Shown piece after piece: positions 1-64,000 of a DNA stretch of 64,000 nt. The stretch comes from an uncultured Elusimicrobia bacterium (GTDB lineage Bacteria > Elusimicrobiota > Elusimicrobia > Elusimicrobiales > UBA9959), in the NCBI GenBank assembly GCA_903873295.1, contig CAIQNV010000020.1, forward strand, positions 1 to 64,000, written 5' to 3'. Both the position numbers and the translations under genes were made by a program. Each line of letters opens with the position of its first letter. The first letter of the stretch is position 1. The notes under the pieces are model-generated. The model was not told the origin of the DNA. It was given only the letters and a program-made list of their open reading frames with translations, and searched no databases.

Positions 1-842
1 CCGATCTGCATTTTCGCTTCCTTTACATAGGCGGATTCGTGTATGACCACCGCCCTGGAGAGAGCGTTGGAATTGGTGGAGGACAGGCCGTTAAGACGCA
101 TCGACTTGCCATGGCCGCCGGTATACAGGGCCCCGGTAAGGTAGAAGCCAAGCGAGGAGGCTTTAGATTCGGGCACGTTGCTGAACCTGGTGGCATATCC
201 GTCGCCGTTCGGGTCCGAGCCTTTACCGTGAGCCACATGCATGGCGTGTACCGCCCCGCTCTGCATATCCAGGATGAAAAATCTTTCTTTGCTCGAATGC
301 GCGGCGAAATCCACTATGCCTATATACCTCTTGTTCTTTATTTTATCCGCGTTGGCGTTGAAGTATGCCAGGGCTTTCCGCTTGAGGTCCTCGGGGATGG
401 TCCCGTCCCTGTTCGCGCCGCCGGCGGCGGGCTGCTGGGCCTGCTGCGGGTGCTGGGCGGGCTGGGCCTGTTGGGGCTGCTGGGCGGGCTGCGCTTCCTG
501 GAGCTCGGCGGGGTCTACCGGGGTATAGGCGTAGCTCGCGTCATATTGCTCCTCCGCCTGGTCGTCTTCCAGCGTTCCTTCCACCTGCGGCACTTCCGTG
601 GAAGGGTTCTCTATTTCAATGTCGCCGTTCTGATGGAACAGAAGCTTGAAGAAGTTAATTATCAGCTGGGCGAAGACCGGGGTGGGCGCGATCTCGTACT
701 GCGCAGCGGCGGAGTTCTTTTTGAGGCTTCCGGTGTCTATGGCCATGTTTTCTGAAGACTTGCGCAGCCGCTCTATGCTTTGCGCCATGAGCGGGCCGGA
801 AGAGAGGATAACGGACAGCGCGATGATAATTATCTTTTTCAT
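1..842 (-). CDS. Murein L,D-transpeptidase catalytic domain family protein (YkuD_2-like), C-terminus cut by window edge
   Basis: Reverse-strand reading from ATG at 842 is open to position 1: MKKIIIIALSVILSSGPLMAQS... signal peptide, P/Q/A-rich linker, then GIVDFAAHSSKERFFILDMQSGAVHAMHVAHGKGSDPNGDGYATRFSNVPESKASSLGFY..GGHGKSMRLNGL. Missing from the ORF track because it runs off the edge. Confidence 0.85.
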   Translation of the reverse strand, partial: MKKIIIIALSVILSSGPLMAQSIERLRKSSENMAIDTGSLKKNSAAAQYEIAPTPVFAQLIINFFKLLFHQNGDIEIENPSTEVPQVEGTLEDDQAEEQYDASYAYTPVDPAELQEAQPAQQPQQAQPAQHPQQAQQPAAGGANRDGTIPEDLKRKALAYFNANADKIKNKRYIGIVDFAAHSSKERFFILDMQSGAVHAMHVAHGKGSDPNGDGYATRFSNVPESKASSLGFYLTGALYTGGHGKSMRLNGLSSTNSNALSRAVVIHESAYVKEAKMQI

Positions 843-954
843 ATAGTCTCCTGCTTATAGCCTAACAGATTCCCCCGGCTTTTGAATGAGGAATTAGGCC
901 CAGGCGCGTATAGGCCGCAAGTCCTATAAGCGGTTCTGCGGTGCTGCGGTCGGA

Positions 955-1698
955 TCATTTCGCGGGAACGACGGGCGGCTTGACCGCGGCTCCGGGTTTG
1001 GGGGCGCGCCTGACCAGCCAGTGCCTGGGACGGCCCGAGTCCAGGTGGACAAAAGCGGCGTCCGGATAGTAGCCGACGCCTCCCGCATCGATCTTTCTGG
1101 CGTATCCCGCCACCTCCGCGGGGCTGCGGCCGGCGATCCTGATATCGGCCGCCCAGCCCAGCATATGCATGCTGCGGCGCGCCGCTCCGGGCACCCGGCT
1201 GTTCAGCTTTGGCGTGCGGTAGCCGCTTAAAAGTGTAAGCCCGCTCTTTCCAAATCTGTCTTCAGCGGCGTCCAGGATCTCTAAAAGCATGATGGAAACA
1301 GGGGTCTCCCTGCCGGTAAGTCTGCAGCGCATGATCCTCTGTATTTTATTAAGCCCGGCCTGATCGTAAGTGCCGTCCCTTTTGCGGTAGCGGGCGGTCG
1401 TTTTCTCGCCGATGTCCGGGCGGATCAAGGTGAGGCGGCCGTCGCCTCCAAGGTTCACCGGCTCCGGGGGGTGCGCCTTCGCTCCGCGGATGAATACATA
1501 GGTCTCCGGATCGCCTTCCTCCAGTTCTATCACTTCGGCCTCGGTCACTTCCGGCGGCGCGGGCACGGAGTCGAGCATGGAGGTGAACTGCTCTATAAGC
1601 TCCGAGGCGCTTATCTCCTTGTCCTGCGCGGCCCGGCTCCCCGTTCCCGGGTAAAATAAGATAAATATCGCGGCGGAAAAAACGGCGGAACGTCTCAT
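955..1698 (-). CDS. DUF882/YcbK-like peptidase M15 family secreted protein
   Basis: Signal peptide plus LLSGYRTPKLNSRVPGAARRSMHMLGWAADIRI...GGVGYYPDAAFVHLDSGRPRHW. Confidence 0.8.
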   Translation of the reverse strand: MRRSAVFSAAIFILFYPGTGSRAAQDKEISASELIEQFTSMLDSVPAPPEVTEAEVIELEEGDPETYVFIRGAKAHPPEPVNLGGDGRLTLIRPDIGEKTTARYRKRDGTYDQAGLNKIQRIMRCRLTGRETPVSIMLLEILDAAEDRFGKSGLTLLSGYRTPKLNSRVPGAARRSMHMLGWAADIRIAGRSPAEVAGYARKIDAGGVGYYPDAAFVHLDSGRPRHWLVRRAPKPGAAVKPPVVPAK

Positions 1699-1932
1699 CT
1701 TGACATTATTCTACCAATAAAAACGGACGCGGGCGGAGCGGGCGCGCGGATAATGGAGCTCCCTTACGGCGATCGGCCGGCCCTCCGGCGAAAGGGGAAA
1801 AGGATCTCCGCTGAGGCGGGAAAAAGCGGCCCGGCGCTGAAAGGCCCGGTCTCAAAGTGGTAGAATTAAGTCCGGGTTATTTAGCGGAGCCGGAGTCTGT
1901 GTGCGGCGGGGGCCGCGGCAGGAGGAGCGGAT

Positions 1933-2526
1933 ATGCTTAAAATAACGGCTTTTAACGGCAGCGCGCGCAGGGACGGGAATACCGCCATTCTGCTGAATAC
2001 GGTTCTGGCGGAACTTATGGGGCGGGGGTTTGAAACGGAACTGGTCCAGCTCGCGGGCAAACCGCTGCGGGGGTGTACGGCCTGCAGAGGCTGCTTTGAG
2101 AACAAGGATAAAAAATGCGTCCAGCCTGACGACGGGCTGAACGGCTATCTTGAGAAGATGGAAGCCTCCGCCGGGATCCTGATAGGGTCGCCCACCTATT
2201 TCGCGGACGTGAGCAGCGATACCAAGGCGCTTATAGAGCGGGCTGGCTATGTCAGCATGGCCAACGGCGGGCTGTTCCGGCGCAAGGCCGGAGCCGCGGT
2301 GGTGGCGGTCAGGCGCGGCGGGGCCGTGCACGCTTTCGACACTATTAACCATTTCTTTACCATAAGCCAGATGATGATCCCCGGCTCCAATTACTGGAAC
2401 GTGGGAGTGGGGCGCGCCATAGGCGAAGTGGAGAGCGATATTGAAGGCATGGCCACCATGAAGGTGCTCGGTGAGAATATGGCCTGGCTGCTTTCAAAAC
2501 TGCACGGCCTGCCGGAAAAAATTTGA
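1933..2526 (+). CDS. Flavodoxin family / NADPH-dependent FMN reductase
   Basis: N-terminal FNGSARRDGNTAILLN and GCTACRGCFENKDKKCVQPDDG, SPTYFADVSS. Confidence 0.8.
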   Translation: MLKITAFNGSARRDGNTAILLNTVLAELMGRGFETELVQLAGKPLRGCTACRGCFENKDKKCVQPDDGLNGYLEKMEASAGILIGSPTYFADVSSDTKALIERAGYVSMANGGLFRRKAGAAVVAVRRGGAVHAFDTINHFFTISQMMIPGSNYWNVGVGRAIGEVESDIEGMATMKVLGENMAWLLSKLHGLPEKI

Positions 2527-2605
2527 CGCCGGCGGCGTGAAAACAACAGGCCTGCCTGCGGGCGGCCGGGCAACAGGAAAAAGACACTCTGCTTAGGGAG
2601 TCAGA

Positions 2606-3253
2606 ATGGCAAAACTGGAACACCAGATAAAGCTTATCGAGATGCTGCGGGAGTTCACCGGCAGGGTCCCCACGGCTTATGCCAGCCAGATGGAGTTCTT
2701 CATTATTATTCTCAATAATATGTCGGAGCATCTGGTCGACCTGAAGAAAGAGACGCTGAAGGAGACCTGCGATAATTTCTGCGCGAAGCTCGACAGGGGT
2801 TCCGTGTCGGGCGAAACGCTGGCGGAGTTCAAGAGCAGTCTGGACAAGCTCGTTTCGGAGAAAGACTTCAGGATGGTCTGCGGGTTCATGATCGGCAGCA
2901 AAGGGCTGATCAGGAAAAGACTTTCCGAGCTCGCGCCCGTCTCGCTTTTATCGGAAGAGAGAAAAAGGGAGCGCAAGGACCCCGACGCCGACAGATATAT
3001 AGCGGAAACATACTCGAGGCTGGGTTTTGCTTCCCTGGTCAGCGGGCTGCTCGGCATGCCGGACGAGCGGGCGACCGACGCGGCGCTGCTGAAAGCTAGG
3101 GAGGCGGTCGCGGAATACTGCTGTCTTTACCGCATCCCGCTCAACGAAAGCGACACTTTAAGCCCGTTCTCGCTGTCGTGCGTGGACGCGGTGATATCGG
3201 CGAACTATCGCCTCCTGTCCAACATCCGCAAAGCGCGGGCCGGCGGAAAATAG
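2606..3253 (+). CDS. Hypothetical protein
   Basis: 215-aa ORF with plausible upstream RBS, co-oriented with neighbours; family not recognised. Confidence 0.6.
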   Translation: MAKLEHQIKLIEMLREFTGRVPTAYASQMEFFIIILNNMSEHLVDLKKETLKETCDNFCAKLDRGSVSGETLAEFKSSLDKLVSEKDFRMVCGFMIGSKGLIRKRLSELAPVSLLSEERKRERKDPDADRYIAETYSRLGFASLVSGLLGMPDERATDAALLKAREAVAEYCCLYRIPLNESDTLSPFSLSCVDAVISANYRLLSNIRKARAGGK

Positions 3254-3263
3254 CGCCGGGGGG

Positions 3264-3395
3264 GGGCCGGGCATGGGGTTGCCCATTCCGCCGCGCAGGA
3301 ACCCTTGCGTGGTTCCCCCCGAAGCGGGGCCCCCTTCCGCAAAGCGGCTACAGGGCAACCCCATGCCCGGCCGGTATCCAGGCTAAACCCGGAAG
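3264..3395. repeat. Dispersed palindromic intergenic repeat family A, copy A1 (interior inverted relative to A2-A4)
   Basis: GGGCCGGGCATGGGGTTGC ... GGCAACCCCATGCCCGGCC ... CTAAACCCGGAAG; same termini at 17.8, 52.5 and 54.2 kb. Confidence 0.85.
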
Positions 3396-3483
3396 CCGCT
3401 TTATTCGCTGAAAAGGACAGCCGGGATTTTTATTTGTATAATTAAAAATAAGATTTTCGCGAAAATCATACGGAGGAACTACA

Positions 3484-4932
3484 ATGGCCAGGCTCAAGGT
3501 AAATCCGGCGGTGGTTAAGAAGAACGCGGCGCTGTGCCGCAAGCGCAAGATCGTCATCCCCACTTTCGCGCAGATGAAGAACCCGGACCTTATTCCGGCC
3601 GGGGTGAAGAAAGCGCTCAAGCCCGTCGGGCTCTGGGACATCAATCCCGTCAATCTTTTTCGCATCAACTGGCACAACGACCACAACACCGGCCTCTTCG
3701 GCGAGGTCAACTACCTCGAGATCCCCAAAGAAATAACCGGCATCGACACCCGCATCGTCGCCATCGTCGGCAAATACTTCCCCACCGGCGCGCACAAGGT
3801 CGGCGCCGCTTTCGGCTGCCTGGCCCCGCAGCTCGTCACCGGCCAGTTCGACGCCGAAGCCCAGAAAGCCGTCTGGCCCTCCACCGGCAATTACTGCCGC
3901 GGCGGCGCCTTCGATTCCAAGCTGCTCGGCACCACGCCCATCGCCATCCTCCCCGAAGGCATGAGCAAAGAGCGCTTCGACTGGCTTAAAGAGATAGGCT
4001 CCGAAGTGATAGCCACCCCCGGCACCGAATCCAACGTTAAAGAGATTTACGACAAATGCTGGGAAATAAAGAAGACCCGCAAAGACTGCGTCATCTTCAA
4101 CCAGTTCGAAGAGATGGGGAACCCCACCTGGCATTATCACGTCACCGGCGCCGCCCTCGAAGAAGCTTTCAACGCCATAAAGGGCCCCAAGAGCCGCCTC
4201 GCAGCCTTCACCTCCGCCACCGGCTCCGCCGGAACCATCGGCGCCGGCGACTACCTGAAGAAAAAATTCCCCGGCATGAAGATCGTGGCCTCCGAGGCCC
4301 TGCAGTGCCCCACCATCCTCAATAACGGCTTCGGCGAGCACCGCATAGAGGGCATCGGCGACAAGCATATCCCCTGGGTGCACAATGTCAGGAACACGGA
4401 TGTGGTAACCGCCATCGACGACGAGGCCTGCGTGCGCATAGCGCGCCTCTTCAACGAGCCCGAAGGCAAAAAAGTCCTCGCCCAGTACGGCGTGAAGAAA
4501 GAAGTCATCGAGCAGCTCGGCCTGCTCGGCTTCTCCGGCATCTCAAACCTCCTCAGCGCCATTAAGACCGCCAGACATTTCGAAATGGGCAAGGACGACG
4601 TCATCGTCACCGTGTTCACCGACTCCATGGAGCTTTACGGCTCCCGCCTGAAAGAGATGGAGAAGGAAATGGGCAAGTACACCCGCGAGAACGCGCTCGT
4701 GGATTTAGAGCGCCGCCTGCTCGGCTGCACCACCGATCATATGAAGGAGCTCACCTACGCCGACCGCAAGGCCGTGCACAACCTCAAGTATTTCACCTGG
4801 GTGGAGCAGCAGGGCCGCACCTCCGACGAGCTGCGGCAGCTCTGGGACCCGTCCTTCTGGGACGAGACCTTCGCGCGCGTCGGCGAGTACGACAGGCTGA
4901 TAGAAGAATTCAACAGGGAAGTCGGGCTCTAA
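3484..4932 (+). CDS. PLP-dependent enzyme of the cysteine synthase/tryptophan synthase beta fold family
   Basis: 482 aa; PTGAHKVGAAFG..., PSTGNYCRGGAF, TSATGSAGTIGAGDYLKKKFPG. Confidence 0.8.
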   Translation: MARLKVNPAVVKKNAALCRKRKIVIPTFAQMKNPDLIPAGVKKALKPVGLWDINPVNLFRINWHNDHNTGLFGEVNYLEIPKEITGIDTRIVAIVGKYFPTGAHKVGAAFGCLAPQLVTGQFDAEAQKAVWPSTGNYCRGGAFDSKLLGTTPIAILPEGMSKERFDWLKEIGSEVIATPGTESNVKEIYDKCWEIKKTRKDCVIFNQFEEMGNPTWHYHVTGAALEEAFNAIKGPKSRLAAFTSATGSAGTIGAGDYLKKKFPGMKIVASEALQCPTILNNGFGEHRIEGIGDKHIPWVHNVRNTDVVTAIDDEACVRIARLFNEPEGKKVLAQYGVKKEVIEQLGLLGFSGISNLLSAIKTARHFEMGKDDVIVTVFTDSMELYGSRLKEMEKEMGKYTRENALVDLERRLLGCTTDHMKELTYADRKAVHNLKYFTWVEQQGRTSDELRQLWDPSFWDETFARVGEYDRLIEEFNREVGL

Positions 4933-5579
4933 TGGCTACCAAGGGCGTTTTCAGGGTAGAGTGCCCCTACTGCGGCGAGAGCTTCGACGCCGATTTCTGG
5001 ACCGTGGTCCGCGGCGACCGCGACCACGACGTTAAAGAGCTCATTCTCAGCGGCGAGTTCGACCTGCTGCTCTGCCCCAAGTGCGGGGAGATGCTGCAGC
5101 ACTCGGAGCCTTTCCTTTACATAGACCCCCCCAGGGATATCCTGGCCTTCGTAATGCCCGAATCCTACGAGGCGGAAAAGGATAAATGGATAGCCCGCAT
5201 GCAGGCCGATTATGAGCCCGTGCGCGCCGCGCTGACCGCCGGCCAGGGCCTGACCGGGGAGCCGCTTTGCTTCTTCGGGCTGGGACAGCTTGCCGCCGTG
5301 CTCGAGAGCGACCGCGACCGCGAGGAAGAGACCGAGGTGCTGGAATTCATGGCCCGCGAGGACGGCCTGCGCCTGCTGCCCGTAAAACCAGCCGCAGCGC
5401 GCGAGCTGGACCTGCCCTTCACTATTCCCGTGAGAGCGGGCATGACCGGCCGCGCCGCCGCTCTCAGCGCCGCCGAAGGCCTGTACGCGAAAAACGACGC
5501 TCTGCCCCGCCTTAAGAAGCTTGTGGACTTTCTTAAGACCCCCGGCAGCGAAACTGTGCCCTTCCTGAAAAAGAAATGA
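4932..5579 (+). CDS. CpXC domain-containing protein
   Basis: N-terminal VECPYCGESFDADFWTVVRGDRD...LLLCPKCGEMLQHSEPFLYIDPP; overlaps the upstream stop codon. Confidence 0.75.
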   Translation: MATKGVFRVECPYCGESFDADFWTVVRGDRDHDVKELILSGEFDLLLCPKCGEMLQHSEPFLYIDPPRDILAFVMPESYEAEKDKWIARMQADYEPVRAALTAGQGLTGEPLCFFGLGQLAAVLESDRDREEETEVLEFMAREDGLRLLPVKPAAARELDLPFTIPVRAGMTGRAAALSAAEGLYAKNDALPRLKKLVDFLKTPGSETVPFLKKK

Positions 5580-6454
5580 AACTCGTCCCGCTGAACGACC
5601 GCCCGCTGCTTGAGAAAGCCGCCGCGCTGGCCGACGCCGCGGGACTCGGGCTTTACGCCGTGGGCGGCTGCGCCCGCGACTGGGCCAGGGGACGCGAGAG
5701 CGCCGATATAGATTTTCTGCTGAGCGGGGACGCCGCGGCCGTGATAGAGGGCATGGAAAAAGAGTATGGCGGGCGGCACCAGAAGTTTGCGCCTTTTCTT
5801 ACCGTCAGATATTTTTCGTCGCAGGGCAGGCGGCTGGATTTTGCCGGGTTCCGCAGGGAAACCTACTCCAAGCCCGCGGCCCTGCCGACGGTTTCTGCCG
5901 CCGCCTCGGCCGAAGAGGACCTGAAGCGGCGCGATTTCGCCTGCAACGCCATGGCCGTGCGGCTGAACGGCCCGGAGGCCTTCCGCCTGCTCGACCCGTA
6001 CAGGGGCCTTGAGGATATAAAGTCCGGGCTGGTGCGCGTGCTGCACGAGAAAAGTTTTGCGGACGATCCCACCCGCGTTTTTAGGGCGGCGCGCTTTTGC
6101 GGCCGCCTCGGCTGGCGCCTGGAGTCCGGCACCCGGGAGCTGGCGCTTGCCGCGGTCGGGGCCGGGTTCCCCGGTTTGCTCTCGCGCGAAAGACTGCGCA
6201 ATGAGCTGGTGAAAATATTGCAGGAAAAAGACCCGCTGCCGGCCCTGGAGATCCTGCGGGGGCTGGGCGCCCTTGTCTTTCTCCATCCCTCTTTTGTGTT
6301 TGACCGGTCCGTGGCCAGGCAGGAGGGGGCGCGGGAGCGCGTCGCCGCGCTGGCGGCCCTGATGGGGCCGGCCGGGAAGGAATTCGTGGAGGGGCTGAGG
6401 TTTTCGGGCAAGGAAACGGCCGGGATCCTGCGGCTTGCCGCGGCGCTGCGGTAG
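5576..6454 (+). CDS. CCA tRNA nucleotidyltransferase / poly(A) polymerase family protein
   Basis: YAVGGCARDWARGRESADIDFLLSGD, KRRDFACNAMAVRL, LDPYRGLEDIKSGLVRVLHEKSFADDPTRVFRAARF. Confidence 0.85.
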   Translation: MKLVPLNDRPLLEKAAALADAAGLGLYAVGGCARDWARGRESADIDFLLSGDAAAVIEGMEKEYGGRHQKFAPFLTVRYFSSQGRRLDFAGFRRETYSKPAALPTVSAAASAEEDLKRRDFACNAMAVRLNGPEAFRLLDPYRGLEDIKSGLVRVLHEKSFADDPTRVFRAARFCGRLGWRLESGTRELALAAVGAGFPGLLSRERLRNELVKILQEKDPLPALEILRGLGALVFLHPSFVFDRSVARQEGARERVAALAALMGPAGKEFVEGLRFSGKETAGILRLAAALR

Positions 6455-6457
6455 GCC

Positions 6458-8434
6458 TCAGCCGCCGCCCTTCTTTTCCCCGGTTTCGCCGGGGTTTTCT
6501 ATCTTGGGGTTGCGGGCGAAGTCCTGCAATTTGGAGGTGAGCACCGCCGCGCGCTTGACCGCCTCTATTATCCGCGAGATCTCCGTCTTTATCGGGCTTG
6601 TGGCCGGCAGGTCGTCGTCTATCAGGGTGGCGTAGCCGCTTATCGCGGCCAGGGCGTTGTTAAAGTCATGCGCTATGGGCCTGGTCACCAGGCTCACCGC
6701 TTCGGCGGCCTGGGTAAGCGCCAGTTCCGTCTCCATCCTCTTCAGGTCGGTAATGTCCCGGGCTATGCCCAGCAGGCCCATGGTTTCCCCGTTTATTCCT
6801 TTGAGGGGGGTCTTGATGATGTTGACATAGCGGCTGCCCCCGGGGAAGGGATGGTGATAATTAAGCGACATGGTTTTTCCGGTGCGCACCGCTTCGCTGT
6901 CCGTGCGGAAGATCTCCGCAGCGGTTTCGGGGGGTAAATAATCCGGATCGGCGCTGCCTATCATGTTAACGGCGTCGGTCCCCATCAGGTCCGCGCAGGC
7001 CTTGTTGACCTTTATGTACATCCCGTTCATATCTTTTATGAAGATGGCGTCATTGGCCGTGTCGAAGACCATGCGCATCAGCGCTTCGCTTTCTTTCAGC
7101 CGTATTTCCATGGCGCGCTGCTCGGTCACGTCGCGTATCGCCCCGGTGACGTAGGCCGGTTTGCCGCCCTCGAACACTATGCCGCTCTTCTGCTCGGCGT
7201 AGAAGTAGGAGCCGTCTTTTTTTCTTATCCGGTATGGCAGAACGGGCAGCGTCCTGCCGGTCCTTATGGCATTGTCGAAAGCTTTGGCTACAAATTCTTT
7301 ATCGTCCGGGTGGGCGAAATCCGTCGCGAGGCGGCCCAGCATCTCGGCCGGGGTGTAGCCGTAGTCTTCGGCCCTGGGGCTCATGTAGGTTATCCTGCCG
7401 TCCAGCCCCGCAGTGTAAATAATGTCCTTTGAGGAGGAGATGATGGCCCTGAACCTGATATCTTCGCCGCGCTGCCGGTTCTCCTCCAGCCTGCGCTGAA
7501 GTATCATGGCGTAGACGCGGGCCAGCTTCTGGGCCGTCTCAAGGGCGGCGGGGCCGTAGTCGCCGGCCGGGTTGGCCAAAGCCAGCATGCCCAGCAGTTT
7601 GCGCCCGGACAGGGCCGGGACGCCCAGGAATTTGTCTATTTTTAAGTGGCCCCGCGGGAGGCCGGCGGCCCGCCTGTCGCCCCGGGCCTTATTGGTAAGC
7701 AGCGGCTTTTTGCGCTTCAGCACCCAGCCCCAGAGGCCGGTGAATTTCTTGAACACCACCGGTTTTTCAGCCAGCTGGCACTGGTCCCAGGCTTCGCTGG
7801 TCAGGGAAGGCACGAGCAGCTGGCCGCTGGCCGGGTCTATATATCCGGTAAAGCCGAAGGAGCTGCCTGTCAGGCGGCGGGCCTCGTCCAGCACGGCGCG
7901 GGAAATTTCTCTGGTGGAGATATTGGGGAAAGAGAGGTAAAGCTCCTCGATGTGTTTTACCGACGACGAAAGGTCGCGCTCGAAAGCGAGATCGGAATCG
8001 CGCTTTTCTCCGGAGATCCTTGCCTCTATTATCCTGGCGGCCGTTTCAATAAGCCTGGCCGCCTCCTCCGCCGCCCGCGGCGGTTTCTCCAGGCGGGCGG
8101 TCAGGCGTCCGGCCCAGGTTCCGCCGGGCCGCAGATCGGCCATGAAAAAGATATTCTTCCGCGACGCCCGGGCGGGTTTTTTCAAGCCGGCCAGGATGCG
8201 GCGTCTTTCCGCCGCGGACGCGTTGCGGAAAACTGCCAGCGGCTTTCCGCCCGGGCCGTCAAGCGTTATAGCGAGCGTCGCTTTACCGCCAAAGCCGCCC
8301 GGGCCGGCCAGTATCCTGATTATTTTTTTCAGGAAAGGCTCGAAATTATCCGGCGCAAAAGCGGCCAGCAGCAAGGCCTGCATGGCTTTGCCGAAAACCG
8401 CCGCGTTCTGGTCTGTAGAGCCGGAAGCGTTCAT
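6458..8434 (-). CDS. GAF-PAS-PAS sensor protein ending in a histidine-kinase DHp-like segment without a catalytic ATPase domain
   Basis: PAS motifs (GLDGRITYMSPRAEDYGYTPAEMLGR; DMNGMYIKVNKACADLMG) and PIAHDFNNALAAISGYATLIDDDL near the C-terminus; ORF stops ~50 aa later. Confidence 0.8.
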   Translation of the reverse strand: MNASGSTDQNAAVFGKAMQALLLAAFAPDNFEPFLKKIIRILAGPGGFGGKATLAITLDGPGGKPLAVFRNASAAERRRILAGLKKPARASRKNIFFMADLRPGGTWAGRLTARLEKPPRAAEEAARLIETAARIIEARISGEKRDSDLAFERDLSSSVKHIEELYLSFPNISTREISRAVLDEARRLTGSSFGFTGYIDPASGQLLVPSLTSEAWDQCQLAEKPVVFKKFTGLWGWVLKRKKPLLTNKARGDRRAAGLPRGHLKIDKFLGVPALSGRKLLGMLALANPAGDYGPAALETAQKLARVYAMILQRRLEENRQRGEDIRFRAIISSSKDIIYTAGLDGRITYMSPRAEDYGYTPAEMLGRLATDFAHPDDKEFVAKAFDNAIRTGRTLPVLPYRIRKKDGSYFYAEQKSGIVFEGGKPAYVTGAIRDVTEQRAMEIRLKESEALMRMVFDTANDAIFIKDMNGMYIKVNKACADLMGTDAVNMIGSADPDYLPPETAAEIFRTDSEAVRTGKTMSLNYHHPFPGGSRYVNIIKTPLKGINGETMGLLGIARDITDLKRMETELALTQAAEAVSLVTRPIAHDFNNALAAISGYATLIDDDLPATSPIKTEISRIIEAVKRAAVLTSKLQDFARNPKIENPGETGEKKGGG

Positions 8435-9120
8435 TATTCGAATTTATAGCCGTGGCCGGGCACGGCTTTTATCCGCTTGCCGAAGGCGCCTATCTTGCGG
8501 CGCAGGTTGGAGACATGCACTTCCACGGTATGCGGGTCGTTATAATCCGCGGTATTGTAGCCCCACACGGCTTCAAGGAGGCTGTTCAGGCTGAGCAGTT
8601 TGCCGGGCTTGGAGCTGAGCGTGGCCAGCAGGTCGAATTCCTTGGAGGTCAGCTTTATCAGCTTCCCTTTGATCTTGATGGTCCTGGCTTCAAGGTTTAT
8701 TTCCAGATCGCCGCTCTTCCTTACGGCTTTTTTCTTTTTGCCGTGGGCGGCCCGTAACAGTATAGCTTTGATCTTCGCCAGCAGCACGGGGTAGGAAAAA
8801 GGCTTCACCACATAGTCGTCCGCGCCGCAGCCGTAGCCCGAAACATGGTCGGCCTCAGAAACTTTCTTGCCGGACATTATGACGACCGGGATGTCGGAGA
8901 GGACCTTATTGTCTTTTATGCGGCGGCAGAGCGTCAAGCCGTCCATGCGCGGCATTTCGACGTCGGTTATTATTATATCGGGTTTTCCGGAGGGGGCGGC
9001 GGCCAGGGCTTCGGCGCCGTTAGCGGCCGTTATGGTCTCAAGGCCGTGGTTTTCCAGGTATTTCTTAAGTATCCCCAGCAGCTCGGGGTCATCGTCCACT
9101 AGGAGGGCGCGCTCTTTCAT
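8434..9120 (-). CDS. Response regulator, OmpR/PhoB family (receiver + winged helix)
   Basis: ALLVDDDPELLGILKKYLE..DIIITDVEMPRMDGLTLCRRI..VVIMSGK..YVVKPFSYPVL; C-terminal LTSKEFDLLATLSSKPGKLLSLNSLLEAVWGYNTADYNDPHTVEVHVSNLRRKIG. Confidence 0.9.
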   Translation of the reverse strand: MKERALLVDDDPELLGILKKYLENHGLETITAANGAEALAAAPSGKPDIIITDVEMPRMDGLTLCRRIKDNKVLSDIPVVIMSGKKVSEADHVSGYGCGADDYVVKPFSYPVLLAKIKAILLRAAHGKKKKAVRKSGDLEINLEARTIKIKGKLIKLTSKEFDLLATLSSKPGKLLSLNSLLEAVWGYNTADYNDPHTVEVHVSNLRRKIGAFGKRIKAVPGHGYKFE

Positions 9121-9142
9121 CCTTTAATTATATACAAAAAAA

Positions 9143-9221
9143 AGCGCCCCGCCGGAACATTCATGATGAGTTACATTTTGCCTTACAAGGGAGTCTTACC
9201 TGTTGTCGCCCGGCGGGGCTT
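9143..9221 (-). ncRNA. Long hairpin with U-tract (terminator-like / leader structure) just upstream of the response regulator
   Basis: Minus strand: AAGCCCCGCCGG ... ~55-nt loop ... CCGGCGGGGCGCTTTTTTTT. Confidence 0.5.
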
Positions 9222-9228
9222 ATAAAAT

Positions 9229-9331
9229 AGCCAGCGCTGCAGATGCATAGAGCACGGAGCCCGAAGGCCCCGAGTCTTGGGGGTTTGGGTTAGGGGGCGC
9301 ACCGTACAGCGCTGGGGATCTGTTTTTAAAG
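9229..9331 (-). ncRNA. Putative structured ncRNA, tandem copy R1
   Basis: CCAGCGCTG...CAGCGCTGG closing helix with nested ACGG/CCGT, AGCCC/GGGTT and CCCC/GGGG helices; second copy at 9416-9521; conserved promoter-like flank on minus strand. Confidence 0.55.
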
Positions 9332-9349
9332 AACGTATGCCGCGTTAAA

Positions 9350-9381
9350 AGTATAACAAAGACAATTCAAGAACCGCTCAA
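9350..9381 (-). promoter_or_regulatory. Putative promoter/operator of R1: TTGAGCGGTTCTTGAAT-N9-TATACT
   Basis: Minus-strand reading; 11-bp phased TTGAGC/TTGAAT followed by TATACT, same geometry as at 9541-9594. Confidence 0.45.
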
Positions 9382-9415
9382 ATGTTTTTTACCGCCGTTT
9401 AAATACTCAAAATTA

Positions 9416-9521
9416 AGCCAGCGCTGCAGATGCATAGAGCACGGAGCCCGAAGGCCCCGAGTCTTGGGGGTTTGGGTTAGGGGGGCGCACCGTACAGCGC
9501 TGGGGATCTGTTTTTTTAAAG
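9416..9521 (-). ncRNA. Putative structured ncRNA, tandem copy R2
   Basis: Near-identical to 9229-9331 (one G-tract indel, T-tract length difference); 187-bp period. Confidence 0.55.
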
Positions 9522-9540
9522 AGCTTCTCGCTACCTTCAA

Positions 9541-9594
9541 AGTATAACAGAAGCCGTTCAGGAATCGCTCAACTGCGGCTCAAAACCCGCTCAA
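9541..9594 (-). promoter_or_regulatory. Putative promoter/operator of R2: four 11-bp-phased repeats then TATACT
   Basis: Minus strand TTGAGCGGGTT TTGAGCCGCAG TTGAGCGATTC CTGAACGGCTT CTGTTATACT. Confidence 0.5.
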
Positions 9595-9691
9595 GATTGA
9601 AAATGCCCGCTTTACGACGGAAACCTTCCCGCGCGGCCCCGTTAATTTTCTAAAATATAGCCGTGACTAAAATTTCCCTTATCCCGCCGAC

Positions 9692-11767
9692 ATGCCTTCC
9701 ATCCAATTCCTGAAAGGCGTGGGCCCTAAAAAGGCGGAGCTGTTCGGGCGCCTCGGCATAGAGACGCTCGACGACCTGCTCTTCTATTTCCCGCGCTCCT
9801 GGGAAGACCGCCGCCTGCCGGGAAAAAGAGAACCGCTCCCGTTCCTTAAGGACGCGCCGCTGATCAGAGGCCGGATAAAGAGGGTGCGCGACCTCTACAC
9901 TTCCAGCCGCCTGCGCATTTTCAAGGTCGTGGTCGAGACTCCTTCCGGCGAGGCCGAGGCCAGCTTTTTCAAGCGGCACAATCCGCGCTTCGACGTGTTC
10001 GCGCCGCTGCGCGAAGATCTGAAAGAAGGCCGCACCGTGTGGATAACCGGCGTTCCGGAGGACCCGCTGTTCCTGAGCCGCCTGCGCGCCGACGAGTACT
10101 ACCCCGACGACGACGCCCGCGCCCTTCAAATACATATAGGCCGCATAGTGCCGGTTTACCCGCTGACGGAGGGCCTCGCCGCCAAATTCATGCGCGAGGC
10201 CGTGTATGAGGCGGTGCTGGCCGGGGCCGAAGCGGTGGGCGACTTCCTGCCCCCGGAACTGGCGGCAAAGCGCGGCCTCTCCGCCCGCGGCGCGGCCGCG
10301 AGGGCCATACATTTTCCGGAGAATAATTTCGAGCTGGTGCAGGCCCGCCGCCGTTTTATCTACGAGGAGCTGCTGCTGCTGGCGCTGGCCTGGGCCATAA
10401 AGCGCCGCCAGACGCGCAGCGTGCTGAAAGGGTTTACCTACGAAATAAAAAAAAATCTGCTGACCCCTTTCCGCGAGCACCTGGGCTTCAGCCTCACCGC
10501 CGCCCAGGCGCACGCCATAAACGAGATCTTCGCCGATATGCGGGCCCCCACGCCCATGGCCCGCCTGCTTGAAGGCGACGTGGGTTCGGGCAAGACCGTG
10601 GTGGCGCTCAGCGCCATGCTGCTGGCGGCCGAGAACGGCGGCCAGAGCGTGTTCGCCGCCCCCACCGAGATCCTGGCGGAGCAGCATTTCCTGACTTTCG
10701 AGAAATTTTTAAAGGGGCTGGGCGTGCGGTTCGCGCTGCTGACCGGCCGGCTGAAGGCGGCGGAAAAGAAAAAGGTCCTGGACGACCTGGCCGCGGGAAA
10801 AATAGACATATTGATAGGAACTCATGCCGTTATCAGCGAGGGAGTAAAATTCGCGAACCTGCGGCTGGTGGTGGTGGACGAGCAGCACCGCTTCGGCGTG
10901 CGCCAACGCGCGGCCCTGCGGGCCAAGGGCGATAAGGCGGACATGCTGATAATGACGGCCACGCCTATTCCGCGCACTCTTTTCCTGGCGCTTTACGGGG
11001 ACCTGGACCTGTCGGTGATAAAGGAAATGCCGCCGGGCCGCAAGCCCATAAAAACTACCGAGGCCACGGAAGACATAGCCTTCCTGGCGGCGGCGGACGA
11101 GGCGGCCAGGGGGCGGCAGGTTTATATCGTCTACCCGGTTATAGAGGAAACGCAGGCCGCCGACATGCGGTCGGTAAAGGCGGAATTCGAGCGGCTTAAA
11201 GCGTTCTTCAAGGGCCGGCGGGTGGATATGCTGCACGGGCGGATGCCCGGCGAGCTGAAAAAGCGGGTGATGGAAGATTTCGCGGCGGGCCGCACCGATG
11301 TCCTTGTGGCCACGCAGGTCATCGAGGTGGGGATCGATGTCGCCAACGCCACGCTGATGATCATAAACAACGCGGAGCGCTTCGGTCTGGCGAGCCTGCA
11401 CCAGCTGAGAGGCCGGGTGGGGCGCGGGCGGTGGGACTCGCGCTGTATGCTGGTGGCGCACGCGCGCGGGGGGGATTCCGGGGACCGCCTGCGGGCGATG
11501 GTGCAGTCCTCCAACGGTTTTGAGCTGAGCGAAAAGGATATCTATATAAGGGGCGCGGGGGAGATCCTGGGAGTGCGGCAGCACGGCGATATGGATTTCA
11601 AGCTGGCGGATATGTCCCGCGACAAGGAGCTCCTTGAGCTGGCGATCGAGGACAGGGAATTGGTGCTGGCGGCGGACCCGGAGCTGCTGAAAAAAGAGAA
11701 CGCCGGCCTGCGCCGCAGGCTGCGCGATCTCTACGCCGCCCGCTGGAACCTGATAGACCTGTCGTAA
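9692..11767 (+). CDS. recG: ATP-dependent DNA helicase RecG
   Basis: 691 aa; GVGPKKAELFGRLGI, LLEGDVGSGKTVVALSAML, VVVDEQHRFGVRQRAAL, MTATPIPRTLFLALYGDLDLSVIKEMPPGRKPI, QLRGRVGRG. Confidence 0.97.
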   Translation: MPSIQFLKGVGPKKAELFGRLGIETLDDLLFYFPRSWEDRRLPGKREPLPFLKDAPLIRGRIKRVRDLYTSSRLRIFKVVVETPSGEAEASFFKRHNPRFDVFAPLREDLKEGRTVWITGVPEDPLFLSRLRADEYYPDDDARALQIHIGRIVPVYPLTEGLAAKFMREAVYEAVLAGAEAVGDFLPPELAAKRGLSARGAAARAIHFPENNFELVQARRRFIYEELLLLALAWAIKRRQTRSVLKGFTYEIKKNLLTPFREHLGFSLTAAQAHAINEIFADMRAPTPMARLLEGDVGSGKTVVALSAMLLAAENGGQSVFAAPTEILAEQHFLTFEKFLKGLGVRFALLTGRLKAAEKKKVLDDLAAGKIDILIGTHAVISEGVKFANLRLVVVDEQHRFGVRQRAALRAKGDKADMLIMTATPIPRTLFLALYGDLDLSVIKEMPPGRKPIKTTEATEDIAFLAAADEAARGRQVYIVYPVIEETQAADMRSVKAEFERLKAFFKGRRVDMLHGRMPGELKKRVMEDFAAGRTDVLVATQVIEVGIDVANATLMIINNAERFGLASLHQLRGRVGRGRWDSRCMLVAHARGGDSGDRLRAMVQSSNGFELSEKDIYIRGAGEILGVRQHGDMDFKLADMSRDKELLELAIEDRELVLAADPELLKKENAGLRRRLRDLYAARWNLIDLS

Positions 11768-11778
11768 GGAAAATGAAA

Positions 11779-11811
11779 GACCCCGCGCTTTCGGGCGCGG
11801 GGTCTTTTTTG
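11779..11811 (+). terminator. Rho-independent terminator after recG
   Basis: gaccccgcgctttcgggcgcggggtctttttt. Confidence 0.85.
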
Positions 11812-11824
11812 CCTTCTTCTCCTT

Positions 11825-12274
11825 TTAGAAGGTCGACCAGGGCGTGGTCTCGGCGCTGCCGCGGCCCTTTATGTCCTCGTGCGTGCAGCTGACCACGAAG
11901 TTGCCCCAGCTCAGGGCGACCGCGGGGTCGTTGGCGTAGTTCCAGCCTCCCGCATCGCCTACCGCCGCGGTGTTAACTACCGTGCGGCTGTCGGCATGGG
12001 TAGTGCCGGGCAGCTTCGCCACGGGGATCTCCCCGATGTACTTGGCGTTCAGCGTGAGGCAGCCGAGACTATCGGCCGGGAACCAGCCCTCGTTGTCGCC
12101 GTAGTACACCTGTATCGCGCTGCGCACCGACGATAGAGCGCCTTTCGTCGAGCCTTCCTTGGCCTTATTGATGAGGTCGGCGAACTTCGGTATGGCTATC
12201 GCGGCCAGAATACCGATGATCGCGACGACTATCATCAGCTCTATCAGGGTGAACCCCTGTCTGAGTTTGTTCAT
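11825..12274 (-). CDS. Type IV pilin / type II secretion pseudopilin-like protein
   Basis: MNKLRQGFTLIELMIVVAIIGILAAIAIPKFADLINKAKEG prepilin N-terminus. Confidence 0.92.
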   Translation of the reverse strand: MNKLRQGFTLIELMIVVAIIGILAAIAIPKFADLINKAKEGSTKGALSSVRSAIQVYYGDNEGWFPADSLGCLTLNAKYIGEIPVAKLPGTTHADSRTVVNTAAVGDAGGWNYANDPAVALSWGNFVVSCTHEDIKGRGSAETTPWSTF

Positions 12275-12553
12275 AACGCAACCTCCTTAACTCTCGTGTC
12301 TGGCAGTACACCCCCGGGATAATGGATAGATGAGGCCCGGGGAGCCGCTGTCACAATCTATAGTCTACCTCCCCCGCGGGCATTCGGCAACCGCCGGTCG
12401 GATACAGTTGACTAAAGTTACATTCAGCGCCCCTGAAAAGCGCGCTTTTCAAGACCCGGGAACGGACATGCTTTGTTTCTGATTATTATGTCAACAGACG
12501 TTTTACCAATGAAAATTTGACGAAAAAAATGTTTAGTGGTAGAATATCCCTGA

Positions 12554-12600
12554 TACTACTAATAGTGGTGGGGTAAGTTTAAGACACAACTTATAGTGGT
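12554..12600 (+). promoter_or_regulatory. Putative NrdR box pair upstream of nrdR
   Basis: TACTACTAATAGTGGT (12554-12569) and CACAACTTATAGTGGT (12585-12600), 15-bp gap, 31-bp centre spacing; a further TAGTGGT at 12534. Confidence 0.55.
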
Positions 12601-12679
12601 TTGCCGGCTGCCTGGGATAGTATAGTAAAGGCGCCGTCTCAGGGGGCCTTTCGGCCCCCGGACAGAAGGGAGAGGACGA

Positions 12680-13129
12680 ATGAAGTGCCCATTCTGCGGC
12701 GCGGAGGAGACAAAAGTCACCGACAGCCGCGACTCGGCCGAAGCCTTTGAAATAAGGCGCCGGCGCGAATGCGAAAAGTGCGCCAAGCGGTTCACCACTT
12801 ACGAGCGCATTGAGCAGCACCCGCTGGTCGTAATAAAGAAAGACGGCCGGCGCGAGGGCTTTTTATACGAGAAGCTGATGAGCGGCATCGTCAAGTCCTG
12901 CCAGAAGCGGGATGTCAGCATGGAAAAAATGGAGGAGGCGGGCAGGGAGATAGAGAGCAGCTTGAGGAACGAGGACAAGAGCGAAATAGCCAGCAGCACG
13001 GTGGGCGAGCTCGTGGCCAGAAAACTCAAGAAGCTCGACAAGGTCGCGTACATACGGTTCGCATCCATATACAAAGATTTCGAGGATGTCACCGATTTCG
13101 AAAAAGAAATCAAATCGATCAAAAAATAG
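12680..13129 (+). CDS. nrdR: Transcriptional repressor NrdR
   Basis: MKCPFCGAEETKVTDSRDSAEAFEIRRRRECEKCAKRFTTYERIE plus ATP-cone. Confidence 0.96.
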   Translation: MKCPFCGAEETKVTDSRDSAEAFEIRRRRECEKCAKRFTTYERIEQHPLVVIKKDGRREGFLYEKLMSGIVKSCQKRDVSMEKMEEAGREIESSLRNEDKSEIASSTVGELVARKLKKLDKVAYIRFASIYKDFEDVTDFEKEIKSIKK

Positions 13130-13143
13130 GGGATTTAAATAAA

Positions 13144-16100
13144 ATGAATGAATTTTTTCCGAAAGTCATAAAGAAGCGCGAAGGCAAGGTAGCTCCTTTC
13201 AATATAGAGAAAATAAAGAACGCCATCTATAAGGCGGCCTATACGCTGGGCGGCCGCGACGAAGAGAAGGCCGTGGAAGTGGCCAATGAGGTCGCCCGCC
13301 GCCTCAACAACAATTTCACCCTCCGCTCCAAGATCCCCACCGTGGACGACAGCAACACCATGTGCGTGGAGGTCCTGCGCGAGAAGGGCTTCGACCGCAC
13401 CGCCGATAAATTCGAGTCTTATTCCCTGGACCGCCAGCGCGTGCGCAAGAGCGGCCTCACCGTAAAGAAGAAGGCCGGCAAGGCCGACATCACCGACCAG
13501 ATGCTGCTGGTGCAGTCCATCACCAACGAGACCATAGAGGCCTTCGACCGCAAGAAGCTGGCCGACGCGCTGGAGAGGGAATACCAGCTCTCCCGCGACC
13601 TGGCCGAGATGATAGCCAAGGAAACCGAGAACGACGCCTACGAGCTGTCCGAGAAATACGGCACCAAGAACTTCGACACCCAGTTCCTGCGCCGCATCTC
13701 AGAGGCGCATCTGTCCATGATGGGCATCCCGCTCAAGAATTCCGCGCTGGCCATGCCGCTGTCCACCATAGAGTCGCTGGTTATCGGCAACAGCAAGGAA
13801 AACTCGAACATCACCTCCAACAATCCCGAGGCGGTGAACCTCGGCATAGCGGAGTATGTGCTGAAGCAGTACAGCCTGCGCAAAGTGTTCTCGGACGAGA
13901 TCGCCGAGGCGCACAACAACGGGACCATCCACATCCATGACCTGGGCTATCCCCAGCGCGTTTACTGCTCGAGCCACTCGGTGGAATATATCAAGAAGTA
14001 CGGCCTGAACAAGATAGTCTCGAACCTCCAGAACAAGAGCTATCCGGCCAAGTCCGCCATGGTCCTCAACGGCCACATCCAGACCTTCCTCGCGTCCATG
14101 CAGTCGCGCTACGCCGGGGCGCTGGGCTTCGGCTTCCTTAATATCCTGTACGCCCCCATGCTCAACTGCCCCGAGATCCTGGTGGAGGGCGAGCTGGAGG
14201 GCAAGACCGTAAAAATAAAGAAAGACACGCTCGAAGCCATGGCGGAGGCCGGCACGGTCTCCTGCTCCGACGGCACCGCGGCCCCCTACTTCAAGAAGAC
14301 CGGCGAAGTGCGCGAGCTCTTCAAGCTGTCCCGCAAAGAAATGCGCCAGATAGCGCAGAACCTTATCTTCTCCGCCAGCCAGAACGCGTTCAGCCGCGGC
14401 GGCCAGACCCTGTTCATCGACTTCAACATGCACACCGGCGTGCCGCAGTACATGCATAACGTGCCCGCCATGGGCCCCGGCGGCAAGTACATGCTCGAGG
14501 ACGCCAGGGGCGGCATCGAGATGACGGACGAGGCTCCCCGCTTCACCGGCGTCGAGGGCGACTCGCGCAACGGCGACGTGGTCCATCCCGCCGACGGGCG
14601 GAAGTTCATAACCTACGGCGACCCCCGCATGGTGAAAACCGCGCAGGAATTCGCCATCGAGCTCATGAAGGTCTGGGAAGACGGCGATAAATACGGCATT
14701 CAGTTCGCTTTCCCCAAGTGCGACCTGCACGTCAGCAAAGAGGCCCTGGAGAACCCCGACGAGCGGGAGGTCTACGAATACGGCTGCAGGCTGGCCGCTA
14801 AGAACGGCTCCACCTACTTCATGTTCGACCGCGACGGCGCGGGCGCGACGCTGGCCCAGTGCTGCCGCCTCAAGGAGAAGGTCACTGACCCGTTCCTGCT
14901 CAAGCACCCGGAGAACATCCGCTTCACGGGCTTCCAGAACGTCACCATCAACCTGCCGCAGGCCGCTTTCAAGGGCAAAACCCTTAAGGGCACGCTGGCA
15001 AGCATAGACAAGGCCATCGACTTCGCCGTCAAGGCGCATTTGCAGAAGAAGGCCTACACGCAGACCCTGCTGGACACCGACGGCAGCCCGCTCCGGTCGC
15101 TGGGGCTCCCTTCCGACGACGGCACGCCTTATGTCGACCTGAACAAGGCCACCTATATAATGGGCCTCATCGGCCTCAACGAAGTGGTCCAGTACCTCAC
15201 CGGCAAAGAGCTGCACGAGAGCAAGGATTCCTACGAGACCGGCCTGCAGATAATCGACCACATGCACCAGACCATCAACGCCCTGCGCCTGAAGCACGGC
15301 CTGAAGATCACGCTGGAAGAGACCCCCGCCGAGTCCGCCACGCAGAAGCTCGCTAAGGGCGACATGGCCCGCTTCCCCGAGGCTAAGAAGGTGATCAAGG
15401 GCGATCTGAAGAACGCGCCCTACTACACCAACTCCGTGCACCTGAACCCCGGCGCCGACGTCTCCATAATAGACCGGATAGAGCTGCAGTCCAAGTTCCA
15501 CGACATGATAGAGTCGGGCTCCATCATCCACGTGTACTGCGGCGAGTCCCAGATCCCGCCGGAGTCGATAGCCGCGCTGGTGGAGAAGACTTTCCGCAAC
15601 ACGCGCGCCTCGCAGATAACCGTGTCGCCGGAGTTCACCCACTGCAATAACTGCCATTCCAACTACTTCGGCTTCAAGGATAAATGCGGCAAGTGCGGCA
15701 GCGAGGACGTGACCAAGCGCACGAAGATCGTGGGCTACTTCTCGAACCTCAGCGGCTGGAACGCCTCGCAGCTTGAGATCAGCAAGGCGCGCGAAGCCGT
15801 GGCCCTGCATTACACCGACTTCAATCCCGGAGTAAAATGGCTGCACGAGAGCGACCCCTCCAAAAAAGTGATGGTGTTCGGCAAGCCCGGCTGCGCCATG
15901 TGCGAGGAAGCCAAGAACAGCCTCACCAAAGCCCTGAAAGAAAAAGGCATGGAGATCCCGGTGGAATTCCACGACCTCACTAAAGTTGAAAGCCGCATGG
16001 TGGCCGCCAAATGGAACGTCCCCTGGACCCCATTCCCACGGTGCTGGTAAAAAATAACGGCACCATGGGCCGCTACGAACTCGAATTCAAGCGCGGCAAG

Positions 16101-16163
16101 CCGGTGCACCGCAAAGAAGTGGAATACTACAAGATGGTAGAAGGCGCCTACGTAGCCAAGTAG
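13144..16163 (+). CDS. nrdD: Anaerobic ribonucleoside-triphosphate reductase with C-terminal redoxin-like domain; frameshift near 16020-16023 (0-frame ORF stops at 16050)
   Basis: ATP-cone N-terminus, Zn site CNNCHSNYFGFKDKCGKCG, glycyl-radical region KIVGYFSNLSGWNAS, then MVFGKPGCAMCEEAKNSL; -1 frame continues LDPIPTVLVKNNGTMGRYELEFKRGKPVHRKEVEYYKMVEGAYVAK*. Confidence 0.9.
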
Positions 16164-16169
16164 GCTCAA

Positions 16170-16292
16170 GACAAGGGGGCCGGAACGCAAAACACGGGGT
16201 CGGGCACACCGTGCCCGCCCCTCCTCTCTCGGCCTCGTCGCTTACGCAAGCCTCGGCCTCCGAGAGGGTTTTGCTAACCCGGCCCCCTTGTC
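16170..16292. repeat. Palindromic intergenic repeat family C, copy C1
   Basis: GACAAGGGGGCCGG ... CCGGCCCCCTTGTC terminal inverted repeat with G/C-rich interior. Confidence 0.6.
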
Positions 16293-16315
16293 TTTCGCTG
16301 GTGTAAAAAAATAAT

Positions 16316-16362
16316 GAAGGGGTGGCCCATACCCTTGCCAAACCCCGACTTCGCCTCCTGCG
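16316..16362. repeat. Repeat family B, internally deleted copy B1
   Basis: GAAGGGGTGGC|CCATACCCTTGCCAAACCCCGACTTCGCCTCCTGCG matches the two ends of B2 joined together. Confidence 0.6.
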
Positions 16363-16378
16363 TTTTAAATAATTTATC

Positions 16379-17104
16379 ATGAAAATAGGCGCGGTGCTCG
16401 GTTTTAATCTCATCGACTATCCCGGCAGGATAGCCGCCGTCGCTTTCACGCCCGGCTGTAATTATCTCTGTCCCCATTGCCACGCCGCCCCGCTGCTCGC
16501 CGACGCCAAAGATATAGGCGACCAAGGCTTCCTGGCTTACCTCGAAACCGTAAAAGAATGGGTCACCGGCGTAGTTATCTGCGGCGGCGAACCCACACTG
16601 CAGCCTGACCTTATCCCCTTTATAGAGCAAGTCCGCGCCCGCGATCTTGCGGTAAAGTTGGACACCAACGGCAGCAACCCTGAAGTTCTTTCCCGATTGC
16701 TCGCGCGGGACCTTGTTGATTATGTCGCCATGGACGTAAAAGGCCCCGAACAGCTCTGGCCCGCCACCGCCGGCATCGACGGCCACCAGGCCGCTATGCT
16801 CGAAAGCATGAAACTGGTAGTCCGCTTCCCCATTTATGAATTCCGTACCACCGTAGCTCCTGTCCTGCGCGCCAATGACGCGATCTCTTTCCTCACCGTC
16901 CCAGAAATGGCCGCCGCCGCCCGGCTGATAATCAGCGCCACCGGCAGCCCCGACCACAAATATTACATCCAAAAATTCATCCCCCGTAAAGACGGCCTCC
17001 TGGACAAGCGCCTGGAAACTTTTCCCGAAACCCCCATCCAGCTTTTACAGGACATACATAAAGAAGTCTTGAAGCATCTGCCCAATACACAGGTGAGGGG
17101 CTAG
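16379..17104 (+). CDS. nrdG: Anaerobic ribonucleotide reductase activating protein (radical SAM)
   Basis: FNLIDYPGRIAAVAFTPGCNYLCPHCHAAPL..., CX3CX2C, GGEPTLQPDLIPF. Confidence 0.9.
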   Translation: MKIGAVLGFNLIDYPGRIAAVAFTPGCNYLCPHCHAAPLLADAKDIGDQGFLAYLETVKEWVTGVVICGGEPTLQPDLIPFIEQVRARDLAVKLDTNGSNPEVLSRLLARDLVDYVAMDVKGPEQLWPATAGIDGHQAAMLESMKLVVRFPIYEFRTTVAPVLRANDAISFLTVPEMAAAARLIISATGSPDHKYYIQKFIPRKDGLLDKRLETFPETPIQLLQDIHKEVLKHLPNTQVRG

Positions 17105-17121
17105 CAATAATCCCCAGATAA

Positions 17122-17276
17122 TGGAGGGGTGGCGAGGGTATGGGTTCGGCGGGCCCTCACGGAAGGAGCCGCTTGCGTAAGCGCGGCGACTGAGTGAGGA
17201 GGGCGGACACGGTGTGGCCGACCCGGTGCCCGCCGGGCCCATACCCTTGCCAGGCCCCCGACTTCGCCTCCTGCGC
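17122..17276. repeat. Repeat family B, copy B2
   Basis: GGAGGGGTGGCGAGGGTATGGG...GGCGGGCCC ... GCCCGCCGGGCCCATACCCTTGCCAGGCCCCCGACTTCGCC. Confidence 0.8.
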
Positions 17277-17311
17277 TTTAATTTTAGTAACTCAACTTAA
17301 AGGAAAATAAT

Positions 17312-17755
17312 ATGTCTAAACTCGAAATAACCGTCCAAAAACTCCACGCCGACGTGAAAATGCCGGCCTATGCCCATGAAGGCGATGCCGGCCTCGACCT
17401 CTACTCCACCATCAGCCACACCTTACAGCCCGGCGAGCGCGCCCTCATCCCCACCGGCCTCAAAATGGCCATCCCCCACGGCTACGAAGGCCAGGTCCGC
17501 CCCAAGAGCGGCCTCGCCCTCAAGCACGGCCTCACCGTCCTCAACACCCCCGGCACCGTAGACGCCCCCTACCGCGGCGAAGTCGGAGTCATACTTATCA
17601 ACCTCGACCCCAAGGCCGCCTACGAAGTGAAAAAAGGCGAGAAAGTCGCCCAGATGGTCTTCAATAAAGTCGAATACGCCGCCTTCACCGAAGCCAGCGA
17701 CCTCACCGCCACCACCCGCGGCGAAGGCGGCTTCGGCAGCACCGGCAAGCACTGA
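17312..17755 (+). CDS. dut: dUTP diphosphatase
   Basis: MPAYAHEGDAGLDLYS, RPKSGLALKHGLTVLNTPGTVDAPYRGEVGVIL, TTRGEGGFGSTGKH. Confidence 0.96.
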   Translation: MSKLEITVQKLHADVKMPAYAHEGDAGLDLYSTISHTLQPGERALIPTGLKMAIPHGYEGQVRPKSGLALKHGLTVLNTPGTVDAPYRGEVGVILINLDPKAAYEVKKGEKVAQMVFNKVEYAAFTEASDLTATTRGEGGFGSTGKH

Positions 17756-17804
17756 GGTGCTCCCGGGTTCCCGGTAAATGCGCTTGTTGGAGGAAAACAA
17801 CCGC

Positions 17805-18064
17805 GGGCCGGGCATGGGGTTGCTCTGGAGCCGCTTTGGGGAGGTGAGGCCCGGCTTTAGAGCGAAGCATAATTATGCTTCGCGTCCGGGCCGCAAGGGC
17901 GGAGGCGGTTTTCAGCGTAAGCAAAACCGCCGAGCCGGGACCGCGCAAAACCGCTATGCGGTTTATGCGTGGCTGGCCCCGCTTCGGGGGGAACCGCGCA
18001 ACGGTTCCTGCGCGGCGGAATGGGCAACCCCATGACCGGCCCGTACCTACGCTAAACCCGGAAG
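17805..18064. repeat. Palindromic repeat family A, long copy A2
   Basis: GGGCCGGGCATGGGGTTGCTCTGGAGCCGCTTTGGGG ... GGGCAACCCCATGACCGGCCC...CTAAACCCGGAAG with ~120 bp extra interior. Confidence 0.8.
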
Positions 18065-18070
18065 CTTAAG

Positions 18071-18973
18071 CTATTGTTTTGCTTTAAGCAAAGAATCGTC
18101 TCTTAGATAAAGCGCTCTCTGCGCCCCGTCCCTGCCTCCGGGCTCGGATTCGTCCGAAAAGCGGGAATACCCGGGCCAGGGCTGCGCGCCCCGGCCGACC
18201 GCCACCAGCAGCCAATCCGGCAAAGCATGGTTCCTGGCCCCTATCTTATAAAGCTGGCTTTTCCCGCTCCCGAAGACGGCCCAGTTCGTGCCGAAGCCGG
18301 AATCCTCGATAATAACTCCATAAGGGCTGGTGCGTCTTTTTCCTTTCCCCTTCGGCCACAAAGACGCGAACGCCGAAACCGCGTCGCAGCATAAATAGCA
18401 GAAAAGAATCCGCTTCGGCCCGTGGCTATTGTCGTATTCCGGCCCGCGCTCCAGCACCGCCCATAGCCCCCACTGCAGCTCCGGCGCGCGAAATTGGTCT
18501 ATGTCGGAATAGGTGCCCCGGAGATCCTCCCAGCCTTCGGGGAAGAAATCTTTTTCTCCGCCCTCGATGACAAAGAGCGTTCTGTACCCCTTGCGCAGCT
18601 CAATTAGGTTCTCGCCCAGTTGTTTAACTATTTCGCTCTTCTTTACGGAATAATCAGCGTAAATAAAACAATGGGCGGAATGTGAGCCGGAAAAAAGTCC
18701 CAGCGGCTGCCCGTCCGTCCCGGCCCCGGGATAAAAAACGACCCTGGACCTCATTATCTCCCTGGCGGGGAATTCCGGAAGGGGGATGTTTTTGGATTCG
18801 GCTTTTAAGAAAATTCTTTTGCAGGCGGCCTCTCCTGAAAGAGCCGCCGTGAACCCGGGCTCTGGATCCGTCCCCGCCTTCCGGTTCTTTGAAGCCGATT
18901 CAAGCCAGAAGGCGTTCTCAAGCCAGGCCGGGGGGATTTCCTTATCCTGCTTCAGCGCGTCGTTTAGTGACAT
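18071..18973 (-). CDS. Hypothetical protein
   Basis: 300-aa ORF with start near 18971; no family recognised. Confidence 0.6.
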   Translation of the reverse strand: MSLNDALKQDKEIPPAWLENAFWLESASKNRKAGTDPEPGFTAALSGEAACKRIFLKAESKNIPLPEFPAREIMRSRVVFYPGAGTDGQPLGLFSGSHSAHCFIYADYSVKKSEIVKQLGENLIELRKGYRTLFVIEGGEKDFFPEGWEDLRGTYSDIDQFRAPELQWGLWAVLERGPEYDNSHGPKRILFCYLCCDAVSAFASLWPKGKGKRRTSPYGVIIEDSGFGTNWAVFGSGKSQLYKIGARNHALPDWLLVAVGRGAQPWPGYSRFSDESEPGGRDGAQRALYLRDDSLLKAKQ

Positions 18974-19096
18974 CTTAAATGCTCCTGAAGATCCTATAGC
19001 TGAACCGCATCAGTTTTGAATTTTAGCATTTTCAGCGTTTTTGAGGCCGACAGAGAGACCCCTTGCCAATATGGCAGTCATGCCCTACAATATATC

Positions 19097-20416
19097 ATGA
19101 GACTTACTACTTTCTCATTCCTTTTATCGGCTTCGGCGGTTATTTTATCCGCCGGCGGAATTTCCGCGCAGAGAACGGCGGATACCGACGGCATTTTTAG
19201 CGACCGGCTCACGACCGTGCGGGAAACCGCGCTTGCACAGAAACAGGACAGCCGGGCCGCTCCCGCCGGGGAAAAGAACTTTCCCGACCTGCCCGCGGAC
19301 AGGCGGGCGGAAGGCATCGGCATTTCCCATTCGGGCGATCCTCTGGATATCCCTGATTACCGGCCGGCGGAAATAGCGCGCCTGCTGAAAGAGGCCGGCG
19401 GAAATTATTACCGTCCCCACATACCGCTCAAAGAGGTGCTTCCTTTTATAGACAAGGCCGGCATGGACAAGCTGCGCGCCGCCTCGTCCGATCCCGCCCT
19501 GCTGGACCGGCTGACCGAGGAGCTCTCAAAAAACGGCGACTGGAGGCGTATCGACGGGCTGGTGGACGCCTTCTATTCGGAGGGGATAAAGCTGGCGGTG
19601 GTCGCGGGCTGCGGCTATCAGCGGGAAGCGCCGGAAGCCGAGCTCGGCGGCGCGAGAACTGTAATATCCCCGGACAGAATAGGCCGCGACCTCTATGTGA
19701 CGCTGGTGAAATGGTACGTGGGCGCGGCCGCGCGGCGCTACGCCTCCAGAATACCCGTCTGGCAGGTAGAGAACGAGATAAACGTGGCGAACATCCACGC
19801 CCTGGCCGGCTGGCGCATAAACGAAGCCTCCTGGAAGGACCGCAAGTACCAGCTGCGCCTGCTCCGCGAGCTTTCCGAAACGGTGCACGCTGAAGGAAAC
19901 CGTCAAAACATAAAACTCAGGACCGCGCAGAACTTCGCCACCCAGACCTTCGGCTGGGAAAGCTATGTGCGCGACGCCGCCGCCGCCGGCCTCGATATCG
20001 CCGGCATAGATCTCTACGGCAACTATTTTTTCGGCTGGCCGCTGAAGGACGCGGAAATGGCGGACAATGTGCGCCGGGCCAAACGGGCCGCCGGAGGCGG
20101 GGCGGTCTGGGTGCTTGAGGCCGGTTTCTCCCGCGCGCCGGCGGCGCGGGGCTTCACGCCGGAGCGGCAGGCCGAATATTTCAAGCGCCTGCTCGACAGC
20201 TCCTATCGCAGCGGGGCGGACGTAGTCCTGGTTTTCGGCTGGTTCTGGAACCCGAAAGGCTGGTATCTTGACGGCGGCAATACCCCGCAATGGTACAGCC
20301 CGATGGCGGCCGAGCCTTACTGGAGCCCCATCGAAAAGCTTCCCGACGGCAAAACGGTCTTTCACGGGGCCTGGGAGGAGTTTAAGAAAGCCGCCCAAAA
20401 ATGGACGCCCCGGTAG
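19097..20416 (+). CDS. Secreted glycoside-hydrolase-like TIM-barrel protein
   Basis: Signal peptide MRLTTFSFLLSASAVILSAGGISAQ; IPVWQVENEINVAN, GIDLYGNYFFGWP, VWVLEAGFSRAP, DVVLVFGWFWNPKGWYLDGG. Confidence 0.7.
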   Translation: MRLTTFSFLLSASAVILSAGGISAQRTADTDGIFSDRLTTVRETALAQKQDSRAAPAGEKNFPDLPADRRAEGIGISHSGDPLDIPDYRPAEIARLLKEAGGNYYRPHIPLKEVLPFIDKAGMDKLRAASSDPALLDRLTEELSKNGDWRRIDGLVDAFYSEGIKLAVVAGCGYQREAPEAELGGARTVISPDRIGRDLYVTLVKWYVGAAARRYASRIPVWQVENEINVANIHALAGWRINEASWKDRKYQLRLLRELSETVHAEGNRQNIKLRTAQNFATQTFGWESYVRDAAAAGLDIAGIDLYGNYFFGWPLKDAEMADNVRRAKRAAGGGAVWVLEAGFSRAPAARGFTPERQAEYFKRLLDSSYRSGADVVLVFGWFWNPKGWYLDGGNTPQWYSPMAAEPYWSPIEKLPDGKTVFHGAWEEFKKAAQKWTPR

Positions 20417-20425
20417 CGATTTAAA

Positions 20426-21046
20426 ATGAAATTCTCATTGATCTGCGCTAGTAACAACGAAGAGATCCTGGCTCAAAACCTCCTGCGCTCTGATATCGTA
20501 AAAAAGTATCCTGCAGTAGTAATGTCCGGATATACGAATGTGCAGAAAGCCTATAACGAAGCGATGAAAGCGGCTACCGGCGATATTCTGTGTTTTGTTC
20601 ATCAAGACGTATTCCTGCCTCCTTCCTTTGAAGCCGATCTAAATAGGTCTTTAGAATGCCTTAAGGAGCAGGATTGGGGGGTTATCGGGCCTGCCGGACA
20701 ATCTCCACTCGGCTGTGTGGGGCATATCGTGGATCGAGGAAAGCCTTGGGGTAGTCCTGTGGGACTACCTGCTCAAACACAAACTTTGGATGAGCTGCTG
20801 CTGATAATAAAAAAGGATACATTTAAATTCGACGAGTCGATGCCGAACTACCATTTATTCGGAGCGGATCTCTGCATGCAGGCGAATGAAGCGGGGAAAC
20901 AATGTTTTGCCGTAGATACTTTGTGCTGCCACAATTCGATAAATGGCTATGTTTTGCCCAAAGATTTTCACGAAGGCGTTGAATATCTGGCCAGGAAATG
21001 GGCGCATAAGCTGCCGATCTACACTACGTGTACTCTGATAAAATAA
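20426..21046 (+). CDS. Glycosyltransferase-like protein (StrF/GT2-like domain)
   Basis: MKFSLICASNNEEILAQNLLRS..., GYTNVQKAYNEAMKAATGDILCFVHQDVFLPPSFEADL. Confidence 0.75.
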   Translation: MKFSLICASNNEEILAQNLLRSDIVKKYPAVVMSGYTNVQKAYNEAMKAATGDILCFVHQDVFLPPSFEADLNRSLECLKEQDWGVIGPAGQSPLGCVGHIVDRGKPWGSPVGLPAQTQTLDELLLIIKKDTFKFDESMPNYHLFGADLCMQANEAGKQCFAVDTLCCHNSINGYVLPKDFHEGVEYLARKWAHKLPIYTTCTLIK

Positions 21047-21384
21047 TTAAAAAAATGAAGTGCGATTCTCCGGTCGATTTTATGTTCCTGAATGCGGGAT
21101 AATTTCAGCGATACCTGCCGCCTGTGTCCGCTGACCTGGCCGGCTACGATAAGACAAATCCCCCAGCCGCCGAATTTTTCAGGCTCCTGGCCCTGTCGGG
21201 GTCAGCCGCTATCCTATTTGTACGAAAGCGGGATCGGGAAAAGAAAGCCGGGGACTCTTCGTCGTAAATTGGAAATGGGTCGGGAAAATTGATAGATTAG
21301 ACGTAGGGGACCGGGAAGGGCGGTTCATTTCGGTCGTGGTGTCGGGGATAAAAAAAATCTAAAAGAGGAATCAGGAGATATTTT

Positions 21385-21828
21385 ATGGCGAATTTAAACA
21401 AGGTTATGCTTATAGGCCGGCTGACGCGCGACCCCGAGATCAAGGAATTCAGCAATGGCGGCAAGGTGGCCAATATCGGCTTTGCCGTGAACAACCGCCG
21501 CAAGAACCAGCAGAGCGGGCAGTGGGAGGAAGTCCCCGTGTGGGTGGAGCTGAAAGCTTTCAGCAACGAGAGCGGGCGGAAGCTGGCCGACCTGGTCGAA
21601 AAATATCTGCGCAAAGGCTCGCAGGCCTATGTGGAAGGCCACCTGGTCCTTGAGGAATGGGCCGGGAAGGAAGACGGCAAAAAACAATCTAAGATGGTGG
21701 TCTATGTGGATTCGATCGAGTTCCTGGGCGGCCGCGGCGACAGCCCGGCCGGCGCCACGGAAGCGCCGGAGCCCGCCGCCAAGTCGGCCTCCTCAAGCGG
21801 CGGAGGGATAGAGGAAGTCCCGTTCTAG
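21385..21828 (+). CDS. ssb: Single-stranded DNA-binding protein
   Basis: MANLNKVMLIGRLTRDPEIKEFSNGGKVANIGFAVNNR; acidic tail ending GIEEVPF. Confidence 0.95.
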   Translation: MANLNKVMLIGRLTRDPEIKEFSNGGKVANIGFAVNNRRKNQQSGQWEEVPVWVELKAFSNESGRKLADLVEKYLRKGSQAYVEGHLVLEEWAGKEDGKKQSKMVVYVDSIEFLGGRGDSPAGATEAPEPAAKSASSSGGGIEEVPF

Positions 21829-21861
21829 GCCTTTCCCCCGAAGGGCTTAAGGCGGAAAAAT

Positions 21862-21899
21862 TAACCCCGGCGGCCGCGTACGGCGCCGGGGTTTTAAAT
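21862..21899 (+). terminator. Rho-independent terminator-like hairpin after ssb
   Basis: aaccccggcggccgcgtacggcgccggggtttt. Confidence 0.65.
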
Positions 21900-21920
21900 G
21901 GTTTCTAAAAGGGTTAACCT

Positions 21921-22421
21921 ATGTGGCGCAGTCTGGCTATAAGCGCATTGTCTTTTCCGTTTTCCGCCGCTGCCTTTATCATCGGCTGGGCCGTCCGGGA
22001 TATCCACTCCGGCCTGCTGGCCGGGGCCGTGGTCTTCACCGCGTTTTTCATCGCCGCGCTTCTCAGTCTGTTATTTATTAAGAGTTACAGCTACCTGGAC
22101 GCCGCGCTGCCGCTGGTGTTCTCGGTCCTGTGGTCGCTGGCGCTGGCGCCGTTCAGCTTCGGGGCCAGCCTGTTCTCGGCCCCGGCTTTTATAGGCGCGG
22201 CCCTGCTGCTCGGCGCCTGCATGGCCATGGCCAAGCGCTACCAGACCGGCATGAAATGGCTTATATTCCCGGCGCTGGTCTTCCTTTATGAAATGCTGCC
22301 CATAAACATCCCCGGCCCGGTGGACGACACCTTCGCGCTGACCGGCGCCCTGGGCAGCATAATTATTCAGTTCCTGCTCCGCGTGCTTCCGCGGCTCATA
22401 AAAGCCGGCCTTCAAAAATAA
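21921..22421 (+). CDS. Hypothetical multi-pass membrane protein
   Basis: 166 aa with several hydrophobic segments. Confidence 0.65.
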   Translation: MWRSLAISALSFPFSAAAFIIGWAVRDIHSGLLAGAVVFTAFFIAALLSLLFIKSYSYLDAALPLVFSVLWSLALAPFSFGASLFSAPAFIGAALLLGACMAMAKRYQTGMKWLIFPALVFLYEMLPINIPGPVDDTFALTGALGSIIIQFLLRVLPRLIKAGLQK

Positions 22422-22510
22422 CAAAGAGTGCCCGCTAGGGCAGCCGCAGGACGGCCTGCGTGAAAATTTCAGGAAGCGCTAAGTTAAGTTAAGCGCTTCC
22501 GCCCTGGGCG

Positions 22511-23143
22511 TTAAGGCCAGGGCGGGAAGGCGTACTTCGGACCTTTTTTCTTCTCAAGAGCCATTTGAAGGTATTTAGTTTCCTCCTGCGTTTCAGGGGG
22601 GAGCTTCACGGCTGTTTCGCGGGTCATCGGCAGCGTGAAAATCGCCTTTTTGCGCGCGGTGTCCATAAAACTTTGCAAGCGGTTCCTGTGCCGGAGCTGA
22701 AGCGGGGACTGGCCTTTAAGGCCGGCCGCGTATTTCTTCATCTCCTGTCCGGCCGCCTGCGCCATTTTGGCGAAGTCGGCGTCTCCCGGGTACGCTTTGC
22801 AGTGCGCTCCGGGCCTGAGGCAAAGGTCTCCGTAACTGGCTCTCATGGTTAAGCGGATATGGGTCTCCGTCAGACGGAGATCCGGCTCAGGCTTCTTCCC
22901 GGCTTTCTGCTGGTTTCTCAGGTCGTTGAGCAGGTCCCAAAGCGCCCAGGAGGCGGCCGAGACCGTTGTCATAACATTGTTAATGGCCGGAACAACCGCC
23001 TCCCTCGCGGGCCGCGTGACCAGTTCCGCTATCCTCCCGGCTTGTTCTCTGCTTATTCCGGTTTTTGCTTCCTCAGCGCGGGCGGCCGCAGGAGCGCAAA
23101 ACACGGCTGCGGCGAAAAACAGCGATATAAGATATTTTTTCAT
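22511..23143 (-). CDS. Hypothetical secreted protein
   Basis: Signal peptide MKKYLISLFFAAAVFCAPAAARA. Confidence 0.7.
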   Translation of the reverse strand: MKKYLISLFFAAAVFCAPAAARAEEAKTGISREQAGRIAELVTRPAREAVVPAINNVMTTVSAASWALWDLLNDLRNQQKAGKKPEPDLRLTETHIRLTMRASYGDLCLRPGAHCKAYPGDADFAKMAQAAGQEMKKYAAGLKGQSPLQLRHRNRLQSFMDTARKKAIFTLPMTRETAVKLPPETQEETKYLQMALEKKKGPKYAFPPWP

Positions 23144-23264
23144 TGTATTCCTTGAAGACCGCCCTTGTAAAATATATAAAAATTGCGGGCGCGGGTAAAG
23201 GCCGCCGGGCGGGGCGGGAAGTTTATTGTTTGACCTTCGGGCGGTGGTATGGGAGAATATACTT

Positions 23265-24164
23265 ATGGGTTATCTTTATGCCTTCGCTAAAGAATTTTTA
23301 ACGCTTACTAGGCTGGTGCTGCCCTACTTTCTGGGCGGGGCCGCCGTCGGCGCGGCGCTGGATGTTTTTGTAAAGCCGGAGTTCGCGCTGAAGCATTTGC
23401 GCGGCGGCTGGCTTTCCATGGCCAAGGCCTCAATCTTGGGGATGGTGCTGCCGGGCTGCTCCTGCGCCACTATGCCCATGGCCGCCGGCCTGCGCCGCAA
23501 GGGCGCGGACCTGGGCACGGTCGCCAGTTTCCTGCTGGCCTCGCCGCTGGTGAGCCCTCAGACGCTGGTGCTCACCTGGGCCGTGCTGGGCTGGAAATTC
23601 ACCGCCGCCCGCGCGCTGGCCGCTTTTTGCGGGGCTATGCTGATAGGCGCTATCTTCCTTTGGCTGGAACGCCATAAGCCCGGCTTCCTGGACATCCCGG
23701 CGCCGGCTCCGGAGAAGAATTGCTGTTCGGGCTGCGGCTGTTCCGGCGGTGAAGAAGAGGAGGGTGCCAAAAAATTCTGGCCGGTGTTTATGGATATCCT
23801 GAAGGACCTCTCTAAATATTTCGTGCTGGGCATGGCCATCGCCAGCCTGCTTACCGTGCTGATACCGCCCGACGCCATCCCCCGGTATATAGGATCTTCC
23901 GGGCCGCTCGCCTACATAACCGCCGTGCTGCTGGGCGTGCCGCTTTATGTCTGCGAGGGCGAGGAAATACCGCTGACCCTGTCGCTGCTGAAGCTGGGCC
24001 TCGGGCCGGGGCCGGCTTTCGCTTTCCTGCTGGGCTCCGTGGGCACCTGCATCCCGACCCTGATAATGTCGCAGAAGCTCATCGGCCGCCGCGGCCTTTT
24101 TGTTTACGCCGCCTGGTGGGTGGTCTTCTCTTTCGGCGCAGGAGCGCTGTTCAGCTTCTTCTGA
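23265..24164 (+). CDS. SO_0444-like/DUF318-type metal efflux permease
   Basis: Two 4-TM-like halves; GMVLPGCSCATMPMAAGLRRKGADLGTVASFLLASPLVSPQTL; Cys-rich linker NCCSGCGCSGGEEEEG. Confidence 0.75.
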   Translation: MGYLYAFAKEFLTLTRLVLPYFLGGAAVGAALDVFVKPEFALKHLRGGWLSMAKASILGMVLPGCSCATMPMAAGLRRKGADLGTVASFLLASPLVSPQTLVLTWAVLGWKFTAARALAAFCGAMLIGAIFLWLERHKPGFLDIPAPAPEKNCCSGCGCSGGEEEEGAKKFWPVFMDILKDLSKYFVLGMAIASLLTVLIPPDAIPRYIGSSGPLAYITAVLLGVPLYVCEGEEIPLTLSLLKLGLGPGPAFAFLLGSVGTCIPTLIMSQKLIGRRGLFVYAAWWVVFSFGAGALFSFF

Positions 24165-24195
24165 TAGACTTAAACGGCAAATAGTTCACAGCTTG

Positions 24196-24798
24196 CTATT
24201 TTTCGTAGACCCAGATCCGGTAGCTGCGCCCGCCCTCACTAAAGACGACAACTTGTTTTTCTTTCCAGGAACGGAACTGGTAAATGTACGAAACGACCCT
24301 GGAGCCTGGTTTCAGCTCGGCCTGCAGTTTGTGTTCCAGCTTCGTCAGCACATCGGGCGTAAGATAACAGAAAACAACGTCCGCGTCGGAGAAGTCCTGC
24401 CAGTTGAAATTCCCCAGCTTTATCCCGGCTTTGGAACGCCAGAAGAAATGCCGCAGCCTGGCGAGCAGGTAAACGATAGGGGAAAGTTCCAGCCCGGTGC
24501 CTCTGACGCCGTAGTCTTTTGCCGCCAGGTAGACTATCCGGCCGTCGCCGCAGCCGATGTCGTAGACGATCTGCCCGGGCTTAAGCCCGGCGGCCTCCAG
24601 CATTATTTTCACGGCCGCCATAGGAGTGGGGACAAAAGGCACGCCGTAGATGAACGCCGCAATGTTCGGCAGGATAAACAGCGCAAGAATAACCGCGAGG
24701 CCCGTATTTCCGCGGGCGCGGTAAAAGAGGAAGAAAAGAAGGAGCAAAGCGGCGAACACCAGGAGAACAAGCAGGAGATCTTTCAGTATATGCTTCAT
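24196..24798 (-). CDS. Membrane-anchored class I SAM-dependent methyltransferase-like protein
   Basis: N-terminal TM segments, then GQIVYDIGCGDGRIVYLAAKDYGVRGTGLELSPI. Confidence 0.8.
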   Translation of the reverse strand: MKHILKDLLLVLLVFAALLLLFFLFYRARGNTGLAVILALFILPNIAAFIYGVPFVPTPMAAVKIMLEAAGLKPGQIVYDIGCGDGRIVYLAAKDYGVRGTGLELSPIVYLLARLRHFFWRSKAGIKLGNFNWQDFSDADVVFCYLTPDVLTKLEHKLQAELKPGSRVVSYIYQFRSWKEKQVVVFSEGGRSYRIWVYEK

Positions 24799-24833
24799 CG
24801 AGAAGTTTTTCCCTCTCCACTATCATACAAAAA

Positions 24834-24894
24834 CCGCTGACCCTGTCCCTGCTGAAGCCGGGCCTCGGGCCGGGGCCGGCTTTCGCTTTCCTGT
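24834..24894 (+). repeat. ~60-bp duplicated fragment of the permease gene (source 23970-24030)
   Basis: ccgctgaccctgtccctgctgaagccgggcctcgggccggggccggctttcgctttcctg, nearly identical to the permease coding sequence. Confidence 0.8.
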
Positions 24895-25129
24895 CCGAGT
24901 TTTTTGTATTATAGCGGTAAGGGAAGATTTTCAAGGATTTTTTAAGCGTGAAAAGATCAAGGTCGGGAAAGAACCTGCGATAACCGGCCTGATGTTTACC
25001 GCAAATACCGGATAGTGGCCGCCGATTTAGAGCGGCATAGGCCCGGCGGGGGCAGCGGCGGCCCCGGAGAACGGGGAATAGCTTTTGCGCTTGGCCTGAG
25101 CGATGTGAGCAGGCGGCGGTTAACTGAGT

Positions 25130-26308
25130 GTGAAGAAAGCGCGGAATTTTATTATGACCATACCTGGTAAAAGAGCGGCGCGCGCGGCGGCTTCCGGAAG
25201 GCTGCTGCTCGGGCTACTGGTTATAACAGCCGCCACACCGGCCTATGCCATAATGAACGGCGCGGGGCAGGATATCTTCCCCGCTACGGCCATTTTCCAA
25301 TCTTCGGTCACGGTAACATATTCCAATGCGGTTAACGCGGGGGTTACGATCTCCTCGGGGCTGGTCGTTCTAAACGGGAATGTCGGCATCGGGACGGCGA
25401 GCCCGGCGGCGAAGCTGGACGTCCAGGGCGGGAACATCAACACGCAATATGGGGTAAGCGCAGCCACCGGCGTATTTTCATCGTCGCTGACCGTGCGCGG
25501 CAACCCCGTAGCGGTACTGGCCGACACGCAGACCTTCACCGGCGCGAACACTTTCTCGTCAACCGCGGCTTTCACCGCGCAGAATGCTTCCGTGGCGGGG
25601 GTTACGATCTCCTCGGGGCTGGTAGTTTCAAACAGGAATGTCGGCATCGGGACAGCCGCGCCCGCATATAAACTTCAGGTGGCCGGCGGCAACATTAAAT
25701 CCAATTACGGCGTAATATCCACGACAGTTGTGTATGTTCCACAGGCTTCGACGCCGACAGTGCCACTCATGGGAACGATGTACTATTCCTCTAATACCAA
25801 TAAGATCCGCGTCTCTACCGCGGCCAACGACACGTCCTGGGTTGATCTGATGGTTACCGTCAATGGTGGGTCTTCGCTAGAGCTGAATTTGAACGCCCAC
25901 ACGAAAATGAAGGCCTATCTGTCAACAGCCCAGACCATTCCAAATAATCTTGTCGTCACCAAAGTCCAGCTCAATTCCGAGGTTTACGACAACCTGAATG
26001 AATTTGATAGTACTACAAATTACAGATGGACCGCGTTATACGGGGGATATTACTATGTCATAGGAGCGGTAAGCTATCCCGCCCCGGGCTCAGGGAAAAT
26101 CATACAGGTTATGATCTATAAGAACGGCGCCATTGTGGAAAGGGGCGACAATACGGGGTCGTCCGGATCATATTCCTCTTGTCTTACCTCTGATATTTTA
26201 CTTTTAGCCTCCGGCGACTATGTTGAGCTGTATACAGCGCAGGGCGGGACCGGCGATAAATCCATAGCTGTTACATTCACCTACATGACCATTTTCAGGA
26301 TTCCGTAG
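25130..26308 (+). CDS. Secreted 'VGIGT'-repeat protein
   Basis: Signal peptide; NGNVGIGTASPAAKLDVQGGNI and NRNVGIGTAAPAYKLQVAGGNI repeats. Confidence 0.75.
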   Translation: MKKARNFIMTIPGKRAARAAASGRLLLGLLVITAATPAYAIMNGAGQDIFPATAIFQSSVTVTYSNAVNAGVTISSGLVVLNGNVGIGTASPAAKLDVQGGNINTQYGVSAATGVFSSSLTVRGNPVAVLADTQTFTGANTFSSTAAFTAQNASVAGVTISSGLVVSNRNVGIGTAAPAYKLQVAGGNIKSNYGVISTTVVYVPQASTPTVPLMGTMYYSSNTNKIRVSTAANDTSWVDLMVTVNGGSSLELNLNAHTKMKAYLSTAQTIPNNLVVTKVQLNSEVYDNLNEFDSTTNYRWTALYGGYYYVIGAVSYPAPGSGKIIQVMIYKNGAIVERGDNTGSSGSYSSCLTSDILLLASGDYVELYTAQGGTGDKSIAVTFTYMTIFRIP

Positions 26309-26464
26309 CCATCATACAGGGGACGCTGATTACTAAATGACTCCGCTGGAAAACCCCCTCAGACCAAAAATGAGGCTCAAAAAATATCATCAAAAACACC
26401 TTGCCCAATAAATAAAAATCGTTTATACGCAATCCTTGAGAGAAAAAAGGCAGCAGGTCCGGGT

Positions 26465-28093
<1,629 letters not shown>

Positions 28094-28173
28094 TGCCGCC
28101 TCCCCTGTCGCGCGCGCCGAAGGCCGCGCTCCCTAAATATTATCAAATAAAACGCGGGCTGCCAGAAGCCTTG

Positions 28174-29079
28174 TTATTGCGGCCGGAGGAGATGGGCGGT
28201 TTTAATGCGGGCAAGATATTCTATCAGGCGGCGGTGCCGTTCAAGCCCCGACCTTTTTGTCTTCTGATAGATGGAGAAGTGGTCTTCCAGCAGCTCTAGC
28301 CGGGGAAAAACATTCTTCAGCGCTCCGGCCTTCAGCTCCTTAAAGACGCAGTATTTCGGCACGAAGCCCGCGCCCAGCGATTCTATCGCCGCGTTTATTA
28401 TGCCCCGGACATGATTGATTTCGGTGATAGACTTGAATTCCGGCCTCCTGTCGACGGGAAGAGAGTTTAAAAAGTTGCCCCACCACTGCCCGCCTTTATC
28501 CAGCGACAGGACATTGCAGCGGGCTAAGCCGGAGGGCTCCCTTAATTTGTTGGCGCTTATAAACTCTTTTGACGCTATTACCACGTACTCTTCCCTGAAC
28601 AGCGGCTTCTTCTCTATGCCGTCCACCTTATGATCCTTGCAGTCGATGATGATATCGAGTTCGTCGTTCAGCAGCGGCTTTAAAAGGTCGTGCTTGAACA
28701 GGAAATCCATGTGTATGCCGGGGTTTTTGTTGATAAACCCTTTCAGATATTTCACCAGCAGCGTGGTCCCGAACTCCACGGTGGCGCCCAGGCGGATGAC
28801 GCCGGCGCTTTTGTTCTTGTTCCCGGCTATCAACTCTTCGGCTTTCTCCAGCTCGTAGAAAACGGTTTCGCAGGTTCTGTACAGTATCAGTCCGATCTCC
28901 GTAAGTGAAAATCTGTTCCCGTTCTTCTTGAACAGTTCCTGACCGGTACTCCTCTCAAGTTTCTTTATCGCGTGGCTTACTGCGGACTGGGTGACATACA
29001 GTCTCTTTGACGCCTCCGTGAAATTAAGCGTCTGCGCCACCGTGAAAAATGTCCGCAGCTGGTATAAATCCAGATTCAT
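28174..29079 (-). CDS. LysR family transcriptional regulator
   Basis: MNLDLYQLRTFFTVAQTLNFTEASKRLYVTQSAVSHAIKKLERSTGQELFKKNGNRFSLTEIG. Confidence 0.92.
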   Translation of the reverse strand: MNLDLYQLRTFFTVAQTLNFTEASKRLYVTQSAVSHAIKKLERSTGQELFKKNGNRFSLTEIGLILYRTCETVFYELEKAEELIAGNKNKSAGVIRLGATVEFGTTLLVKYLKGFINKNPGIHMDFLFKHDLLKPLLNDELDIIIDCKDHKVDGIEKKPLFREEYVVIASKEFISANKLREPSGLARCNVLSLDKGGQWWGNFLNSLPVDRRPEFKSITEINHVRGIINAAIESLGAGFVPKYCVFKELKAGALKNVFPRLELLEDHFSIYQKTKRSGLERHRRLIEYLARIKTAHLLRPQ

Positions 29080-29218
29080 GATCCTCCCGCTGCTTCCGGC
29101 ATGGTAATACAATAATTCATACAAGTTATGAATACTATGAATTATACTAATAAAATCAAATTGTGTATCATTTAAACGCGGCGAGAAAATCCGAAGGCGA
29201 ACGAGCAAAGGCGCCTGT

Positions 29219-29371
29219 TACACCTTCTCTGCGGGAGTTGAGCGAAAGTTGGGCGAGAATTTTACGGTTTCGGTTAATGTGGATAACCTGTTTACCGAAC
29301 TCCATCTGGAAAGCCTGACCGATCTGGCCACCGACAGGCTGATAACGGTTTCGCTTACTGGTAAATTTTAA
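29219..29371 (+). pseudogene. C-terminal remnant of a TonB-dependent receptor-like beta-barrel
   Basis: Open frame without a start: YTFSAGVERKLGENFTVSVNVDNLFTELHLESLTDLATDRLITVSLTGKF*. Confidence 0.6.
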
Positions 29372-29444
29372 AGTGCAGTAATCACCGGGCGGTTCGTGTG
29401 ATAGTCCGGAGCCGAGGGAGATAGTCGCAACAACAAGAGGCTTT

Positions 29445-30479
29445 ATGAAAAATATTATTCTGCTGAGTGCAGGTCTTCTGCTTTCTGTTCCCGGTGGGCC
29501 GCGTGCCGAAAGTGCAATCGCGGCGGCCCCGCAGGAGGCCGGTCCGGCCGTAAACAGTTTCTTCGAGCGGGGGTCGGCAAAGGAATACGCGCTTAAGGCC
29601 GTTTTCGTGGGAGGCGAGGTTGAGAACCCGGGCCCGGTGGAGTTGGCCTCGCTCCCCGTCCGTGAGCTGGCCGTGAAAGAGCTGGCTTTTGCCGAAGGCA
29701 GGCCGCAATTCAAAGGCTCCTACTTCTTTTCCGGCTATTCGCTCTACGACATCCTTAATTCAAAGATCGTAAAAAAGGCCGGCGGGGATTTTAAACCGGA
29801 AGTCGATCTTTACGTAGTGGTGGAGAACGACAAGGGAGAGAAGGCCGTGTTCAGCTGGGGCGAGATCTACTATGCCCGCAACAACTTCAACGCGCTGATC
29901 TACAGGAGCGCGCGCTCCGTTACTACTGGCAGGAAAAAGGACTGGCCCCTGCCCGAGGAGCCGCGCCTGGTCTGTTCCGACGACCTGTACAACACCCGCT
30001 TTATAGCCAACCCCGTGAAGATAACGGTCAGGTCCGCGCCGGGTGCCTATCCCGGTGAAAAACACGCCGCCGCTTACTCCCCGGAATTCAGGATCGTTGC
30101 AGGGGAAAAGATCACGGTCGTAAAGGAGCCCGCGAAACTGGCAGAGAAACGGGAATACATCTCCTCCGGTTACGGCCATGGCACCGGCTTCAAGGGCGTG
30201 AAAACCGCGGAGGGGTTTGTTTTTAAGGAAATTCTCGCTAAAACAGCCGGCATAGCCCCGCAGGATTCCGGTTCAACGCTTGTGATAATTTCGGCCGGGG
30301 ACGCTTACCGCGCCGCTTTCAGCCTGTCCGAGTTCGTCAACCGGGGTGATAATGCCGATTTCCTGGTGACGGACAGGGGACAGGATGAGGGCGGCCGCTT
30401 CGCGCTCTACTCCGCCGCGGATTTCTTCGTGGACCGCAACGTGAGCTCCATGGCCAAAATAGAACTGATAAAAATTTAG
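29445..30479 (+). CDS. Secreted protein with a molybdopterin-oxidoreductase (sulfite-oxidase-fold)-like domain, apparently lacking the Cys ligand
   Basis: Signal peptide; FVGGEVENPGPVELASLPVREL..., FSGYSLYDILNSKIV, VVVENDKGEKAVFSWGEIYYARNNFNALIY. Confidence 0.55.
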   Translation: MKNIILLSAGLLLSVPGGPRAESAIAAAPQEAGPAVNSFFERGSAKEYALKAVFVGGEVENPGPVELASLPVRELAVKELAFAEGRPQFKGSYFFSGYSLYDILNSKIVKKAGGDFKPEVDLYVVVENDKGEKAVFSWGEIYYARNNFNALIYRSARSVTTGRKKDWPLPEEPRLVCSDDLYNTRFIANPVKITVRSAPGAYPGEKHAAAYSPEFRIVAGEKITVVKEPAKLAEKREYISSGYGHGTGFKGVKTAEGFVFKEILAKTAGIAPQDSGSTLVIISAGDAYRAAFSLSEFVNRGDNADFLVTDRGQDEGGRFALYSAADFFVDRNVSSMAKIELIKI

Positions 30480-30499
30480 TAAATATTCTGGAGGAAATA

Positions 30500-31768
30500 A
30501 TGAAAAAAGTACCATTAGCAGCGCTGATATGCCTGCAGTTCCTTGCCATTAACCTGGCGGCGCAGGACGCCGCGCCGGCCGGCTGGAAGCTGGGCTTCGG
30601 AGCCGACGAGCGGGTGCGGGTAGAGAGCAGGGACAACTTCGACTTTAAAAGTGCGGCGGACGACAGGGGCGGGGCCATCTACCAGCGGCTGAAGCTCTCC
30701 GCCAAAGCCGAACTGCCGGGCAGATACGAGCTGTTTGCGGAGGGAATGGACCTGCGATTGGCTAATTACAGCCTGCCGAAGGCGGCACAGGAAGACGCCG
30801 CCGACCTGCATCAGGCCTACGCCGCGGTGAAGGGAAAGGTCCTCGGACAGGCTCTCGAGCTTAAAGTGGGCAGACAGGAGCTGAAATACGGGCAGGGGCG
30901 TATGGTCTGGGCGGCGGTCTGGGCCAACCGGATCAATCATTTCGACGCGGCCGTGCTGAAGTATAAAACCGGCGGGCTTTCGGCGGACGCTTTTTATGGC
31001 GCGCGCGTTTCCTATGACGAGAACGGCTGGAACGACCCCAACCGCCACGACATCCTGGCCGGCGCCTACCTGAGTTATCGGAAAAGCAAGGAGGCCCCGC
31101 TGGTGGAGGGCTATTTCCTGTCCAACTCGGACAGCTCCAATATGTCAACGCTGAACAGGCGCACGGTCGGAGCCCGCGGGCAGTTCACCCTGCCCGGCGA
31201 GGTGATATGCGACCTGGAACTGCCTTATGAGTTCGGCAGAGACAAGCGTAAAAGCGTTTATGCTTCAGCCTTCCATATGGACCTGAGCCGCGAGTTCAAG
31301 AGCGCCTGGGCTCCCAGGGCGGCGGCCGCCTTAAACTATGCCAGCGGCGATAAGAAGGCTTCGGATTCCGTGAACAACACCTTCGTGCCGCTTTACCAGA
31401 CGACGCACGACCCTTACGGACTTATGGACCTGTTCCGCTGGCAGAACATGAAGGAAGCCGCGCTGGAGCTTTCCGTTAAGCCGGTGAAAGAGCTGAAGCT
31501 GACGGCGGGAACCAATTACTTCTGGCTGGCCAATGTCAGGGATTCCTGGTATGATTCCGCCGGCAAGAAACTGCGCACCCTCCCGGCCACCGCAAGCGCC
31601 GGGGCTTATGTCGGACAGGAAGTCTCCCTGCTGGCGAAATGCGACCTGGGCGGCGGGGCCGTAGTGGACGGCGGCTACGCGCATTTCTTTACCGGTCCTT
31701 ATGTAAAGGATACCGGCACGCGCTCGGACGCGGACTGGATGTACTTTCAGGTCAGCCTGAAAATTTAA
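30500..31768 (+). CDS. Outer-membrane beta-barrel channel, alginate-export/porin-like
   Basis: Signal peptide; WKLGFGADERVRVESRDNFDFKSAADDRGGAIYQRLKLSAKAELPGRYELFAEGMDLR; GGYAHFFTGPYVKDTG...DWMYFQVSLKI C-terminus. Confidence 0.7.
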   Translation: MKKVPLAALICLQFLAINLAAQDAAPAGWKLGFGADERVRVESRDNFDFKSAADDRGGAIYQRLKLSAKAELPGRYELFAEGMDLRLANYSLPKAAQEDAADLHQAYAAVKGKVLGQALELKVGRQELKYGQGRMVWAAVWANRINHFDAAVLKYKTGGLSADAFYGARVSYDENGWNDPNRHDILAGAYLSYRKSKEAPLVEGYFLSNSDSSNMSTLNRRTVGARGQFTLPGEVICDLELPYEFGRDKRKSVYASAFHMDLSREFKSAWAPRAAAALNYASGDKKASDSVNNTFVPLYQTTHDPYGLMDLFRWQNMKEAALELSVKPVKELKLTAGTNYFWLANVRDSWYDSAGKKLRTLPATASAGAYVGQEVSLLAKCDLGGGAVVDGGYAHFFTGPYVKDTGTRSDADWMYFQVSLKI

Positions 31769-31795
31769 AGCGGAAATTTTAGGGAGAAATACAAT

Positions 31796-32638
31796 ATGTT
31801 AAAAAAGACAATAGCGGGCCTATGCCTGGCCGCTTTGGCCGCGCCGGGTTTCTGCGGCGACAGCCGGCCGGACGCGAAGCCGGTAAAGAACAAGACCATA
31901 ATACTGGCCACCACTACCAGCGTGCAGGACACGGGCCTGCTGGACGTGCTGATAGCCGCATTCCAGAAAAGCGGGGAATATGTGGTGAAGTCCGTCGCCG
32001 CAGGCTCCGGGCAGGCCATGCAGCTCGGCAGAACGGGCGAGGCGGACCTTCTCCTGGTGCACAGCCCCGACGACGAAAAACAGTTCATCGAGGAAGGCTA
32101 CGGCAAAGAAAGGACCACGTTCATGCATAACGATTTTGTGGTCCTCGGGCCCGCTTCAGACCCGGCTAAAATAAAGGGCGAAAAGAAAGCGGCCGACGCC
32201 TTCGCGAAGATAGCAGCTGCCGGCGCGCTTTTCGTTTCCCGGGGCGACAAATCCGGGACGAATAAGAAAGAGCTGAAACTCTGGGAGGCCGCGAAGGCTA
32301 AGCCCGCAGCGGACAAATATATAGAGTCGGGGCAGGGTATGGCCGCCACGGTGATGATGGCGAACGAGAAGGAGGCTTATCTCCTCGCCGACAGATCCAG
32401 CTTCCTCTCGCTGAAAAAAAGCGTCGCCCTGCAGATCCTTTGCGAGAACGACGAGGCGCTGCTGAACCGCTACAGCGTGATACTGGTTAATACGGAAAAA
32501 TTCCCGAAGGTCAACGCGGAAGGGGCGCGGGCGTTCTTCGACTTCCTGCTTTCAAAAAAGACGAAGAAGCTGGTAGCGAAATACGGCGTGGAAAAATACG
32601 GCAAGCCCCTGTTCACCTACGATTACCCCGCGAAGTAA
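31796..32638 (+). CDS. tupA: Tungstate ABC transporter substrate-binding protein
   Basis: IILATTTSVQDTGLLDVLIAAFQKSGEYVVKSVAAGSGQAMQLGRTGEADLLLVHSPDDEKQFIEEGYGKERTTFMHNDFVVLGPASDPA. Confidence 0.88.
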   Translation: MLKKTIAGLCLAALAAPGFCGDSRPDAKPVKNKTIILATTTSVQDTGLLDVLIAAFQKSGEYVVKSVAAGSGQAMQLGRTGEADLLLVHSPDDEKQFIEEGYGKERTTFMHNDFVVLGPASDPAKIKGEKKAADAFAKIAAAGALFVSRGDKSGTNKKELKLWEAAKAKPAADKYIESGQGMAATVMMANEKEAYLLADRSSFLSLKKSVALQILCENDEALLNRYSVILVNTEKFPKVNAEGARAFFDFLLSKKTKKLVAKYGVEKYGKPLFTYDYPAK

Positions 32639-32665
32639 CTAAGGTCGTTGTTTGCCGGCAGCTGC

Positions 32666-32686
32666 GGGGGCCGGGTTAGCAAAACC
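32666..32686. repeat. Short remnant of repeat family C (C2)
   Basis: ggggccgggttagcaaaacc matches the 3' arm of C1 (16267-16290, reverse complement). Confidence 0.45.
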
Positions 32687-32712
32687 CCGCTTTGCGGAAG
32701 GTGTAAAAACGG

Positions 32713-33414
32713 ATGGAATTTATATTCAGCGGTTTTCTTAAAGGGCTGTCCCTGCTATTCAGCGGGGACGCGGAAGTTTATTCCATTGTTAAGCTTTCTC
32801 TGGCCGTTTCCGTTTTCGCCACCGCGGTGTCGGTGGTCATAGGCGTGCCGCTAGGCGGCCTAATCGCTATAAAAAAGTTCCCGCTCAAGAAAATAGTCAT
32901 CTCCCTGGTCAATACGGGCATGGGCCTGCCGCCGGTGGTGGTGGGGCTGCTGGCAATGCTTTTCCTCTCCCGGAACGGCCCGCTGGGTTTCCTGGGCTGG
33001 CTGTATACTCCGGCGGGCATGGTGCTGGCCCAGGTGATAATAGCCACTCCCGTCATCACCGGCCTGTCGCTGTCAGCCATGCAGAGCCTCGACCGGAAAT
33101 TTTACCTCCAGATGCTCACGCTGGGCGCCGGGCAGTGGCAGGCGCTGTGGGTCTGTCTCAGAGAAGTGAAGCTTTCCATCCTCGCCGCGGTGATCGCCGG
33201 CTTCGGCAGCGTGATCTCCGAAGTCGGCGCGGTGATGATAGTCGGCGGGAACATCCGGCACCAGACGCGGGTGCTGACTACCGCCACGGTGATGGAGACC
33301 CACATGGGGAATTTCGACAGCGCTATCGCACTGGGCCTCATACTGCTGGGGCTCACTTTTCTTATTAACGTGGCGCTGACCTTTATACAGCAGCAAAAGG
33401 CGCGCGCCGAATGA
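32713..33414 (+). CDS. tupB: Tungstate ABC transporter permease
   Basis: GMGLPPVVVGLLAMLFLSRNGPLGFLGWLYTPAGMVLAQVIIATPVITGL; EVGAVMIVGGNIRHQTRVLTTATVMET. Confidence 0.9.
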   Translation: MEFIFSGFLKGLSLLFSGDAEVYSIVKLSLAVSVFATAVSVVIGVPLGGLIAIKKFPLKKIVISLVNTGMGLPPVVVGLLAMLFLSRNGPLGFLGWLYTPAGMVLAQVIIATPVITGLSLSAMQSLDRKFYLQMLTLGAGQWQALWVCLREVKLSILAAVIAGFGSVISEVGAVMIVGGNIRHQTRVLTTATVMETHMGNFDSAIALGLILLGLTFLINVALTFIQQQKARAE

Positions 33415-34469
33415 TAAAGCTGAGGAATCTCGATTTCCGCCTCCATTCCGGGTTCGCCCTGAACATAGATTCCCTTGACGTAGGAGAGGGCGAGGTGTTC
33501 GCCGTGATCGGGCCCAACGGGGCGGGCAAAACGACCCTGCTTAATATCCTGGCGCTGCTGCAGGAGGCGAAGCCCGGCGCGCTCGAGATAGCCGGCCGGA
33601 ACGCCCTCGCCCCGTCCGACAGGACGGAGCTGCGCCGCGCGATGTCCTACCTGTTTTCGCGCCCGTACCTGGTGAACGATACGGTGTACAACAACGTGGC
33701 GCTGCCGCTTAAGTTCAGGGGCGAGCGCGATGCCGGGCGGACGGCGGAGATGCTCGAAATTTTCAAGATAGCTCACCTGCGGGACCGCAACGCGAACCAG
33801 CTCTCGCAGGGAGAGCGGCACCGCGTGTCCCTGGCCAGGGCTTTCGTCACCCGGCCGCGGCTGGTGCTGCTGGACGAGCCGTTCTCGAGCCTGGACGCGC
33901 GCGTTAAAGAGACTATAATCCGCGACCTGGGCGGGATAACCAGGGCGGCCAAAACGACGGTGGTGCTGGTGACCCAGGACCAGGAAGAGGCGCTGGCGCT
34001 GGCCGATGTAATTGCGGTGCTGAAGGAGGGACGTCTGCTTCAGCGCGGCGGGCCGCAGGAGATCTTCTCGCGGCCGGCTTCAAAAGAAGTGGCGGACTTC
34101 GTCGGCGTCGAAACCATCTTGAGCGGCGAAGTCACCGCCAAAAGTGATAATCTTTGTTCAGTGCTCGCGGGCGGCGGCACGCTGGAAGTAGTGTCCGCCT
34201 GCGATATCGGGGATAAGGTCCTGGTCTGCGTCAGGCCGGAAGCTGTAGCGGTTTCCAGGGCGCCTGAAGCGAACAGCGTGCGCAACCATTTCAGGGGCAG
34301 GATAATTTCCGCGGAGCCGTGGCGGCTTGAATACAGGCTTGCCATAGACTGCGGATTTAACCTGATAGCCGCAGTGACGAAGCAGTCCCTTGATAACATG
34401 GGGCTTAAGCCCGGCGACGAGGTGTACGCCTCTTTTAAGGCGACGGCCGCGCATTTGATAAGGAGATAG
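33411..34469 (+). CDS. tupC: Tungstate ABC transporter ATP-binding protein with C-terminal TOBE-like domain
   Basis: GPNGAGKTTLLN, LSQGERHRVSLARAFVTRPRLVLLDEPFSSLD. Confidence 0.9.
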   Translation: MIKLRNLDFRLHSGFALNIDSLDVGEGEVFAVIGPNGAGKTTLLNILALLQEAKPGALEIAGRNALAPSDRTELRRAMSYLFSRPYLVNDTVYNNVALPLKFRGERDAGRTAEMLEIFKIAHLRDRNANQLSQGERHRVSLARAFVTRPRLVLLDEPFSSLDARVKETIIRDLGGITRAAKTTVVLVTQDQEEALALADVIAVLKEGRLLQRGGPQEIFSRPASKEVADFVGVETILSGEVTAKSDNLCSVLAGGGTLEVVSACDIGDKVLVCVRPEAVAVSRAPEANSVRNHFRGRIISAEPWRLEYRLAIDCGFNLIAAVTKQSLDNMGLKPGDEVYASFKATAAHLIRR

Positions 34470-34475
34470 CCCGCT

Positions 34476-35657
34476 ATGATAACTTTCGAAGAAGCTATGA
34501 CCGCCGTTTTCAGTAACGCTAAGCCGCTGCCTGCGGCGATGACGCGAATAGAAGATGCGGCGGGCCGGGTGTTGCTGGAGGATATCCGCTCCGGCATAGA
34601 TATGCCGCCCTTCAATAAGTCTGGCGTGGACGGCTACGCGGTAAGGTCAGCGGAAGTTGAAAAGGGCCTGCCTTTGCGGAATGTCGGTTTGATACAGGCC
34701 GGCGATACTTTTGAAGTAAAAGCAGGGGCCGGGGAATGCGTCAAGATCATGACCGGCGCGCCGGTGCCGCCGTACGCGGACAGCGTGATCATGGTGGAGG
34801 ACAGCTCGGAGAGCGACGGGTTCGTGAAATTTTCAAAAAACGCCGGGAGGGGCGCGAACATCTGCCTGCGCGGCGAGGATATCAGGAAGGGGCGTTTGAT
34901 CCTGGCGCGCGGTACCGTTATCTCCGTCTCTCATATAGCCGCGCTGGCCGCCGTCGGACGCAGCCATGTTAAAACCGGAGGCCTGCCGAAAGTCGCGCTG
35001 ATCAATACCGGTGGGGAGCTGGTTCCGCCCGGCGAGAAGCTCGGCAGGAGCTGCATTTACAACAGCAACGGTCCCATGCTTTCCGCCATGCTGAAGAGCG
35101 ATGGCATATCTGCCGCGCCCGTGATCGTCCGCGACAGCGCCCGGAGCCTGAAAGCGGCGTTCGCGAAAGCTCTCAAGGCCGACATAGTGCTTATCTCCGG
35201 CGGCGTGTCCATGGGCGATTTCGACCTGGTGCCCGGCGTGCTGAAGAGCCTGGGAGTTAAATGCATTTTCCATAAGGTGCGGGTGCGGCCCGGCAAGCCG
35301 ATGTACTTCGGGGTGAAAGGCCGGACCCTGGTTTTCGGCATACCCGGCAACCCGGTGGCGAATTTCATGGCGTATCTCGCTTACATCCGGCCCGCCATAC
35401 GCAAACTGGCCTGCCGCCCGGACTACGCGCCGGAATTCAGGGCCGGCACTTGCGCCGCTAACTTCGAGCCGAAGACGCCCCGCCGGGCTCTGGTGCTTTC
35501 CGCGGTGCGGAGGGAGACGGAATATTCTCTGTCCGAAATTTCCAACAACGGCTCGGCCGATATCCTGGCGCTGGCCGCGGCCGGCGGCTTCACCATGGTA
35601 AAAGAGGGCGGCTCCGTGAAGAAGGGCGAAAAGGCCAGGTTCATCTCATGGCAGTAG
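34476..35657 (+). CDS. moeA: Molybdopterin molybdotransferase MoeA
   Basis: MPPFNKSGVDGYAVRSAE, VKIMTGAPVPPYADSVIMVED, RGEDIRKG, SGGVSMGDFDLVPG, VRVRPGKPMYFG, GIPGNPVANFM. Confidence 0.96.
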   Translation: MITFEEAMTAVFSNAKPLPAAMTRIEDAAGRVLLEDIRSGIDMPPFNKSGVDGYAVRSAEVEKGLPLRNVGLIQAGDTFEVKAGAGECVKIMTGAPVPPYADSVIMVEDSSESDGFVKFSKNAGRGANICLRGEDIRKGRLILARGTVISVSHIAALAAVGRSHVKTGGLPKVALINTGGELVPPGEKLGRSCIYNSNGPMLSAMLKSDGISAAPVIVRDSARSLKAAFAKALKADIVLISGGVSMGDFDLVPGVLKSLGVKCIFHKVRVRPGKPMYFGVKGRTLVFGIPGNPVANFMAYLAYIRPAIRKLACRPDYAPEFRAGTCAANFEPKTPRRALVLSAVRRETEYSLSEISNNGSADILALAAAGGFTMVKEGGSVKKGEKARFISWQ

Positions 35658-36604
35658 AATATCTAAGACTTTCCCTGACGGACAGGTGCAATCTCAACTG
35701 CATCTACTGCACGCCGCTGGAAAAAGACGGCTTTCTGTCGCACGCGGAGCTGCTCCGCCATGAGGAGCTGACCCGCGCCGCCGCGGCGTTCGTCCGCGCG
35801 GGGGTAAAAAAGATACGGCTTACCGGCGGCGAGCCGCTGATAAAAAAGAACGTGCTGGAGCTGGTTCGCATGATAAGGGCCATCCCCGGCCTGCAGGAGC
35901 TGGCCCTGACCACCAACGGCCTGCTGCTCGGCGAACTGGCCGGCGGCCTGCGCGAGGCGGGGCTCGACCGGGTGAATATCAGCCTGGATACGCTTTCCCC
36001 GAAAACCTTCAGGGAGATAACCGGCCACGACGGGCTGGATAAAGTCCGGGACGGAATAATGAAGTCCCTCTCCGCCGGTTTCAGCCAGGTTAAACTGAAC
36101 GTGATAATAATGAAGGGGATAAACGACGCTGAAACGGCTGATTTCGCCAGGCTGTCCGCGGACTACCCGCTAACAGTGCGCTATATAGAATTTTTCCCGA
36201 CCAACAAGAGGTCGGCCAGGCTCAAAGACGCGCTGGTCACTACCGCCGAGACGAAAAAGAAAATAGAAGACGTCCTCGGCCCGCTGGAGCAGCTCCCGGC
36301 CGGTCCCGGCGACGGCCCGGCCCGCATCTATAAGCTGGCCGGCGCAAAAGGAAAAATAGGCTTCATAAGCGGCCGCAGCGATTATTTCTGCGGCGCCTGC
36401 AACCGCATCCGCATGGACTGCACCGGCAAAGTCTACCCCTGCCTGTTCTCCCCGGCCACCCACAGCCTGCGCGACCTCCTGCGGGCCGGAGCGGACGAAG
36501 CCGCCCTTGCCGACTATATTAAAAAGATATTTTTAGTAAAATCTAATTATAAGAAAGACTCCGCCTCCGCCGGCCATATAGAAATGAGCAGCATCGGTGG
36601 GTAA
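35648..36604 (+). CDS. moaA: GTP 3',8-cyclase MoaA
   Basis: LRLSLTDRCNLNCIYCTPLE, RLTGGEPLIKK, C-terminal CGACNRIRMDCTGKVYPCLFS. Confidence 0.96.
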   Translation: MAVEYLRLSLTDRCNLNCIYCTPLEKDGFLSHAELLRHEELTRAAAAFVRAGVKKIRLTGGEPLIKKNVLELVRMIRAIPGLQELALTTNGLLLGELAGGLREAGLDRVNISLDTLSPKTFREITGHDGLDKVRDGIMKSLSAGFSQVKLNVIIMKGINDAETADFARLSADYPLTVRYIEFFPTNKRSARLKDALVTTAETKKKIEDVLGPLEQLPAGPGDGPARIYKLAGAKGKIGFISGRSDYFCGACNRIRMDCTGKVYPCLFSPATHSLRDLLRAGADEAALADYIKKIFLVKSNYKKDSASAGHIEMSSIGG

Positions 36605-37082
36605 GGATCGGGAATCGGGAGTCAGGGAATCCAAGGAATTTATGATCGATGTAGGCGCGAAAAAAGACACAAAAAGAATAGCAAAGGCACAGGCTTACAT
36701 TAAGCTGAATCCCGTGATCGTCGGGCTTATCGGAGCCAATAAGATCCCCAAAGGCAATGTCCTGGAAGCCGCGCGCTTCGCCGGCATACTCGCCGCCAAG
36801 AACACCGCCGGCCTGCTGCCCCTCTGCCATAACCTCCCGCTTAATTACGTAGGAGTAGAATTTAAAACTGACAAAAGCGGCGTGCTCATAAACACCGAAG
36901 CCCGCTGCACCGGCAAGACCGGCGTGGAAATGGAAGCCCTGCTAGCCGCCTCCGTCGCCGCCCTCACGATCTACGACATGTGCAAAATGTTCGCCCAGGA
37001 CCTGGAAATAAGCGAAGTCTTTCTGCTCGAAAAATCAGGCGGCAAAAGCGGACTGTATTTGCGGAAAGGTAAAAAACAGTAA
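36597..37082 (+). CDS. moaC: Cyclic pyranopterin monophosphate synthase MoaC
   Basis: MIDVGAKKDTKRIAKA, KGNVLEAARFAGILAAKNTAGLLPLCHNLPL, TGVEMEALLAASVAALTIYDMCK. Confidence 0.95.
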   Translation: MGKDRESGVRESKEFMIDVGAKKDTKRIAKAQAYIKLNPVIVGLIGANKIPKGNVLEAARFAGILAAKNTAGLLPLCHNLPLNYVGVEFKTDKSGVLINTEARCTGKTGVEMEALLAASVAALTIYDMCKMFAQDLEISEVFLLEKSGGKSGLYLRKGKKQ

Positions 37083-37113
37083 ACTAAAGTTAACTGATCA
37101 TCTTTTGTTTTAC

Positions 37114-37290
37114 GGAGGGGTGGCGAGGGTATGGGTGCGGCGGGCCCTCGCGCAGGGCGAGGCTTGCGTAAGCGCCGGAAAGACCGCGTGGCCGCTTCGG
37201 CCACTTTCTTGCGGGAGCGCGGCCACGGTGTGGCCGATAGCGTGCCCGACGGGCCCATACCCTCGCCAGGCCCCGACTTCGCATCTCGCG
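37114..37290. repeat. Repeat family B, copy B3, inside the moa operon
   Basis: GGAGGGGTGGCGAGGGTATGGG ... CCCGACGGGCCCATACCCTCGCCAGGCCCCGACTTCGC. Confidence 0.8.
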
Positions 37291-37308
37291 GCTCTTAAGT
37301 TCGGAACT

Positions 37309-37758
37309 ATGGGAAAAATATTTTCTATAAATTTCAGCGCGGCCAAGGGCGTACCTAAAGAGCAGGCCCTTAAAGCCGTGCTGGTAAAGCACCACGGCAT
37401 AAAAGACGACGCCCACGCCGGCACCGAGCTGCGCCAGGTCAGCCTCCTCCCCATGGAAAGCGTCCGCGGCCAGATAGAAACCGCCAAAGCCAGGAAAGCC
37501 GCCGTCCGGATACGCCCCGGCAGCTACGCCGAAAACATCACCACCGAAGGCATAGATCTCGCCGCCCTGAAGCTCGGAGATAAACTTCGCATCGGCAGAA
37601 CAGCCGTGCTGCAAATTTCTAAAATTGGAAAAGAGTGCCACAAACATTGCGCCATCTACCACCAGGTAGGCGACTGCATAATGCCCCGCGAAGGCATCTT
37701 CGGCGAAGTCCTGGAAGGCGGCGAAATAGCCGTGGGAGACCCCATTGAACCCTATTGA
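37309..37758 (+). CDS. MOSC domain-containing protein
   Basis: MGKIFSINFSAAKGVPKEQ...HGIKDDAHAGTELRQVSLLPMES, RPGSYAENITTEGIDL, GKECHKHCAIYHQVGDCIMPREGIF. Confidence 0.88.
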   Translation: MGKIFSINFSAAKGVPKEQALKAVLVKHHGIKDDAHAGTELRQVSLLPMESVRGQIETAKARKAAVRIRPGSYAENITTEGIDLAALKLGDKLRIGRTAVLQISKIGKECHKHCAIYHQVGDCIMPREGIFGEVLEGGEIAVGDPIEPY

Positions 37759-38227
37759 AATAGCGGTATTGACCTGCAGCGACCGCTGCTCGGCGGGCGA
37801 GTCGGAAGACGCAAGCGGCAAACTGGTCTCCGAAATGATAAAAACCATCGGCGGCCGCACCGCGGCTTACGATATAGTCCCGGACGAAATTACGGCCATA
37901 AAAGAAAAACTGCTGCATTACTGCGATACGCTCAAAGTGAACGTGGTCATAACCACCGGCGGCACAGGCTTCAGCGGCCGCGACGTCACCCCGGAAGCCA
38001 CCAGCCAGGCGATAGAAAAAGTTATCCCTGGTTTACCTGAATTAATGCGCTCTGAAGGCCTCAAAAAAACCAAAAAAGCGGCGCTCTCGCGCGGAATCTG
38101 CGGCATCCGCAAAAACACCATCATCATTAATCTGCCGGGCAGCCCCAAAGCGGTAAAAGAATCCCTCGAGGCCGTCCTTGACCTCATTCCGCATTCCCTG
38201 GAAATGCTTAAAGGCGGTAAACACTGA
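37745..38227 (+). CDS. MogA/MoaB family molybdenum cofactor biosynthesis protein
   Basis: VLTCSDRCSAGESEDASGKLVSEMI, VVITTGGTGFSGRDVTPEAT, INLPGSPKAVKESLE. Confidence 0.92.
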   Translation: MNPIEIAVLTCSDRCSAGESEDASGKLVSEMIKTIGGRTAAYDIVPDEITAIKEKLLHYCDTLKVNVVITTGGTGFSGRDVTPEATSQAIEKVIPGLPELMRSEGLKKTKKAALSRGICGIRKNTIIINLPGSPKAVKESLEAVLDLIPHSLEMLKGGKH

Positions 38228-38454
38228 TGAAGGTTACGGTAAAGCTTATCGGCCCGCTCATTTACGAGGCCGGGTTCAGCGAAAAAGTACTGGCGCTCCA
38301 CGGGGTCACGACAGTCGGCGAGCTCTCGTCTTACCTGAAGATAGACAAAAAGCGGACCACCATAATCACGCGCAACGGGAAGGCCGCCGCTCCCGGCGAG
38401 GCCCTTGAAAACGGCGACCGCGTGGCGATCTCCCCGCTATATTCCGGCGGATAA
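38227..38454 (+). CDS. MoaD/ThiS family sulfur carrier protein
   Basis: 75 aa, C-terminal ...GDRVAISPLYSGG with diglycine; translationally coupled to upstream ORF. Confidence 0.85.
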   Translation: MKVTVKLIGPLIYEAGFSEKVLALHGVTTVGELSSYLKIDKKRTTIITRNGKAAAPGEALENGDRVAISPLYSGG

Positions 38455-38513
38455 TATCGTAAACCGCTCCAAATAGAAAATACAGGTGTCTGCCCTTTTT
38501 CATCTAAAAGAAG

Positions 38514-38543
38514 ACCCCGACAAAGAGTTGTCGGGGTCTTTCA
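38514..38543 (+). terminator. Rho-independent terminator at end of moa/tup locus
   Basis: gaccccgacaaagagttgtcggggtctttc. Confidence 0.75.
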
Positions 38544-38575
38544 TTCCTGTCAGCGGCTGCTTTTGCGCGGCCGGG

Positions 38576-39568
38576 TCAGGGAACCAGCTTCTCGTCCGCC
38601 GCTTTCCCCTGGGTTGAAGGCTGAGGGGGAGGCTGGCTGGGATCAAGGTTGGGGTCCGGGAACGGGAACCAGAACGGATACGGAGCCGGAAACGGGAACG
38701 GGTACGGGTACCTGTAGGACGGGTCGATATTGTGGTGCGTGACGCCCTTAAGAACGCCGTTAGGCGAGCAGAGCAGGTCCGGGTTCTTTGTCAGCCCTTT
38801 GACCTCGTTAAGACAGGCCACCGGAGCGTTGGAGGTCGCGCCGGAACACAAAAGCGCCGGATAGTCGGACAAACCCTTGGCGGCTTTGAAGCATTCCACC
38901 GGGGCGAGCGAAGCCGCCCCGGAGCATAGAAGCGCCGGGTAGTCGGTCAAACCCTTGGCGGCTGTGAAGCAATCTACCGGGGCGCCGGAGGAGGCTTTGG
39001 CGCAGAGAAGCGCCGGATATTTCGTGAGGTCCTTGGCCGCCCTGAAACAGTCCAGCGGGGCGTTGGAGGGCGCTCCCAGACAAAGCAGGGCCGGATAGTC
39101 CGTTACATCTTTAGCCGCTTTGAAGCAGGCGGCCGGCGCGGCGGAATCGCGCGCACCAGCGCAGAGCAGGGCCGGGAAGCGGGTAAGGTCCTTAGCCGCC
39201 CTGAAGCAATCAACGGGAGCGTTCGAGACAGCGCCGGAACAAAGCATGGCGGGATAGCCGGTCAGATCCTTGGCGGCGGAAAAACAAGCGGCCGGCGCGG
39301 CGGAATCGGCGCCGGCGCAGAGGAGGGGCGGGTACTGCGTGAGCGGGCTTGCGGCGTTATAGCAGACTTCCGGCCCGGACAAAGCGGCCGGCTGTCCGGC
39401 GGCCGCCGCGGGGGGGAGGGGCGCGGTTTCAAGCGCCCCGTCCTGAAGAGCCTGCTCCAGGCCGGCCTCCGCGGTCTGCCTCAAACCCTCGGGCGAAACG
39501 ACCGCGCCCGCCGGGGCGGCCAGAAGAAAGCCTATGCACAGCGTAATGAATTTTGAGGAAATGGTCAT
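38576..39568 (-). CDS. Secreted protein with ~8-9 tandem 26-residue two-cysteine repeats and a Pro/aromatic-rich tail
   Basis: Signal peptide; repeat consensus CFxAAKDLTxYPALLCxGAxSxAPxx; tail YRYPYPFPFPAPYPFWFPFPDPNLDPSQPPPQP. Confidence 0.8.
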   Translation of the reverse strand: MTISSKFITLCIGFLLAAPAGAVVSPEGLRQTAEAGLEQALQDGALETAPLPPAAAAGQPAALSGPEVCYNAASPLTQYPPLLCAGADSAAPAACFSAAKDLTGYPAMLCSGAVSNAPVDCFRAAKDLTRFPALLCAGARDSAAPAACFKAAKDVTDYPALLCLGAPSNAPLDCFRAAKDLTKYPALLCAKASSGAPVDCFTAAKGLTDYPALLCSGAASLAPVECFKAAKGLSDYPALLCSGATSNAPVACLNEVKGLTKNPDLLCSPNGVLKGVTHHNIDPSYRYPYPFPFPAPYPFWFPFPDPNLDPSQPPPQPSTQGKAADEKLVP

Positions 39569-39692
39569 AGCGTTATTATAGTAAAATCCCGGGGCCGCAA
39601 AAAATATCCCGCCGATTTTGATATTATACCGGTAAGGACAGGCCCGCGTAACTCTTTTGGCGGCCCAAGTCCTGACGCGGGAGGTTCCTCAA

Positions 39693-40277
39693 ATGGATAA
39701 TAAATTGCCTTCGGGATTCAGGTTCGCCGATCTTACCCGCGAGGAGTTCCGGGGACACTGGGATGAATGGGGGCCTAAGGTCTTTAATGAGCAAAGCACG
39801 AATCTGGACCTTGAAAAAATTCTTTCCGAGGAGGAGAAAGCGCGCGTCCGGGACCTCAGGAAGAACACCTCCCGCCTGCTGAATATCAGCATCGGGGTTT
39901 TCAAGGGAAAACAATTTTGCGGCTGGTTCGGGGGGGATCAATGCGACCATGAAACCTTCTACATGCGGAACAGCGCGGTCCTTCCCGGATTCCGGAGAAA
40001 AGGGATCTACACGGCATTGATGGCGGAAGTTCTAAAGAGGGCAAAAGGCCTGGGTTTTCAGGTTGTTCTTTCCCGGCATATAGTCACTAATAATTCCATC
40101 ATCATCCCGAAGCTCAAAGCGGGGTTTATTATCACGGCCCTCGAGCTGTCGGACCGTTTCGGCACGCTGGTCCATCTAAAGTATTTCTTCAACCAGACAA
40201 GAAGAGAAGTGATGGCATACAGGTCGGGAAGCCTGAAGCCGGGGGGGCAGCTTAAAGAAGTGATGAATATCCTGTAA
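39693..40277 (+). CDS. GNAT family N-acetyltransferase-like protein
   Basis: FYMRNSAVLPGFRRKGIYTALMAEVLKRAKGLGFQVVLSRHIVTNNSIIIPKLKAGF. Confidence 0.7.
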   Translation: MDNKLPSGFRFADLTREEFRGHWDEWGPKVFNEQSTNLDLEKILSEEEKARVRDLRKNTSRLLNISIGVFKGKQFCGWFGGDQCDHETFYMRNSAVLPGFRRKGIYTALMAEVLKRAKGLGFQVVLSRHIVTNNSIIIPKLKAGFIITALELSDRFGTLVHLKYFFNQTRREVMAYRSGSLKPGGQLKEVMNIL

Positions 40278-40302
40278 GCCGCGATTTAATAGCAGGAACA
40301 GA

Positions 40303-40331
40303 AAAAACCCCGGGCCTCCGGGGTTTTTTCT
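40303..40331 (+). terminator. Rho-independent terminator
   Basis: aaaaccccgggcctccggggttttttc. Confidence 0.8.
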
Positions 40332-40361
40332 GATGGCTTTCAGCCCTTGCTCCGCTTCAGC

Positions 40362-40646
40362 TTAATCCACGTAGAGGCAGAGATAGGCGGTGTCTTCGGC
40401 CACTTTAAGCTGAAATTTCGAGTCGGGGGCCACGGTGAAGGAGGAGCCTTTAAGAAAGTCCCGCCAGGCGGTTTCTCCGGGCAGCATTACCGTGAGTTTG
40501 CCGCTGACCACGGTCATAATTTCTTTCTTGCCGGTACCGAATTCATATTCGCCGGGAGCCATTACTCCCACGGTGGCGGGGCCGGCGCCGGCGGCGAAGG
40601 CTATGGATTTTACTTTGCCGTCAAAATACTCGTTGGTCTTAAACAT
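40362..40646 (-). CDS. ppnP: Pyrimidine/purine nucleoside phosphorylase (DUF1255/PpnP)
   Basis: 94 aa cupin: [13 protein letters not shown]...[32 protein letters not shown]...[23 protein letters not shown]. Confidence 0.9.
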
Positions 40647-41271
40647 TCTTTTTCCTCCGCTTCAGTTTCATCAACAGCTCGACGGCTAAATTCGCCTGCA
40701 TATTGGCTACTATGGCGACGCGGGGGGCCATGGGGCTTATGCCGGGCGGGCACTGGCTTTCGCCGTCGCCGCAGATGTAAAGGTTTCCCATGCGCCGGGT
40801 GTGCAGCCTGGAATTTCCGCCGTAGCCGGCCAGGCCCGAGGCCGCTATGACGGGTTTGTCCGGGTGCAGCTGCAGCCAGGAGTTTATCAGCATGCCTTTT
40901 TCTTCCGCTTTATCAAAAGCCTCGATAAGGAGATCGGCCGCGCCGAAGAGCCTGTCCACGTTGGAGGGCTTCACCTTTATGTCGTGGGCTTTGCACCTGG
41001 TGAACGGGGCGATAAGCTTAAGATTGGCCCGCAGGGCTTTTACTTTGCGCAGGCCTATCTGCTTTACGGTGTACTGCTGGCGGTTGAGGTTGGAGGGCTC
41101 GATCCTGTCGAAGTCGGCCAGGATAAGGCTGCCCGCTCCGGCGCGCGCCAGCGCGATGGCTATATTGGAGCCAAGGCCGCCGGCGCCGGCTATGCCGACG
41201 GTGGCGGAGCGCAGGGCCGCCAGCACTTTCGGGTCATGCCGGGAGAAGATAGCTTTTTCCAGCTTCAGCAT
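40639..41271 (-). CDS. ThiF/MoeB-family adenylyltransferase
   Basis: [56 protein letters not shown]. Confidence 0.88.
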
Positions 41272-41275
41272 ATTT

Positions 41276-42781
41276 CTAAAACCCGTAGAGCTTCGAGTAT
41301 TTGTCCTGAATGTAGTTCAGGAAGGGCTCGACGCGGATGCCTTCGCCCAGCTCGCGCTTAAGCAGCTGCTCGGGCAGATATTTGCGGCCCTGGGAGTGGA
41401 TGTGTTTGCGCAGCCAGTTCAGTATGGGGGCGAAATCTCCGCGCTCAGGCAGCTCTTTCCAGCCGGGCAGATCCGTGTTGAGCTTCTCCGCCAGCTGGGC
41501 GGAGATAAGGTTGCCCAGAGTATAGGTGGGGAAATAGCCTATTGCGCCCAGGGACCAGTGGATGTCCTGCAGTATGCCTTCGGAGGCTTTGGCCGGAGTT
41601 ATGCCGAAATATTCCCGCATCCTGGCGTTCCAGAATTCGGGGGCGTCGGCCACCTTAAGGCGGCCTTCCAGCAGGGCGGTCTCTATTTCGAAGCGGAGCA
41701 GGATGTGCAGGTTGTAGTTCGCCTCGTCCGACTCCACGCGGATCATGGACGGCGCGGAGCGGTTGACGGCCGAGTAAAGCTCCTCGGCGCCGACCTTGTC
41801 GAACTTGCCGGGGAAGTGTTTGCGCAGCAGCGGCAGCAGCCAGCGGCAGAACGGGAGGGAGCGGCCCACGATATTCTCCCAGAAGCGGGACTGCGATTCG
41901 TGCATGCCGAGCGAGGCGCCGCCGGCCAGCGGGGTGAATTCGAAGTTCTTGGGCGTGCCCTGGCCGTAGAGGGCGTGGCCGCATTCGTGGATGGAGCCGT
42001 AGATGGCCGCCGGTAAATAATCCCGGTGGGTGCGGGTGGTTATTCGCACATCGTTCACCGAAAAATCGGTGGTAAAAGGGTGGGCGGAGCGGTCCTGGCG
42101 GCCGCGGTTGAAATCGTAGCCGAGCGCCCCCACCACCTCGTTCACCAGGGCCAGCTGGGTGTTCTCGTCGAAGTCGCCCTTGACTAGCTCATTGGAGACG
42201 GAGCCGGCGCGGGCGTTTATTTCCCTTATCACGGGCTTAAGGCCGTCGGCCAGTTTTTTGAATATCGGCTCAAGCGCGGCTTTAGTGGCGCCGGGCTCGT
42301 AAAGGTCCAAAAGCGCGTCGTAAGGCGAGGCTTTGTACCCGAATATCTCCGCCTTGCGCAGGTTCAGGTCCAGTATTTTCTGCAGGTGGGGGGCGAAAGC
42401 CGCGAAGTCGGAAGCGGCGCGCGCCCCGGTCCAGGCGTTGATAGTGGCGGAAGTGGCGCGGGAAAATTCCCCGACGAACTCGGCCGGAAGCTTTATGGCC
42501 CTGTCATAATCGCGCCGGGCGGCGCGCAGGAAGGAGGCCTCGAAAGAATCCTCGCCCAGGCCCTGGGCCCAGCCGTAGGTTTCGGAGATGAGCCTGCCGG
42601 TTTCGTCCGAGGTGAATTTTACGTGGGCGATCTCTTCGAGGGCCGAGACGGAGGCGGCCCTGGCTTCGGCTCCGCCGGCCGGCATATAGACCTGCTGGTC
42701 CCAGCCGAGGACCGCGGCGGCGGAATTTACGGCGGCCACCTCGGAAAGTTTCTTTTTGAGCTCAAGGAATTTCTGTTCCAT
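41276..42781 (-). CDS. Carboxypeptidase M32
   Basis: 501 aa; HPFTTDFSVNDVRITTRTHRDYLPAAIYGSIHECGHALYGQG with HECGH zinc motif; HESQSRFWENIVGRS. Confidence 0.93.
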   Translation of the reverse strand: MEQKFLELKKKLSEVAAVNSAAAVLGWDQQVYMPAGGAEARAASVSALEEIAHVKFTSDETGRLISETYGWAQGLGEDSFEASFLRAARRDYDRAIKLPAEFVGEFSRATSATINAWTGARAASDFAAFAPHLQKILDLNLRKAEIFGYKASPYDALLDLYEPGATKAALEPIFKKLADGLKPVIREINARAGSVSNELVKGDFDENTQLALVNEVVGALGYDFNRGRQDRSAHPFTTDFSVNDVRITTRTHRDYLPAAIYGSIHECGHALYGQGTPKNFEFTPLAGGASLGMHESQSRFWENIVGRSLPFCRWLLPLLRKHFPGKFDKVGAEELYSAVNRSAPSMIRVESDEANYNLHILLRFEIETALLEGRLKVADAPEFWNARMREYFGITPAKASEGILQDIHWSLGAIGYFPTYTLGNLISAQLAEKLNTDLPGWKELPERGDFAPILNWLRKHIHSQGRKYLPEQLLKRELGEGIRVEPFLNYIQDKYSKLYGF

Positions 42782-42856
42782 GCGTCCCCCTTAAAAAAAT
42801 AAAGAGTTTGGGAGTTATCAGCTCGCAAACTCTACGGCTTCTGAACCGCCGGCCGG

Positions 42857-43051
42857 TTATCCGCCGCAGCCGCAGCCCCCGCCGCAGGTATGCCCGCCCG
42901 GATTCATGGGGCAGGTTCCGCCCTCCGGCGACCCGCCCTTTTTAAGGCCGGGGATATCGTCGGAAATTTTGACCACCTTGCCGAGCTTCTTGTCGTAGAC
43001 GTAGCGGCCGGTGGCGGATTCTTTTTTATTTTCTTCTTTAGGCTCAGACAT
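42857..43051 (-). CDS. Small Cys/Gly-rich protein
   Basis: 64 aa ending CPMNPGGHTCGGGCGCGG. Confidence 0.55.
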   Translation of the reverse strand: MSEPKEENKKESATGRYVYDKKLGKVVKISDDIPGLKKGGSPEGGTCPMNPGGHTCGGGCGCGG

Positions 43052-43068
43052 AATGGCAGGTTAAAATT

Positions 43069-43143
43069 TGGTGCGCCCGCCTGGAATCGAACCAGGACAA
43101 CCAGCTTCGCAGGCTGGGACTCTATCCGTTGAGATACGGGCGC
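43069..43143 (-). tRNA. tRNA-Arg (anticodon GCG), CCA encoded
   Basis: GCGCCCGTATCTCAACGGATAGAGTCCCAGCCTGCGAAGCTGGTTGTCCTGGTTCGATTCCAGGCGGGCGCACCA; loop CTGCGAA, D-loop GGATA typical of tRNA-Arg. Confidence 0.9.
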
Positions 43144-43226
43144 AAACCGCTGGCGAAGGGAAACGACTGAAAGGTTATTTTATAATTTATAGGGAGGGGA
43201 TAACAATACCGAAGGTTTTTTCTCCG

Positions 43227-45065
43227 CTATTTCCCCATGAGTTTCTTCCACCAGGACTTTTCCTCCGGTTTCAGCTCGGGCACCTGCTCAAAGACGGACT
43301 GCTCCGCCTGGCCCCTGTAAACCGGCATGCCCACCCGGAAAGTGGAGCCGCGGCCCGGCTCGCTTTCCAGCGTGAGCCTGCCGCCCTGCATTATGACCAT
43401 GGCCTTGGTGATAGAAAGGCCCAGCCCGGTCCCGCCCACTTTTTCTCCGGAGGCTACCTGCACGAACTTTTCAAAGATCTTGCCCTGGTCCTCTTTCTTT
43501 ATGCCGCAGCCGGTGTCTTTGACCGAGAAGAAGACAAAACCGCTCTGCGCGTCCCTGCCGGCTTCCGCCGAGAGCTCTATCGAGCCGCCCTGGGGCGTGA
43601 ATTTAATGGAGTTTGAAATAAGGTTTATCAGGACCTGCACGGTGCGGCGCCGGTCGGCGTAGATAAAAGGCATGCCCTGCCCTATCTTGACGGTAAGGTT
43701 TACGCCTTTCGAGGTGGTCCAGGCCTTCATCGAGTCGGCGGCCTCCCTGGCCGCTTCCTCCGCGGAAGTGCTCTCTTTGTGAAAGATAAGTTTGCCGGAC
43801 TGCAGTTTTGAAAAGTCGAGAATGTCCGTTATTATGGAGTTGAGGCGCTCGGTGTTGCGGATGGCCGTGTTGAGGATCCCCTGGCCGGGGGTTTCTTCGG
43901 TGGAGGTATCGCGGCTGAGTATTTCCAGGGCCGCTTTTATCGCGGTCAGCGGGGAGCGCAGCTCGTGGGTCATATTGGCGATGAATTCCTGCTGCAGCTG
44001 CTCCACCTGTTTCAGCTTGGCGGCGTCCGTGGGGATGGACATGGAGCCGACTATCTTTCCGTCCTCGTTCTGGATTATAGTGGTGGCTTTTTTTACGGTT
44101 TCAGCCAGCTCCGCCGAGCCGGTCTTGGAAATTTCATTCGAAATATCGGCCGTGTTCCCGGATTTGATCTCTTTGGCCAGCGAGACCACCTGGTTCTCCA
44201 GCTGCGAAAGGTCCACTATCTTCTTGCCGGACAGCTCGGCCAGCGGCCTGCCCGACATGGCTTCCGCCTGCGGGTTCATCATTATGATGGTCCCGTTCCT
44301 GTCGACCACGACCACGCCGTCGGCCATGCTGGTCATCACGGATTCGGCGCGCACCATGTCGTTCTCCACTATTTTCTTTTCGCGGTGCGCTCCCTCAACG
44401 GCTTTGTCTACCTCAGCCACCATCTCTTCCTTGAATTTTGCGGTGAGGAGCTCCATTATGCGCCGCTGCTCGGCCGCGTCGGAGGTGGCCAGGGAGACTA
44501 CGGCGGAGAGAGCGGTTTCGAGGCCCAGTCCGGAAATAGTGTCCGCTACTTTTCCCGTAGAGGCCTGAGCTCCCGCCGCCGCGGAGGGGGCTGATCCCTG
44601 TCCGCCTGAGGCGGGAGCGGCCTGCGGCTGGGCCGCGTCTACTTTGGCGTAAACCACCTCGTTAAGGCTTATTTTTTCTATCCCGCGCTCTTTAAAAAAG
44701 CTCCTCGCTTCGCCTTTAAAGGCCTGCACCTGGCAGAGCGCCAGCAGGTCGTTCCCGGAGGCCCCTTTGGCGAAGGTAATGGTCTGGATGCGGAACTTCG
44801 TGAACAGGTTTTTCAGGGAATTGGGCAGCTTGTCCGAAGCAAGCAGCGGCGTGCTGTTCACAAGCAGCTTGTCATTGTCCAGCGTGAGCGAAAAATCCCT
44901 GCCGCCGAGCGTCTCGGAGATCTGCGCCAGCAGCGCCTCGCCCTCGATAAGCGCCTGCTTAACCTGCGGGTGGTCGGGCTTATAAAGATTTATCTGCACC
45001 AGCGCGCGGGTGAAGACCTTTAAGAAGTTAAACCAGAGCAGTTTCGGGTCCTGCGTTTCGGTCAT
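43227..45065 (-). CDS. PAS domain sensor histidine kinase
   Basis: PAS (VVVDRNGTIIMMNPQAEAMSGRPLAELSG), DHp (FIANMTHELRSPLTAIKAALEIL), HATPase (LINLISNSIKFTPQGG, VGGTGLGLSITKAMV). Confidence 0.93.
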   Translation of the reverse strand: MTETQDPKLLWFNFLKVFTRALVQINLYKPDHPQVKQALIEGEALLAQISETLGGRDFSLTLDNDKLLVNSTPLLASDKLPNSLKNLFTKFRIQTITFAKGASGNDLLALCQVQAFKGEARSFFKERGIEKISLNEVVYAKVDAAQPQAAPASGGQGSAPSAAAGAQASTGKVADTISGLGLETALSAVVSLATSDAAEQRRIMELLTAKFKEEMVAEVDKAVEGAHREKKIVENDMVRAESVMTSMADGVVVVDRNGTIIMMNPQAEAMSGRPLAELSGKKIVDLSQLENQVVSLAKEIKSGNTADISNEISKTGSAELAETVKKATTIIQNEDGKIVGSMSIPTDAAKLKQVEQLQQEFIANMTHELRSPLTAIKAALEILSRDTSTEETPGQGILNTAIRNTERLNSIITDILDFSKLQSGKLIFHKESTSAEEAAREAADSMKAWTTSKGVNLTVKIGQGMPFIYADRRRTVQVLINLISNSIKFTPQGGSIELSAEAGRDAQSGFVFFSVKDTGCGIKKEDQGKIFEKFVQVASGEKVGGTGLGLSITKAMVIMQGGRLTLESEPGRGSTFRVGMPVYRGQAEQSVFEQVPELKPEEKSWWKKLMGK

Positions 45066-46360
45066 AGGCGGAAGAGATTTTTTCCTTTGAGGCCTTTTGT
45101 GGCGTTCCTGGTGTCAAAAACCAGGCGGGACTTTTTAACTATCTCAGCGTAGTCTATGCAGGTATGCGGCGTAACGATCATCACGCAGTCGTAGGACTTA
45201 AGTTTCTTCAGAGCGTCTTTTTTCGAGCGGCGCACCGCCCCTTCCAGGTCCGTCTCGGCCACATAGGGGTCGTAATAATCCGCCTTCGCGCCGGTTTTCT
45301 CCAGCAGCGTAAGCACGTCGCGGGCCGGCGACTCGCGCGAATCGGAGATGTCCGGCTTGTAGGCCATGCCGATCATCAGTATCCTGGACCTGCTCAGCGC
45401 CTTGCCGCGGGTGTTCAATATCTCGCCCAGGCGGGTCACCACGTGGTCCGGCATGGCGGAATTTATGGCGCCGGCCAGCTCTATAAAGCGCGGCTCGAAA
45501 TTGAGCGTCTTCATTTTCCAGCCGAGGTAATGGGGGTCGAGCGGTATGCAGTGGCCGCCTATGCCGGGGCCGGGGTAGAAGGGCATGAAGCCGAACGGCT
45601 TGGAAGCCGCGGCGTTTATCACTTCCCACACGTCCAGGCCCAGCTTGTCGCACATCAGGGCCATCTCGTTTATCATTGCTATGTTGACGGCCCGGAAGGT
45701 GTTCTCAAGCAGCTTCACCAGCTCGGCCGCTTCCGTGCCGGAAACTTCCAGCACCTGGTCAATGACGGCCCTGTACAGCAGGCCGGACAGCGCGGTGCAG
45801 GCCGGGGTAATGCCGCCCACGACTTTAGGCGTGTTCTTTACGCCGTATTTTTTATTGCCCGGATCGACGCGCTCGGGCGAGAAGGCCAGGTAAAAATCCT
45901 TGCCGGCCTTCAGGCCGCCCTGCTCCAGCATGGGCTTTACCAGCTCCTTGGTGGTGCCGGGATAGGTGGTGCTTTCCAGGATTATCAGCTGGCCGCGGCG
46001 CAGGTATTTGCGGGTCTCCTGCACGGAGGCCACTATATAGGAAACGTCGGGGTCCTTGCTCTTGCGCAGCGGGGTGGGCACGCAGATGATGACCGCGTCC
46101 TGATTTTTCAGGCCGGAGAAATCCAGCGTGGCCGAGAGCAGGCCTTTTTTCGCCATGGCGGCGACTTCGGCGCACGGAACGTCGGGGATATAAGATTCGC
46201 CGTCCTTTATATCGCGCACTTTCTGCGCGTCCACTTCAAAACCGGTTACGGCGAAGCCGCCCTTGGCGAATTCCATGGCCAGCGGCAGGCCCACGTAGCC
46301 CAGGCCCACTATGCCGATCTTCGCCTTTCTTTCCTTAATGAGTTTTTTGATCTTTTCCAT
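45062..46360 (-). CDS. Nucleotide sugar dehydrogenase (UDP-N-acetyl-hexosamine 6-dehydrogenase type)
   Basis: GIVGLGYVGLPLAMEFAKGGF, ESTTYPGTTKELV, AFSPERVDPGN, GIGGHCIPLDPHYLGWK. Confidence 0.92.
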   Translation of the reverse strand: MEKIKKLIKERKAKIGIVGLGYVGLPLAMEFAKGGFAVTGFEVDAQKVRDIKDGESYIPDVPCAEVAAMAKKGLLSATLDFSGLKNQDAVIICVPTPLRKSKDPDVSYIVASVQETRKYLRRGQLIILESTTYPGTTKELVKPMLEQGGLKAGKDFYLAFSPERVDPGNKKYGVKNTPKVVGGITPACTALSGLLYRAVIDQVLEVSGTEAAELVKLLENTFRAVNIAMINEMALMCDKLGLDVWEVINAAASKPFGFMPFYPGPGIGGHCIPLDPHYLGWKMKTLNFEPRFIELAGAINSAMPDHVVTRLGEILNTRGKALSRSRILMIGMAYKPDISDSRESPARDVLTLLEKTGAKADYYDPYVAETDLEGAVRRSKKDALKKLKSYDCVMIVTPHTCIDYAEIVKKSRLVFDTRNATKGLKGKNLFRL

Positions 46361-46519
46361 AGGTATAGCCTTGTCCCCTGTCTTGGAATTATACTAAAAA
46401 AATATCGGACGCCCTTGCCCCTCCGCGCCGGACTCCACTGGCAGGCGGCCGGCCCGCGGGCGCGCGGCCGCAGACTGCTTTCCACAGCGGGGTATATATT
46501 TAATATAATTATTCAACTT

Positions 46520-47155
46520 ATGGAGTGGATTTTACAGCTTCCGGTACTTTTTTTTTCCGTCATTTTCCACGAATTCGCCCACGGCTTTACCGCCTACAGG
46601 CGCGGGGACGATACCGCTTATCTTTCCGGCCGGCTGTCTTTGAACCCGCTGCCGCATATAGATCCGGTCGGCACTGTGCTGCTGCCGGTGGCCTGCGCCT
46701 TAATGCATATTCCTACTATCGGCTGGGCCAAGCCGGTGCCGGTGAATCCCTACAGGCTGCATAATCCCCGCGCCGATATGGCGGCGGTGGCCGTAAGCGG
46801 CCCGCTTTCCAACATCTTCCTGGCCGGGGTCGCCGCCGTGCTCTTCAAGCTGCTGACGTTCGGTTTCCTGGGGAACGACCTGTCCTATACCCTGCTGAAG
46901 ATGGCCGGTTTCGCGGTTATAATCAACCTGGCGCTGGCCATGTTCAACCTTCTCCCGGTATACCCGCTGGACGGCAGCCAGATAGCGCTGGGCCTGCTGA
47001 AGGGGCGCTGGCTGGAAATTTACGAGCGGCACCTCCCCTACGGGATGTATATAGTGATGGGCCTGGTCTTCTCGGGCCTGATAAAATTTTTGATAGTGCC
47101 GCCGCTGGCGCTGGCGCTTAATCTGCTGGCGCAATTCGGCATTTATATAGGCTGA
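46520..47155 (+). CDS. Site-2 protease family (M50-like) membrane protein
   Basis: FFSVIFHEFAHGFTAYRRGDDTAYLSGRLSLNPLPHIDPVGTVLLP; NLLPVYPLDGSQI; internal ATG of the longer 45164-47155 frame. Confidence 0.88.
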   Translation: MEWILQLPVLFFSVIFHEFAHGFTAYRRGDDTAYLSGRLSLNPLPHIDPVGTVLLPVACALMHIPTIGWAKPVPVNPYRLHNPRADMAAVAVSGPLSNIFLAGVAAVLFKLLTFGFLGNDLSYTLLKMAGFAVIINLALAMFNLLPVYPLDGSQIALGLLKGRWLEIYERHLPYGMYIVMGLVFSGLIKFLIVPPLALALNLLAQFGIYIG

Positions 47156-47158
47156 ACT

Positions 47159-48250
47159 ATGGAAAACAACAGGAAACCCGTGGTCGTTTCCGGAGCCAGG
47201 CCCACCGGCCGGCTGCACCTGGGCAATTACTGGGGCACGCTGAAGAACTGGGTGGCGCTGCAGGAGAAGTATGAATGTTATTTTTTCGTGGCCGACTGGC
47301 ACGCGCTGACCACGGGCGCCGACAAGAGCGAGAATATAGCCGCCAATACCCGCGAGATGGTGCTGGACTGGATGGCGCTGGGCCTCGACCCCGCCAAATG
47401 CGTTTTCTTCAGGCAGTCCGACGTGAAGGTCCACGCCGAACTGTTCCTGCTGCTCGGCATGGTGACGCCCATAAGCTGGCTGCTGAGGAATCCCACTTTC
47501 AAAGAACAGCTGCAGGAGCTTTACAAGGCCAAGTACAAGGGCCAGGAAGACAAGATGAAGAAGGCCGAGGGCGTGACGAAGCAGCTGGCGGAGGCCCATG
47601 GCCACGACGCGGACGAAATGGCCCTGCACTCCGATATGGCCACCCTGGGTTTCCTGGGCTATCCCGTGCTGCAGGCGGCCGACATTCTGCTCTATGACGC
47701 CAAGTTCGTGCCCATAGGCAAGGACCAGCTCCCTCACCTGGAGCTGTCCCGCGATATTGCCCGGCGCTTCAACCATGTTTTCGGCTCGCCCGTATTCTGC
47801 GAGCCGGAGCCGCTGTTCACCAGCTCCCCGGTGGTGCCCGGCATCGACGGCCGCAAGATGTCCAAATCTTACGGCAACACTATCACGCTGGGAGAGGAGG
47901 CGCAGAGCCTGGAAGCCAAGATCAAGAAGATGTACACTGACCCGCTCAAGATAAAGGTGGACGACAAAGGCCACCCGGAGGGCTGCATGGTCTGCGCCTT
48001 CCACAAGCTTTACAACCCGGACTGGCAGATACGGGTAACCGAATGCCGCGAGGGCCGCACCGGCTGCGGCAGCTGCAAGAAAAATCTTATAGAATTGATG
48101 GAAAAGGAAATAGGCGCCTTCCGCGGACGGCGCCAGGCGCTCGCTTCCTCCGTTAACGTCGACGAAGTGCTGGCCGAGGGCGGTAAGAAGGCCCGCGCGG
48201 CGGCCGAGAAGAAAATGGCCGCGGCCTCCAAGGCTTCCGGGCTGATATAA
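47159..48250 (+). CDS. trpS: Tryptophan--tRNA ligase
   Basis: VVSGARPTGRLHLGNYWGTLKNW; KMSKSYGN. Confidence 0.95.
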   Translation: MENNRKPVVVSGARPTGRLHLGNYWGTLKNWVALQEKYECYFFVADWHALTTGADKSENIAANTREMVLDWMALGLDPAKCVFFRQSDVKVHAELFLLLGMVTPISWLLRNPTFKEQLQELYKAKYKGQEDKMKKAEGVTKQLAEAHGHDADEMALHSDMATLGFLGYPVLQAADILLYDAKFVPIGKDQLPHLELSRDIARRFNHVFGSPVFCEPEPLFTSSPVVPGIDGRKMSKSYGNTITLGEEAQSLEAKIKKMYTDPLKIKVDDKGHPEGCMVCAFHKLYNPDWQIRVTECREGRTGCGSCKKNLIELMEKEIGAFRGRRQALASSVNVDEVLAEGGKKARAAAEKKMAAASKASGLI

Positions 48251-48254
48251 AATT

Positions 48255-49019
48255 ATGACCGCTATAGACATACACCTGGAGAATTTCGAGGGCCCCCTCG
48301 ACCTGCTGATGCACCTTATCAAGAAGAACAACCTTGATATTTACGACATCCCTATCTCCCAGATAACTGCCGAATACCTGCAGTATCTCGACGTGATGAA
48401 GAGCCTCAATCTGGACGTGGCGGGCGAATTTTTGGTGATGGCGGCCACGCTGATGCAGGTTAAGGCCAAGATGCTGCTGCCCGCGCCCGCGCTGCCCGAG
48501 GGCGAGAACGGCCCCGACCCGCGCGGCGCGCTGGTGTCCATGCTGGAGGAGTACCAGCGCTACAAGGAAGCCTCAAAAGAGATGAACGGCCGCTTCGCCC
48601 GGTTCAAGGACGCCTTCTACCGCGGCTCGCCGGTCTTCTCGAGCGAGGAAAAATATCTTGACCTGGATTTTCACGCGCTGATGGACGCGGTGAAGCGCGC
48701 TTTCGAGCGGACCGAGCCCAGCCGCGGGGTCGACGCCGACCAGTTCCCCATAGAGTCGCGCGTTGAAAAGATAGAGAAGATGCTGGCAGGCCGGGAGTGG
48801 CTGCTGCTCGACGAGATCTTCGCCTCCGAGACCAAGCGCCTGGGAGTTATCACCTGTTTCATGGCCCTGCTTGAGCTGGTAAAGCAGAGGAAGATCCTGG
48901 TCTCGCAGGACGAAGCCTATACCGAGGTGCGCATTTATCCCGCGCCCGCCGCCGCCCTGGTCCCCGCGCCGGCAGAGCCCGCCGCCGCTCAGCCCGAAGA
49001 GGGCGGAAGCGCCGTATAG
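48255..49019 (+). CDS. scpA: Segregation and condensation protein A
   Basis: IHLENFEGPLDLLMHLIKKNNLDIYDIPISQITAEYLQYLD. Confidence 0.93.
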   Translation: MTAIDIHLENFEGPLDLLMHLIKKNNLDIYDIPISQITAEYLQYLDVMKSLNLDVAGEFLVMAATLMQVKAKMLLPAPALPEGENGPDPRGALVSMLEEYQRYKEASKEMNGRFARFKDAFYRGSPVFSSEEKYLDLDFHALMDAVKRAFERTEPSRGVDADQFPIESRVEKIEKMLAGREWLLLDEIFASETKRLGVITCFMALLELVKQRKILVSQDEAYTEVRIYPAPAAALVPAPAEPAAAQPEEGGSAV

Positions 49020-49069
49020 GCTCGGCCGCTATTTCGCTATTCGCTATTCGTTATCGTTAAGAGGTACCT

Positions 49070-49903
49070 ATGGAAGACACGGAACTTAAAAAAGTGCTTG
49101 AAACCCTGCTGTTCATTACCGACGCCCCGCTGCCGGTGAGCCGCATAGCCCAGCTTTGCGAGATAAAGAACAAGGAGCGCCTGGAGGGCGCCCTTCTCGA
49201 ACTGCGCAAAAGCTACGACGAGGAAGGCCGCACCCTGCAAGTGATGCAGGTGGCGGGAGGCTGGCAGCTGGCTACCCGCCCCGAATACGGCCTGTGGGTG
49301 CGCAAGCTCTATCAGAATAAAATGACGGTGCGCCTTACGCAGGCCGCGCTGGAAACGCTCTGCATAATAGCCTATAAGCAGCCGCTGACCCGCGCCGAGA
49401 TCGAGGCCATCCGCGGCGTGGAAGTGATCGGCCCGCTGGAAACGCTCACGCAGCGCAGGCTTATTACCGTAGTCGGCCGCCGCGAGAGCATAGGCCGCCC
49501 CATCCTTTACGGCACCACCAGCGAATTCCTGCGCCAGTTCGGCCTTAATTCCCTGGACGACCTGCCCAAGCTAGAGAGCTTTAACATAGAGAACATGGCC
49601 GCCGCCGCCCAATCCACGGCGATCGAGCTTATCGAGCAGGAGTCCATCCCCGAGCCGGTCGAGGAAGGCGCGCCCGCGGCCGATCCCTCTCCGGTTGAAG
49701 CCTATGCCGCCGAAGGCGCCGGGCCGGTCTCCGGCGAAACAGAGGCCCAGGCGGAAGTAACCGCCCAGGAGGGGCCCGCCCCGGAACCGGAGCCCGCGCA
49801 GGAAGCGCCGGTTTCCGAAATGGCAGAGGCCCGGCCCGAACCGGCCTTGGAAGCGGCCGTCTCCGAGCAGGCCGGACCCGAAGAGCCGCAGGAAAATAAA
49901 TAA
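49070..49903 (+). CDS. scpB: Segregation and condensation protein B with long acidic Pro/Ala/Glu tail
   Basis: LETLLFITDAPLPVSRIAQL, RLTQAALETLCIIAYKQPLTRAEIEAIRGVEV, RPILYGTTSEFLRQFGL. Confidence 0.93.
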   Translation: MEDTELKKVLETLLFITDAPLPVSRIAQLCEIKNKERLEGALLELRKSYDEEGRTLQVMQVAGGWQLATRPEYGLWVRKLYQNKMTVRLTQAALETLCIIAYKQPLTRAEIEAIRGVEVIGPLETLTQRRLITVVGRRESIGRPILYGTTSEFLRQFGLNSLDDLPKLESFNIENMAAAAQSTAIELIEQESIPEPVEEGAPAADPSPVEAYAAEGAGPVSGETEAQAEVTAQEGPAPEPEPAQEAPVSEMAEARPEPALEAAVSEQAGPEEPQENK

Positions 49904-49960
49904 GCGTTTGTTTTGCTTTGATGACTTTCCGCCGTCCGCCTTTAGCTTTTTTGTCTTCTT

Positions 49961-50950
49961 ATGCCTGAAATCCGTAAAGATCCCGTTTTCGGCCGCTGGG
50001 TTATAATAGCCTCGGAGCGCGGCCGGCGGCCCAATGAGTTCCGTCCCGGGGGCGGCCCGCAGGGCCATATCTGTCCCTTCTGCGCCGGCAACGAGGCCCT
50101 TACTCCGCCCGTTATTTATTCGCTGCCAGGAGCGGGGGGCGGCTGGCGCCTGCGCGTGGTGGGGAACAAGTACCCGGCGCTGGTTTCCGAAGGCTCCGCC
50201 GATAAAAGCCGCGAGGGCCTCTACGACCGGATGGACGCCCTTGGCTTCCACGAGGTGGTCATAGAGACCCCCGAGCACGGCCGCCCGCTAGAGGAAATGC
50301 CCGTAGAAGCGGTGTCCGACGTGCTGAAAACTTTCATGCTGCGCGTCAAAGAAATTAAAAAGGACCCGCGCATAAAGCACGTGCTGATCTTTAAGAACCA
50401 TGGCCGCAACGCCGGGGCGAGCCTGCTGCATCCGCATTCGCAGATAATAGCCATGCCTCTGGCCCCGCTCCGGGTAACGCAGGAGCTGGACGGCGCCGCC
50501 GGGCACCATGCGGAGCGCGGCACCTGCGTTTTCTGCGACATAACGGCGGAGGAGCTCTCCTTTAAAAAGCGAGTGGTGGCGGAAAATTCCTCGTTCCTGG
50601 CCTTCACGCCCTACGCCAGCTGCTTCTCTTTTGAGATCTGGATACTGCCTAAAAAACATCTGAGTCATTTCGAGAACATCCCGGAGGCCGAGGCCGGGGC
50701 GCTGGCTGAGGTTCTAAAGACCGCTCTCGGCAAGCTCTCGGCGTCCCTGCCCGACCTGTCCTATAACCTGATCGTGCACACCATGCCGGTGCAGGAGCCG
50801 GAGGCGCGGCATTACCACTGGCACATTGAGATAACGCCCAAGCTCACGCGCGTGGCCGGCTTCGAGTGGGGCACGGGCTTCTACATCAATACGGTCGCCC
50901 CTGAAGAGGCCGCGGAAATTCTGAATTCGGGCGGGAAATATAAAGTTTAA
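49961..50950 (+). CDS. galT: Galactose-1-phosphate uridylyltransferase family
   Basis: IRKDPVFGRWVIIASERGRRPNEF, CPFCAGNE, FKNHGRNAGASLLHPHSQIIAMPL, YHWHIEITPKL. Confidence 0.92.
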   Translation: MPEIRKDPVFGRWVIIASERGRRPNEFRPGGGPQGHICPFCAGNEALTPPVIYSLPGAGGGWRLRVVGNKYPALVSEGSADKSREGLYDRMDALGFHEVVIETPEHGRPLEEMPVEAVSDVLKTFMLRVKEIKKDPRIKHVLIFKNHGRNAGASLLHPHSQIIAMPLAPLRVTQELDGAAGHHAERGTCVFCDITAEELSFKKRVVAENSSFLAFTPYASCFSFEIWILPKKHLSHFENIPEAEAGALAEVLKTALGKLSASLPDLSYNLIVHTMPVQEPEARHYHWHIEITPKLTRVAGFEWGTGFYINTVAPEEAAEILNSGGKYKV

Positions 50951-50998
50951 TAACTGTTCGGCCGGAAGAAAACCACGGAGACACGGAGACCAGAAATC

Positions 50999-52456
50999 AT
51001 GAAGATCCTTATTGCCGCGAGCGAAGCTTTTCCTTTCTGCAAGACCGGCGGGCTGGCCGACGTGACCGGGGCGCTGGCGCAGGTTTTTTCCCGCGCCGAG
51101 GACACCGAGGTGGTGCTTTTCCTGCCGCGCTACCGCAACGTGGGCGGCGGGGCGTTCTCGCTTAAGGCCGCGGGCGGCAGCTTCCTGATCCCCGTGGGCA
51201 ACCGCGTCGAGACCGCCACCATGAGCCGCGTGCAGTGGGGCAAGGTGGCCGTCTATTTTATCGAGAACCCCAAATATTTCGACCGGCCCGGCATGTACCG
51301 CGCCGCCGGAGGCGACTACGAGGATAACGACGAGCGGTTTCTTTTCTTTTCGCGCGCGGTGCTGGAGGGCGCCAAGTTCATAGGCTTCAAGCCCGACGTG
51401 ATACACTGCCACGACTGGCAGACCGGCCTGGTGCCCGCCTACCTGCGCACCCTTTACCGCATAGACTCCTTCTACGCCAAAACGGCCTCCGTGTTCACCA
51501 TACACAATATCGCCTACCAGGGGATGTTCCCCAAGGAGACCCTGCTTAAGGCCGGCTTCTCCTGGCTGGATTTCACCCCCGAGCGCCTCGAGTTTTACGG
51601 CGGGATCAACTTCATGAAATCCGCGCTGGTCTTTGCGGACCTGATAACCACGGTAAGCCCCACCTACGCCAGCGAAATACAGTACCGCCCGGAATTCGGC
51701 CACGGGCTGGACGGCGTGATGAAACACCGTACCTCGGACCTGTTCGGCATCCTCAACGGCATTGACGAGGAGATCTGGGACCCGGCCACCGACACCTTTC
51801 TGGAGCGCGGCTATGAGCTGAAGAGCTTCCAGCGCGGCAAGGCGGCGGCCAAAAAGGCGCTTCAGAACGAGCTCGGCCTTGAAGAAAACAAGGACCTGAT
51901 ACTGGCCGGAGTGGTGAGCCGGCTGGATCACCAGAAAGGGCTGGACGTTTTGCTGAAGCTGGCTCCGGAGTTCCTGGACAAGCTCCAGTTCGTGGTGCTG
52001 GGTTCCGGCGACCCCGGGCTGGCCGACGCTTTAGGCGCGCTGGCGCTGCAGAACCCCAAACGCGTGGCTTTCAGGTCCGGCTTCGACGAGGCGCTGGCGC
52101 ACCGCATTTACGGCGGCTCGGATATTTTCGTGATGCCTTCGCGCTTCGAGCCCTGCGGCCTCAGCCAGATGATCGCGATGCGCTACGGCGCCCTGCCGGT
52201 GGTGACGCGCACGGGCGGGCTTAAGGACACGGTCTACTACAACGGCGAGCCGAAGGATTCCAACGGCTTCGCGATAGACAACCCGGAAGCCGGGGAGCTG
52301 CGCTCGGTGCTGGGGCACATCGTGTCGCTTTTCGGCTGGCGCGAGAACTGGAATCTGATGGTGCGCAACGCCATGCGCGGAGATTACGCCTGGGGGAAGT
52401 CGGCCGAGGCCTACCTTAAGCTCTTCAATATCGCCGCCCAGCGCAGGCAGCTTTAG
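50999..52456 (+). CDS. glgA: Glycogen synthase
   Basis: MKILIAASEAFPFCKTGGLADVTGAL, CHDWQTGLVPAYL, GILNGIDEEIWDP, PSRFEPCGLSQMIAMRYGALPVVTRTGGLKDTV. Confidence 0.96.
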   Translation: MKILIAASEAFPFCKTGGLADVTGALAQVFSRAEDTEVVLFLPRYRNVGGGAFSLKAAGGSFLIPVGNRVETATMSRVQWGKVAVYFIENPKYFDRPGMYRAAGGDYEDNDERFLFFSRAVLEGAKFIGFKPDVIHCHDWQTGLVPAYLRTLYRIDSFYAKTASVFTIHNIAYQGMFPKETLLKAGFSWLDFTPERLEFYGGINFMKSALVFADLITTVSPTYASEIQYRPEFGHGLDGVMKHRTSDLFGILNGIDEEIWDPATDTFLERGYELKSFQRGKAAAKKALQNELGLEENKDLILAGVVSRLDHQKGLDVLLKLAPEFLDKLQFVVLGSGDPGLADALGALALQNPKRVAFRSGFDEALAHRIYGGSDIFVMPSRFEPCGLSQMIAMRYGALPVVTRTGGLKDTVYYNGEPKDSNGFAIDNPEAGELRSVLGHIVSLFGWRENWNLMVRNAMRGDYAWGKSAEAYLKLFNIAAQRRQL

Positions 52457-52460
52457 CTCT

Positions 52461-52592
52461 GGGCCGGGCATGGGGTTGCTCTGGAGCCGCTTTGGGGAAG
52501 GGGGCCCCGCTTCGGGGGGAACCGCGCAACGGTTCCTGCGCGGCGGAATGGGCAACCCTATGACCGGACCGTAACCAGGCTAAACCCGGAAG
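52461..52592. repeat. Palindromic repeat family A, copy A3
   Basis: GGGCCGGGCATGGGGTTGCTCTGGAGCCGCTTTGGGG ... AATGGGCAACCCTATGACCGG...CTAAACCCGGAAG. Confidence 0.85.
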
Positions 52593-52658
52593 TCCCATTT
52601 TTTATACAATAATCCGTAAGCGAAGCGGCGGTCAGATTCTCGGTCAAAGGGGTATGCC

Positions 52659-54170
52659 ATGGCTCAGCTTGATTCCTTGAAACTTACCATTCCGAACGAC
52701 CTTTCCTATCTGGATATTGCTTTGAGTTTTATCCGGGAGACCGCCGCCAAATTCGGGTTCGCTAAAACGGAACTCGGCCAGATAGAGCTGGCGGGCGAGG
52801 AAGCCGTCACGAACGTCATAAAACACGCTTTCGAAAAAGGCGAGCACAGCTCCTTCGACATAACCTGCGAGCGCATCCCGCTAGGAATTAAAGTCATAAT
52901 CAAGGATAAAGGCATACCCTTTGACGCCAGCCTGTTGGAGCAGTACGACCCGGCCAAAGTTTCAGCGGATAACAGAACCGCCGGCATGGGGGTGTTCCTC
53001 ATGAAACAGGCCGTCGACATGGTGTCTTTTGTCAATTTGGGCATGGAGGGCAAGGAAACCCACCTCACAAAGTACCTGCCGCATAAAAATATCGAGGAAT
53101 ATTTTCCGGGACAGAAACTGGAAGTGGATGACAAGCCGCCCGCTCCCGTGATAATCCAGGAAAGAATTCCCTACGAAGTCCGCAGGATGCGCTCCGAGGA
53201 AGCGATTGAGGTGTCAAGGTGCGCCTACAAGTCCCACGGCTATTCTTTCTTCGACGAGAATATCTATTTCCCCGAGCGGCTGGCGGAACTGAACCGGAGC
53301 GAAGAGCTTATTTCACTGGTGGCGGTGACGACCGACAACATCTTCATGGGGCACGCCGCCCTTCATTACCCGCATGTCGGAGCCAGGATCGCCGAGCTCA
53401 CCTATGCCTTCGTCAACATGGAATACCGGGGGCAGGGCTGCCTGACGCGTCTGAGCGACATGTTGTTCAATATGGAGAAGAAGTACCCGCTCACCGGAGT
53501 TTACGCCAATGCCGTCACGAACCACCTCTTTACGCAGAAAGTCATGGTGAAATACGCCATCAACGACTGCGGGGTTTACCTTGCGGCCAGCCCCGGCACC
53601 TGGGTCTTCCGGGGGATCTCGGGGGAAAGCAAGCAGCGGCTCAGCGTGATCCTCTGCTTCAAATATCTCGCTCCCCCGGCGCGGCTGACGGTTTACCCGC
53701 CGGCGGAGCACAGGGAGATGGTGGAGAGGCTTTACAAAAACGTAGGAGCGGCGCACGCTTACGCCGCGCCCGATGAGGAACAGGTCTCCGCGATCCGCGA
53801 GAAATCGAGCATCAGGACCGATATTTATTCCTCGGAGGAATGCGCGGAGATCTGGGCGGAAGAGTCCGGCAGGGACCTGGTCAAACAAGTCAAGGCCTCT
53901 CTTCACGACCTCTGCCTTAAACAGCTCGGCGCCATCTACCTTTACCTGAGCCTGGAGGATCCCGCCACCTGCGCCCTCGCGCCCGAGCTGGAAAAACTGG
54001 GATTCTTTTTCTCAGGCATACTCCCGCAAACGGATATCGGCGATGCCCTGGTATTCCAGTATCTGAACAATATTGAAATGGATTATTCCAAGATCCAGGT
54101 CCTGACGGACACCGGAAAAGCGCTGATCGAATACATCAAAGAAAGGGACCCTAATCTCGTAGCCCGCTAA
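52659..54170 (+). CDS. RsbW-like HATPase (anti-sigma-type) fused to a GNAT acetyltransferase-like domain
   Basis: N-term IELAGEEAVTNVIKHAFEKGEHSSFDITCE..IKDKGIPFD..GMGVFLMKQAVD; mid VRRMRSEEAIEVSRCAYKSHGYSFF..LTYAFVNMEYRGQGCLTRLSDMLF. Confidence 0.8.
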   Translation: MAQLDSLKLTIPNDLSYLDIALSFIRETAAKFGFAKTELGQIELAGEEAVTNVIKHAFEKGEHSSFDITCERIPLGIKVIIKDKGIPFDASLLEQYDPAKVSADNRTAGMGVFLMKQAVDMVSFVNLGMEGKETHLTKYLPHKNIEEYFPGQKLEVDDKPPAPVIIQERIPYEVRRMRSEEAIEVSRCAYKSHGYSFFDENIYFPERLAELNRSEELISLVAVTTDNIFMGHAALHYPHVGARIAELTYAFVNMEYRGQGCLTRLSDMLFNMEKKYPLTGVYANAVTNHLFTQKVMVKYAINDCGVYLAASPGTWVFRGISGESKQRLSVILCFKYLAPPARLTVYPPAEHREMVERLYKNVGAAHAYAAPDEEQVSAIREKSSIRTDIYSSEECAEIWAEESGRDLVKQVKASLHDLCLKQLGAIYLYLSLEDPATCALAPELEKLGFFFSGILPQTDIGDALVFQYLNNIEMDYSKIQVLTDTGKALIEYIKERDPNLVAR

Positions 54171-54180
54171 AATCGCAGCT

Positions 54181-54359
54181 CTTCCGGGTTTAGCCTGGGG
54201 ACGGGCCGGTCATGGGGTTGCCCATTCAGCTGCGCAGGAACCGTTGGCCGTCTGCTGAGCATAGCTCTTGATACGGCACGGGCATAGCCCAGCGCGGTTC
54301 CCCCCGAAGCGGGGCCCCCCTCCCCAAAGCGGCTTCAGAGCAACCCCATGCCCGGCCCG
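54181..54359. repeat. Palindromic repeat family A, copy A4 (opposite orientation)
   Basis: CTTCCGGGTTTAGCCTGGGGACGGGCCGGTCATGGGGTTGCCCATTC ... GAGCAACCCCATGCCCGGCCC. Confidence 0.85.
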
Positions 54360-54483
54360 CTGCTGTTCTTGATCCGGCAAGCGCAGTTCTTTAGCCGGAC
54401 TACCGGGTATCTACCCGCGGGGAACCCGGAAGCACAATAAGTCATTTCCCCCATGGTTCCGCTTTTTTCTGCCGCCCGCCTAT

Positions 54484-56127
54484 ATGACTAAAAAGTACGC
54501 CGACACCGCCTTCGATAACGCCAGTATTTATTCGAATAAAAAACTTCTTAAAGGTACTCTTCTGGTAAGCGGCAGGCGGATCTCGTATATCGGCGCCCGG
54601 AAACAAAGCGGGCGTTTGCGCGGCCCTCGCACGCGGGTCATAGACCTTAAAGGCGGGCTTATTCTCCCCGGTTTCCAGGACGCGCACCTGCACTCCTCCT
54701 TCGGCGCTCTTTTCCGCAAAGGCTGCGATCTGGCAGGCCTCAACAGCGAAAAAGATTACCTCGAAGCTCTGGCGCTTTATGCCGCCTCGCACAAAGATAA
54801 GCCCTGCATACGCGGGAGCGGGTGGAACTACGGCGCCTTCGGGCGGAGAGGCCCGGAGAGAGCGGCGCTGGATTCGGTTATCCCCGATGTTCCCGCGATG
54901 ATCAATGCTGTCGACGGCCATGCCGCCTGGGTTAACTCGAAGGCTCTGGAGCTGGCCGGAATAACTAAGGAGACGCCTTCGCCCGCCGGGGGGATAATAG
55001 AGCGCGATCCCGCGACGGGCGAGCCGTCCGGGACGCTGAGGGAGCTGGCGGCGATAATGCCGGTCCTGGAAGCGCTGCCGCGCGTCCCTCCCGAGGAGCT
55101 GGAGGAGGAAGCCTCCGGCTTCCTGCGGACGCTGGCCGCGTACGGGATCTGCGGCATCCACGACGCCGCGCTGACCCCGGATGTCGCCGAGAGCTATGCT
55201 GCGCTTGACGCGAAAGGCCTTCTTACTTCCCGGGTAAGCGGGGCGTTCCTTTGCGAGCCGGGGGGCGGGAAAGCGCAGGTTAAGAGGCTTCTCGCCCTGC
55301 GGGCTGAATTTGCCGGAAAACATTTCGCGCCGCGCACTGTAAAATTATTTCTGGACGGAGTCGTGGAAGGCCATACCGCTTTTCTGCTCGAGCCCTACTG
55401 CGACCTGCCTGGCGTCCGGGGGCGGCCCGCCTGGGAAAAGACCGACCTGGAAGGGACGGTGGCTGCGCTGGACCGCGCCGGCTTTCAACTCCACATCCAT
55501 GCCATAGGAGACGCGGCCGTGCGCATGGCGCTTGACGCTTTTAAAAACGCGGCTGAAAAAAACGGGAGGCGGGATTCGCGCCATATAATAGCCCACCTTG
55601 AGCTTGTCCACGGAAAAGACAGGCCCCGCTTCAGAGAATTGGGCGTTATCGCTAATTTCCAGCCGGTCTGGTTTTACCTGGATACTTTCTCCGACAGCCT
55701 GCTCGTCCGGCGCCTCGGCGAAAAGCGCGCGGGAAGCCGCTTTAAGATCCGCAGCCTGCTTGACGCGGGCGCGGCCGTCTCCTGCGGCAGCGACTGGCCG
55801 GTGGGCGGGGATTTTATTTCCCTCAACCCCCTTGATTCTGTCCAGATAGGGATCACCCGGCGCGGGACGAAGGCCCGCGGGGGAAAGCCATACATGCCTG
55901 GAGAGCGGCTTGCATTGAGGACCATGCTGGATTGCTGGACGCTTAACGGGGCTTACGCTGATTTTAGGGAGAAGGAGACCGGCTCGCTGAAGGACGGAAA
56001 ACTGGCGGACCTGGCCGTGCTGGATAAAAATATTTTTGCCGGGCGGCCGGGCGAAATTCACCGGGCTGAAGTCGTCCTGACCATGTTCGAGGGGAAAATA
56101 GTCTTTGAAAAATCCGCCCGGCAATAA
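54484..56127 (+). CDS. Amidohydrolase family protein (YtcJ-like)
   Basis: GGLILPGFQDAHLHSSFGAL, NAVDGHAAWVNSKAL, LHIHAIGDAAVRMALDAF, SCGSDWPVGG. Confidence 0.9.
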   Translation: MTKKYADTAFDNASIYSNKKLLKGTLLVSGRRISYIGARKQSGRLRGPRTRVIDLKGGLILPGFQDAHLHSSFGALFRKGCDLAGLNSEKDYLEALALYAASHKDKPCIRGSGWNYGAFGRRGPERAALDSVIPDVPAMINAVDGHAAWVNSKALELAGITKETPSPAGGIIERDPATGEPSGTLRELAAIMPVLEALPRVPPEELEEEASGFLRTLAAYGICGIHDAALTPDVAESYAALDAKGLLTSRVSGAFLCEPGGGKAQVKRLLALRAEFAGKHFAPRTVKLFLDGVVEGHTAFLLEPYCDLPGVRGRPAWEKTDLEGTVAALDRAGFQLHIHAIGDAAVRMALDAFKNAAEKNGRRDSRHIIAHLELVHGKDRPRFRELGVIANFQPVWFYLDTFSDSLLVRRLGEKRAGSRFKIRSLLDAGAAVSCGSDWPVGGDFISLNPLDSVQIGITRRGTKARGGKPYMPGERLALRTMLDCWTLNGAYADFREKETGSLKDGKLADLAVLDKNIFAGRPGEIHRAEVVLTMFEGKIVFEKSARQ

Positions 56128-56196
56128 GTTTCGCCTTTGACAGGGGCGGCTGATAATTCGTAAATTTGAGATATACCGGTGTAGAGGAGAAATATC

Positions 56197-56643
56197 ATGA
56201 AAATGCTGATAACGATGTTCTTGGTGACTTTGCCCGCGGCGGCGCAGGCGGCGGGAATGCGCGGAGGCTGCGGGCACGGCGGCGGACACGCGGCCGCGGC
56301 GCTTTACGCGGTGCTGGCGGTCCTGGGCTACTGGGTGGCGCAGCACGCGGCGAAAGAAACGGCCAACTGCATTAAGAGGACGGGGGCTGTGGTGGGCATG
56401 ACGCTGGTCGTCATCGGCCTGCTGGGGCTGCTGTGCGGAGTGGGAAGCCACATCAAGAAGAGTCTGGCGCGCTCCTGCTCCTGCTCCGGGCAGGGCGAGA
56501 TGATGGGCGGCGGACAAGGCATGATGAGGCACGGCGGACAGGGCATGATGATGCAGGGCGGCCAGGAAGGCAAAATGGGCGAGATGCCCGAGATGTCCGA
56601 AGGTAAAAAAGCCCCTGACAGCGCTATGAAAAAGAAGAAATAG
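56197..56643 (+). CDS. Small membrane protein with Met/Gly-rich C-terminus
   Basis: Signal/TM segments; tail GEMMGGGQGMMRHGGQGMMMQGGQEGKMGEMPEM. Confidence 0.65.
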   Translation: MKMLITMFLVTLPAAAQAAGMRGGCGHGGGHAAAALYAVLAVLGYWVAQHAAKETANCIKRTGAVVGMTLVVIGLLGLLCGVGSHIKKSLARSCSCSGQGEMMGGGQGMMRHGGQGMMMQGGQEGKMGEMPEMSEGKKAPDSAMKKKK

Positions 56644-56797
56644 ATAGGCTGAAGTCCGGTTGACAAGAGCGGAACTTTATTGCGGATAAGCCTGTTCGGC
56701 CTCCGGAGCGGTAGGTTCGAGTCAAAGCTCGACAGCCGGCGGAGGCGTACAGGTCCGTCTCCATAAAGCAGAGCCTAAAGATCGTTCCGGAACAAGA

Positions 56798-57541
56798 TCA
56801 GCTTCCGCCGTCCGGCGGCTTTTTTGACGCCAGGGCGTCCCAGGCCGATCTTATTCCCGCCAGCGGCGCGAACGACATGGCGCCTGTTCCGGCGAAAAAA
56901 ATCACTCGCGCTATCCCCACGCACCGCTTCAGCAGGCCCAGCTGGCCTAAGAGATAATTCCAGTCGTGAAGCCCGCCTTCCCGGCCGGATCGGCCCGTTA
57001 TAAGGATAAGCGCCTGTACGTCGGCGTCGGCCAGATAAAAGCTTACGTTCACAAGACTGTAGCCTGTCCAAAAGACGGCGAAAAGACAGCCCGCTTTACT
57101 CCCTCTGGCGAAAAAATAATAAAAAAACGCGAGCGGAAAGGCTAGCTGGAATATAGTTCCGCCCGCCGTCATCAAAAACTCGCTCCCGAAGATGCCGAGA
57201 AGCGGATGTCCCGCCTCGTGGAGCACAAGGGTCAGCGCGCTCAGCGGAAGCAGAACGCTGTCCACCCTCGCCCAGCCTTCCGTGACGGGCAGGTAGGATT
57301 TGAAGTTGAAAGCGTAAATAAAGGCGATCGCCGCCGCCGCGGCCGCGGGGTAAAAATAGGCGTGGCTGAGCACAAGAGCTTTCCAGTCCCGGTCCGGGTT
57401 CCCCGCGGCAGAAGCCGCGCCGTTATCCGCCGCCGTTCGCGCGGGGAGCGTTTTTTTTAGCCATTTATCAAAGATCAAGCCGCAAGCCCGGCACTCCGCC
57501 TCTTCCTTCCCGGATTCTCTTCCGCAATTCGGACATTTCAT
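56798..57541 (-). CDS. Zinc-ribbon membrane protein with HEAGH motif (putative M50-like)
   Basis: MKCPNCGRESGKEEAECRACGLIFDKWL; LTLVLHEAGHPLLGIFGSEFLMTAGGTIFQLAFPLAFF. Confidence 0.7.
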   Translation of the reverse strand: MKCPNCGRESGKEEAECRACGLIFDKWLKKTLPARTAADNGAASAAGNPDRDWKALVLSHAYFYPAAAAAAIAFIYAFNFKSYLPVTEGWARVDSVLLPLSALTLVLHEAGHPLLGIFGSEFLMTAGGTIFQLAFPLAFFYYFFARGSKAGCLFAVFWTGYSLVNVSFYLADADVQALILITGRSGREGGLHDWNYLLGQLGLLKRCVGIARVIFFAGTGAMSFAPLAGIRSAWDALASKKPPDGGS

Positions 57542-57745
57542 TATTCGTCTATTATATAAAAGTGACTATTGTCCGTCCTGCGGTTAATCCCTGCAAGTCC
57601 GCCCGAAGGACAGGAGTTTGCGCGCCGCCTTTGGGCCCGGAATTTCAGGGCCAAAAAACGGGCGGAAACTGGGCCTTTTGGGCCTATCTGCCCCCCGGCT
57701 ATTTATCGTAAGATATAGGCACGGGGTTTAGAAGCGAGGACAGTT

Positions 57746-57946
57746 ATGGCGATAACCTGCAACTTTGACAAAGACAATTCCGAAAACCGGAAGGAAGATA
57801 AATTGATAGTGCGCATTCCCGCCGGGCAGCGCATCGGCGCGGATACCCCCGACTTAAAGCCGGCCAAACCCGGCGCCTACCTGTGGAACCTGACCCCCCG
57901 CCCCCGCTCCTCCAAGAGCTGGCGGGACCGCTCTTCTTTAGATTAA
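57746..57946 (+). CDS. Small hypothetical protein
   Basis: 66-aa ORF with upstream GA-rich segment; weak support. Confidence 0.35.
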   Translation: MAITCNFDKDNSENRKEDKLIVRIPAGQRIGADTPDLKPAKPGAYLWNLTPRPRSSKSWRDRSSLD

Positions 57947-57992
57947 GACCCGGTAAAAAAATCCGCCGCCCTTAAAATTCTTAAACTGACCC

Positions 57993-58571
57993 CTATTTGC
58001 GCGCGTACGTTATCGTGACATCGTACCAGCCGTCAACGTACATGGGGTTTTGTATCACTTGCGCCGCAATATAGGACAAACCCGCCTCCGCCATATTGCC
58101 TTTCGCCTCCGCTAATCTTTTATCGATAGCCGGCTTGGTTTCATTCGTCAGGATCTGAAAAGCCTGCATGACCGGAAGATCGACAGGCACGTACTTTGTG
58201 AGGACATAAGCTATTTTAACCCGGAACGCGGAGTCTATTCCTCCGATTACATAAGCAAAACCGCCGTCCTGCAGGTTCTGCCGGGTTTCCGCGAATTTTT
58301 TCGAAGCTTCTTCAGAACTGCCTGTTTGGATTTCTATCAGATCTACCATTAGGGATTTAACCAGTTCGGGCCCATGAGCTGCTCTTTGGACGGAAGGTTC
58401 TGGAAGCCGCGGGGCTGAAGCTTCAGCGGATCGGATCCCGGCAGCGCCGGAATTCCGGAGTCTGGTCATAAGCGTGTCGGCGCCGCCCCGCATCGCCTCG
58501 AAGCCGGTCCCGGAAAAAACCGGAGTCGCTAAGCCGAATAATATAAATCCCGCGGATAATGCTTTTTTCAT
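57993..58571 (-). CDS. Hypothetical secreted protein
   Basis: Signal peptide MKKALSAGFILFGLATPVFSG. Confidence 0.65.
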   Translation of the reverse strand: MKKALSAGFILFGLATPVFSGTGFEAMRGGADTLMTRLRNSGAAGIRSAEASAPRLPEPSVQRAAHGPELVKSLMVDLIEIQTGSSEEASKKFAETRQNLQDGGFAYVIGGIDSAFRVKIAYVLTKYVPVDLPVMQAFQILTNETKPAIDKRLAEAKGNMAEAGLSYIAAQVIQNPMYVDGWYDVTITYARK

Positions 58572-58886
58572 AATTTTCCCCTTAAAATCTGCGCGTATTT
58601 TCTGTGCTGCTAATGACAGTATAACTAATTATTTAAACAGGCCATAATGGCAGAAAGAGCCGGACAAGGGGGGCGCAATAAAGAGCGAAAAAAACTGTTT
58701 ATATTTTCTTCACTATTCCTTCGGGATTTGCCGGCAAATATCGTGTATATCTATAATACCTGAAGTATTGCGGGAATGACAGAATATTGGAGAGGGAGAC
58801 CGGGCAACCAAATGCCTCCCGGACGCAGTTACTCCATTGTTCTGTATTTTCAGGAAGTTATATTTATTCCGGCAGATTTTTACCGT

Positions 58887-60752
58887 ATGAGCTTCACCCG
58901 GGAACTTTTACTTTCGGCGCTTTTGGCCCGCCTCCTGTGCGGGCCGGCGGCGTTTGCCGCTGAATTTGAAGTTCTGGACAGACTCTCGGTGGACGGCTAC
59001 TCCGTGCTCAGGGGCTCGGCGGATATCTCCGGCAGCGGCTTCTCCGTGGGCGGCTCCACTTTTGTGGTGAAGGCCGGCAATGTCGGCATCGGAACGGCGG
59101 CGCCGACTGCAAAACTGCAGGTTTTCGGCGGAAGAGTTTATAACATAGCCAGCAATGAGCCGTATAGTTTCGCGGCGCAATACGGCGCAGGGGCAGGACA
59201 ATTCTATTTTGGGGCGACAAACGCGGTCGCCGCCGACGGGGTGTTCAGCAACTCGGCGGGCACGGAACGTGTACGGATCACCGACGGGGGGAACGTCGGC
59301 ATCGGTACAGCGGGACCTTATTCTATCCTGGATGTCCGGGGCAAGGTCCTTTTAGGCAACTACGACTCCAATCCTGTGATCTCCGGCGGCCAGCTGGAAG
59401 TTCGTGCGCCGGGCGGTACTGAAACGCGCCAGGATATTTGGCAGGCAGGGCAAGGCCTCATGTCCCTGGGCTTGAAGGCCGGCGGCTCCAATGTTTATAT
59501 TACCAACAATTATACAGGAACGGACTTCGGTGCCGCCGGTAAGAGCATAACTATAAATACCAGCGGCAATGTCGGCATCGGAACGACCAGCCCCGCGTAC
59601 GGGCTGGAGGTTATAAACTCGGCGGGCATGCGTTTTTCAACCACGTCTACGGCAGGCTACGGATTATATCTTTATGGCGCTGGCAATGTCGGTGTTTACG
59701 AGCCTTTGGATATAACTCCTGACGCGGGGGGAGCGGGGCAGCTTAAATTAGGGGGGAACGGCTATACGGGTTTTATCGCCCTGGACGGAACCGCGATGCG
59801 CCTCGGGCATAATTCCGCTTCCAGAGAGCTGCGCTTCCAAACGGATGAAACGGACAGGCTTGCTATTCAAGCCGGCGGCAATGTCGGCATCGGGACTACG
59901 GTGCCGGGTTCTCTTCTTCAGGTGGCGGGTACTTTAAGCGCCGGTCGGAATCTTCAGGTCGACACAAGCGGGCTTCTTACGGCCCGCTACGATAATAACG
60001 GATTAAACTTCCCCTTAAATCTCCATAACAGAGGGATCACCGCCGCGAGCCAGGGAGCGGGTATTTTTTTCGGCCTCGCCGATAGTGTCAGCGCAGCTGT
60101 CAGCGCCGCTGCGATCGGCGCTGTTTCCGAAAACGCTACATATGCTGGCGCGACCGCGGATGCCTCAATTATTTTTCAGGCGGCTCAAGACGGAGCTTTG
60201 AGCGAACGAATGAGGATCAAAAGTAACGGCAACGTCGGCATCGGAACGACGAACCCGTCCACAAAACTCGTTGTTAGCGGTACGATCACCGCCGACGCGG
60301 TTTATGCCCCTAACATCTTACTGCAAACAGTTTATAAGACCTGGAGCACGGCAACAACCAACGCTTCAGTGCAGACATATGTTGATGTGACCGACAGCGA
60401 CCTATCAATTACGGCTAAAAGAACAGGCTCAGTTTTTAAAGTAACCGTTATTGCACAGGGTTATCAGGCCACAGGGAACGGGAGCAATATAGGCATTAAA
60501 TATGTCGGGACAGATACGTTGATCGCCGGGGTGAACGGGGCTGCGGGCGATACCTGGTTGGGTATAGGTAATGGCATCGCAACCACCTCCTGGTCCATAA
60601 CAAGAGTTAAGTTCCATAGCCCATTAGTGGTTGCAGGTAATAGTTATACTTACAGGGCGATGCTGGGCAAGTGGAGTACCGGCACGAACTATCTCAATTA
60701 TGCGGGCTATAGCGGGGAGTCGATCATTATAATAGAAGAAATCGCGCAGTAG
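58887..60752 (+). CDS. Secreted VGIGT-repeat surface protein, array member 1
   Basis: AAFAAEFEVLDRLSVDGYSVLRGSADISGSGFSVGGSTFVVKAGNVGIGTAAP; further NVGIGT repeats. Confidence 0.8.
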   Translation: MSFTRELLLSALLARLLCGPAAFAAEFEVLDRLSVDGYSVLRGSADISGSGFSVGGSTFVVKAGNVGIGTAAPTAKLQVFGGRVYNIASNEPYSFAAQYGAGAGQFYFGATNAVAADGVFSNSAGTERVRITDGGNVGIGTAGPYSILDVRGKVLLGNYDSNPVISGGQLEVRAPGGTETRQDIWQAGQGLMSLGLKAGGSNVYITNNYTGTDFGAAGKSITINTSGNVGIGTTSPAYGLEVINSAGMRFSTTSTAGYGLYLYGAGNVGVYEPLDITPDAGGAGQLKLGGNGYTGFIALDGTAMRLGHNSASRELRFQTDETDRLAIQAGGNVGIGTTVPGSLLQVAGTLSAGRNLQVDTSGLLTARYDNNGLNFPLNLHNRGITAASQGAGIFFGLADSVSAAVSAAAIGAVSENATYAGATADASIIFQAAQDGALSERMRIKSNGNVGIGTTNPSTKLVVSGTITADAVYAPNILLQTVYKTWSTATTNASVQTYVDVTDSDLSITAKRTGSVFKVTVIAQGYQATGNGSNIGIKYVGTDTLIAGVNGAAGDTWLGIGNGIATTSWSITRVKFHSPLVVAGNSYTYRAMLGKWSTGTNYLNYAGYSGESIIIIEEIAQ

Positions 60753-60769
60753 TCTGATAAGGACGACGC

Positions 60770-61999
60770 GTGCGTCGGCGGCGAATTATGCGAAAAGGGA
60801 TGGCAAAACCGGCGGTATTTTTATGCCTCTCCTGCTTTAGCCTGGCGGGCGGAGCGGCGTTTGCCGCTGAATTTGAAGTTCTGGACAGACTCTCGGTGGA
60901 CGGCTACTCCGTGCTCAGGGGCTCGGCGGATATCTCCGGCAGCGGCTTCTCCGTGGGCGGCTCCGCTTTTGTGGTAAGAAGCGGCAATGTCGGCATCGGA
61001 ACGGCGGCGCCGTTCAGCGTGCTGGAGGTCCTGAAAACAGTGAACGGCGCCGTATCTCCCGCGACTTCGGGAACGGCGGACCCGACGGTGGTTTCCCGGT
61101 TTCATTACGGAACGGTCGGGCTGGATATAGGGGTACTGGACGGGGGTTCGGGATTCATCCAAAATCGTAATGTAAGCAACCTGGCGGCCAATTATTCTTT
61201 GTTGTTAAATCCAAACGGAGGCAATGTCGGTATCGGGACTACGGCTCCCGCGGCCAAACTTGAGATTACAGGAATATCGGGAGCAGGTAACGCCGGGGAT
61301 TTCCCCGTTAATATACAAGGCGGCGAGTACACGGAATCCGACCTGTATATTCTCAATAGCAGGAGCCTAAATGCCGGTGTCGGTTTTGCTGCGAAGGTGT
61401 TAGGTGTCAATATTCAAAATGCGGTAGGCTCGGCAAATCAGGTGTATTTAAGAAGTAATAATGGCGGTATTACAAGCGCCGGGGCGATTTATCTGGGACC
61501 TGATAATGTGAACCAGGGAATCTTTGGAATTCTCGGCACTCCCGATACGACAGCGCCCGGCACGGCTTTGAACGAATATTTCACCGTAAAAGGCGGCGGC
61601 AACATCGGCATAGGGACGACGGCGCCGGCGGATAGATTCCATGTCGCAGGTGAATCCAGGCTGCAGCCCTCGAGCGGCTCAGGGTATGGCAGAAGTCAAA
61701 TAATTCCAATGGTAAGTGTTAAGTCGGCCTATGGATATAATGTTTGGGGGAACTATTTTACTCCTCCGGTTTATACTTCGGGCGAAATAACAATAGGCGC
61801 GGTCAATGCTTCGGCCGCGTACGGGTATATGGCTAAACTTTACTGGTCTTTTGGCGGAACCGACAGGATGTTCCTGGCGGAGGAAAAATTAGGCGCGACA
61901 AAGCTGGACTGGAGGCTCAATGGAGATACTATCCAGGTTATGGACACCTACAACTATGATACCCAGATCGTCGGGTATGTCACCTATCTCAAACAATAA
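60770..61999 (+). CDS. Secreted VGIGT-repeat surface protein, array member 2
   Basis: Same N-terminal cassette as 58887-60752; different C-terminus. Confidence 0.8.
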   Translation: MRRRRIMRKGMAKPAVFLCLSCFSLAGGAAFAAEFEVLDRLSVDGYSVLRGSADISGSGFSVGGSAFVVRSGNVGIGTAAPFSVLEVLKTVNGAVSPATSGTADPTVVSRFHYGTVGLDIGVLDGGSGFIQNRNVSNLAANYSLLLNPNGGNVGIGTTAPAAKLEITGISGAGNAGDFPVNIQGGEYTESDLYILNSRSLNAGVGFAAKVLGVNIQNAVGSANQVYLRSNNGGITSAGAIYLGPDNVNQGIFGILGTPDTTAPGTALNEYFTVKGGGNIGIGTTAPADRFHVAGESRLQPSSGSGYGRSQIIPMVSVKSAYGYNVWGNYFTPPVYTSGEITIGAVNASAAYGYMAKLYWSFGGTDRMFLAEEKLGATKLDWRLNGDTIQVMDTYNYDTQIVGYVTYLKQ

Positions 62000-62097
62000 C
62001 GGGTATACGTGATGCTGCGCATTAACCAAATAATTTACGGCCAAGTTCCGGTTAGCTTGGGAAATACGGGCGTTTTTATAACTGCGACAGTAAAGAT

Positions 62098-63740
62098 ATG
62101 GAAAACAGGGTAAAAATATTGGCGGTAGTTTTTACACTTTCCGGACTCGGCCTGGCGGGCGGGGCGGCGTTTGCCGCCGAATTTGAAGTTCTGGACAGAC
62201 TCTCAGTGGACGGCTACTCCGTGCTCAGGGGCTCGGCGGATATCTCCGGCAGCGGCTTCTCCGTGGGCGGCTCCACTTTTGTGGTGAAGGCCGGCAATGT
62301 CGGCATTGGGACCACAGCTGCCGTCGCTTTGTTGTCTCTGGGCAATGGGAACGCTCAGCCATTACCGGCCGGGACCAAGCTCTGGATAGGCGGCACAGGC
62401 AGCAGTCAGATACGTTCCAGGATCAGTTTAGGTGTAGATCCCAATGTGGATTACGGCGCTTACATCGCGGCCTCGTCTTTTGGCGCAGGCGGAACCGACC
62501 AGGCTTTGGAACTAGGTTCAAGAGGCGGCGGGGCCGATCAGCCGGCTGTGTATTTGCGGAACAGCAATGTCGGTGTTGGCATAGCAGGTCCCCAAGCCAA
62601 TCTTCATGTGTCGGGGCGTGTAGGTATTGTCGCCAACGGTTACAGGGATTTTTCATTAGGAGCCGGGCGCGCTGACGGCGCTGGTCATGGGTATCCGGAT
62701 GCGTCTGCCGTGGATGGTAATGGGTCGTTCGCAATAAGAGATCAGTGGGAACAAAAAGATCGAATAAGGATTGACAATAGCGGCAACGTCGGCATCGGAA
62801 CTACGGGGCCGACTAGCCTGGCCGCGTATAAAACGGAAATTTATGGGGCTGATCCGCATTTAGGATTAAGCGGCAGCGTTAATGGCGTCGGGCAGCTTGT
62901 CGGGCTTGAATTCAATCAAATGACGACCTCCGCTCCGCAAACCCGCCCGGGCGGAGCGATAAAATCGGCGGCCTCCGGCACCTATACCGGCGGAAGCGGC
63001 GGCACATATAATTCCGACCTGGCTTTCTATACGGGCGCGGGCGGTACGAATACCGAGCGGATACGGATCCTGAGCGGCGGCAATATTGGCATAGGCACTA
63101 CAAACCCGGGCTGGCAGGCGGTTATTAGCGGAGCTGCCCAGACCACCGCGAATATTACTGACGGCGGCAGTAAAGGTGCGACATTGCTTTTAGCCGGGAG
63201 TGATGCCGGGGTGGGGGCGGGCGGGGCTTTGTTATTCGGCGTGGAAAACAGCGGCAATAACGCCCCGAATAATTTTTTGCGGGGCTCAAAGGTTTGAATA
63301 CAAATGGCAGCGGGTATACTACCGGGGATCTGGCGTTTTCAATGAGAAGCGCGGCTTCAGACACCGCCCTGACCGAACGGATGAGAATAACCTCCGGCGG
63401 CAATGTCGGCATCGGGACTACGAACCCCGGGGCGACCTTGGAAGTAAAAGGCACCATGAAAGTATTCGGGGCATGGGAAAGCAAAAGCCTGAACACGGTT
63501 TACCAGGCGGATACGGACGGGTTTGCCGTGGTGCAGGGGTATCAGAACGTGAATGTCGGGCAGGTGGCTTTGTATACCGATAGTAATAATCCTCCCACAA
63601 CTCAACGGGGGCGGATAGCTTTTGATCAAGGTTCGTATACAGTTAGCGGCACCATTACCTGCCCTGTAAAAAAAGGCGACTATTGGAAAGTCACCGGTGC
63701 CGGCACACAGGTTATCTATTGGATACCATTAGGGAATTGA
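62098..63740 (+). CDS. Secreted VGIGT-repeat surface protein, array member 3, frameshifted at a T6 tract (0-frame stops 63297; continuation 63294-63740)
   Basis: Same N-terminal cassette; adding one T at 63273-63278 gives NNFFAGLKGLNTNGSGYTTGDLAFSMRS... through 63740. Confidence 0.7.
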
Positions 63741-63780
63741 AAACTAAGTGTCACGGGACGCTGCGGGGCCTTATAAATAA

Positions 63781-63816
63781 AACGGGCGGAGCTTTTTAAG
63801 GCTCCGCCCGTTTTTA
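63781..63816. terminator. Rho-independent terminator between convergent genes
   Basis: aacgggcggagctttttaaggctccgcccgttttta. Confidence 0.85.
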
Positions 63817-63832
63817 AGTTCCCTGTTGCAGC

Positions 63833-64000
63833 TTACACAAGGCCCTGGGCCATCATGGCTTCGGCTACTTTCTTGAAGCCGGCTATGTTCGCTCCCGCCA
63901 CGTAGTTGCCGGGGATGCCGGCTTCTTTCGCCGCAGTCACGCAGGCAGTATGGATATTAACCATAATGCTGTGCAGGTGCTTGTCCACCTCTTCCGCGGA
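63833..64000 (-). CDS. gdhA: Glutamate dehydrogenase, C-terminal end (partial, runs off the window)
   Basis: Reverse strand: SAEEVDKHLHSIMVNIHTACVTAAKEAGIPGNYVAGANIAGFKKVAEAMMAQGLV*. Confidence 0.85.
   Translation of the reverse strand, partial: SAEEVDKHLHSIMVNIHTACVTAAKEAGIPGNYVAGANIAGFKKVAEAMMAQGLV

Follow-up and report, generated by a model that had tools for sequence, protein, structure and literature searches.

A tandem pair of predicted structured small RNAs beside a response regulator gene in Elusimicrobia

Organization of the locus

The window, i.e. the whole stretch of DNA that was analyzed (64,000 nucleotides), carries two near-identical tandem units located 5′ of a gene pair encoding a response regulator and a sensor. 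The features considered here are as follows:

6458..8434, minus strand: sensor with GAF-PAS-PAS-HisKA domains, proposed partner of the regulator
8434..9120, minus strand: PhoB/OmpR-type response regulator (receiver and winged helix), proposed activator
9127-9132, minus strand: the regulator's own TATAAT, 6 nt before the ATG
9136..9219, minus strand: proximal 3′ domain, an 11-bp GC stem closing an unpaired loop of about 50 nt
9136-9143, minus strand: terminator-like T-run ending the proximal 3′ domain
9193-9199 and 9180-9186, minus strand: UMAGNC repeats in the loop of the proximal 3′ domain
9229..9320, minus strand: proximal RNA core (5′ domain), a two-helix arm with a C-rich internal strand
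9274..9299, minus strand: proximal C-rich unpaired strand, CGCCCCCTAACCCAAACCCCCAAGAC
9350..9381, minus strand: predicted proximal promoter, with TTGAGCG-N4-TTGAATT boxes and TATACT
9350-9355, minus strand: proximal -10 element TATACT; predicted RNA start near 9343
9416..9508, minus strand: distal RNA core (5′ domain)
9461..9487, minus strand: distal C-rich unpaired strand, CGCCCCCCTAACCCAAACCCCCAAGAC
9541..9594, minus strand: predicted distal promoter, with four TTGA/CTGA boxes of 11-bp period and TATACT
9541-9546, minus strand: distal -10 element TATACT; predicted RNA start near 9534

The two units, of about 92 nt each (9229-9320 and 9416-9508), are spaced by 187 bp, and the pair was found at a single place in its genome. 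As a preliminary description of this DNA had stated, the copies are nearly identical: they share a stretch of 69 identical nt, which is followed by an indel in a G-tract and a difference in T-tract length. Their promoter flanks are repeated too, with 78% identity over 40 nt. The extent originally given to the feature (9229-9521) did enclose real units, but the functional unit is longer, with promoters reaching up to 9594 and a 3′ domain at 9136-9219. The ~92-nt units appear to be the cores of a longer minus-strand RNA, with a predicted length of about 210 nt. Read from 5′ to 3′ on this strand, a box promoter and a TATACT -10 element come first; then follow a short leader (GTTCTTTAAAAACAG), the core arm, and, joined to it by a short linker, the 3′ domain, in which the GC stem with its loop is followed by the T-run.

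The promoter and the terminator-like sequence are conserved, although in this genome only the proximal copy has a 3′ domain. The distal copy leads directly into the promoter of its neighbor, and its transcript may stop at the stem of its own core or read on. In some other genera, a T-run comes directly after the closing stem of the core. Behind a core copy of L004, L007, L008, and L009, the 3′ domain is replaced by another conserved sequence (TTTATCCCGAATCC...), possibly an inserted repeat.

Fold, strand, and distribution of the RNA

In a sequence-only MAFFT alignment, the consensus fold comprised 27 pairs arranged in two helices, and double compensatory changes were present in 13 of these pairs. 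In a family-wide alignment of 51 distinct sequences, which was fitted to the structure and is biased towards the fold (a bias from which the MAFFT alignment is free), such changes were seen in 21 of the 27 pairs, and 97.5% of the cells were paired, a value that was matched by none of 500 shuffles. Since shuffles cannot separate relatedness from selection, this result was read beside slid-column controls of the family-wide alignment, in which 30-45% of the cells were paired. Reading of the minus strand gave 135 G-U cells versus 3 A-C cells, and this excess argues that selection acts on the minus-strand RNA. When compared with dinucleotide shuffles, folding of the minus strand yielded z-scores of -4.2 and -4.4 for the two window copies, versus -1.7 and -1.1 for the plus strand, whose fold did not stand far apart from the shuffles. 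The plus-strand reading was thus rejected on the basis of its poor z-score and the G-U asymmetry.

These data point to a structured non-coding RNA on the minus strand, i.e. both the nature and the strand that the preliminary description had favored. It was also right about the outer closing stem (CCAGCGCTG/CAGCGCTGG), in which homologues show compensatory changes. The inner helices that it drew (ACGG/CCGT, AGCCC/GGGTT, and CCCC/GGGG) did not hold: they are plus-strand pairings unsupported by the relatives, with 4 double-change cells versus 51 for the consensus fold, and the strand placed in them is the unpaired, nearly invariant C-rich one. While the fold, the strand, and the conservation are supported by the sequences themselves, transcription of the RNA is what we infer from them.

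A family-trained covariance model (R2, E <= 0.01) detected relatives of the RNA in 49 of the 59 genomes searched within the family, though a few of its weakest matches were related scaffolds bearing the same C-rich strand; a genus-trained model (R1) found the core in 46 of the 59 genomes. When R2 was run with strict filters on the 176 remaining genomes of the class, none of them was matched. A DNA search of 32 genomes of the genus returned strong matches in nearly all of them, usually a pair at a single locus with variable spacing, and some of the genus genomes were single-copy, partly at contig ends. Because a single copy is present at this locus in the other genera that were read, the tandem pair is a trait of the genus, and it is conserved in most of its species, in agreement with the tandem small-RNA design proposed at the outset, which might serve dose or redundancy control. 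An exact 24-nt core pattern was present in 28 DNA stretches from GTDB species genomes, the sources being metagenome-assembled genomes labeled Elusimicrobia, Elusimicrobiales, or Elusimicrobiota (e.g. GWA2_61_42, GWC2_61_19, and CG1_02_56_21) or an unassigned bacterium.

A search of the whole window against Rfam at the gathering threshold indicated no family for these RNAs, and a relaxed search (E <= 10) over 9130-9650 gave nothing, consistent with the earlier statement that no known RNA class could be recognized. As judged by Rfam and ARAGORN, one tRNA near 43 kb is the sole known RNA gene of the window. Literature searches on small RNAs or riboswitches in Elusimicrobia returned nothing relevant. 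We conclude that the RNA family, described neither in Rfam nor in the papers retrieved from the library searched, is new and restricted to one family of Elusimicrobia. The RNA is ordinary in kind, and its unusual traits are the C-tract array, the phased dedicated promoter, the duplication in the genus, and the lineage that carries it.

Promoters and the adjacent regulator

Each RNA copy has its own predicted promoter, in which phased boxes and TATACT precede the copy on its minus-strand 5′ side, where a promoter-like flank had previously been placed. Counted from the start of the -10 element, [TC]TGA boxes occur at -15 and -26 in 50 of 50 genus copies, at -37 in 39, and at -48 in 42 of them. 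Of 14 copies outside the genus, 10 showed this same phase; in the remaining four, the script had misplaced the -10 element. Direct repeats with an 11-bp period that replace the -35 element are typical of PhoB/OmpR-type activators. When 32 genomes were searched with the promoter motif, allowing three mismatches, the matches fell almost only on these RNA genes. Among the few matches elsewhere is a NifU-like gene, seen in three genomes, and the system may therefore have outputs other than the RNAs. In L183, L184, and L185, two TTGA-type boxes and a TATAAT are located before a NifU C-terminal-like gene.

The regulator contains domains PF00072 and PF00486 and is PhoB-like, yet it scored under every NCBIfam cut-off listed. 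For HATPase_c, no match was found in the sensor of this genome or in its relatives in L097, L101, and L107, which counts against the proposed two-component circuit. In L097, a single open frame covers both the regulator and the sensor. The regulator/sensor gene pair adjoins the RNA across the genera read, the RNA being positioned, depending on the genus, either 5′ of the regulator or, in four other genera, 3′ of the sensor. A TATAAT of the regulator's own is present a few bases before the start codon in nearly all loci of the genus that were read, and its distance from the ATG in the window suggests that the regulator mRNA may be leaderless; genome-wide, leaderless mRNAs gave a weak signal.

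The promoter architecture and the genetic linkage are supported at the level of sequence, and the position and type of the boxes are what connects them with the regulator. In the mechanism that we propose, the PhoB-like regulator would bind three to four direct TTGA(G/A)CG repeats upstream of the -10 element, which take the place of a -35 element, and this binding would switch the RNAs on. The RNAs would probably be the main output of the adjacent sensor-response regulator system, and perhaps its only direct one.

Possible functions of the C-rich strand

Within the genus, the core presents on its 5′ side an unpaired, C-rich strand, CGCCCCCCUAACCCAAACCCCCAAGAC, that hardly varies. In other genera, the lengths of its C-tracts vary (cf. 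UAACCCAAA and UAACCCCCAAA), and the CCC-(U/A)AA rhythm is kept. Exactly three CC[U/A]AA units were counted in 38 of 38 distinct genus cores, versus 0.93 in shuffles, while the 3′ domains contained about two UMAGNC units, mostly with 11-13-nt spacing, versus 0.20 in shuffles; since the copies are homologous, these counts are not independent. Different stem scaffolds in other members of the family also carry the C-rich strand, and the reversed strand, taken as a control, gave no match in the 59 family genomes. The recurrence of the C-rich strand on several scaffolds suggests that the partner is shared, be it a set of mRNAs or an RNA-binding protein, and fits a shared seed and a shared protein alike.

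Models of Hfq and of CsrA matched none of the 32 genus genomes, whereas genomes used as positive controls were matched, and no GGA motif is present in the proximal RNA. An Hfq-dependent pairing sRNA was rejected on the first of these grounds, while a CsrA sponge of the CsrB/RsmZ type was rejected for want of both CsrA and GGA. Complementarity to the C-rich strand at start codons showed no specific excess over that of the reversed sequence or over coding interiors in a 438-kb sample, which covers about 13% of the genome and in which a simple gene caller predicted 360 genes. A broad anti-Shine-Dalgarno role was thus rejected for this sample, individual targets being still allowed. This leaves action on a limited set of targets, or the titration of a protein that binds C-tracts.

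We consider it reasonably probable that the locus encodes paired trans-acting small RNAs, switched by the regulator and independent of Hfq and CsrA, which act by pairing through the C-rich strand. Each of the two RNAs would be transcribed from a minus-strand promoter of its own, and the core arm would present the nearly invariant strand with its three CCC-(U/A)AA units. This strand would work without Hfq or CsrA and most likely form C-G-rich pairs with G-tracts in a limited set of mRNAs; both the action in trans and the molecules bound are what we infer for it. The 3′ domain would stop transcription and contribute the loop with the UMAGNC repeats. With its covariation-backed fold, its assigned strand, and the phased promoter and regulator linked to it, such a small-RNA family of Elusimicrobiota would offer a signal-to-RNA circuit open to direct testing, in a genus without detected Hfq or CsrA.

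A different role, which we hold to be rather unlikely, is protein titration, in which the CCC-(U/A)AA units, together with UMAGNC, would sequester an RNA-binding protein in the way CsrB/RsmZ does with CsrA; a KH-domain protein, a cold-shock protein, or Rho might be the protein bound. The above-shuffle numbers of both units per core and 3′ domain speak for it, as do the sharing of the short array with other stem scaffolds, the resemblance of the dedicated two-component promoter to GacA-RsmY/Z control, and the failure to find broad mRNA complementarity in the 438-kb sample. However, this RNA is not the known sponge, as CsrA was not found in the genus and the proximal RNA lacks GGA. A titration circuit of a new type, in which the HATPase_c-less sensor drives redundant RNAs that sequester a C-tract-binding global regulator, without detected Hfq or CsrA and with the CCC-(U/A)AA array on several scaffolds of the family, seems to us distinctly doubtful.

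The proximal terminator, located in this genome about 16 nt before the regulator start codon, could also belong to a cis-acting leader, i.e. a riboswitch or attenuator acting on the regulator-sensor operon. This is very improbable, as each RNA copy has a promoter of its own and the RNA is not always 5′ of the operon; its variable position, together with the conserved TATAAT that the regulator has after the terminator, argues for separate transcription of the RNA. Near-identical tandem inverted-repeat units might likewise represent a mobile or repetitive (REP/MITE-like) DNA element without RNA function, to which we assign a next to negligible probability: the units occupy a single genomic place, neither dispersed copies nor target-site duplications were seen, the locus is conserved across genera, the promoters are phased, the G-U pairs are one-sided, and the exact core gave no match in 2.9 million viral contigs.

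The reading as paired trans-acting RNAs has parallels in known systems. RsmY/RsmZ-CsrB with GacS/GacA and Qrr with LuxO are two-component systems with redundant small RNAs as direct output, and the Rsm RNAs carry repeated motifs. The present RNAs differ in that they have no GGA, CsrA and Hfq were not found in the genus, and the regulator is of the PhoB/OmpR type. The 6C RNA of Actinobacteria has two hairpins with six or more C residues in their loops, and the title of an article on 6C/B11 by Mai et al. (2019), which is cited in PMC10470900, reportedly contains the words "independent of RNA chaperones." Exposed C-tracts are common to both RNAs, but here they lie in one asymmetric internal strand and are split by UAA/AAA, and the RNA has a dedicated two-component-type promoter and an adjacent regulator. 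Membership in 6C was rejected, since no Rfam match was obtained and the consensus fold is one arm with a C-rich internal strand.

The exposed C-tracts of B11/6C pair with G-tracts of mRNA leaders (PMC10470900), as the C-rich loop of GsrN does with mRNA G-tracts (PMC5869019). GsrN, from Caulobacteraceae, is similar also in that its C-rich loop is its most conserved part, it is restricted to a family, and its gene usually lies near those of its regulators (PMC5869019). GsrN is, however, controlled by a sigma factor and has its C-rich loop at the 5′ side, in contrast to the response-regulator-type boxes, the tandem copies, and the extra 3′ domain seen here. RNAs with CCUCCUCCC loops in Rhizobiales (SmelA075/SmelA099), for which an anti-Shine-Dalgarno role was proposed, share a repeated pyrimidine motif and variable stems (PMC3927594), whereas in the present RNA the motif is CCC-(U/A)AA instead of CCUCCUCCC, it is located in an internal loop, and anti-Shine-Dalgarno enrichment is absent from the 438-kb sample.

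Among the other scaffolds that bear the C-rich strand, a second type, present in L105, L106, L109, L142, and L143, combines the strand CCCTAACCCAAACCCC with a long GC stem, accompanied in two cases by a T-run; no homologue of the regulator or the sensor was found for it in L105, L106, and L109. A third type, in L108, L141, L178, and L179, has a GGCCGGGC... stem with CCCTAACCCAACCCC or a close variant, and in L178 and L179 it is followed by a response-regulator-like gene. L178 contains in addition a match to the 2dG-II riboswitch (L178:2066-2137, 76.9 bits).
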